IMG/VR virus record: IMGVR_UViG_3300049825_000560
Coordinates: 1-35,891 of that record
Reading direction: 5' to 3' (one strand)
Length of the DNA stretch: 35,891 nucleotides
Source: a virus
In this document: positions 1-35,891 of the stretch, piece after piece
How the letters are laid out: each line of letters begins with the position of its first letter
Position numbering within the stretch: the first letter of the stretch is position 1
The notes under the pieces: model-generated
Database searches by the model: none
What the model saw: only the letters and a program-made list of their open reading frames with translations
What the model was told of the DNA's origin: nothing
Position numbers and translations under genes: made by a program

Positions 1-3
1 ATC

Positions 4-462
4 ATGAACACAGATAAAGATTTTGACATGGACTCCCTTCTAGATGGTACATTGGATGATCTGGCTGACATGCCAGAATTCAAACCATTCCCAGCAGGAA
101 CTCATCGAGTAACAGTTCATTTTGAACAGAAGCTAGTGAATAATTTCCCTGGTTTTGAAATCAAATTCAAAGCACTAGAGACTGTAGAACTTCCTGCAGG
201 CTCTACAGCAGAACCGCTAATTAAAGGAGCAGAGACTTCAGTGTTCTATTTCTTCAAGCACAACAATCCAATCACTGCTGAACTGGGGCAAGGAAAATTC
301 AAGGAGATTATGAAATCTCTGGCAACGCATTTTGGTCCACACACAAATCGAGAATTGCTCGAAGCTGCGGCAGGTGCAGAGTGTCTTGTGACTACCGATG
401 TGAGGAAAGGAAAGCAGGCAGGGCAAGTGTATACAGATATCCTTGCTTTGCAGGTGGTCTGA
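4..462 (+). CDS. Putative phage ssDNA-binding-like protein
   Basis: A 152-aa acidic protein that I recognise only loosely. It has a short acidic N-terminus (residues 1-25), then a beta-rich core with the pattern FKPFPAGTHRVTV followed by alternating strands, and it ends in ILALQVV. Small proteins of this shape, placed first in a replication arm just before a family A polymerase, are often single-stranded DNA-binding or annealing proteins in phages; that role is inferred from position and general fold and no diagnostic motif is seen. The ATG at 4 is supported by a GGAG at 35882-35885 if the window is circular (9-nt spacing). A hairpin terminator follows at once, so this gene may be expressed at a higher level than the polymerase operon behind it. 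Confidence 0.6.
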   Translation: MNTDKDFDMDSLLDGTLDDLADMPEFKPFPAGTHRVTVHFEQKLVNNFPGFEIKFKALETVELPAGSTAEPLIKGAETSVFYFFKHNNPITAELGQGKFKEIMKSLATHFGPHTNRELLEAAAGAECLVTTDVRKGKQAGQVYTDILALQVV

Positions 463-468
463 GACTCT

Positions 469-532
469 GATTAATTAATCTCCTAACTCATTTCACTCCT
501 CCAGGCTAATAACTTGGGGGAGCTTTTCTTTT
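469..532 (+). terminator. Intrinsic terminator after first gene
   Basis: A perfect 12-bp palindrome GATTAATTAATC (469-480) is followed by a hairpin with arms CTCCTCCA (496-503) and TGGGGGAG (515-522), 8 bp with one G-U pair, an 11-nt loop, and then the T-rich tail CTTTTCTTTT. It is a good Rho-independent terminator shape for plus-strand transcription. The GGGGGAG of its 3' arm is also the only SD-like sequence for the next gene at 536, so it may attenuate rather than fully stop. Confidence 0.7.
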
Positions 533-535
533 CCT

Positions 536-757
536 ATGAAAGCATTCACTTATAACTCCGAACTCTATCTCCGTTGTATTCCTGCAAAATCTCTGTTCCA
601 ATCTACGATGGTTCATGAAGTAGTGAATCGGGGAGATGTATTTGCACTGAGAGTATCAGATCAGAAACTCACAATTATCCCTGGAACTGCACAAGTAGAG
701 CACGCAGAGATTCATCCGTTTATTGTATCTAGAGATGATATAGGGAGTAAGAAATGA
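536..757 (+). CDS. Hypothetical small protein upstream of DNA polymerase
   Basis: A 73-aa protein of unknown function, mixed alpha/beta with no recognised motif. I take the ATG at 536. The only purine-rich stretch upstream is the GGGGGAG in the terminator hairpin about 13 nt away, so an internal ATG at 608 is a possible alternative start. Its stop overlaps the start of the next gene in ATGA (754-757), which indicates translational coupling and supports it being real. It is the first of a chain of overlapping genes leading into the polymerase. Confidence 0.55.
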   Translation: MKAFTYNSELYLRCIPAKSLFQSTMVHEVVNRGDVFALRVSDQKLTIIPGTAQVEHAEIHPFIVSRDDIGSKK

Positions 758-948
758 CTAAAGATGAATTTCAAAACGAGACGCATGATTTTATAACTAG
801 AAATGAACAAGAAGCTAGAGCAAAGGCGACAGAGTATAATGCGAAAGGTGTGGAAGGAGACACTATTGTTGCCGTCAAACTTGGTGAATATTGGTGTGTC
901 ATGCTTAGCGACGCTTTTGCATCTATACACGAATTTAATGTTAAATGA
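754..948 (+). CDS. Hypothetical small protein coupled to DNA polymerase
   Basis: A 64-aa unknown protein: a charged helical N-terminal half rich in Glu, Lys and Ala, then a short beta-like C-terminal half (GDTIVAVKLGEYWCVML). It has a GGGAG six nt before the ATG, and ATGA overlaps at both ends, with the 73-aa gene before it and the DNA polymerase after it. The tight overlap argues that it is translated stoichiometrically with the polymerase. It could be a small accessory factor, but nothing in the sequence names a function. Confidence 0.6.
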   Translation: MTKDEFQNETHDFITRNEQEARAKATEYNAKGVEGDTIVAVKLGEYWCVMLSDAFASIHEFNVK

Positions 949-3365
949 GTGATCCAAACGCTCTATTCCTAGGGCACTCAGACGATAAAGAATACCTCCC
1001 ATACTTAAAAGGTATGTTTGGAGGTTTAGGTACTTTTGTCTGTCTAGATCAGATCTCTACTCTAGCACATCTAGACATGTATTGCGATACTAAGCGAGTT
1101 AAATGTATTGTCTCTACCTCTATCCCAATCTTATCTGCTCTCTTAAATCGTTTAGGTAATCCAAAAAATAATCCTTCTCTAGAAGATTACGCAGGCTCTC
1201 TGTTTAAGACTCCCAAAGGCAGAGAGATAGTGTTCATCTACCCGCTTAAACAACTCTTTACGGTGCCGTATGGTAAATTTATCGCTCAGAGATTTATTTC
1301 GAAAGTTACTGCCCCAAAAGACTGGCCAGAATCAACAAGTTTCAGATGGAATGTCTTCGACCCATCTAATGCTCAAAGCGTATTCGAATCTTTTTCTAAC
1401 GCTACAGCGATCGCAATCGATATTGAAACTACTAAACTCAACCTTGCTATCCGCTGTGTTGGTTATACTGCTATCTTTGTTTCTTCTAGCGGTGGTATCA
1501 GCACCTCTAGTCTGGTTATACCTCTCGACTCAAATTACAATCTAGAATGGATTCGGCGATTCAATACACTCGACCCGCCGAAAATCTTCCAGAATGGGAA
1601 GTATGATAATTCATACCTTCTCCGATACAATGCAGTACCTACTAACTGGTTCTACGATACTGCACACGGGATGCATTCTTGGTATTCAGAGCTTCCAAAA
1701 GATTTAGCATTTCTGAATGCATTCTTTCTTCGTGATGTAATGTATTGGAAAGATCTCGCAGATACAACTGATCTACACGAGTATTACAAATACAATGCAA
1801 TAGATACTTGGGCCACTGCTAATGTCTGGATTCAACAAATGCTCCAGGCTCCAGAGTGGGCAGTGAGGAATTATGTATTAGAATTTCCTCTAGTCTATCC
1901 TTGTCTCCTTGCAGAGATGACAGGATTGAAACGAGATCCAGAGCGGCATATAGCTGCAAGAGCACAAGTAGTTAAAGAAGAAGAAGAGGAGTTGTCTGTT
2001 CTTCGTAGATGTATAGGTAGACCTTTATTTAATCCATCCTCTCCTCCTCAAGTTACTAATCTAATCGCAGTTCTGGGATGTAAAGATATTACATCTTCGG
2101 GTGAGAAAGAACTTTCCAAAGCTTCTTATCGTCATCCTCTTAATGGATTTATTCTAGGTAAGATTCTAAAAATCCGCGGATTACGTAAACTCAGGACTAC
2201 ATATCTCAGGACTGATGATGATATCACAAAAACCTCAAAGACTGGGGCTAAAGAGTATAAAGGAAGAATCCTTTACGCTCTAAATCCTCATGGGACAGAC
2301 ACAGGTCGTCTAGCGAGTAGAGAGCACCATTTCTGGTGCGGGCTCCAAATTCAGAATATCCCAAGAGGTGAATCTGGAGAACCATCCCATACAAAAACAA
2401 CCATTTGTGCTGACGAAGGATTTTATATCGGAGAATGTGATCTTGAACAAGCTGAATCCAGAGACCTTGCTCACATATCTGGAGATATTAAACTCATTGA
2501 GAACACTACCGGGGACAAAGACTTCCATTCCAATAACGCTTCAGCTTTCTTTGGAGTGTCTTATGAAAGTATTTACGATCAAGGCGCTAAGAAAACTAAG
2601 AATAAGAAATTACGCGATTTATCAAAACGCACCAATCACGGCGCTGGATACAATATGGGTCCGGGGGTTATGGTAGATACGATTGGATTGGAAAAAGTAT
2701 GGGAAGCAAAGAAATTACTAGGTTTACCTTTCTTTGATCCGATGGAAATAACAGAGTATTGTCTTAGTGTATTTCATTTAACTTATCCAGGAATCCGAGG
2801 ACCGGTGGTTCTTAAGAGTAAAAACGTACAATCTTATCTCAAACTCCCCGACACAGAATACAAATTCTATTCACCAGGAACATATTATGCTTCGGTGGCT
2901 CAAGAAATTACTATCTCCAAAATGCTCGTTTCAAGAGCTTGCCATCATATTGATTTTAATAGACGAACTGAAGGAGATGCAAAAAAATCAATATTGGTCG
3001 GAGATTGGACCAGATATTGTTTCGGCTCGCCAGATAAGAATAAACAGCATCTTAATTCATACGTTGCTCATTGTCCTCAATCACTTAATGCAAGAACGTT
3101 GAATGAAGGATTTATGAAAGTATTTTATGATATTGCGTTACCTAATCCTAAAACATTCCGTCTTCATGCTCAGATCCACGACTCCATCCTTTTTTCATAC
3201 TCCGAAGGATATAACTCGCATGCAAATGCAGTTCGAGACGCTATGGAAATTCCTGTCACAATCCGCGATGTACATGGAACTTATCGAACCTTCACAGTCC
3301 CAGCTTCCTTGAAATTGGGTAAGACTGAAGATACACCAGCTAAATATTGGAGTGATATAGAATGA
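945..3365 (+). CDS. polA: Family A DNA polymerase with 3'-5' exonuclease
   Basis: This 806-aa enzyme replicates the phage genome. The proofreading domain is intact: ExoI AIDIETT (D159, E161), ExoII NGKYD (D221) and ExoIII YNAID (D287). The polymerase domain has TGRLAS (453-458), motif A CDLEQAESR (D499), motif B with R557, K561 and Y569, and motif C QIHDS (H745, D746). There is no 5'-3' exonuclease domain, as is normal in phage PolA; about 150 extra residues precede the exonuclease domain. Two positions are unusual: His565 stands where E. coli Pol I has Phe762, and Ser747 replaces the Glu of the usual HDE motif. The ATG at 945 overlaps the preceding stop, with no clear SD, so translation is probably coupled. 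It overlaps the next gene by ATGA as well. Confidence 0.97.
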   Translation: MSDPNALFLGHSDDKEYLPYLKGMFGGLGTFVCLDQISTLAHLDMYCDTKRVKCIVSTSIPILSALLNRLGNPKNNPSLEDYAGSLFKTPKGREIVFIYPLKQLFTVPYGKFIAQRFISKVTAPKDWPESTSFRWNVFDPSNAQSVFESFSNATAIAIDIETTKLNLAIRCVGYTAIFVSSSGGISTSSLVIPLDSNYNLEWIRRFNTLDPPKIFQNGKYDNSYLLRYNAVPTNWFYDTAHGMHSWYSELPKDLAFLNAFFLRDVMYWKDLADTTDLHEYYKYNAIDTWATANVWIQQMLQAPEWAVRNYVLEFPLVYPCLLAEMTGLKRDPERHIAARAQVVKEEEEELSVLRRCIGRPLFNPSSPPQVTNLIAVLGCKDITSSGEKELSKASYRHPLNGFILGKILKIRGLRKLRTTYLRTDDDITKTSKTGAKEYKGRILYALNPHGTDTGRLASREHHFWCGLQIQNIPRGESGEPSHTKTTICADEGFYIGECDLEQAESRDLAHISGDIKLIENTTGDKDFHSNNASAFFGVSYESIYDQGAKKTKNKKLRDLSKRTNHGAGYNMGPGVMVDTIGLEKVWEAKKLLGLPFFDPMEITEYCLSVFHLTYPGIRGPVVLKSKNVQSYLKLPDTEYKFYSPGTYYASVAQEITISKMLVSRACHHIDFNRRTEGDAKKSILVGDWTRYCFGSPDKNKQHLNSYVAHCPQSLNARTLNEGFMKVFYDIALPNPKTFRLHAQIHDSILFSYSEGYNSHANAVRDAMEIPVTIRDVHGTYRTFTVPASLKLGKTEDTPAKYWSDIE

Positions 3366-3712
3366 GACCTAAAAATAATCTTCTCCATATACAATCTCAA
3401 CCTCCAGAAAGATCAACAATCCCTAGACCTCTCTATCTCAATCGTATCATCAACCGTCTCCGAACTAAACCTTGGTATTTTGTACCAACTGGTCCAGAAT
3501 ATCTATACTACATGGTTCAATGGAATCCTGCAATGAAATGGCATTACAGAGATGTACAAGCTGATATACATCTTACAGGTTCAATGGCGTCTACAATTAT
3601 GAATGATCCAGTGAAAGGATATTGTATTGTATTTTGTCAAGAACTTATGGTTCCAGATACCTATCGAGTTAAACTCATAGGACCAGAATATGATCCAAGA
3701 AAAACCTATTAA
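3362..3712 (+). CDS. Hypothetical protein downstream of DNA polymerase
   Basis: A 116-aa basic protein of unknown function, coupled to the polymerase by an ATGA overlap and preceded by GGAG nine nt upstream. The first 30 residues are Pro/Arg-rich and probably disordered; the rest is rich in aromatic residues (KPWYFVPTGPEYLYYM) and looks like a compact beta-rich fold. The gene overlaps the next one by 23 nt. Its place between polymerase and ATPase suggests a replication accessory role, which is inference only. Confidence 0.6.
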   Translation: MRPKNNLLHIQSQPPERSTIPRPLYLNRIINRLRTKPWYFVPTGPEYLYYMVQWNPAMKWHYRDVQADIHLTGSMASTIMNDPVKGYCIVFCQELMVPDTYRVKLIGPEYDPRKTY

Positions 3713-3902
3713 ACTCACGATCAAGCAGAAACACAGAAATTGTGATTACCAAACTCCGCGAGAACGAGTGTCTTGCTCAAATTGCGTAGACTATGTTCAT
3801 GATATAAGTGTCGTATCCAAAAAAGATAGATATAAATGCCTAAAAAATAGTTTTGTTACAAGTCCTTTTGCACTTTGTAAATTTTTTAAATTACAATCAT
3901 AA
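3690..3902 (+). CDS. Small cysteine-rich, possibly zinc-binding protein
   Basis: A 70-aa basic protein with five cysteines, including a CSNC knuckle (near residues 29-32) and later single cysteines in RYKCLK and LCKFF. The spacing is compatible with one metal site, as in many small phage zinc-finger proteins, but does not match a named finger that I recognise. It starts inside the previous gene and has no strong SD, so the start is uncertain. A separate reading frame with a cysteine pattern in a packed operon supports a real gene. Confidence 0.5.
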   Translation: MIQEKPIKLTIKQKHRNCDYQTPRERVSCSNCVDYVHDISVVSKKDRYKCLKNSFVTSPFALCKFFKLQS

Positions 3903-3922
3903 CATCTTTCCAGGGCCTCCCG

Positions 3923-5176
3923 ATGAAGGAAGGAGATTTCTTTGACCAATATTTATCATACACTCAGGAAACAGAAGCGTGTGCAATCTATCATAGATGG
4001 TGTGCTGTCATTTCTATTTCTGCTCTTTTAGCAAGAAACGTATGGATCAAATTTGGTCATTTTACTGTCTATCCTAATATCTATGGTATGCTCATCGGTG
4101 AGCCGGGAGCAAGGAAAACCACAGCAATAAAGATAGCAAAGAAATTAGTATCACAGGCAGGATATCATACATTTGCGCCGAATAAGACTTCCAAGGAGAA
4201 GTTTATGGCAAAACTAGCTAGAGGAATGAATGGTACAGATGTGATAGAAGATATACTAGAAGAGAATATTTTCGGAGGAAAGAATGAAACCTCTAGGATT
4301 ACAGAGTGTTTTGTCTGTAACGATGAATTTAATAATTTCATAGGATTAAGTAATATAGATTTCATCTCTCTCCTAGGTGAATTCTGGGATTATGAAGGAG
4401 TATATGAGAATGAACTTAAAAACTCAGCGTCGGATTATATACCTAACCCAACGATTTCAATATTGGGAGGGAATACACAAACCAATTTCGCAGCAGCATT
4501 TCCTCCGAGTGTTCTTGGGCAAGGGTTTTTCTCACGGTTACTCCTCATATATGGCGAAAGAATTAGGCCAAAAATTACATTTCCACCCGAACCGCCGCCA
4601 GGGGATACGAAATATATAGTTGATTATCTAAAACGTTTACGAGCATTTGCTCCCGGAGAATTAGAAGTATCCTCTGAATCCAAGAACCTATTAGATAAAA
4701 TATATCATTCATGGAGTTATATAGATGACCCAAGATTTGCTTCCTATTCGAATCGCAGATTTAACCACTTGCTTAAACTTGTGCTCATCTATGCTGCAAT
4801 TAGATTCGACACCAGAGTCATTGAATATGACATTATCAGAGCTAACACAGTCCTTACATACACTGAACACTATATGCCTAAAGCTCTTGGTGAAATCGGA
4901 AAATCCAGACATTCAGATACAAGTCACAAAGTTGTTCAAATCATTTTATCCAATGCAAGTATTTCACGATTCAAAGATATCTGGAAACACGTAAATAATG
5001 ATCTAGAAAAGATGACAGATCTTGCAACACTATTACAGAATCTAGTAGCAGCGGATAAAATACAACAAGTTGAAGGGGGAGGATTCTTACCTAGAAGAAA
5101 GATACTAGGAGATGTAGATTCTAGTTTAGTTGATTTTTCAATTCTATCTAAAGAAGAAAGAGAGATGAATACATGA
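3923..5176 (+). CDS. DUF3987-like P-loop ATPase, likely replicative helicase
   Basis: A 417-aa AAA-type ATPase. It shows Walker A GEPGARKTT (59-67), Walker B CFVCNDEF (D134, E135), a sensor-like SILGGNTQTN (179-188) and an arginine-finger segment GFFSRLLLIYGER (R205). This order is typical of the ATPase core in DUF3987 proteins, which in many phages stand in for a DnaB-type helicase. The primase-like N-terminal half seen in longer family members is absent, and no other primase is visible, so priming probably depends on the host. The C-terminal 90 residues look like a winged-helix module. The upstream SD is weak; a GAAGGAGA lies just inside the coding sequence. The stop overlaps the next start (ATGA-like, 5173). 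Confidence 0.8.
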   Translation: MKEGDFFDQYLSYTQETEACAIYHRWCAVISISALLARNVWIKFGHFTVYPNIYGMLIGEPGARKTTAIKIAKKLVSQAGYHTFAPNKTSKEKFMAKLARGMNGTDVIEDILEENIFGGKNETSRITECFVCNDEFNNFIGLSNIDFISLLGEFWDYEGVYENELKNSASDYIPNPTISILGGNTQTNFAAAFPPSVLGQGFFSRLLLIYGERIRPKITFPPEPPPGDTKYIVDYLKRLRAFAPGELEVSSESKNLLDKIYHSWSYIDDPRFASYSNRRFNHLLKLVLIYAAIRFDTRVIEYDIIRANTVLTYTEHYMPKALGEIGKSRHSDTSHKVVQIILSNASISRFKDIWKHVNNDLEKMTDLATLLQNLVAADKIQQVEGGGFLPRRKILGDVDSSLVDFSILSKEEREMNT

Positions 5177-5547
5177 ACCCGACCAACGATGTATTTTTGG
5201 TGAACGAATCAAAAGACGATCCAGATTCAGTTGCCTATTCAAATGATTGGATCTATATACAACATGATGATAAAGAACCGAGTGTAATTAGATATGATCT
5301 ATTTGTGAAACAAATAGTTCCACTGTACGATAAAAAAGAAATGATATCTACAGCTCTTGAAAATATTATGTCTGAAAGTATGAATTATACTCTTGAATTT
5401 TCAAAGCAAGAGATGGTTCAAAAATTAGGTACTATTCGTTTCTATCTTCGCGCCCTGCAAAATATATACGATATCTCTGATCAGAGGATTCTACAAGCAA
5501 ACGCAGATAGTTTGAGTGATAAATATAAAGAACTTACAAAGGAGTAA
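5173..5547 (+). CDS. Hypothetical acidic protein
   Basis: A 124-aa acidic protein of unknown function. The N-terminal 40 residues are rich in Asp, Glu and Asn with short strands; the rest is predicted helical (residues 40-120) with a regular heptad-like spread of Leu, Ile and Met, so it may form a helical dimer. It overlaps the end of the ATPase gene by four nt, and its final codons contain the AAAGGAG that serves the exonuclease gene behind it. Its position suggests a replication-arm accessory protein. Confidence 0.6.
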   Translation: MNPTNDVFLVNESKDDPDSVAYSNDWIYIQHDDKEPSVIRYDLFVKQIVPLYDKKEMISTALENIMSESMNYTLEFSKQEMVQKLGTIRFYLRALQNIYDISDQRILQANADSLSDKYKELTKE

Positions 5548-5554
5548 TTGAATT

Positions 5555-6067
5555 ATGACTATTCATGTAATGGTAGATATTGAAACTCTTGGTCTTAGTG
5601 TTGATACTAAAATTATTTCAATTGGCGCTGTAATATTCAATGCAGAAGGAATAGTGCATAAATTCTATTCTCCAATTTCTTCTTCAGAAGAAAGTCAAGG
5701 AAATAGATCTATTACACAATCTACAATTGAATTCTGGGAAAAACAATCTATTCCGAGACCTGATTTAATTACAGAAAATTTACTTTCTACGGTACTTAAA
5801 CAATTCTCTGATTGGCTCCCAAAAGAAAAATATGTAATTTGGGCTAATGGAATTACTTTTGATATTTCTATTCTATCTCATGCGTATGGAGATAATCCAC
5901 CTTGGAAATATAATGCAATGCGAGATGCTAGAACTATATATCAAATGTTTGCATTTCAAAAACTTCTTAAACCAGTTAATATAGAAGCACACAATGCATT
6001 GGAAGACTCAATTTATCAAGCAAAATATCTTACTACTATTCTCAATCATAATCAACTTTGGGAGTAA
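5555..6067 (+). CDS. DEDDh 3'-5' exonuclease (DexA/Rv2179c-like)
   Basis: A 170-aa exonuclease of the RNase H-like DnaQ superfamily. The four acidic positions and the histidine are in place: DIETLG (D8, E10), WANGITFD (D103) and HNALEDS (H146, D151), giving the DEDDh pattern. The wording is closest to the T4 DexA / Rv2179c-like group, which degrades DNA or RNA 3' ends. Because the polymerase already carries proofreading, this enzyme more likely trims host nucleic acid, RNA or recombination ends. AAAGGAG lies 10 nt before the ATG. The TAA stop is followed in the same frame by another open reading frame with no ATG. Confidence 0.9.
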   Translation: MTIHVMVDIETLGLSVDTKIISIGAVIFNAEGIVHKFYSPISSSEESQGNRSITQSTIEFWEKQSIPRPDLITENLLSTVLKQFSDWLPKEKYVIWANGITFDISILSHAYGDNPPWKYNAMRDARTIYQMFAFQKLLKPVNIEAHNALEDSIYQAKYLTTILNHNQLWE

Positions 6068-6142
6068 ATCATCTATCATCATTACTTCGAAACAGAACTT
6101 ATCGAACTCAGAGCAGAAATCAATCATCACCCAGAGCTTCTA

Positions 6143-6352
6143 TTGATTCTCCAAGCACAGACTAATATGGATATCTATATCCAACTCTGTGAGATAAGTG
6201 CTTTCTGCGGTGTGATTCTAGATGGAGAATATACTAAAGATGATATACTAAAAGTGTGTAAGGTGTGTACAGATGTGCTAAGATCGAGGAGGATAGGACA
6301 TTTATATAGTCCTGGTATTGTAGATGTAGATGGGAAAGAGATTGTTCAGTGA
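6143..6352 (+). CDS. Hypothetical protein with non-ATG or lost start
   Basis: An ORF of unknown function ending at 6352. The first usual start codon is the TTG at 6143 (69 aa), but the frame is open back to the TAA of the exonuclease gene at 6065-6067, and that extension (about 25 residues, including YFETELIELRAE) reads like protein. A GGAG at 6061-6064 sits six nt before an ATC at 6071, exactly where an ATG would be expected. The gene may therefore start at ATC, have lost its ATG, or be made by readthrough of the exonuclease. The body is helical with several cysteines. Its stop lies in an 8-bp tandem repeat. Confidence 0.5.
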   Translation: MILQAQTNMDIYIQLCEISAFCGVILDGEYTKDDILKVCKVCTDVLRSRRIGHLYSPGIVDVDGKEIVQ

Positions 6353-6368
6353 TTCAGTGATTCAGTGA
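6345..6368 (+). repeat. Three tandem copies of TTCAGTGA
   Basis: Perfect 8-bp direct repeat at 6345-6352, 6353-6360 and 6361-6368. The first copy contains the TGA of the upstream gene; because 8 is not a multiple of 3, the three TGA codons fall in all three reading frames. Confidence 0.9.
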
Positions 6369-6386
6369 CACGTACAGGAGATTAAT

Positions 6387-6650
6387 ATGGATTTTGGTGC
6401 AGTACTAGAAGCAATTAAATACGACGACGCTAAATGCGCTAGAAGTAGTTGGAACGGTAAAGGAATGTTTATTTTTCTTGTGCCGGGATCGAAATTTATT
6501 GTAAATAGACCGCCGCTTTTGGGTATTTATCCAAAAGGGACAGAAATAATTTATTAGGCTCATATAGATATGAAAACAGTTGATGGAACTATTGTTCCTT
6601 GGGTGGCCTCTCAAACTGATTTACTTGCAACAGATTGGGATGTGGTATAG
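6387..6650 (+). pseudogene. DUF2829/Tad2-like anti-Thoeris gene interrupted by amber codon
   Basis: An 87-codon frame that matches the DUF2829 family along its full length: SSWNGKGMFIFLVPGS (20-35), RPPLLGIYPKGTE (41-53), then HIDMKT, GTIVPW and ASQTDLLATDW to the end. Tad2 proteins of this family are known to bind and sequester signal molecules made by Thoeris TIR enzymes, which blocks that defence. Here codon 57, in the segment usually reading YxxHIDMK, is TAG (6555-6557); the frame then continues for 30 more family-like residues to a second TAG. The SD CAGGAG is good. Other genes in this genome end in TAG, so general recoding is unlikely: this is a recent nonsense mutation, a suppressor-dependent gene, or a 56-aa truncated product. 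The lack of other damage suggests the change is young. Confidence 0.75.
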
Positions 6651-6670
6651 ATAAATTATCTCCACAATGA

Positions 6671-6710
6671 ATAAAGCCCCAAGGACCTAAATCCAAGGGG
6701 CTTTTTCTTT
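6671..6710 (+). terminator. Bidirectional terminator between convergent arms
   Basis: Hairpin with arms AAAGCCCC (6673-6680) and GGGGCTTT (6697-6704), an AA/AA internal loop and an inner GGA/TCC stem, followed by TTTTTCTTT on the plus strand. It ends the replication arm; read on the other strand the same stem is followed by TTTATT, so it probably also ends the late transcript, whose last gene stops at 6728. Confidence 0.85.
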
Positions 6711-6727
6711 GTCCTACAAGTTCTAGA

Positions 6728-7102
6728 TCATCCAGATACTCCAATCTCACCGCCGCCGTATAACGTTAGTGAAGTATTCGCAGATGCTCCGCCGACCAAG
6801 AAATCTGCCGCATCGAGTCGTAATCCACTCGGGAAGTATTTCTCAGCAGTACTATTCGCTGGTACAGATTCTCCAAGTGCCAGTTCAGTACCTGCGGCAT
6901 TAGCGCCGGTGGCACCAAGATATTCTGTATGAGTAATTGCACCCGCTGTCTTATTCACCCACTTGAGCCAATAGATAAGAATATATTGAGAAGAAGATCC
7001 ACCATTAACACCACCTGCGGCAGTAGGAGGATTAAGTAGGTTAGCTGTAAGAGTAGTAGTAAGAGCAATAGGACCGAAACGGAACTTTTTATTCGCAGCC
7101 AT
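6728..7102 (-). CDS. Hypothetical virion-associated beta-rich protein
   Basis: A 124-aa Ala/Gly/Thr-rich protein, the last gene of the late transcript. It begins with a short basic stretch (MAANKKFRFG) followed by beta strands with Asn/Thr-rich turns, a composition shared by the other small proteins in this block. Such genes at the distal end of podovirus late operons usually encode minor virion or fibre-associated proteins. No named domain is recognised. An AAGGAAA SD lies just upstream. The stop (TGA) is 18 nt from the convergent terminator. Confidence 0.65.
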   Translation of the reverse strand: MAANKKFRFGPIALTTTLTANLLNPPTAAGGVNGGSSSQYILIYWLKWVNKTAGAITHTEYLGATGANAAGTELALGESVPANSTAEKYFPSGLRLDAADFLVGGASANTSLTLYGGGEIGVSG

Positions 7103-7157
7103 GGTTGATAGTTTCCTTTAAGGGGTTACTAAGAGTAATGAAAAGAAAAAGTTAAAA

Positions 7158-7424
7158 TTACACGGAATAACCTACAATATCCCGTGGGCGGAATTCTACT
7201 GGAAAGTATCTAGTAGAAAGATAAGTACTTAAAGCATCTCGAAGATCGTCTTTAAGTCTAGTATCACTAGTAATTGGATCAGGGGTAATAGATATTTTAC
7301 CGCTTTCAAAAGGAGCTTGTAGCAGTCTCCATTCAATAGTAAATTTCAAAGCTCCGTTAGCAGGAGTATCGGGACTAGAATAACTAAAAACTCGGGCAAA
7401 AACTTTTGCTGGTGATTGTGGCAT
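7158..7424 (-). CDS. Hypothetical small late protein
   Basis: An 88-aa protein of unknown function, with alternating strands (AKVFARVFSYSS, LKFTIEWRLLQ) and a C-terminal segment of charged helix then RYFPVEFRPRDIVGYSV. Its ATG overlaps the stop of the preceding 88-aa gene in TAATG (7422-7426), so the two are probably co-translated. The equal length and shared late-module position suggest they form one structure, which is inference. Confidence 0.6.
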   Translation of the reverse strand: MPQSPAKVFARVFSYSSPDTPANGALKFTIEWRLLQAPFESGKISITPDPITSDTRLKDDLRDALSTYLSTRYFPVEFRPRDIVGYSV

Positions 7425-7690
7425 TAGAAGCTCCCTCCCCGTACATCTGACACCGTAAATTCTTCTACGTTGTTTGTAGCGTTGTTTACAGCAACTACTG
7501 CTGCAGACTGTACTAGAGACAATAATTCAGATTCTGTATGTGCTCCAAGAGGAACAAATACAAGACCTCCTGCTTGATCTCCTACTTGATGACTCAATCG
7601 CCAAGTCCATTGTCCTGCAGGAGTTACCTGATCTGGCATTACAGTCATAACATTAAATTCTAACGCAATTAAATAACCAGAAATTGACAT
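7424..7690 (-). CDS. Hypothetical small late protein
   Basis: An 88-aa protein beginning MSISGYLIALEFNVMTVMP, with beta strands interrupted by a Leu/Ser/Ala-rich helix (SELLSLVQSAAVVAVNNA) and ending VSDVRGGSF. No motif is recognised. It precedes and is translationally coupled to the next 88-aa gene through TAATG and lies two nt behind the 267-aa gene, so it belongs to the fibre/accessory part of the late operon. Confidence 0.6.
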   Translation of the reverse strand: MSISGYLIALEFNVMTVMPDQVTPAGQWTWRLSHQVGDQAGGLVFVPLGAHTESELLSLVQSAAVVAVNNATNNVEEFTVSDVRGGSF

Positions 7691-7692
7691 AT

Positions 7693-8496
7693 TTAAGCTC
7701 CAAGATAGTATGATACATTAACTCGACCAAGTACAGCAGCACCACCTGCCGCTGCAACTACAGTAGTTGCTGTACCGGCAGCGATAGATTTCAAAGGAGT
7801 TGTAGGGGTGTAGTTAACATCTTCCTGTGTACCTCCAGCAGCCATTGCGTTACCTACACTCCATGCAGGAGATCCAGGAAGATTAGTCGAAGTGTGAATA
7901 ATTGTTGCAGTACCCGCCAGCGCTGCTGTAGCATTGCGAACAATATTGATATGGGTAATATAGTGGAACAAACCAGTCACAGCGGGGAGAGTTGCAGTGG
8001 CAGCAGTATTAGCAGCAGCGGTAGCGGTGACATGGAAGTTTGATGGCAACTGGCGTACATTAATAATCTCATCCGCTGAACTGCCTCGCAGACCTACAGT
8101 AATACTGCCGGAAGTAAATGCCGATACCCGAACACGCATTCTGCGGAAACCAGAAACACCTACAACATATGTACCAGAACCCGTTGTTGCATAAGTAAGC
8201 GACGCAATAAAAGTTTCTTGTGTTGCTATGCCTGCAAGCAATTGTTGTTCTGCATATGCGGGCAGAGCAAAGTAATTAGTACCATCCTGGGTAGCTTCGA
8301 AAACTACGGTAAGTACGGCCGCCGCAGTTCTCAAATCTACTCGTACAATTGCTTTACCTTGTATATCAATCAGAGATTCTGCATTTACCGCACTCAGAGT
8401 TACTGTAGCTGCGCGAGCATCAGTAAGAGTTTCTCCTGTAATAGAATCGAGAGAGCCTTGGAATGGATTACCGCGTGCATCCAGAATCTGTGACAT
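7693..8496 (-). CDS. Two-domain beta-rich virion protein
   Basis: A 267-aa Ala/Thr/Val-rich protein. Residues 1-140 resemble a carbohydrate-binding-like jelly roll (VEATQDG-type strands, a conserved-looking GFRRMRVRVSAFTSG segment); residues 150-267 form a second beta domain with FHYITHINIVRN and a C-terminal VNVSYYLGA. Proteins of this plan are common in phage tail or capsid-fibre loci, where they are minor structural or surface-binding components. There is no enzymatic motif. It lies directly behind the collagen-like gene, so the two may form or decorate the same appendage. Confidence 0.65.
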   Translation of the reverse strand: MSQILDARGNPFQGSLDSITGETLTDARAATVTLSAVNAESLIDIQGKAIVRVDLRTAAAVLTVVFEATQDGTNYFALPAYAEQQLLAGIATQETFIASLTYATTGSGTYVVGVSGFRRMRVRVSAFTSGSITVGLRGSSADEIINVRQLPSNFHVTATAAANTAATATLPAVTGLFHYITHINIVRNATAALAGTATIIHTSTNLPGSPAWSVGNAMAAGGTQEDVNYTPTTPLKSIAAGTATTVVAAAGGAAVLGRVNVSYYLGA

Positions 8497-8505
8497 ATTA
8501 TTTCC

Positions 8506-9501
8506 TTATCCTCTCAAATATTTAATCTTATATGTTCCACCAAGACGATCTAGCGGATCTTCTGTAGATAAACGAACTATCATTGAGCCGGCCGCAGATA
8601 CTGCACTGAAATCAACTTCACCCATATCTGGAGTATTTTCATCAGAGTCTAGAACTGAGCCCCAAGAGATTAGTATATTATCTGTAGCAGTTATTGCTGC
8701 ATCAGTTACCGTAGCTTCTGCATATTGAGTATCGTAGGCTATACCCGTAATAGTAGCCAGAGAAAAAGTAACTGCACCTCCACCGCTACCTGATGCACCT
8801 CTAGGTCCTACTGGACCAATCATTCCTTCTTCAGGATCGTCAGGTAAGATTGCAAATGCAGGTCCTGCAATACCTTGTGAGCCGTTAGAACCTATAATAC
8901 CATCTATACCTCTAGGTCCAGGAACTGCTATTGCTTCTTCTGGATCATCTCCCGCTAGAATGAAAGCAATAGTTCCTGGAATACCTTGTGAACCATTAGT
9001 ACCTGCAATACCTTGTATTCCTTGTGGACCTGGAACTGCAATAGCTTCTTCCGGGTCATCTGGATTAACTACAAAAGCTACTGTTCCTGGAATACCTTGG
9101 GAACCAGTAGTTCCTGCTGCTCCTGTAGAACCTGGAATAGCAATAGATTCTTCTGGATCATCAGGAGGTAGAGCAAAAACTATATTACCTGAGGGACCAA
9201 TTAAACCTGATGGACCTTGTGCACCTCCAGCACCTGTAGGTCCAGGGAGAGAAATTGCTTCTTCTTCTTGTACCCAATCAGGAAAATACGGAACTCCTGC
9301 TCCACCGCCGCCGGTTCCAGAAGATCCAGGATCTCCTTTAAGTCCTTGAACTCCTCTATCTCCGGGGTCTCCTTGATCTGGATCGACAGAGAAAACTAGA
9401 ACTGGAGTTGTAAGATTATTAGTTGTACTAGATCCAGAACCGGAGCCGGATCCAGAACTTGGAGTTGTAAAAGTAGAACTAATTGGACGATTACAGGCCA
9501 C
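8506..9501 (-). CDS. Collagen-like repeat fibre protein
   Basis: A 331-aa protein probably displayed on the virion. After a Ser/Gly-rich N-terminus (16-26) come short Gly-X-Y tracts (DPGDRGVQGLKGDPG at 45-59, later PGPQGIQGIAG) separated by acidic spacers of the form PDDPEEAIAVPG. The spacer-plus-collagen unit of about 34-37 residues recurs at roughly 114, 148, 185 and 221. The C-terminal 90 residues (242-331) form a beta domain that could trimerise the fibre. It starts with GTG: the frame has no earlier ATG after the preceding TAG, and AGGA lies about 10 nt upstream. Collagen-like fibres in phages usually act as trimeric stalks or surface-adhesion elements; the exact role here is unknown. 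Confidence 0.85.
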   Translation of the reverse strand: MACNRPISSTFTTPSSGSGSGSGSSTTNNLTTPVLVFSVDPDQGDPGDRGVQGLKGDPGSSGTGGGGAGVPYFPDWVQEEEAISLPGPTGAGGAQGPSGLIGPSGNIVFALPPDDPEESIAIPGSTGAAGTTGSQGIPGTVAFVVNPDDPEEAIAVPGPQGIQGIAGTNGSQGIPGTIAFILAGDDPEEAIAVPGPRGIDGIIGSNGSQGIAGPAFAILPDDPEEGMIGPVGPRGASGSGGGAVTFSLATITGIAYDTQYAEATVTDAAITATDNILISWGSVLDSDENTPDMGEVDFSAVSAAGSMIVRLSTEDPLDRLGGTYKIKYLRG

Positions 9502-9516
9502 TAGAAAAATTCCTGC

Positions 9517-9759
9517 CTATCTCAATGCTACCATCGCAGTAGCCGTAGTACCGGTTGCATTAACTCGTGAAGCTTCTACTTGCAGAACAGTTCCTACAGG
9601 AGGCGCTGTAAACAGAATTGCATTACCGTTTATAACTGCGGTAATATTACCTGCACCGCCGACATAGATTGCTCTACAAACCCCTTCTGTAAAATTTGTT
9701 ACATCTGAAGGTGTAATTGCAACTGCTTGTGCATATCCTCTGCCAAGATAACCACTCAT
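9517..9759 (-). CDS. Small phage structural protein (decoration-like)
   Basis: An 80-aa beta protein. It has a widely seen phage pattern: TPSDVTNF, then CRAIYVGGAGNITAVI, then a PPVGTVLQVEASRVNATGTTA stretch near the end (positions about 52-72). Relatives are annotated as hypothetical or head/tail decoration proteins in many tailed phages; a virion role is therefore likely but not proven. The start overlaps the end of the holin gene by four nt. The gene ends in TAG, showing that TAG is used as a true stop in this genome. Confidence 0.7.
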   Translation of the reverse strand: MSGYLGRGYAQAVAITPSDVTNFTEGVCRAIYVGGAGNITAVINGNAILFTAPPVGTVLQVEASRVNATGTTATAMVALR

Positions 9760-10193
9760 TTTGTAACTCCTTTGCCTTTTTCAAAACTTCTAGCGCCTGT
9801 ATATCCTACATATCCTACACCAAAAAGAGTGTAGAGAGAATCAGGAATCGCTGCGAGCCAAGATTTCATTCCAAGAATTACATTAACCGCATATGCAGGA
9901 TTCCAAGCATAAGTGAATGCCATAGGAATAGAGAATAAAATCATCACATAGATTACATACATGAAGGAAGGTCTAGCTCTAGAAGTCCAAGGATCTGCAC
10001 TCTGAGCTTCTGCAAGAATGGCACTGAGAGATTGTTTGAGTCTTTCAATATCTCCATCTTGTTCCATCTTTGCAAGAATGATCTGAGCATTAAGACGTTC
10101 TTTCTCCTGAGCTACTTTATCAGGAAAGATTTTATCTACAATCTTAGTACCAAAATCAAAGATTGCTCCAATACCTGTAATATCTAATCCCAT
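9756..10193 (-). CDS. 3TM-type holin
   Basis: A 145-aa protein matching the family of three-transmembrane holins first described in gene-transfer-agent release. The N-terminal half is an amphipathic/coiled region (KVAQEKERLNAQIILAKMEQ), then DPWTSRARPSFMYVIYVMI, which leads into membrane segments at about 78-96, 101-112 (weaker) and 116-132. Such proteins form holes in the inner membrane that let the endolysin reach the cell wall. The endolysin is about 10 kb away on the same transcript. It overlaps the next gene by four nt. Confidence 0.8.
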   Translation of the reverse strand: MGLDITGIGAIFDFGTKIVDKIFPDKVAQEKERLNAQIILAKMEQDGDIERLKQSLSAILAEAQSADPWTSRARPSFMYVIYVMILFSIPMAFTYAWNPAYAVNVILGMKSWLAAIPDSLYTLFGVGYVGYTGARSFEKGKGVTK

Positions 10194-10211
10194 GAAACTC
10201 TCCGAAAAAGG

Positions 10212-10457
10212 TTAGAAATATCTAGATGCAAGAGCAACAAACGCTTCTGCCAAACTCAAAGCACCGATCGTAGTCAATGCATCTGTCACATCTGGTGTAT
10301 GGTTAAGTGGATGGTAATAATCATATACCTCTTTACCTATTGCAACTATACAACCTACTAGGAATACTAAAGCACCTGGAAACCAGATCGAAGAAAGACC
10401 AATGAAGGCACCTACCAGTGCGTGTTTTTGTTTATCTTTTTCAAAAAGGATTTGCAT
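10212..10457 (-). CDS. Small two-TM membrane protein, possible lysis accessory
   Basis: An 81-aa protein with a charged start (FEKDKQKHALVGAFIG), two hydrophobic segments (about 14-38 and 62-78) and a middle loop KEVYDYYHPLNHTPDVTDALTT. The pattern DKxKHALVG ... KEVYD ... D resembles small YfiM-like membrane proteins found in phage lysis regions. It sits directly before the 3TM holin gene, so a role as second holin, antiholin or membrane accessory is plausible. The C-terminus ends in SRYF. Confidence 0.6.
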   Translation of the reverse strand: MQILFEKDKQKHALVGAFIGLSSIWFPGALVFLVGCIVAIGKEVYDYYHPLNHTPDVTDALTTIGALSLAEAFVALASRYF

Positions 10458-10665
10458 ATGAAAATATTCCTGTAGATTTAGTAACTTAGTTCGGCACTCT
10501 GCGGTACACGGCTTTGTTCATGTCAACCTGGGGTAGCCGCTGCTGTGATTTGGGTTACTGCTGTTTGAGTGTCCATGGTTTCAAAACGCCCTAGATGGAA
10601 GGTCCGAACCCCAGGTAAAACCTACGTGCTCGCAAGCTAGTCACGTTCCGTGCGACGGGTTTCGT
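10458..10665 (-). other. GC-rich non-coding gap with inverted repeat and micro-ORF
   Basis: This 208-nt gap lies between the glycosidase and the 81-aa membrane gene on the late transcript and is clearly richer in G+C than the flanks beyond 10457. It contains a 9-bp inverted repeat, ACCTGGGGT (10526-10534) and ACCCCAGGT (10608-10616). Between the arms, a possible 17-codon minus-strand ORF runs from ATG at 10576 to TGA at 10523, with a weak AGGG upstream. I see no tRNA and no known riboswitch. It could be the 3' end of an imported adsorption cassette. Confidence 0.5.
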
Positions 10666-11784
10666 TTACATCTGTACCAATGTACCGTCCGTGAAATTAA
10701 GAGTCACCCGTCCATCACTAACTCTCTGAGTTGCTAAAGCAATAGTCTTGTTAGGGACTCGGTTGTGAAATTCATCTATTGCGGCGATAGCGCCACTACT
10801 GTCAGCAACAAGATCACCAAACAATGATGAACTGTACGAATACCCGTAAAAACTCTTGATGCCGAACGCAGCGCTAATTGCTAGCATTCTCCAAACATGT
10901 TCTTTTCGTTGTTGTGTTGTCTTGGCGTAGAACGCCAGCATCGTTGGTGATCCAACTGCGCTATCTATGCCAACTTCGTTGTAGGTCATTGGCATCGTTG
11001 GTATACCTGCGACGAAGAGCACATTCTTCAGTGAATCGTAAACCGATCTAAACGCACCATTTGTAGGCAATGTTGCGTACGGGTGGTACGCCAGCATGTC
11101 GATGATCTGTTTCCCTTGTTGGCCGGAGCCTGGGTCCGTAGCGGCAAGCCATGAAGCAATGTCCACAGTCGAACCAGTGAACCCTGGCGAGATAATCTGT
11201 ATACCGGAGTCAACCGCTCTTGCTGCGTTGCGAATAGTAACTCCCATGGTTACCAATTCGGCCGCTGAGCCCCAATAAAAACCAGTATGATTTTGAAGAA
11301 AACTCGGCTCATTCCAGATTTCCAGATACTGTATTTTACGCGGACCACTTGTATTGTACCTAGTAACCAGTTGCGTTACAAAGGTTCCTAGATCAGCCAT
11401 ATTATTTGGTACGCCGCATTCCCCCAAATTCCCGTAGGGACCAGCGAAACTTTGATCCGCTACTTTAGCGGCCCATAACGGAGTGTGAAACACGGTGAAG
11501 ATTATGGTCTTCCCTTGGCCGGCCATCGTGTTTATGAAAGCATCTGCCGTCGTCCAATTAAATGTACCAGACGACGGATTCAAGGTGCGCCATCCGCCTA
11601 TACCAGAATCATGTGTGCGTGCCGAACCGTATCCGAATGTTGGCGCTGGAGAATCCGGCAATCCAACTGTTGTTGGGTATCTGTGGCTGTGCATGCCTAC
11701 AAAATCTGAAGGAACCAGGATATTAGTTAACCCAAACGCGACTTCATAAGTCGGAGCCGGGAATGTCCCGCCCCAGGCTGTCAT
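10666..11784 (-). CDS. Clan GH-A glycoside hydrolase, likely virion depolymerase
   Basis: A 372-aa TIM-barrel glycosidase resembling GH39/GH5-type enzymes. The acid/base segment LEIWNEP places Glu159 after Asn158; a second candidate catalytic Glu is in MTYNEVG (E270). Other barrel marks are FHTPLWA (99-105) and AYHPY (232-236). There is no signal peptide, as expected for a virion or lysate enzyme. Directly downstream of a tail-fibre gene, it most likely degrades a capsule, exopolysaccharide or LPS glycan during adsorption. The gene is GC-rich (about 50% in sampled stretches) against roughly 35-40% around it, which indicates recent acquisition from another source. It is encoded as a separate protein and not fused to a tail spike, so how it is attached to the virion is unclear. 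Confidence 0.85.
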   Translation of the reverse strand: MTAWGGTFPAPTYEVAFGLTNILVPSDFVGMHSHRYPTTVGLPDSPAPTFGYGSARTHDSGIGGWRTLNPSSGTFNWTTADAFINTMAGQGKTIIFTVFHTPLWAAKVADQSFAGPYGNLGECGVPNNMADLGTFVTQLVTRYNTSGPRKIQYLEIWNEPSFLQNHTGFYWGSAAELVTMGVTIRNAARAVDSGIQIISPGFTGSTVDIASWLAATDPGSGQQGKQIIDMLAYHPYATLPTNGAFRSVYDSLKNVLFVAGIPTMPMTYNEVGIDSAVGSPTMLAFYAKTTQQRKEHVWRMLAISAAFGIKSFYGYSYSSSLFGDLVADSSGAIAAIDEFHNRVPNKTIALATQRVSDGRVTLNFTDGTLVQM

Positions 11785-11794
11785 TGCATTGGCC

Positions 11795-12742
11795 TCACGC
11801 TTGTGGGGTTACGATTATTGAGTGCATTTCTGTCACTAAATAATCAGTCGCCACCGTCAATCGGTTCGTGATCGAAACCGTTTTGTTTGTTGAAGTATCT
11901 TGAGTTCCATGGCTAATTTGTCCGAACGTGGCATTGAGAAAGCCATTGTTGGAGCTTAGTATTCTTTGTCGATCCTGCCTGCCTGCGTTTGCAGTTTGAG
12001 CCCATGCGGCCCCATTTGTCCCTGTGGTAAACACACCACCACTAAGTGAACTGCCTCCGAGCTTTGCTGCCCAAACTTTATTGTTAGCGTTGTTTGGGAA
12101 TGAAAATCCCGAAATGACCTCCAATCTACCATTAGGCAGCATAGTCCCGCCTGTCAAGGTAACCGAAAGCGTATCGATATCAGATCCAATGAGTTGCGTG
12201 TAGGCCCCAGGACCAGCAGCAGAAATTGCTGTTGGCGATACTGGTATTGATATCTGACCAGATGTATAGACATTATTGAAAATTGTGCCGACAGTGGTCG
12301 ATGACATGACGCAATAGTAGAATCCTTGCGCACTGCCGGCAAATACAGCGTTAGCTGGAAACAGAAGGTAGATGCCAGCGTCATAGATATACGACATGGC
12401 CGTGGTCAGAGTCAGGGCGCCATTTGCAGCTATAGTTCCGCTGGATGGGGTTCCGATAGGTATGCCAGATTGTGACAGTATTCGCGCGGGGTAGATTCCG
12501 AGAATATCCGCTAACCACAATTGTGTCCCATCTGACCGATATCTGCGGGCAGTAACAGAATCTTGATAAATAGCAGTAATATCCGCCAGGATCGCAGCAG
12601 TGGGGCTGGCGATCTGGGCTGCACTTAATCTAACAATTCTTCCTGTAGTTTCACTCGTACCATTTGCAGAACTTAAACCACCTGTATTAGGATTAGGAGG
12701 AGAAGTATATTCTGCGAATTCAAACGTACCTTTATATTGCAT
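11795..12742 (-). CDS. Tail fibre / receptor-binding protein, mosaic
   Basis: A 315-aa protein. The first 35 or so residues (MQYKGTFEFAEY...NPNTGG) form a short N-terminal segment encoded by AT-rich DNA like the rest of the genome and probably anchor the fibre; the remainder is Ala/Gly/Thr/Ser-rich beta structure encoded by GC-richer DNA. Residues about 175-315 (SDIDTLSVTLTGG, LEVISGFSFPNNANNK, KVWAAKLGG) resemble the C-terminal receptor-binding domains of phage fibres. The gene follows the largest internal virion protein and precedes the glycosidase, giving a binding-plus-degrading pair. The base-composition step inside the gene points to domain swapping. Confidence 0.7.
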   Translation of the reverse strand: MQYKGTFEFAEYTSPPNPNTGGLSSANGTSETTGRIVRLSAAQIASPTAAILADITAIYQDSVTARRYRSDGTQLWLADILGIYPARILSQSGIPIGTPSSGTIAANGALTLTTAMSYIYDAGIYLLFPANAVFAGSAQGFYYCVMSSTTVGTIFNNVYTSGQISIPVSPTAISAAGPGAYTQLIGSDIDTLSVTLTGGTMLPNGRLEVISGFSFPNNANNKVWAAKLGGSSLSGGVFTTGTNGAAWAQTANAGRQDRQRILSSNNGFLNATFGQISHGTQDTSTNKTVSITNRLTVATDYLVTEMHSIIVTPQA

Positions 12743-12759
12743 ATAAATTCCTAATTAGT

Positions 12760-15700
12760 TTATTCATCAACCCCACCCATAAGTAATTGCAACTTATGAG
12801 AGAATGGAGTTTTCAATCCTAATTCAATTTGCTGAGCCTGAGGAACATTTGCATTGCGAAATAGATTCATCATGTGTTTATTAAAACCATCCTGCTTACC
12901 TCCAAGAGCAGCGTATTTCTCTGCAAATCCTTGTATCTGTTCTGGAGTAGCAGATTCATCTTTAATCATTGTAGTTTTAATAGTCTCGGATAGCGCTGCC
13001 ATATCTTTAGTCTGCGCTGCTTGATACGTTCTTACCCTAAATAATGCATCATTAACTACTGCCTCGTCCAATGGCCTACCTCCAGCCAACCGAACCATAC
13101 TAGCCCAACTAGCGAGATCATTAGAATAGAGTATAGAACCTTTACTAGATGTGGAGTATACTTGTCCACCAGGTCCAAAACCTTGAAAGACTTGAGCCAT
13201 TCCTGCAAGAGGTCTTGATACTCCATTATGTTCAATACCTTGAAGAATAGATTCCCATATATTTCCTCCGCCTGCAATCTTTCCTATTGTCTCTTTCATC
13301 GAGTCCAAGAACTTACCCCAACCAGATACAAGAGGAATCTCTTGCATAGATGTAGGAAGAACAGTTATCTGTCTTGGATTTATATCTCCACGGGAGTAGA
13401 TGTTTGCTTGAAGGAGATTGGACGGGATGCCGTAGAGCATGAAGTTACCTGCAGTACGGCCGACAGTTCCATATACCGCATCATAAGCATCAGTGTGTTC
13501 TTTGTTTCCAGAGAGCTGTCCAACGATATGGGTATTGATAAATTGGAAGGCGGGAAGGGATTGTGCACCATATAGAGTAGATTGTAATCCTGTTAGAATT
13601 GCTAAATCTTTCTTAGTCCCCTCTGCAACATATCTGAAAAGTTGTTGGAGAAGATTGAATTGATAAGATTGAAAAAGCCCAATCGCTTGTCCAATAGGTC
13701 CTTGAAAAATCAGTGGTCGCTGTGATGCAATTATATTACCTTCTACTCGATTTACAAATGTATTGATATAAGCGCCAGCAGTTGCTTCATCAATCAATCC
13801 GTGCTTAATTCCAAGAGATGTAATCTGATCCATCACATTTGCCGAGATGAATCGATTGAATTGTTCTGCAAGAGGATTACCAGAGAATTTTTCACCTGTC
13901 TTAGAAAGATCTTTAGCACGAGCAAAAGCAGTGTTTAATCTAGTATTCAACTCACCAACTGTCTCTGTACCTTTGAGGGTAAAATCATCTACCAGAAGTT
14001 TTAGTTGTTCTAACCTTGTCTTATTAAAACCCATCTGGTTGTATTTTTCTAGTAGGGATCCATCATCCTGAAAGAAATTACGAATAGCTTGTGCATGGAG
14101 TTTTGTAGGAGAGAGAATGAGATCACCAGTACCGGGAAGAGCAATCTTAGCTAGACTAGCAAGATCACCTGCAATTTCAGTATTACCAGATTTGATTGCA
14201 TTAGTAATGAATCGTGTCTCTGTACCTCGAAGAATATTAGATCCGATTGCATTGTTAAGTGCATTGAGAGGATCCAGACCGAGAGTGAAAAGAGATAGAA
14301 CAGAGTTTGCAGATCGAACAAACTTAGTTAACTCTCCGCGCGGTGCTGTGTGATTCGCAAGCGCTTGCAGAGATGCATCATAGAATGCAGGTTTAATTCC
14401 ATATTGGTCTAGAGCAGAATTAATCTGTCCTAATTGTTCTGGGGTCTTAACACCTTTCCAAGTTTCTTGTATAACTCCTACAGCCTTACTGACTGCCTCA
14501 TCCAAGGATTTATTAAACCCGTGAATCAAAGGGTGTTCGGAGATTTTTGAAATATCGAGCGCTGTTTTAATATAATTGAAATACGGATTGTCTGAAGTCT
14601 TCTCAAGGATTTCAGTTTTCGAAGCAAACTTTGAGGTTTCAGTTTGCGAGTGTTGCTTTCCGAGATCTTCCAGCCAATTGAACTGGGGTTCATATCGCAG
14701 TCGCACAGCTTCTCGGATAAGAGTATCAGATTCTCTATAGTGTTGTTGTAAGATATCATCAACGATTTTTGCAGGATCGCTCTTAGGGAAAAAATCGCTT
14801 GCGATTCCTCGATTGGCGAGATCTGAATTGAAGTAGTTTTCATGGAGAGTTCTGGAATATTCATATTCCTGTCTCGCAAGTTTAAACTGTTCGACTTGGT
14901 CTTTATAGATTACTTTATATTGTGTAGGTACTCGATCTGCAAGAGCTTGAAGTTCTTTCTCTGAAGCTGCAAAGATCATAGTTTTATGACCTGTACCAGT
15001 TACAGTAGGATCAGTTACAAATGCAAAGTGTTGGTATTGTCTTAGATCAGGTTGAATCGGACGAAATACAGAAGGATCTTTTACATCTGCATGACCGCGA
15101 ACAGAGTTAATTTCTTTCCAAGAATCGGTGCGGGAACCAGAGAGGGAGATGTGATCTTGAATGAATTTAAGAGTTTCTGAATTTTCGATCGGAATAAAAT
15201 CTGATTCTATTCCTGCACCTTTCTCGATCGAGATAAGTCCATCATTCTCTGGTGTGAGTCTCCAGAGTTTACCTGAGCGAGTAACTTTCTGATTAATACC
15301 GGAGAATTCAATTGCAGCTTTTGGATTCTGTCCAAGAGCAGTAAGAGAAGAAGCTAGAGAATCTCCAACTATTTTTCTCTCATCCTGTAGCAGTGCTCTA
15401 GTATGTGAACCTACAAAATCCCACAAACCTCCAGGAGTTCCATAACCTGCTTTTGATCCAGAGAATACTCCAGCAGATTCTCCAGTACGCTGAGATTTGA
15501 GTAGTTCTTTATCTGTTACATCCGGAAACCACTGTGCCCGTTCTTTTGCAATCTTAGCGAATACATTCTTCGCGGAATCTGTGAAGAATTGTTGTTGGGA
15601 TTTAAAGAATGTAATTGCATCTGCAACATTTGCACCGGCACCAGCAAGATCTTTATCAATCCAATATGTGATTTTCGCATATTTTGGTAGATACCTAGGA

Positions 15701-17457
15701 TCAATTTCCATCTCTGATCCAGAAGTAGAAAGTCCTTTATCTTTGATCATCTTTCTATATTCTTGTGTCAAAGATTGATTCGCGAATAGATCTGTAAATT
15801 CATCAGGTGAACGAGTTCCTTCTAAATACGATCTACGAATATTTGCAATCTTAGCAGCGGCCTCAGTTCCTTGTTCAATAGGAATGCCACCTTTATAAGA
15901 CATACGAAGAAGTAATTCATTCGCCACTTCAATCTTAGTATTTTTTATATAATCATATAATTCTGCTCTAGAAGAAGGAATAAAAGGTTTGAGAGATAAA
16001 TCATTTGGATTTGCAATTCTAATATTCAATTGATTATCCATATATGCTTTCTCAAGCATAGGAATATCATATGAATGGATCAGAGTTCCAGCTTTAATAG
16101 GTTTAGCGCGAGATGCATAGATATATCTAGCCTCTGCTTCTAGATGTGTGTTAGCTCCGCCTTTGAGTTCTAATGGATTCCACAAATCTCCGGGTTTAAA
16201 TCCATAAGAATTAACTTTGGAAACAATCTGTTTTAGAGTTGTGAAGATATCTCCGAAAGATAAGAGCACCGGAGCTGTATCAGTTGTTTCTCCTGCGAAT
16301 TCTCCGATAAGTTTTACATAGCGATTAGCAAAATCTTCTGAAGGTTTTCCTGCGACTTCAGCTTTCTGTACGGCAAGTTCCGCAGGAGAAGAACTATTCG
16401 CACGAGTAATATTAATAGCACCAGAGAAGTCTTGGAGATACTTATCTGCAGAAGAATTATGTGCCATATTGGCTACAATATTTCCTAGATCTGTATCTCC
16501 CCCCGACATTTCATGTATCGCAGTACGAATACCATTATTATTCGCTTCGATCCTATTCGCAATAAGTTTAGGATCTACAAGATTTTGAACTACATTACCT
16601 TCTGGATCTGTAAGAACTCGTGGAATCAGATTAGTTTCATTATTATCTGCGTAAGAGATAATCTTCTGCCACGGAGAAGTTGCTTCTGCAAATGCAGGTC
16701 TAGATTGGAAAGGAAGACGAGTTGCACCTTCGAGATTAACTGATTCTTTAATCTTACCAAAGAGTTTTGCAGTTCCAAATGCTCCGCCAATTGCACCACC
16801 AAGAGCACCACCGATCATAATATTCGCAACAATATCTCCTTTAGTCTGTTCTTCTAAGACAGGAGATTTGAACATTGTTGCTTGAACTATTGTTTCAAAC
16901 GCAGCAGATTCAAGAGTATTCTGCCAGAGACCGCGACCAATAGCTTGAGCGGTGTTGATATTTAAAAGTTTGAAAGAAGTGGTAGATGCATTGATCTGCG
17001 CTGCCGCCAAGTCTACAAACTTAGCCGCATCTGGAACTAGAAGTCCAGTTGCTTTAGCAAGATTGCCACCAATGAAACCTTTAGTAACTGCGGCGGTAAG
17101 TGCGGTCTGTCCAGCGTGCAGGAGTTTAACTCCACCAAGACCTGGAATAATAGAACCAAGAACAAATCCTGCTAGATCAGTTGCTTCCTTATTCTGTCTA
17201 TAGTATACACCCCAATCAGAATCTACTGCACTAATCCATCCAGATGTATCATTCTCTTGAAGTCCTGCACCAAAAAGATTACCAATTGCGATTCCGGAAT
17301 TGTAAAAAGAATTCGCTCCGGAGAGAACTGAAGTTGCGGCGAACTTACCGATATTACCAAACTTGGTGCCCCAATCTTCTGGATTGAGCCAAGAGGTATT
17401 TTGATTACCGATATTATGATTATCGGCGGCGGTTAGATATGATTGGAGATCGGCCAT
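12760..17457 (-). CDS. Giant internal virion (ejection) protein
   Basis: A 1565-aa protein, the largest in the genome, in the position of the T7 gp16-type internal core protein. The N-terminal 250 residues contain Gly/Ala-rich hydrophobic stretches (GFVLGSIIPGLGG near 95-107, MIGGALGGAIGGAFG near 214-228) that could insert in membranes; most of the remainder is predicted long helices. I see no lysozyme or transglycosylase catalytic motif, so peptidoglycan opening is not assigned here. Such proteins are packaged inside the capsid and ejected to form a channel for DNA across the envelope. Three nt separate it from the gene before it. Confidence 0.8.
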   Translation of the reverse strand: MADLQSYLTAADNHNIGNQNTSWLNPEDWGTKFGNIGKFAATSVLSGANSFYNSGIAIGNLFGAGLQENDTSGWISAVDSDWGVYYRQNKEATDLAGFVLGSIIPGLGGVKLLHAGQTALTAAVTKGFIGGNLAKATGLLVPDAAKFVDLAAAQINASTTSFKLLNINTAQAIGRGLWQNTLESAAFETIVQATMFKSPVLEEQTKGDIVANIMIGGALGGAIGGAFGTAKLFGKIKESVNLEGATRLPFQSRPAFAEATSPWQKIISYADNNETNLIPRVLTDPEGNVVQNLVDPKLIANRIEANNNGIRTAIHEMSGGDTDLGNIVANMAHNSSADKYLQDFSGAINITRANSSSPAELAVQKAEVAGKPSEDFANRYVKLIGEFAGETTDTAPVLLSFGDIFTTLKQIVSKVNSYGFKPGDLWNPLELKGGANTHLEAEARYIYASRAKPIKAGTLIHSYDIPMLEKAYMDNQLNIRIANPNDLSLKPFIPSSRAELYDYIKNTKIEVANELLLRMSYKGGIPIEQGTEAAAKIANIRRSYLEGTRSPDEFTDLFANQSLTQEYRKMIKDKGLSTSGSEMEIDPRYLPKYAKITYWIDKDLAGAGANVADAITFFKSQQQFFTDSAKNVFAKIAKERAQWFPDVTDKELLKSQRTGESAGVFSGSKAGYGTPGGLWDFVGSHTRALLQDERKIVGDSLASSLTALGQNPKAAIEFSGINQKVTRSGKLWRLTPENDGLISIEKGAGIESDFIPIENSETLKFIQDHISLSGSRTDSWKEINSVRGHADVKDPSVFRPIQPDLRQYQHFAFVTDPTVTGTGHKTMIFAASEKELQALADRVPTQYKVIYKDQVEQFKLARQEYEYSRTLHENYFNSDLANRGIASDFFPKSDPAKIVDDILQQHYRESDTLIREAVRLRYEPQFNWLEDLGKQHSQTETSKFASKTEILEKTSDNPYFNYIKTALDISKISEHPLIHGFNKSLDEAVSKAVGVIQETWKGVKTPEQLGQINSALDQYGIKPAFYDASLQALANHTAPRGELTKFVRSANSVLSLFTLGLDPLNALNNAIGSNILRGTETRFITNAIKSGNTEIAGDLASLAKIALPGTGDLILSPTKLHAQAIRNFFQDDGSLLEKYNQMGFNKTRLEQLKLLVDDFTLKGTETVGELNTRLNTAFARAKDLSKTGEKFSGNPLAEQFNRFISANVMDQITSLGIKHGLIDEATAGAYINTFVNRVEGNIIASQRPLIFQGPIGQAIGLFQSYQFNLLQQLFRYVAEGTKKDLAILTGLQSTLYGAQSLPAFQFINTHIVGQLSGNKEHTDAYDAVYGTVGRTAGNFMLYGIPSNLLQANIYSRGDINPRQITVLPTSMQEIPLVSGWGKFLDSMKETIGKIAGGGNIWESILQGIEHNGVSRPLAGMAQVFQGFGPGGQVYSTSSKGSILYSNDLASWASMVRLAGGRPLDEAVVNDALFRVRTYQAAQTKDMAALSETIKTTMIKDESATPEQIQGFAEKYAALGGKQDGFNKHMMNLFRNANVPQAQQIELGLKTPFSHKLQLLMGGVDE

Positions 17458-17460
17458 AGG

Positions 17461-19107
17461 CTATTTAAAATTACCTTGAGTACGACCTACTTGTTTACCT
17501 TGTTCAATCGCCAATAACCTTTTAGCAAGATCTTGAGCAAGATCAGTACCAAGTTCAGTTGCATTCATCATATCAATCTTTCCTGCAAACACACCTTTAC
17601 GCACAGGATAATTCTTTCCGGCATTAGGAATCTGAATACCTAATCCTACATAGTCATTCGATTGGAGATTAATTTCATTAGCACGAGTAAAGATTGCACT
17701 AAGTCCGGAGGAATATTCAGAAGAAGTAATAACTCCTTTAAACACTGCTTCTTTACCTAAAGAGCGGATTAGAGTAGGATCAGAAAGCGGTTGTCCTGCT
17801 TGAATTACAGGAATGAATACTTTCTGTGAAATTGGTAATGCCATAAGAGCTGCAAGACCAGAGTGCGGAGTATTAGGATCTCCAAGATAAGATTTTAAAT
17901 CTCCTACCCACCTAGGAGAAGTAGGAGTGATATTAGTTGCGTCTCGTGTTACCTCTTCTTTAACATAATCATTAACTGCTTTATTATACTCGTCCGGATT
18001 CTTTTTCGGATCTAATCTTTTAGCAAGCGCTGCTTCCATTCCACGAGATAGAATACCTACAGCACCTTCTCTACCTTCAGGGAGATTGTGTCCAGAATTG
18101 AGTACTCTGGCAGATTCTGCAGGAGTTGCACCTATAATCGGTCTGCCAGCGGTAAGAGATTTATCTCCGGAATGGAAAAACTTTACAATTTCTGGATCGC
18201 CTGTTTTATATAATTGTAAATAGCTTTTTGCGGCAGCGGGTGAAATATCTCCAGTATATCCAAAATTCAATCTACCTTGAACTATTCTTTGTGTAACAAA
18301 TTCATCTATAGTCTTACCATCTTTTCTATCTTCCCAAGCAGCTTTTCTTTCTTCTAAAGTAGCTTCTGAAACTGCTACCTGACGTAAAGCAATCTCAGTA
18401 TTCTTTGCTTGATTCTGTGCGTTTGATTGATGTGCTAAATATCCTAGTTGTTGTTCAGTAGCAGTTAAAGCGAATTGTACACCCTTAGTATTAGCAGCAA
18501 AACCCTCTAGAGCAGCTTTCTCCGCAGCAATTCGTGCTTCAGCAGAAACAATAGTTGCTTGTGCTTCTACACTGGCGGCAGTGATTGTTGATGCAATTGC
18601 TTTCTCAGTAACTACAGCAGTTTGTACTGTAGCACCGAGATTCATTGCACGCTTATTCTGGAAATCTGCGGATGCAGCAGTACGTTCAATACTTCCGCGA
18701 AGATTACCTTCATTAAATCTAGCCTTTACCCAGGCTTCTGGATCATCAAAGAAACGAATACTCTGATTCTTATCCCAGGCACCGAGTAGATCCTCCAACT
18801 TATGAGTCTCAGTTCGATGCTTTGCCAACGCATCAATCATGTCATTTGAAGTAGATCCTGGATCCATACCTGCAGCAAATGCATCTCTTTGAATTGCTTG
18901 TTGTGCCTGTAGATCTCCAAAACCTTTAGTAAGAGAAACAAGTTCTTGTGCCTTAGCTACTTTACTGTATTCTGTACTAACCGCGGTTGCATATTGTTCA
19001 GTTCTCCGAACCAAATCCATATTAGATTGAAGCAAATCTCCCGATTGAGAGATTGCTTTAGTGGTTTGAGAGTTGATTAGATCTAGAACTGGATTAGCTT
19101 CTGCCAT
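17461..19107 (-). CDS. Internal virion protein, coiled-coil rich
   Basis: A 548-aa helical protein. Residues 1-270 are rich in Ala, Glu, Gln and Lys with clear coiled-coil character (for example TVQTAVVTEKAIASTI and the following helix); the C-terminal half is more globular. By position, between a small membrane-tailed virion protein and the 1565-aa protein, it corresponds to the T7 gp15-like member of the ejection set. No enzymatic motif is visible. It ends in TAG (17461-17463), with the next ATG three nt away. Confidence 0.7.
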   Translation of the reverse strand: MAEANPVLDLINSQTTKAISQSGDLLQSNMDLVRRTEQYATAVSTEYSKVAKAQELVSLTKGFGDLQAQQAIQRDAFAAGMDPGSTSNDMIDALAKHRTETHKLEDLLGAWDKNQSIRFFDDPEAWVKARFNEGNLRGSIERTAASADFQNKRAMNLGATVQTAVVTEKAIASTITAASVEAQATIVSAEARIAAEKAALEGFAANTKGVQFALTATEQQLGYLAHQSNAQNQAKNTEIALRQVAVSEATLEERKAAWEDRKDGKTIDEFVTQRIVQGRLNFGYTGDISPAAAKSYLQLYKTGDPEIVKFFHSGDKSLTAGRPIIGATPAESARVLNSGHNLPEGREGAVGILSRGMEAALAKRLDPKKNPDEYNKAVNDYVKEEVTRDATNITPTSPRWVGDLKSYLGDPNTPHSGLAALMALPISQKVFIPVIQAGQPLSDPTLIRSLGKEAVFKGVITSSEYSSGLSAIFTRANEINLQSNDYVGLGIQIPNAGKNYPVRKGVFAGKIDMMNATELGTDLAQDLAKRLLAIEQGKQVGRTQGNFK

Positions 19108-19122
19108 GAGAAATTATCCTAA

Positions 19123-19779
19123 TTATTGATTCTGACTCACGTGTTCAGGCAGATACCTATCTGGTACTATCGTTCCAATAAGATAACAAACTGGTTGACC
19201 GATATATACAGTCACCATACCCCAGAATGTGATCTTTCCGTGTACGATATATTCATAACGGCTCTTTGCGATCGGCGCCAGAAGAGAAGATAAGAGCGGA
19301 GATTTTTGCATCAAACTAACAACAGATCGCGCCCAGAAATGATAACCTCGAACAGTTTGTTTTGGTAGTGTCCAGAAATGTACGTGACCTGCGGAATAGA
19401 GTTTCAGATCAAGTTTACCTTGAGATGCAAGTTCAGTACAGATTACAGTTCCTTTGGCAGCGGCACCAACATTCCATTTATAGGTATTAGTATCTTCATA
19501 ATCCTGATTAGTTTTAACTGTAGGTGCAGTCACATTAGCAAGCTCACCTACAAGTTTTGCTATCAAATCTTGACTTAACAAGCTCTTAGAAGAGCTTTTA
19601 AATCCTCCAGAAGCACTTTCTACGCCACCGAGAGCTGCAAGACCTTGATCTGCTGATAGTACATCATAAATTAATTTATTGATACCTTCTTGAGAGATTT
19701 GTTTTTGTATTGTACTAGTACCGCGAGTATATTTAGCAGTATTTACATTACCAAAATCTGTTGAAGCCTCATATCCCAT
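19123..19779 (-). CDS. Internal virion / injection protein A-like
   Basis: A 218-aa protein. Residues 1-100 are Ser/Lys/Ala-rich and probably helical; the C-terminal part (105-200) has aromatic-rich strands, with HVHFWTLPKQTVRGYHFWA (near 131-149) then a hydrophobic segment FWGMVTVYIGQPVCYLIG (around 183-200). The C-terminal pattern is typical of small internal virion proteins placed just before the larger ejection proteins in podoviruses. It may act at the membrane during DNA entry. The role comes from position and general similarity. Confidence 0.65.
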   Translation of the reverse strand: MGYEASTDFGNVNTAKYTRGTSTIQKQISQEGINKLIYDVLSADQGLAALGGVESASGGFKSSSKSLLSQDLIAKLVGELANVTAPTVKTNQDYEDTNTYKWNVGAAAKGTVICTELASQGKLDLKLYSAGHVHFWTLPKQTVRGYHFWARSVVSLMQKSPLLSSLLAPIAKSRYEYIVHGKITFWGMVTVYIGQPVCYLIGTIVPDRYLPEHVSQNQ

Positions 19780-19799
19780 GATATATTCCTTTCAGTTCT

Positions 19800-20048
19800 T
19801 TATCTATGAAAATGCACACTAAACCAATCAGATATATAGTGCCAACCGCTGAGAAGTAATGCAGAAAAACTCATTATCCAAAGCAGCGGTTTAGCAATCT
19901 TACCTGCTGTTTCAACTGTTTTCATCGCGCCTGAAAAAGCTTCAAAAGCGGCTACTACACCTTGGACAGAAGTAGCAAGTGCATCTACTTTTGCATCTAC
20001 TGCACCTATTGCATCAAGTAACATATCATGTTGAGATCCATCTTTCAT
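19800..20048 (-). CDS. Single-TM small protein, possible holin/pinholin
   Basis: An 82-aa protein with an N-terminal amphipathic helix rich in Ala/Val (15-46) and one clear transmembrane segment, PLLWIMSFSALLLSGWHYI (about 54-72), then a short charged tail HFHR. Its ATG overlaps the stop of the endolysin gene in ATGA (20045-20048). Direct coupling to an endolysin favours a holin or spanin-like lysis role, in competition with the 3TM protein at 9756-10193; an accessory or antiholin role is equally possible. Confidence 0.55.
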   Translation of the reverse strand: MKDGSQHDMLLDAIGAVDAKVDALATSVQGVVAAFEAFSGAMKTVETAGKIAKPLLWIMSFSALLLSGWHYISDWFSVHFHR

Positions 20049-20527
20049 AATGAGTTCCCATCCATGTCTGTTACTCCTGGAACATAAGTGCCATTTGAAA
20101 GCAATGTTAACACTTGATTCCTTGGTTTAGTACCAGGGATTGTAAACGAAGTGTGAATCCAACCCCGTTCAAGAATAAGCTGATCAAAATTAATCCAATC
20201 TCTTTGTTCTATACAAGCAAGAACACAATGGTATGGAGTACCAAAACTAGGACATATCCAATCTATTGCAAGACCTTGGATATGTTGAGATGTATCTTTT
20301 GATCCAATTGCGCGGTTGAGTTCAAGACATCGGTACCAAGAAGAGACTGTGATTGAAAATGCATTCAATACCGTTCTTATCGACTCCATACCAATTGCAG
20401 AGTATAGAATTCCAGGCCAGATTTCCATAGGAATACGATTATCTAAATTCCTGTGATTAGTTATTTCAGCCTCGGCCCAAGAAAAGTGCTTGGAAGGAGG
20501 TTGATTAGGATATTTAGAGTAAGTCAT
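20045..20527 (-). CDS. Endolysin, M15 zinc peptidase
   Basis: A 160-aa peptidase of the M15 (D-Ala-D-Ala carboxypeptidase / L-Ala-D-Glu endopeptidase) family. Zinc ligands are visible in order: QHIQGLAIDW (H82, D89) and RGWIHTSF (H125), with the usual SSWYRCLELN segment (62-71) before them and a DQLILE motif (115-120) that carries the likely catalytic Glu. It would cleave peptidoglycan stem peptides. There is no signal peptide, so export depends on a holin. Size and motif spacing match other phage M15 endolysins. Coupled at its end to a single-TM gene. Confidence 0.9.
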   Translation of the reverse strand: MTYSKYPNQPPSKHFSWAEAEITNHRNLDNRIPMEIWPGILYSAIGMESIRTVLNAFSITVSSWYRCLELNRAIGSKDTSQHIQGLAIDWICPSFGTPYHCVLACIEQRDWINFDQLILERGWIHTSFTIPGTKPRNQVLTLLSNGTYVPGVTDMDGNSL

Positions 20528-20534
20528 TTGATTC

Positions 20535-20858
20535 TTATACGCCTATTGCAAACCAATAGAATTGTATATCGGAACCATCTGTATTAACTACAAACTTATC
20601 TAATGAAGGTGTAAGAGAAAAGATTGCAGGCGTAGTAAATATACCTAATACTTGTTTTGGAAATGCTGTATTAAAATCTACAGAGATAGTAGAATCTCCA
20701 GAACAGGAAACTATCCCACCCTGAAAGATTAATCCACCTACAATATGTACCCAATTATGTTCACCTTGGAATTGTGTAATACCAACAGATTCTTGTACTT
20801 CTTCTAAAGAACCTCTAAGAAGTGCAGAAATTGAGTTGGTATTAGATCCTACAGCCAT
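20535..20858 (-). CDS. Small fibre-type protein with gp53-like C-terminus
   Basis: A 107-aa beta protein. The second half (FNTAFPKQVLGIFTTP ... FYWFAIGV) resembles the C-terminal domain common to many short tail-fibre or spike proteins, where the chain ends in a WFAIG-like sequence. The first 35 residues are helical and may trimerise. It is coupled to the nozzle gene by TAATG at 20856-20860, so a tail-tip component is likely. Without a search I cannot say whether it binds a receptor. Confidence 0.6.
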   Translation of the reverse strand: MAVGSNTNSISALLRGSLEEVQESVGITQFQGEHNWVHIVGGLIFQGGIVSCSGDSTISVDFNTAFPKQVLGIFTTPAIFSLTPSLDKFVVNTDGSDIQFYWFAIGV

Positions 20859-23287
20859 TATTCTTGCCCATGCAGAGTAAAAGCAAGTTGAATAGTATTC
20901 ACATCAAAAGCACCTTTAAGGCCAATTGAATGATTTATACCTACTATTGAAGGCGCAAGATAATGATTCCAAGGACCAGAAGAATTAAGATCTGTATACG
21001 GAATTACAGGAGTCGAAAAATTCTTACCATTTAAAGATGGAAGAATAAAAACTGAAAACTGTTGATCTGTTGGTGCAGGAAGAACTGTAGTTGATTGAGT
21101 AGATTCTATTTCAATCTCGTCTAACTGGAGAAGTCTAGAACGAACAAACTGGAATTTGCCTAGAAGAAGAACACCACTATGTTTGTACTGTCCACCACCT
21201 GTAATTACTTGATCATATATGTCGAAATATACTTTATTGATCGCACCGGTTGCATAATCTACTGTATAGAAATCTACATCATCTGTTGCTATCGCATTGA
21301 AAGTTGCTTTTAACTTTCCATAGCGACGTAGAAGAACATCATAGATGAGTGCATAAGTATATTTCCCAGATACAAAACCATAAGGAACAATTACATATCG
21401 GTCCAGAACAAACCAAATCCGCGGTTGAGTAGAATCTAGAAGAGTTCCTGTAGAAGAGACTGAGAATGTATTTGTGGCGGAATCAAAGATATCCCAATGT
21501 GTTTGAGTAGAGAGGAAATCGGTTACTTCCGGAGCAATTAAACCAGCAGATGCGGGTACTAATTCTTGGATATATTTAGAATTCGTAAGTCCATACTGGG
21601 ATTCTGCATTAGTCGATCCGGCGATTTGTGTAGAATATGTATAACCGGATGAACCGCCGACTTCCCTAAACTTCCAGGGGTATCTAGAATTACCTGTATA
21701 CACCGCAAATATTGCATTTTTAGTGGTGTAGATGAAGAATCCTGCAAGGTGTTCTCTACAGAATGTGATATCTCCTTTAAGATTTCCTGGAACTTCACTA
21801 CCGGCGCCAGAGACTAGAGAAACGGCAAAATCTGTGGGAGTGGTAGTAGAAGACCAAAGAATTGTAGATGCAGTATATAGGATCAGATAATTATAGGAGG
21901 AGGTAATACCTAGAATATCATTTGCAACAAAACCAGAAAGAGTTGCTACAATTGCTGCTGTGCGATCAGTGAATACAAGAGTAGTTCCACCTGTAATGGA
22001 GAGTTCGTAGATCTTCGTATTTCCACCGGTACGAACACAGATAAATCCTTGTCCGCGAGCTAACCCAAAAGACACTTCTGAATCAGTAAGAGGAGAAGTA
22101 AAAGTACCTTCTGTTACTGGATTATTATCCCAAGAATCTAAATCATAAGACCAAGTTGCTGTGTTATCAGAGTGATATGCAATATACAGAGTTCGCACAC
22201 CAGAAAAAATAGTATTTGAAGATACTACAATATCTTGATCAATTCTAATATTATCTATATATATCTTATCTGGAGCTACTGTATCACCACTAGTCATCCA
22301 AGGACCAATAATTTTAGTTTGACCATTAAAACCTATAAAATCTCCTCTAGTTATTAAAGAAGAAGTTACAATACCTGTAAGAGTAGCAAATACTGTCAAC
22401 GCTGCATTTTTAATAGTTGCCGTAATAGAGCGGGTAGTATATGCAAGAGGAGTTGTAACTACTCCATCATTCAATCTGACTAGATTTTGTGTTGTACCCC
22501 AATTATCTAGATCAGAGCTTTGATCATCAATTGCAGCGCCAAGATAAAATTGACTACTACCTCCATTACCTAAATCAGAATATACTATTCTAGGACCTTG
22601 ACCTTGAGTGTCTACACCAATCCCAAAATCTATATAACGATTAAAAGGAGCAGATCCTGTACTAGTTCCAGAGACAAAATAAATATCTGCTACAAATGTA
22701 ATAGTAGTACTTAAACTAGCCTGTAAATCTCTTCTAATTACACTCCAACCATTTTCATCTGTAGGATTTCCTCGAATACAAGAAAGTCTAAAAGCAGGTA
22801 AAGGATTTCCAACTGCGCTAGAAACTCCTGCTTCCCCATAAGTAGAGCCTCCAGCATAAGTTAATGTACCTGTGCCAGCATCTTCAAGAGCAGCAGCATA
22901 AGAAATTCCTTGTCCAGATACAGAAGTGAAAATCCATGCAGATGGAGTAGTACCATCTTCAAGTGTTGTAAGCACGGGATTAGAAGATATTGTTGTAGTT
23001 GTAGTAGCAAAATAAACTTGTTGCAGTGCTTTTATCGTTCCTGGAGTAGTAATCCCAGTCTGAGGTTTAAGACCCACAGATTGAAAACCATCAGGAGTAG
23101 GTAATACATTCTCCATATAGATTGCTTGTGGAATACCAACTGCTTTTGCATTTGAGATTCCGGTAGGATCAATTCTACGATCAAAGTTTTGATCTGTACC
23201 AGGTACAATTACAGAACGACCTGCTTTAGCAAGTGTCATTGGAAACACTGCCGAAGATAGATTAGCTCGATGTAGTTGTTGTACCAT
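20858..23287 (-). CDS. Tail nozzle / tubular protein B-like
   Basis: An 809-aa beta-rich protein. The N-terminus (about 40-90: IPQAIYMENVLPTPDGFQSVGLKPQTG) has the look of the start of podovirus nozzle proteins, where the chain refers to a set of outputs and a reference value; the rest is repeated strands consistent with propeller-type folding, with an inserted beta-sandwich around residues 100-370 (a concanavalin-like laminin-G-type layout, inferred). Proteins of this size at this position form the hexameric nozzle between adaptor and tail tip. The only enzymatic hint is none: no catalytic motif is seen. It lies downstream of the adaptor and surface-protein genes. Confidence 0.65.
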   Translation of the reverse strand: MVQQLHRANLSSAVFPMTLAKAGRSVIVPGTDQNFDRRIDPTGISNAKAVGIPQAIYMENVLPTPDGFQSVGLKPQTGITTPGTIKALQQVYFATTTTTISSNPVLTTLEDGTTPSAWIFTSVSGQGISYAAALEDAGTGTLTYAGGSTYGEAGVSSAVGNPLPAFRLSCIRGNPTDENGWSVIRRDLQASLSTTITFVADIYFVSGTSTGSAPFNRYIDFGIGVDTQGQGPRIVYSDLGNGGSSQFYLGAAIDDQSSDLDNWGTTQNLVRLNDGVVTTPLAYTTRSITATIKNAALTVFATLTGIVTSSLITRGDFIGFNGQTKIIGPWMTSGDTVAPDKIYIDNIRIDQDIVVSSNTIFSGVRTLYIAYHSDNTATWSYDLDSWDNNPVTEGTFTSPLTDSEVSFGLARGQGFICVRTGGNTKIYELSITGGTTLVFTDRTAAIVATLSGFVANDILGITSSYNYLILYTASTILWSSTTTPTDFAVSLVSGAGSEVPGNLKGDITFCREHLAGFFIYTTKNAIFAVYTGNSRYPWKFREVGGSSGYTYSTQIAGSTNAESQYGLTNSKYIQELVPASAGLIAPEVTDFLSTQTHWDIFDSATNTFSVSSTGTLLDSTQPRIWFVLDRYVIVPYGFVSGKYTYALIYDVLLRRYGKLKATFNAIATDDVDFYTVDYATGAINKVYFDIYDQVITGGGQYKHSGVLLLGKFQFVRSRLLQLDEIEIESTQSTTVLPAPTDQQFSVFILPSLNGKNFSTPVIPYTDLNSSGPWNHYLAPSIVGINHSIGLKGAFDVNTIQLAFTLHGQE

Positions 23288-23301
23288 TGGAATAATTAAG
23301 A

Positions 23302-23532
23302 TTAGAGTCTAATAAAAGCAAAATCATCTGATTGGAGAGAATCAGAGATCACTTGTCTTCGAATAGTAGAAGAAGGTTCAAAGAATTCTTCTTCATAGAT
23401 TAGATCTATATCATTAGAGAAAGAAAAAAGAAATTCTAGTGCAGGAACTGGAAACACTGCAATCTCTAATCCTGCATGCCAAGCAGAAGAGCGAAGAGAT
23501 GTATTAGTATCTACGATTAAAACATTAGACAT
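23302..23532 (-). CDS. Hypothetical small late protein
   Basis: A 76-aa acidic protein. It has a first half SLRSSAWHAGLEIAVFPVPALEF and an acidic second half (NDIDLIYEEEFFEPSS) that ends in FAFIRL. Not recognised. It sits between the SPRY-like and nozzle genes on the same strand with short gaps, so a small tail-associated protein is likely. The Trp-His-Ala-Gly segment is also present near the start of the 360-aa propeller protein (VWHAGTG), a small hint of a shared attachment motif. Confidence 0.55.
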   Translation of the reverse strand: MSNVLIVDTNTSLRSSAWHAGLEIAVFPVPALEFLFSFSNDIDLIYEEEFFEPSSTIRRQVISDSLQSDDFAFIRL

Positions 23533-23541
23533 GTAGATTCT

Positions 23542-24057
23542 TCATGGATACCAAGGAGAAAATCCGGAAGGAATTGTTCCTGTAAACTGAGAAGATTGGG
23601 TACGAATAGTTGCTTTCGGACCTGACATAGGTTCTTTACTATTTGTTTGATAAAGACAGAAACCTACGAAATATGTGCCTATAGTCAAGGTTGCACTTTG
23701 TCCTGTTCCGGCTGCCGGATCACCGCCAAACGCCCAAATTCCATTTTTACCAAACCAGACTTTTCCTGTTGAATGATCTATAGCTAAATTATATACATCA
23801 CTATTAGTTCCTGCACCTAGATCAGAACCTACCGTATCGCCACTTGTTTCTATGTTCCCAGCAACAGTGATACAACCCCCATTTATTTTTATTCTTGTAC
23901 TATTTGTCGAATCTGTTGTAAAACCTATTTCAGTAGTAGAAAGTAGAGATATGAAATCTACAACGACTTCTGCGTATCTTTTACCTGTGGACGTAGATTG
24001 CACAGAAATAATACTACGGAAAAAAACTGTTCCTCCACTACCCGCTTCTTCAGACAT
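23542..24057 (-). CDS. SPRY-domain-like surface protein
   Basis: A 171-aa protein whose middle and end resemble the SPRY (B30.2) beta-sandwich: KRYAEVVVDF (26-35), IGFTTDS, then KVWFGKNGIW followed by GGDPAAGTG and YFVGFCLY. These are the landmarks of phage SPRY-like proteins, thought to be lectin-like binding modules. It is small and has no fibre stalk, so it may decorate the virion. It is placed directly after the Asp-box propeller gene, making a two-gene surface cassette between adaptor and nozzle. Confidence 0.7.
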   Translation of the reverse strand: MSEEAGSGGTVFFRSIISVQSTSTGKRYAEVVVDFISLLSTTEIGFTTDSTNSTRIKINGGCITVAGNIETSGDTVGSDLGAGTNSDVYNLAIDHSTGKVWFGKNGIWAFGGDPAAGTGQSATLTIGTYFVGFCLYQTNSKEPMSGPKATIRTQSSQFTGTIPSGFSPWYP

Positions 24058-24062
24058 GATAT

Positions 24063-25145
24063 TTAATAATTAGAATAGAGCAAACCATCCAACCCCGAGA
24101 GAGCGGCAAGAAACTGTACCCCATTAGAAGCTATTCCATTTGCATATGATGTTTCTGCAGTAAAGACTGTATCTTGAGTCCAAGTGATGGCATCCGGACT
24201 TGTCCATATTGTCTTGTTAAAACCACTGATAAACATAAAAATAGAGCCATTCCATGCGCAAACTGAGGATGACATATCAAATCCACCCGGCTTTGTAGCC
24301 GTTCTATCGACCCAAGTTATTCCATGATCTATCGAAGTGGCGAGTTTATTTCCGTTTTGAGCATCTAAAGCAACTACTACACCGGAACCAACTATGAGTG
24401 AGTATGTTGTAAAATCGGGTAATGTTCCAGTTCTATCTGTCCAAGTTACACCTGTTGGACTTGTCCACACACGAGAATTAAAAGAAGCAATAAAATTAGT
24501 TCCATCCCATACCATAAAACGACCGATTTCAAATGCTGTAGGACCTCGTTGAGTTGCCCAAGCAATTCCATCTGCAGAAGTTATTTCTGTACCAGTTGGG
24601 GATGGATTAGTTTTTCCTCCGCCGGCAGCAAATGTAGTTCCATTCCAAGCAATACCAAAATAACAATGTGTTGTATTCGGTGATGTTCTAGCTGTCCAAG
24701 TAATTAAATCAGGACTGGTAGAGATTAGTGAACTATTTGCAGCACCTACGATATCTCCGCCAACTATGCAATAAACACTTCCATTCCATGCAACGTCGAA
24801 GAGTTCACTTGATGCAATACCGCCTAGAATTGTTCTAGAAGTCCATGTAATACCGTCTGCACTTGTTCGACACTTTCTATTCTGTCCCAACATAAACCAG
24901 ATACCATTTACATATTTCAATACAGATTTACCTGGATTACCAGCATCTATCGTACCACCAATAAATCCTACTCGCTCCATAAGTGTGGCGGAAGCTAAAC
25001 CTGTAAAATTAGTATTAGTAAATGTCCACGTTCCTGATTCATTATTAGTATCCCAACCAGGAGAAGATCCACCAGTACCCGCATGCCATACTGCATTTTG
25101 TAGGTCTGAAAGATTATCTACTACAATCGGAGGAAATGTTGCCAT
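24063..25145 (-). CDS. Asp-box/BNR-like beta-propeller protein
   Basis: A 360-aa protein with at least six copies of an S-x-D-G-x-x-W-T type Asp-box: SADGITWTSR, STSPDLITWTAR, SADGIAWATQ, TSPTGVTWTDR, TSIDHGITWVDR, TSPDAITWTQD. The copies are spaced about 45-50 residues, as expected for blades of a six- or seven-bladed propeller like sialidases. No arginine triad or other sialidase catalytic set is evident, so binding is more likely than catalysis. The first 60 residues, including VWHAGTG, may attach it to the tail. Codon use is ordinary for this genome. Confidence 0.75.
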   Translation of the reverse strand: MATFPPIVVDNLSDLQNAVWHAGTGGSSPGWDTNNESGTWTFTNTNFTGLASATLMERVGFIGGTIDAGNPGKSVLKYVNGIWFMLGQNRKCRTSADGITWTSRTILGGIASSELFDVAWNGSVYCIVGGDIVGAANSSLISTSPDLITWTARTSPNTTHCYFGIAWNGTTFAAGGGKTNPSPTGTEITSADGIAWATQRGPTAFEIGRFMVWDGTNFIASFNSRVWTSPTGVTWTDRTGTLPDFTTYSLIVGSGVVVALDAQNGNKLATSIDHGITWVDRTATKPGGFDMSSSVCAWNGSIFMFISGFNKTIWTSPDAITWTQDTVFTAETSYANGIASNGVQFLAALSGLDGLLYSNY

Positions 25146-25166
25146 CTCTACTTACCTTAGTCTACC

Positions 25167-25757
25167 CTATTCTCCGAATTCTCGAATCTCAGAAGTCATA
25201 AGAAGTCGATATTGTTCTGCAACTTCTTGTGCCATTCCTTTAGCTTCATCAGTTTTACCGATCTGGGAGAATATAGTCCTAGCTGCTCCATATACAATCG
25301 CCCAAGGATGATCTAGAGCGATGAAAGAATCAAAAGTTCCGGTAGTAATATCTGGATGCCTGTAACATCCCATCAGAATATATCGCTCTTCTGTAGAACT
25401 CTTCAAATGTATAATCTCTCCAGCACCGTACCATATATCTGTACGTGCCTGAGAATAAGAATCTAATGCATTTTCTGGGTCAATCTTTGTAAGAAATAAT
25501 CCTGCCGCGCCAGAGACAGGATCATATTTACGAAAATATTTAGCCGCTCGCCATCTAGGAACAAATGTACGATACTCAAAATCTGGCTCAAATTGAGCTG
25601 TTACAAAATCTACCTCCGCTTCATAGATATCTTTATAGTAATAATCTGTGTGATGCGCTTTGAGAGTAGCAGACTGAACCGCAGACAAAGTTTTTGCAAC
25701 CAAATCTGGACGATTCGTTATATTGATAACTTCTGCCTGAAGTTCAGCTAAGTTCAT
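25167..25757 (-). CDS. Head-tail adaptor (connector) protein
   Basis: A 196-aa helical protein. The N-terminus (MNLAELQAEVINITNRPDLV...AVQSATLKAHHTDYYYKD) and the later QARTDIWYGAGEIIHL are characteristic of podovirus adaptor proteins of the gp4/gp11 type, which form a 12-mer ring under the portal and receive the nozzle. It overlaps the preceding 137-aa gene in ATGA (25754-25757). Its place after the capsid and before nozzle-linked genes fits the role. Confidence 0.7.
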   Translation of the reverse strand: MNLAELQAEVINITNRPDLVAKTLSAVQSATLKAHHTDYYYKDIYEAEVDFVTAQFEPDFEYRTFVPRWRAAKYFRKYDPVSGAAGLFLTKIDPENALDSYSQARTDIWYGAGEIIHLKSSTEERYILMGCYRHPDITTGTFDSFIALDHPWAIVYGAARTIFSQIGKTDEAKGMAQEVAEQYRLLMTSEIREFGE

Positions 25758-26167
25758 GCTGGTGTAGCCTTCCCAACAAGATTCTGAATACGAGAAGCTA
25801 GTTGTGCACCGTCGCCGCCAGTTGCAACTGCCGCAATATCTGTGGTAGATGCAGGACTAAAAGTTCCTTGTTCGCTAGTACCAAAATCGTTCAATGGATT
25901 AGCTTGTCGGGCCATGTCATCAAGAATCTCTGCGCGAAGGCGTTCTTTAAGCTTAGCCATCGGATCAATTTTATCGGTGTCAATAGTTTTTTCTTTTTGA
26001 TCAATAAAAATGTGTGGATGACCTGATTCACATTCTGCTTGTAGTTCTTCGATATATTTTTTATTACTAGTACTGTATTTTCCGTATACAAATACAGCAG
26101 GAGCACCATCTTTAAAGATATACTTGATGGAAGAATGATTAGATTTGAAAAGTGTTTCGATAGTCAT
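25754..26167 (-). CDS. Hypothetical head-completion-region protein
   Basis: A 137-aa protein. Residues 1-60 form a small mixed domain (IKYIFKDGAPAVFVYGKYST...IEELQAECESGHPHIFI) and 65-137 a helical, Ala-rich tail that is partly disordered. Similar proteins occur just after capsid genes in many phages, but the function is not known to me. Its SD AGGAG (13 nt from ATG) lies inside the 3' arm of a large hairpin, so its translation may be structure-controlled. Confidence 0.6.
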   Translation of the reverse strand: MTIETLFKSNHSSIKYIFKDGAPAVFVYGKYSTSNKKYIEELQAECESGHPHIFIDQKEKTIDTDKIDPMAKLKERLRAEILDDMARQANPLNDFGTSEQGTFSPASTTDIAAVATGGDGAQLASRIQNLVGKATPA

Positions 26168-26175
26168 GATAGATT

Positions 26176-26253
26176 AAAAACTCCTGAGGTAAGAAAGGTG
26201 GATGATCGTTTTCTTTATCGCAGAACGATCCCAAAAACTGCGTCCCTCAGGAG
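26176..26253 (-). terminator. Nested hairpin plus U5: terminator/attenuator after capsid genes
   Basis: On the minus strand an outer 9-bp perfect stem (CTCCTGAGG / CCTCAGGAG; plus-strand positions 26245-26253 and 26181-26189) encloses a second perfect 7-bp stem (GATCGTT / AACGATC; 26224-26230 and 26204-26210). The outer stem is followed at once by TTTTT, as in a Rho-independent terminator. The AGGAG of the 3' arm is also the SD of the next gene, so folding would both end transcription and hide that SD. Confidence 0.65.
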
Positions 26254-26257
26254 GAAA

Positions 26258-26455
26258 CTATTCGTTTTTCATCTCTTTTACACTTCCAAGTTGTTTATGA
26301 GAATGAATATAGAAATCTTTGGCCGTATTTTTATGAACAAGATCGAATGTAGTTGATACTATAATACCCTCAACATTCAACTCTTGTACAGCAACTTCTA
26401 CATCCCAGCCTGCGTGTGCATCTACAGTTACTTTAGTAGTCATATAAATCTCCAA
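26258..26455 (-). CDS. Hypothetical small protein following the capsid gene
   Basis: A 65-aa protein of unknown function, with strands (TVDAHAGWDVEVAVQELNVEGIIVSTTF) followed by a charged helix ending KEMKNE. It begins just past the MCP stop and ends in TAG a few nt before the nested hairpin, so it is probably expressed at the same high level as the capsid protein. It may be a minor head protein. Confidence 0.6.
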   Translation of the reverse strand: MEIYMTTKVTVDAHAGWDVEVAVQELNVEGIIVSTTFDLVHKNTAKDFYIHSHKQLGSVKEMKNE

Positions 26456-27679
26456 TTAACCCACAGCAGCCAAGGTAAGATTCTTGATCAAACCATTGGC
26501 GGGAGGATTCTTAACAACACAGGTGAGTTCCGTAGTAAGAGTACCACCAACTGCATCAATACCATTATCTACAGTCGTACCATCTTGATTAAACTCGGCT
26601 TTCATAGTCTTACGACCGCCAAGATAAGCAACACGGAAAGTAGAAAGATCAACACAGAGTGCATACTTCGTCCAGTCTGCATTCGAATTAAAGAGCGGAT
26701 GCTCAATCATTCGGAACGAGCCGCGTGCAATATTAAATGAACCGAACTGAAGTCCGTAATTAGTTGCACCGTTCTGGATGAAATACGTGGAGTTCACACG
26801 ACCGATGTTATTGATTACTTTTCGTGCGGCACCGCCAACAAAAAGAACTCGTTCATTACCTGCTTTAGGATCAGTTGCCTGATTAAATACTGGATCAAGC
26901 GCATTTTCCAGTTGGGTAAACGTAGTTGTAGCACCTGCGGTTGTAAGATTAACAGCAGCATAGGAGGCGGGATAATTTGCCAGGTTGGAAAGAATGCTGA
27001 TCAAACCATCCATAGTACGGAAAGGTTGTCCATTCCGAGTACCTTGAGATTTCTGACCAAAGATCAGACCTTTCTCAATATCAGCAGCGTGGAATGAAGC
27101 ACAATCCATCCGGGATTCTGCAACAGTTGAGTCACCTGCAATCACTTGCGTAGCTTGTGCAGAACCAGACAATGCCCAAGTATTCCGGAAAATCTGTGTG
27201 AAATTAGTCACACGAACCGGAGTAATTTGGAGAGCGTTTGGACGAATCGAAGATTCTTCAAAAGCGCTGCCAACTTGGTAGAAGTTATCTGAGGCATTTG
27301 CATCTGCCACAGCAGCTACGTTACCAACACCGCGAGTAACGGTGATTTGGGTTGCAGAAAGAATTGAATTGATAATTACATTCTCACCCGTTCCATTAGC
27401 CTGCATAATCATGCCAGGAACAAGATTGGTAGTGGACACTACAGTAATCGTGGTATCAGTTCCGTTTGCAATGGCGCCGTTAAGTGTGAAAGCCGGAAAG
27501 ATCATGGTTTTAGTGAAGAAACCATGCTCAACTTGCAATGCGGTGTCAGTCGCAAGCATTGAAGTCATACCAAACAGCGGTGCTTGACCATTCGGCATGA
27601 GCCGAGTAATCATTCCCGCAAATGATTTTGCTGCAAGATCCGTAGTAAAATTGCTTGTGTTAAAAATACCGGTAGCCAT
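26456..27679 (-). CDS. Major capsid protein (DUF5309 / SU10-like)
   Basis: A 407-aa HK97-fold capsid protein of the DUF5309 (SU10 major capsid) family. Family marks include an N-terminal FTTDLAAKSFAGMITRLMPNG, a small inserted beta domain at about 66-135 (containing ATQITVTRGVG), then GSAFEESSIRP and IFRNTWALSGSAQATQ, RNGQPFRTMDGL, and RVLFVGGAARKVINN. It forms the icosahedral shell. The SD AGGAA lies nine nt before the ATG. It follows the scaffold and decoration genes, the usual order, and no separate capsid protease of the S14/U35 type is seen. Confidence 0.9.
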   Translation of the reverse strand: MATGIFNTSNFTTDLAAKSFAGMITRLMPNGQAPLFGMTSMLATDTALQVEHGFFTKTMIFPAFTLNGAIANGTDTTITVVSTTNLVPGMIMQANGTGENVIINSILSATQITVTRGVGNVAAVADANASDNFYQVGSAFEESSIRPNALQITPVRVTNFTQIFRNTWALSGSAQATQVIAGDSTVAESRMDCASFHAADIEKGLIFGQKSQGTRNGQPFRTMDGLISILSNLANYPASYAAVNLTTAGATTTFTQLENALDPVFNQATDPKAGNERVLFVGGAARKVINNIGRVNSTYFIQNGATNYGLQFGSFNIARGSFRMIEHPLFNSNADWTKYALCVDLSTFRVAYLGGRKTMKAEFNQDGTTVDNGIDAVGGTLTTELTCVVKNPPANGLIKNLTLAAVG

Positions 27680-27720
27680 GATTTAAATTCCTAGAAGTTT
27701 GAATTTGGCGATGGAATCAA

Positions 27721-28125
27721 TTAAGAAACATTCCAAGACACGGTGGTCGCGGAGAGTTTAATAACTGTAACGATTGACCAAGACGAAGCCGGCGTAGTTG
27801 CACGACCAAGTAGAGTTACACCGGCGCCGGCTGCCCAAGTAGCTGCAAATGCCGGAACAACACTGATAAGCAATTGGAATGAATCACCAATATCCATATC
27901 AGGAGCGGCAGCAAGAATAAGTGCAGCAGTTGGGGTAGTCAAAGTACGACCAGCGGTAAATCCAGTATATTGGATCATACCACCAGCCATTTGTGCAACT
28001 GTAAGTGTCAAGTTCGTATCTGTTGCAACAATAACAGGTGAAATTGCACCCAACATTCCATCACCCTGCCGCATAGGAGCTGTAGTCCCCGATGCGGTAC
28101 TAAAATTAACTCGTTTAAAAAGCAT
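27721..28125 (-). CDS. Capsid decoration-like protein
   Basis: A 134-aa Ala/Thr-rich beta protein between scaffold and capsid. Its middle (QYTGFTAGRTLTTPTAALILAA, near 52-72) and the WAAGAGVTLLG segment match a pattern frequent in phage head decoration or head-fibre proteins. Gene order (scaffold, decoration, MCP) agrees. No enzymatic features. An antisense ORF of similar size is only its shadow. Confidence 0.7.
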   Translation of the reverse strand: MLFKRVNFSTASGTTAPMRQGDGMLGAISPVIVATDTNLTLTVAQMAGGMIQYTGFTAGRTLTTPTAALILAAAPDMDIGDSFQLLISVVPAFAATWAAGAGVTLLGRATTPASSWSIVTVIKLSATTVSWNVS

Positions 28126-28142
28126 GATATATTCCTAATAGA

Positions 28143-28919
28143 TTAATTGAGATAAGCAGACCAATCTTCTTCCGTACGACCATTTGGTTTAGGATCAGAA
28201 GGTTTTTGGGGAGCGAATTTTTCTGCTGCACCAGAAAGAATTCTTTCAGCCATTGCGACAAGTTCCAAAGAAGTAGCTTTGGGATACTTTTCTGCAAGTT
28301 GTGATTGAATTGCTTGTACAACTGGAGCAACTGCGGGATCTTGTAGAGCTGGATTTTTAGCGAACAGATTTTCGTTCACTGATTGATTTCTAACTAGCGA
28401 AGGAACTGAGGCAGCAAAACGGGCTGTAGCTTCTTGAACGGCCTGATCTACAATTCGTGAAGTAACTACCATAGATTGGCCATATACTTGCTGAGCTGTT
28501 TTGTTTAGGAGAGTAGACAGTGCAATTACTGCTTCTTGCCCTCCGGCTGCAATCTTCGCCAATGATTCTTGATCGAGTACCTTAGAAAAATCTACTTTAG
28601 ATGCAGCCTCCATGAGTTTTTCTGGAGAAACACCTTGGGGAGGATTTTTCGGGGCATTCGGATCAGCAGGCGTAGGTTGCCACAGGTCTTTGAATTCTAC
28701 CAATGGGGATGCCGGTGTTTGATCGGATCCAGCCGGAACCACGCCATTACCATCTGTAGTAGAAGAAAGTTGTGTTCCTGGAGGAGCAGGATTATTGTTA
28801 GGATTATTAGACACTGTCTGTATTTGTGTATTCTGGGGAGGAGTTTGTCCAGGAACAGGTACAGTGTTCTGCGGTTTCGGACCAAAAATAGAATTCATAA
28901 CATCGCCAAGTTTAGACAT
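28143..28919 (-). CDS. Capsid scaffolding protein
   Basis: A 258-aa protein with a Pro/Asn/Gln-rich, disordered N-terminal third (up to about 90) and a helical, Ala/Glu/Lys-rich remainder, ending in a basic-acidic tail (DPKPNGRTEEDWSAYLN). This composition and the location directly before the decoration and capsid genes are those of an internal scaffold that guides procapsid assembly. Identity is by position and composition, since scaffold sequences diverge fast. Confidence 0.75.
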   Translation of the reverse strand: MSKLGDVMNSIFGPKPQNTVPVPGQTPPQNTQIQTVSNNPNNNPAPPGTQLSSTTDGNGVVPAGSDQTPASPLVEFKDLWQPTPADPNAPKNPPQGVSPEKLMEAASKVDFSKVLDQESLAKIAAGGQEAVIALSTLLNKTAQQVYGQSMVVTSRIVDQAVQEATARFAASVPSLVRNQSVNENLFAKNPALQDPAVAPVVQAIQSQLAEKYPKATSLELVAMAERILSGAAEKFAPQKPSDPKPNGRTEEDWSAYLN

Positions 28920-28922
28920 GAT

Positions 28923-29192
28923 TTAGCTCTCCTGAGAAGGAATTGTAATCTCTTTCTCAAATTCACGAGAAAGATCTAACAGAGATTTAAGTGCAGAGAT
29001 CCTACCTTGCAACTCTGCTTCGAGTTGAATATTTTCGGGTGTGAAGGTTAGATTAAGTTTCTCCTCTGCGTGTTGCCATATGATGTTTTGTATGCACTGT
29101 TTTTGTAAAGAAGATAAGATCGCTCCTGCTTGTAATTCTTGTTCTGTGAGATCCCAAGAAATGAAAGAGGAGTCAATTCGAATCGTAGCCAT
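28923..29192 (-). CDS. Hypothetical small helical head-region protein
   Basis: An 89-aa acidic helical protein starting MATIRIDSSFISWDLTEQELQAG, with a long C-terminal helix (LEAELQGRISALKSLLDLS). Coupled to the portal by TAATG (29190-29194). Small helical genes at this position occur in many podoviruses and have no assigned function; a portal or scaffold accessory role is likely. Confidence 0.6.
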   Translation of the reverse strand: MATIRIDSSFISWDLTEQELQAGAILSSLQKQCIQNIIWQHAEEKLNLTFTPENIQLEAELQGRISALKSLLDLSREFEKEITIPSQES

Positions 29193-31249
29193 TATGATTG
29201 ACCTCCACGAGAAGCCGGATTAGGAATCATTGGTTTGGCAGATTGTCCAGTTTGTGAGTCATCTGGAGAATTCTCTCCTGCCTCTTCTGGATCATTCTTT
29301 GCAGGATCGTATCCATACTGCGCAGGTACCGGTTGTGGAACACTAAATGCTGCACCTTTCTGTATAGCTAACTGTGCCATTTGACTCCACTGCCCCATCG
29401 CTTGTTCATAGGCGACTTGTTGTTCTGATTTCTCAAATGGCTCTAGATCAACATTCTCTGCTTTCATGATATATGAGAACAAAGGTGCAATGTTGTAACT
29501 TTGAGCAATTGCAGGAGAGGAACCAATTACTTGCATACCTACTTTAAGTGCGTCAGCAGAAATAACTTTCTCTGAAGGAAGAAGACCATCAGTCATCTTA
29601 AAAGCCAGAATTGCTTTACGAAGTGCGATCGGATCTACCTGTACATTCTGCTTTTGATTTGGAGAATAGATTGTAGTACCTGCTTGGTACTGCATGTAGT
29701 TATATTTTAGTACTTCTTTGATCGGAGTGAATACCTGTGCTTCAAGTTTTAGTGCAGTGAGTTGATCTTGGGAAGTAGCGTTGGACATGGTAGATTCCCA
29801 CTGTCCGTCAGTTTTATTTCCTTTAACAAACTGTCCTTGGCGCGCCGGATTCTGTCCATTGAGCACGTTACCAAGAGCAATAATTGATTGTATTTCTCCC
29901 ATACCAACAGATGCTTGATCATCGCGATAAGGGAATTGATATACAGATTCTCCAACAGGTTTTCCATACGCAGAAGGACGAACTGGAATCTTTGCAGATG
30001 GATTAGGAGAATTCATATGTTTCTCTGAAACCCGAGATGGATCAAAGAGAACACGATCTGTGATAGATCTGCGTCGGGAGGCAATAACTGAGTTAAGGAT
30101 TGCAGAAGCTACTTGTTGGAAAGGTTGTCCATCGGATGCAAGAGATTTAGTTTGATAATCTAAACCATCCTCAGAAGGTTGACCAAAGAAGACTGGGATC
30201 TTTTCATGTGCATTAGTTTGCCGTTCTGCGTAGATAATAACGGAATGATTTACAATTATCAATTTCCAGACTTGTGGAGTATTGCGCGCAGGAACAATAA
30301 GTCCATGATCTTCTGGGATTAGACGAATATATTCTGTAGATACTTCGTATACACCTTTATAAGCGATACGCTGTCCGCCATTACTGGAAGCTGGTACTAA
30401 ACCAACCCAGGCATCCCAATTATGATTATCTACATTGGCTGGATCAATGATAACTTCTGGATTAATTTGTGGAATATAGTATCCCATAATACCAGAACCT
30501 GTGCCAGTTACATTAAGAGTGCTGGGAGATTCAAAGGCGGGAACAATATTCGCGATTAGTTTAGTATCGAGAGATGCAATAAAGGATTTGAGCGCCGTTC
30601 GAGACATAAGTTCTGTATGTCCTGCGAACTCGCCTTTAGAAGGAATATCATACGGGATTACACGTGTGTCCCAATATGTGTTATACATGGACCAGCGTTT
30701 AATACAATTACCTTGCCAAACCACATCTACAGGTTTACCTTCTTTGCCGCCTTTGTAGGAAAGATCTGTTTCTAGGGCAGGCGTGACAATTTTATCCCAG
30801 ATTACTTCAATAGCAGAGAGATTGTATTTAAATCCATCCCAGAGAAATAGGAGAAATTCTCGTGTCCAACCACCGCGAATAGAGTTTTCTTCGATCAGTG
30901 CCTGCATCTGTTTTGCGGCAGTAATTTGAGTCGGATCAGAAACTATTTCAAAGATTGGATAATCGGAGAGAAAGATAGCAGCTTGATATGCAACTGCGGC
31001 TGCAACCTGAGGTTTGATTACAGGTACTGTGATATTCTGGTATCTATCTGCATCGCCGTTTTTATTTGCAATACGTGCGAGAAGTTGTTCAGGGGTTAGA
31101 TCTTTCTCTCGTATATAGTGGAGATCGATCTGTCGCATCTGTTCACGAAAATTCCATTGTTGGTTCATCATCTCGTAGGCACGCTTATGGTACTGAACGA
31201 GAGAATCTTGGGATTTCTGGGGGAGATTGAAAGATTGATTGGTGGCCAT
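29192..31249 (-). CDS. Portal protein
   Basis: A 685-aa protein in the usual portal position. The N-terminal core (YHKRAYEMMNQQWNFREQMRQIDLHYIRE, then NITVPVIKPQVAAAVAYQAAIFL) and the central HEKIPVFFGQPSEDGLDYQTKSLA are typical of large podovirus portals (about 700 aa), and a Pro/Gln/Ser-rich C-terminus is presumably disordered. It forms the dodecameric ring through which DNA is packaged and released. No SD is evident just before the ATG at 31249, so start choice is less certain. Confidence 0.85.
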   Translation of the reverse strand: MATNQSFNLPQKSQDSLVQYHKRAYEMMNQQWNFREQMRQIDLHYIREKDLTPEQLLARIANKNGDADRYQNITVPVIKPQVAAAVAYQAAIFLSDYPIFEIVSDPTQITAAKQMQALIEENSIRGGWTREFLLFLWDGFKYNLSAIEVIWDKIVTPALETDLSYKGGKEGKPVDVVWQGNCIKRWSMYNTYWDTRVIPYDIPSKGEFAGHTELMSRTALKSFIASLDTKLIANIVPAFESPSTLNVTGTGSGIMGYYIPQINPEVIIDPANVDNHNWDAWVGLVPASSNGGQRIAYKGVYEVSTEYIRLIPEDHGLIVPARNTPQVWKLIIVNHSVIIYAERQTNAHEKIPVFFGQPSEDGLDYQTKSLASDGQPFQQVASAILNSVIASRRRSITDRVLFDPSRVSEKHMNSPNPSAKIPVRPSAYGKPVGESVYQFPYRDDQASVGMGEIQSIIALGNVLNGQNPARQGQFVKGNKTDGQWESTMSNATSQDQLTALKLEAQVFTPIKEVLKYNYMQYQAGTTIYSPNQKQNVQVDPIALRKAILAFKMTDGLLPSEKVISADALKVGMQVIGSSPAIAQSYNIAPLFSYIMKAENVDLEPFEKSEQQVAYEQAMGQWSQMAQLAIQKGAAFSVPQPVPAQYGYDPAKNDPEEAGENSPDDSQTGQSAKPMIPNPASRGGQS

Positions 31250-31273
31250 GGGTTTGGTATTGGATGGGTTGGA

Positions 31274-32449
31274 TTATTTTTTCCGAACAATTGTATCTAG
31301 TGCTTGCGTGTCATGAGATTGCGGAGTCTTACCAGAAAGAATTAGATTCAGAATTTCCTGTCCTAAAGACTCTTGTGATAGATCTGCATTATTTTGGGTA
31401 AATCTAGCTTCTTGTTCGCCTGGATTGTTTTGGTATTTCTTAAAAGCATTTTGACGATCTAATTCAAAACGATCACGGAGAGCGTTGAATCCTTGAGTTT
31501 TAGACCTTATATCTTCCATGGTTGTAGAATCAATATTTTTTCTTTTAAGTACTTGTTCAAGCCGTGTTTTTACATTCTTTAATGCATTTTCTTGTACAGG
31601 ACCGAATTTTTTTTCAAAATCTGGATTAGAACCTTTTGAAGCAAAATTTTCTATATCTTGGATTCCGTGTTGGATCTCATGGAGAAGTGTTTTACGGAGT
31701 TGTTCTTGAGAGGATCCTGGAGATATTCCAATCCAAGGAAATATAGCTTGTCCATTATATACAGCAGAATTTAAATTTCCTTGTTGCGGTGTGATAGCAA
31801 GTTTTTTAAGTTCAGGATACAATTTAAATAATTCTGGCGCATCAATTACATCAGGAAGCATTCTTCCAGATTTAAATTGAGGTGCTTCATCTTTGTAGCG
31901 CACAGTTTGTAACGCTTCAGATCTAATCTTTACTCCAGCATCGCTAATCACAGTTTTAAATGCATCAGTTCTATCTACATACACACCGGTTTCTGCAAAC
32001 ACTCTACCTTCGGCTTCTGTTCTAGTCATTCCATTATTAATAAACTCGTTCATCATTCGATTAGCTTTATTAGTGTCCCTTCCTACCCGGGTTGCAGCCA
32101 CAATCATTGCATGTGCTACTCCACCCGGAGTTAGTAGATTCCCTGCAGTTTCTCTGAGATTTGCATCTTCTACACCTACACCGGCGCGCTCTCGTAGATC
32201 TTTAGATCCGCCTACAGGATTATCTGAGTATATTCCTAGCGCCTGAGTTGCAGGAGAAATGAGAAGATTCATTAGATCTACCGGAGTTCCTGCAAGATCT
32301 GTAGTAATTCCTTTGATCGCGCCAACAGCGTAATCTTTTGCCATTGCTACGATTTTTGCAGGAGTACTTAATTCTGGATCTTTAAGCACTTGCGGTGCTA
32401 TATAATCTCCAGGACCTTTAGGAATCTGCTCAGAAGTTGTATCTGCCAT
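31274..32449 (-). CDS. Zincin-like metallopeptidase, head-module protein
   Basis: A 391-aa protein carrying a metallopeptidase motif: TLLHEIQHGIQDIENFA, with H257, E258 and H261 in HExxH; a nearby Glu (E267) is a possible third ligand. The text around it matches the metallopeptidase domain found in large phage polyvalent proteins. The N-terminal 110 residues (AVGAIKGITTDLAGTPVDLMNLL, then NPVGGSKDLRERAG) resemble segments seen in internal virion proteins, so the protein may be packaged. The C-terminal 120 residues are coiled-coil-like. It lies between TerL and portal, with a one-nt TAATG overlap to TerL. Candidate roles: prohead maturation protease or injected protease. Confidence 0.75.
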   Translation of the reverse strand: MADTTSEQIPKGPGDYIAPQVLKDPELSTPAKIVAMAKDYAVGAIKGITTDLAGTPVDLMNLLISPATQALGIYSDNPVGGSKDLRERAGVGVEDANLRETAGNLLTPGGVAHAMIVAATRVGRDTNKANRMMNEFINNGMTRTEAEGRVFAETGVYVDRTDAFKTVISDAGVKIRSEALQTVRYKDEAPQFKSGRMLPDVIDAPELFKLYPELKKLAITPQQGNLNSAVYNGQAIFPWIGISPGSSQEQLRKTLLHEIQHGIQDIENFASKGSNPDFEKKFGPVQENALKNVKTRLEQVLKRKNIDSTTMEDIRSKTQGFNALRDRFELDRQNAFKKYQNNPGEQEARFTQNNADLSQESLGQEILNLILSGKTPQSHDTQALDTIVRKK

Positions 32450-33993
32450 TAGAATGGACTCGTTTCTAGTTCAGTTCGCATAGGTATTGCACCAAACTCT
32501 TGCATTTCTAAGGTTAATCCAGAGATAATAAACTCACCATAAAGTTCAAGAACCTTAGGTGCATAGGTAAGACAATCTAAAATCCCGTCTACATTATTTG
32601 TTTTTAGTGGGTTAAAAGAAACGATCTGGGCATTGACTTGGCCACGAACTCCCCCTGCAAGGTACTGTTCTCCAGCAAGGAGAGTCTTGAACATACTGAG
32701 GATTCTAGAGTTTTTAGACATGCTACCTGAATAGATATCCACAGCGTTAATTCCAATAATTCCTCTTTGTTGAGTGATGTAATTGAACCAATAGAGATGG
32801 GAATATTGGTATGCATTTGATTCAATCGCAACAAGACGGCAATTATGAACTAGACAGAGGGTGAGAGCGGTTTCGATTGACTGTAGAGGCGAAAGACGTT
32901 CTTCTATAAGTTTTTTACAGACTGGATGACCATCGAAGATTTCAAAATAACCTACTGTAACAGCATCTGCATTTGCTTTATCTGTTGCAGGATCAATGAT
33001 TATGAAATTGCCTTGATGGAGTTCTTCACCCTCGTAAGGATTATCTGGAATTTTAGAGATATCAATAAACTTATTAACAGAAGCGTTTTCATCGTTAAGT
33101 ACCTCAGAGAAGAATATTTCTGGATGACCCATTGCAAGGTCATTCTCATATTCTCGGAGAAGTTGTTGTATTGGTTGTAGATCTTCCCAGAGAGATGTTC
33201 CATCAGAAAGAATACCACCTGCAATGAACTTAACCCAAGTAGGATTAGCTTTAAGTTTTCGTAGAAGAGAGAATTTCGTAGGATACATATTACCAATGAA
33301 AACAAAGAGACACCCTTCAGGTGATTTTGCTTTCATCGCAGTACCAACCATCCAGGTTTCTAGTTTACCTGAGATGACATCAGAATCTGCATCTTCTTTT
33401 GTCTGTATATCGTCGAAGATTATAATATCTGGACGAATATTTTCTAGTGTAATACCTCGGATATCAGATTGGGCACCAGCACCCATGAGAATGATATTTC
33501 TACCTCTAAATCCGAATCTTTTTAGATCTTGTCGATCAGTTTCAGCGCCAAGTTTCCAATCTCCAAAGACTTTCTTTACATTTGACTCATTTAACATTCC
33601 GATAATATCGGTGATGATATTATTTGCTTTAGTTTGAGTCCCGCAGATTATAAGAATGAATGATTTTTTAGTAAAAAGTATGCAATAGAAGATGAAAATC
33701 TTCATGAGCATGGTTTTACCAAACCCACGAGGTAGACCGATAACTAATTGAGAGAAATCCCGTGTTTTGTGTACATAAGAAAGAAGCCAAGACCAGATAG
33801 ACTTGAAAACCGGAGGAAAAAAGTACTTAAAAACTGTAGGTAGAGCAAAAGCTGCGAGAAAATCTAAAGATGTGCGTGTAAGTTCTTGGATTTCGGAGGT
33901 ATTAAAGACAGATTCTGTAATTGTAGGTTCAGGAATCTCTTCTGGATTTATAGGATCTTCTAAACCTAGTTTTTTCGACCAAGAATCTGTCAT
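32449..33993 (-). CDS. terL: Terminase large subunit
   Basis: A 514-aa packaging motor. The ATPase has Walker A GLPRGFGKT (86-94), Walker B DIIIFDDIQ (189-197) and a coupling segment LFVFIGNMYP (229-238). The C-terminal RNase H-like nuclease shows three acidic candidates: D334 in IIIDPATDK, E391 in VAIESNAY and D473 in DGILD. It cuts and translocates DNA into the procapsid. Translation is probably coupled to the 47-aa gene by TAATG. TerL type could predict the end structure, but not by eye. Confidence 0.95.
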   Translation of the reverse strand: MTDSWSKKLGLEDPINPEEIPEPTITESVFNTSEIQELTRTSLDFLAAFALPTVFKYFFPPVFKSIWSWLLSYVHKTRDFSQLVIGLPRGFGKTMLMKIFIFYCILFTKKSFILIICGTQTKANNIITDIIGMLNESNVKKVFGDWKLGAETDRQDLKRFGFRGRNIILMGAGAQSDIRGITLENIRPDIIIFDDIQTKEDADSDVISGKLETWMVGTAMKAKSPEGCLFVFIGNMYPTKFSLLRKLKANPTWVKFIAGGILSDGTSLWEDLQPIQQLLREYENDLAMGHPEIFFSEVLNDENASVNKFIDISKIPDNPYEGEELHQGNFIIIDPATDKANADAVTVGYFEIFDGHPVCKKLIEERLSPLQSIETALTLCLVHNCRLVAIESNAYQYSHLYWFNYITQQRGIIGINAVDIYSGSMSKNSRILSMFKTLLAGEQYLAGGVRGQVNAQIVSFNPLKTNNVDGILDCLTYAPKVLELYGEFIISGLTLEMQEFGAIPMRTELETSPF

Positions 33994-34136
33994 TATTTCT
34001 TAGGAAAAGTACGAGCAAGAATTAATTGCACTTGTAACAAATGATTTTTGGCCGCGGCTTTGTTCTTCGCAGTTAGTTCTGCTAATTTAGCCGCTTGCTC
34101 CACTGCTTTCTTCTCGATGAGATAATTGTTGGACAT
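33993..34136 (-). CDS. Small helical gene overlapping both terminase genes
   Basis: A 47-aa Ala/Lys/Gln-rich protein, wholly helical by composition (MSNNYLIEKKAVEQAAKLAE...). Its start lies 50 nt inside the terS gene, and its TAA overlaps the terL ATG in TAATG (33991-33995). The strict fit between the two genes, filling the gap and coupling to terL, argues that it is translated. It could serve as a terminase accessory or simply as a translational coupler. It is too short for usual ORF cut-offs. Confidence 0.55.
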   Translation of the reverse strand: MSNNYLIEKKAVEQAAKLAELTAKNKAAAKNHLLQVQLILARTFPKK

Positions 34137-34662
34137 GATTAGGGACACCTGAGGGTACTTTCGATCTTTCTTTGGATTTCTCTAAAAGAGTATTCATATT
34201 ACCTGATTGAACTGTGATCAATTCTTGTTTTCCTGCTTGTATAACCTGATTATTTATATTTGTAGTAAATTGTTGTATAATCTGTACTGGCATTACTAAG
34301 GAAACTACTTCTTTCTGTGCAAGCAACGCTTCTGGAGCAGATGAACCGCGCCGTTTTGCTGCATTAATTATTTGAATCGCTTTTAATATTTCGATCGGTC
34401 GCACCATATATGCGATACAATCTTTCATCTTTTCCACAAGAGAATCTTCTAGTGCATCATATGCAGAGTCACGAATATTGTGTTTTGCTAGATTCTCATA
34501 TCTCAACTCTGCAACTTTGGCGGAGAATCCAGAATCAGAAAGCAACTGCGAGATTCTGGAAACAGATACACCGACTGCGGATGCGACCATTTCTGGTCCA
34601 ATCCCTTGACCTAGTAAAGACAGTGCACGGGACTCTGTGGAGGTGGGTGATTGCGGGATCAT
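34087..34662 (-). CDS. terS: Terminase small subunit
   Basis: A 191-aa protein with an N-terminal helix-turn-helix (about 12-45: ALSLLGQGIGPEMVASAVGVSVSRISQLL) that would bind the packaging site, a helical middle, and a C-terminal part rich in Gln/Ser. The order terS-terL-portal is standard. A sigma70-like promoter lies immediately upstream and would start RNA at about the A of the ATG at 34662, so a leaderless message is possible. Confidence 0.75.
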   Translation of the reverse strand: MIPQSPTSTESRALSLLGQGIGPEMVASAVGVSVSRISQLLSDSGFSAKVAELRYENLAKHNIRDSAYDALEDSLVEKMKDCIAYMVRPIEILKAIQIINAAKRRGSSAPEALLAQKEVVSLVMPVQIIQQFTTNINNQVIQAGKQELITVQSGNMNTLLEKSKERSKVPSGVPNHVQQLSHREESSGASG

Positions 34663-34668
34663 GAGTGG

Positions 34669-34697
34669 ATGATAGATCAGATAGATTAAAAGTGCAA
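34669..34697 (-). promoter_or_regulatory. Sigma70-like late promoter before terS
   Basis: TTGCAC and TATCAT with a 17-nt spacer on the minus strand (plus-strand GTGCAA 34692-34697, ATGATA 34669-34674). Spacing is optimal and both hexamers are close to consensus. The predicted RNA start (about 7 nt after the -10) falls on the terS ATG. Confidence 0.6.
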
Positions 34698-34845
34698 GGG
34701 GGATTCTTGAGGAGTTTATGGGATTTTTTTGTGGATGGATTTTTTAGTTTGGCACAAACTTGAAAAAGTTTAGGAAATTGGAGATGGTTCTTTAGGAAAC
34801 CACAGCCAAGCAGACCCAAAAAAGCCCTCCACCCCTGGTTCTGAA

Positions 34846-34944
34846 GTAAGTACTCACATTGGAACAGGTTAGTAAGCACTCACTACTGATTGGTATGTTA
34901 GTGAGTGCTTACTTCAGATGAATGTGATGTTAGTGAATACTCAC
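34846..34944. repeat. Four operator-like 12-bp dyad motifs
   Basis: Copies: GTAAGTACTCAC (34846-34857), GTAAGCACTCAC (34872-34883), GTGAGTGCTTAC (34901-34912) and GTGAATACTCAC (34933-34944). All approach the palindrome GTGAGTACTCAC, and the start-to-start steps are 26, 29 and 32 bp. Copies 2 and 3 also form a perfect 15-bp inverted repeat. These are the marks of binding sites for a dimeric regulator. Confidence 0.75.
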
Positions 34945-34952
34945 ATCTGGTG

Positions 34953-34982
34953 TTACATACTGTTACTAGTTTGTTGTATATA
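34953..34982 (+). promoter_or_regulatory. Possible early promoter
   Basis: A TATATA (34977-34982) with a weak TTACAT about 18 nt upstream, just after the last operator-like copy and before the 219-aa gene. The -35 is poor, so this is only a candidate; a regulator bound at the repeats could activate or block it. Confidence 0.3.
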
Positions 34983-35068
34983 AACTACAGACAGATCGAT
35001 TGTAACCATGATCTAATCTAGTTCTGGGTTCGGCAGTGTCGCTGGACCTCAACCGGAGTCTATTTATC

Positions 35069-35728
35069 ATGTCCCTCGTTTCTTCGCAACACACAATCGT
35101 TCCGTTCATCGCAGGGAAGACTGCGCCTTTCACTGGCCAGCGCCTCGCCAAGATCGGATACAAAAGCACAAAACAAACATCGGCACAATTCCCGAGTGTC
35201 GCAGTCTCTGTGCCACTGATTCAGGATACCGAAATCACAGAGAATTCTCAAGCACTCATTCCCCATGTGCGCGAGTTTCTCTCAGGTGTACAAGATAAGG
35301 TGATTCGTTCGCTTTACGAATCGCACCTTGGTTCACTGTCAAGTGTGGGTGATGCAGAAATCAGCGTCGCACAGTGCATCGCATTCCTGAATACTGAATC
35401 CGCCGGCGGTAGACTTACGAAAGAATCAGTATACCAATGGTTCGACTCCGATGCGAAGGACATTCTCACTGCGCTTCTTGCAGATAAGATGGAATTCGCA
35501 GACCCAATGACACCGGATCAGGAAAAGGTAATTGCATTGAAAGTGAATGCATACCGGGAAGTCTGTTCCTCACTCAGCGGCGGAGCTACCAATCTGCAAC
35601 CGGCGCAGATCAAGTCACTCCGAACTCTGTTCGGGATGTGCGATTCATCCGATATGCTTGTGAAACTTAATTCTCGATTGGATTCAATGGAGCAGGTGAA
35701 ACCGGTTGCGGAGTTGTTGGAACTGTAA
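35069..35728 (+). CDS. Hypothetical early protein (219 aa)
   Basis: The first gene of the rightward arm. I choose ATG 35069 over the GTG at 35036 because GGAG (35055-35058) lies 10 nt before it. The protein has a basic N-terminal part (VPFIAGKTAPFTGQRLAKIGYKST) and a helical, acidic C-terminal half (TPDQEKVIALKVNAYREV...). No known domain is recognised. The segment DAEISVAQCIAFLNTE followed by GRLTKESVYQWFDSD could be a DNA-binding helix pair, which would make it a candidate regulator for the adjacent operators, but that is inference. Codons are noticeably GC-richer than in the genes at 4-6650. Confidence 0.7.
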   Translation: MSLVSSQHTIVPFIAGKTAPFTGQRLAKIGYKSTKQTSAQFPSVAVSVPLIQDTEITENSQALIPHVREFLSGVQDKVIRSLYESHLGSLSSVGDAEISVAQCIAFLNTESAGGRLTKESVYQWFDSDAKDILTALLADKMEFADPMTPDQEKVIALKVNAYREVCSSLSGGATNLQPAQIKSLRTLFGMCDSSDMLVKLNSRLDSMEQVKPVAELLEL

Positions 35729-35732
35729 GACT

Positions 35733-35888
35733 ATGTATTCACAACAACAACTCCATGCAATTGCATGCGCATCTGAGATTGTACCTCTCGATATTGAAAT
35801 GTACAATCTCTGTATTGAGGCACAAAATACCAATATTCCATTCTCCTGGTACTTTGCGCTCAATATCTGGATCATGACATCGGAGTAA
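35733..35888 (+). CDS. Small hypothetical early protein
   Basis: A 51-aa protein starting at ATG 35733, four nt after the previous stop; a longer ORF start at 35706 would overlap that gene with no benefit. The sequence (MYSQQQLHAIACASEIV ... FSWYFALNIWIMTSE) has an aromatic C-terminus that could be a membrane-associated helix. Its last codons contain the GGAG that serves the gene at position 4 in a circular genome. Unknown function. Confidence 0.5.
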   Translation: MYSQQQLHAIACASEIVPLDIEMYNLCIEAQNTNIPFSWYFALNIWIMTSE

Positions 35889-35891
35889 ACA

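Follow-up and report, generated by a model that had tools for sequence, protein, structure and literature searches.

The DNA analysed here (the window) is 35,891 nucleotides long and is the entire IMG/VR record IMGVR_UViG_3300049825_000560, which belongs to a podovirus distantly related, by portal and primase, to the Pseudomonas phages PaP2, 119X, and PaMx41 (placed in Fredfastierviridae, Jamesmcgillvirus) and likewise to EBPR podovirus 3. On its plus strand, a Tad2-like frame of 87 codons plus its natural TAG terminator lies at 6387-6650, and its translation gives 56 residues, an in-frame TAG at codon 57 (6555-6557, plus strand), 30 residues, and the terminal TAG at 6648-6650. The frame read through the internal TAG matches PF11195 ("Tad2-like", formerly DUF2829; curated cut-off 25 bits) over all 73 profile positions (1-73) with 82.3 bits and an E-value of 3.8e-23. 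Because the 56-residue part (38.7 bits) and the 30-residue part (41.2 bits) each exceed the cut-off by themselves, the family match is not a product of chance. The preliminary description of this DNA had reported an end-to-end alignment with DUF2829 and a TAG at codon 57 followed by 30 family-like codons, and both observations are borne out. A Shine-Dalgarno sequence, AGGAG (6376-6380, plus strand), stands 6 nt ahead of the Tad2 ATG. With normal termination, the predicted product is the 56-residue protein encoded by 6387-6557 (plus strand), and the 30 codons 3' of the TAG (6558-6647, plus strand) still code for the domain's C-terminal portion, as judged by profile score and conserved positions.

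Genomic setting and predicted protein

Tad2 is the final gene of the rightward early operon and is followed by a terminator-like inverted repeat at 6673-6704 (no strand assigned; a minus-strand terminator-like site overlaps it) and then by the convergent structural operon. The gene just upstream, at 6071-6352 on the plus strand (or 6068-6352), is conserved in PaP2-like contigs, with homologues in dozens of related ones. Its Shine-Dalgarno sequence, GGGAG, is present at 6060-6064, and an ATC stands at 6071-6073 where its best-matching homologues have ATG; from the sequence, either the ATC may serve as the start, or the upstream gene may be impaired as well. The adjacent ATC and TAG oddities would fit relaxed selection at the operon end, and they would also fit a locally poor consensus. 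Tandem TTCAGTGA copies occupy 6346-6368, at the end of the upstream gene and just 5' of the Tad2 Shine-Dalgarno sequence, and AGTGAGTGCTTAC-like motifs, repeated in both orientations in non-coding DNA at 34840-34960 before the early operon, are possibly operators or an origin.

By portal, the nearest relative found (67% identity) is IMG/VR contig 3300025914_000029 (L178/G009). It carries a Tad2 that is 69% identical, in the same slot and preceded by the same upstream gene; in contrast to the window, its Tad2 has no stop and its upstream gene starts with ATG. A more distant contig, L164, also has a stop-free Tad2 in this slot behind the same upstream gene, and the replication genes of both contigs are related to those of the window. 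In most relatives, the slot has other content or is empty. In a related phage, L134, Tad2 (1391-1642) lies upstream of the DNA polymerase gene and not at the operon end, indicating that Tad2 moves within the lineage.

The AlphaFold2 model of the read-through protein has a pLDDT of 95.1, and a Foldseek search with this protein only (E<=0.001) returned 24 PDB matches, all 24 of them Tad2/AcrIIA7 chains, in structures that hold gcADPR, His-ADPR, cADPR, or cGG or are in the apo state. The known members are MoTad2 of a Myroides odoratus prophage (8v3e/9eib), SPO1 Tad2 (8sme-8smg), SptTad2 (8wjd), and HgmTad2/AcrIIA7 (8kbi-8kbk). The read-through frame of the window shares their family and fold over its full length, but their genes are intact and their ligands known, whereas the window gene is interrupted. 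MoTad2 inhibits type II Thoeris and SPO1 Tad2 inhibits type I (PMC13299392). The preliminary description had called these proteins established Thoeris inhibitors; the assignment to Tad2 stands, but a Thoeris-only label is too narrow, because the solved members bind gcADPR, His-ADPR, or cyclic dinucleotides. Researchers have found that Tad2 is a tetramer; each of its pockets draws on two protomers, which contribute, among other parts, a late strand and the final helix (PMC12043709). The 56-residue product stops short of the C-terminal helix and of the last three strands in the model, and since these missing elements help to build the pocket, it should not bind; judging from the model, loss of ligand binding by the 56-residue product is likely.

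Codon 57 in the family and the age of the stop

The aligned region is free of stops in all 222 distinct Tad2 relatives from IMG/VR and bacterial genomes, a collection that retains top-scoring matches and is thus slightly biased toward intact copies. Opposite codon 57, these relatives mostly have His (60), Arg (58), Cys (21), Gln (18), or Leu (18), and in no case a stop. An alignment to DUF2829 relatives had been suggested at the outset as a check, and it indicates that the PF11195 family continues past codon 57 and does not terminate there, so a normal family end at codon 56 is ruled out. The frame for the complete Tad2-like domain is therefore interrupted in the window. Across 369 bacterial genomes of one class, there were just three Tad2 copies, all without stops, a number too small to give a base rate of broken Tad2 genes. 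When IMG/VR was searched for another instance of the locus, whatever its codon 57, no match emerged, near-identical records possibly having been left out of that search.

The part of the gene beyond the stop looks like that of an intact copy. Set against 106 close relatives, the 30 codons after the TAG have kept 13 of the 14 conserved sites, and the score of the C-terminal half, 87.8 bits, is in line with that of those relatives (88.3 +/- 11.4). When random substitutions were simulated, 66% of the C-terminal copies with five substitutions and 92% of those with eight fell below the 5th percentile of the relatives, which, together with the intact-like score, indicates that few substitutions have accrued if selection on that part has ended. 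Such preservation means that the lesion is young, or an error, or bypassed; the downstream frame is undecayed, and in the reading favoured here the nonsense mutation is recent. The N-terminal half lies at the 14th percentile among the relatives and deviates at three conserved positions (A6, G14, and G21), so that function ahead of the stop is not assured either. In both halves of the gene, the differences between the window Tad2 and that of L178 fall mostly at third positions, a bias that reflects the long-term history of the gene.

Alternative readings of the internal TAG

Among the alternatives to a natural nonsense allele, the one that survives best is a consensus error or a minority variant, in which the TAG, and perhaps the upstream ATC, would be an artefact or the allele of one strain and the gene would be intact in the population. 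The locus is represented by a single IMG/VR record with no second copy found (in a search that possibly omitted near-identical records), and the two single-base oddities, ATC and TAG, lie within 485 bp of each other, both of which speak for this reading. On the other hand, the 41 other genes of the window contain no internal stop in 11,264 codons, and by our own estimate, one nonsense codon made by error implies about twenty substitution errors per contig, which is high for a normal assembly. We therefore consider an error or minority variant unlikely, though it deserves to be kept in mind.

Still less probable is conditional expression, in which a host amber suppressor or natural read-through would yield some full-length Tad2 and a low level of function would be kept. 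The frame is well preserved beyond the TAG and the base that follows it is G, as this explanation would have it; a purine after TAG favours suppressor tRNAs. However, no stop occurs at codon 57 in the 222 relatives, no tRNA was found in the phage record, the RNA surrounding the stop shows no folding beyond that of shuffled sequences (z -1.39), and internal TAG is absent from the 41 other genes. Because no relative has a stop at codon 57, the site is not a conserved read-through site, and with ordinary RNA folding as well, a conserved read-through element was ruled out.

That the 56-residue product is a functional shortened variant of Tad2 seems very improbable. The Tad2 start codon and Shine-Dalgarno sequence are intact, so a short protein could be made, but the strands and helix after residue 56, which help to form the pocket in solved Tad2 (PMC12043709), would be missing, none of the 222 relatives is shortened by a stop, and the tail, which would then be useless, shows no decay.

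The preliminary description had judged global amber recoding unlikely on the grounds that three other genes (80, 548, and 65 aa) end in TAG. The three genes it named do so, but the count falls short: a fourth, of 196 aa, lies at 25167-25757, and the Tad2 frame itself also ends in TAG. For the 80-aa and 196-aa genes, nearly all relatives end where the window gene does, mostly with TAA or TGA, and the relatives of the 548-aa gene terminate nearby. Relatives of the 65-aa gene were sought for comparison and none were found, nor did a search with the 548-aa protein as a route to relatives return any. Around the first of these genes (8506-9759), the 80-aa gene and the 331-aa gene that follows it, with a GTG start and collagen-like repeats share a frame and stand 15 nt apart. 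A TAG-recoded phage would show many in-frame TAG codons and/or a suppressor tRNA, and the window shows neither, with 0 internal TAG in the 11,264 codons and no tRNA genes found when the whole record was searched. The judgement of the preliminary description is thus confirmed, and genome-wide decoding of TAG as an amino acid, for which the one TAG inside the Tad2 frame is the sole support, is excluded by the 41 genes without internal TAG, the failure to find a suppressor tRNA, and the four other genes that end in TAG, two of them where their relatives stop.

A parallel with acb2 and a possible trade-off

In PaP2-type phages, the same early-operon end carries acb2, which is another sponge gene. 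The acb2 of PaMx41 (orf24 in the literature, KNT55_gp25 in NC_055711) is cut at codon 37 by an in-frame TAG and, this stop apart, is nearly identical to PaP2 acb2, which is intact. A second natural loss of acb2 is found in FBPa48 (L183, 589-705), in which an internal deletion leaves 34 codons. The gene is intact in the seven cases that could be read fully (PaP2, PaMx33, Neko, Ph_15, 119X, 20Aug470, and TF17) and falls in an assembly gap in PaMx32. When PaMx41 was placed under selection by a CBASS host in the laboratory, the stop was lost and full-length Acb2 was made (PMC10419184; PMC12043709). Researchers have also found that T4 phages evade Panoptes through the loss of Acb2 and that SptTad2 activates Panoptes slightly, and the premature stop of PaMx41 acb2 was put forward in the same work as evidence that natural phages sometimes abandon sponges and as a possible natural trace of a sponge trade-off (PMC12657218).

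Like the PaMx41 acb2, the window Tad2 is a sponge gene that comes last in the early operon, before a convergent structural operon, and is cut by an in-frame TAG with the remaining frame preserved. The two phages have related DNA polymerase, primase, portal, and large internal virion proteins, which are about 26-33% identical. They differ in that PaMx41 has the Acb2 fold and not Tad2, with the stop at codon 37 instead of 57, and in that PaMx41 is cultured and its recovery under CBASS selection has been demonstrated, whereas the window phage is known from its sequence only. By this analogy, the window Tad2 is consistent with the same process as the PaMx41 acb2, whichever pressure acted.

The window gene combines a premature stop, a preserved downstream frame, and intact copies in relatives, as a nonsense-inactivated sponge allele does. 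The preliminary description had left three options, namely fresh inactivation, a host suppressor, and variation in the population, and fresh inactivation is the best supported of them, since the tail is undecayed and acb2 of PaMx41 and FBPa48 provides a parallel at the same slot. Thus, the TAG at codon 57, as read from one metagenomic consensus sequence, probably marks a nonsense allele of recent and natural origin, by which a nucleotide-sponge gene of the Tad2 family is inactivated. Going by family and fold, the uninterrupted protein would assemble into a homotetramer and sequester a nucleotide signal produced by host defence (gcADPR, His-ADPR, or, in other subtypes, a cyclic dinucleotide), thereby blocking the effector. 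The amber codon would end translation after 56 of the 87 residues, with loss of the C-terminal strands and helix that build the pocket. A sponge may not always be worth keeping, either where the current host has no matching defence or where guards such as Panoptes punish sponges, and by analogy with the PaMx41 acb2, a single step could restore a nonsense allele once the defence is back. More speculatively, and with little confidence, the early-operon end in this podovirus lineage might be a contingency slot in which sponge genes (Acb2 and Tad2) are repeatedly silenced by single nonsense mutations and later restored, with hosts switching back and forth between defences that sponges overcome (Thoeris and CBASS) and guards that sponges set off (Panoptes).

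The gene is an anti-defence gene of a known kind, and the interest of the finding is the parallel with the PaMx41 acb2 rather than any novelty of mechanism. If the allele is what it appears to be, it would be a second natural case of this kind, affecting another family of sponges at the same genome position in an uncultivated phage that is only distantly related. If both alleles were present in the reads, one could measure in the wild how evasion of nucleotide-based immunity is traded against triggering it.
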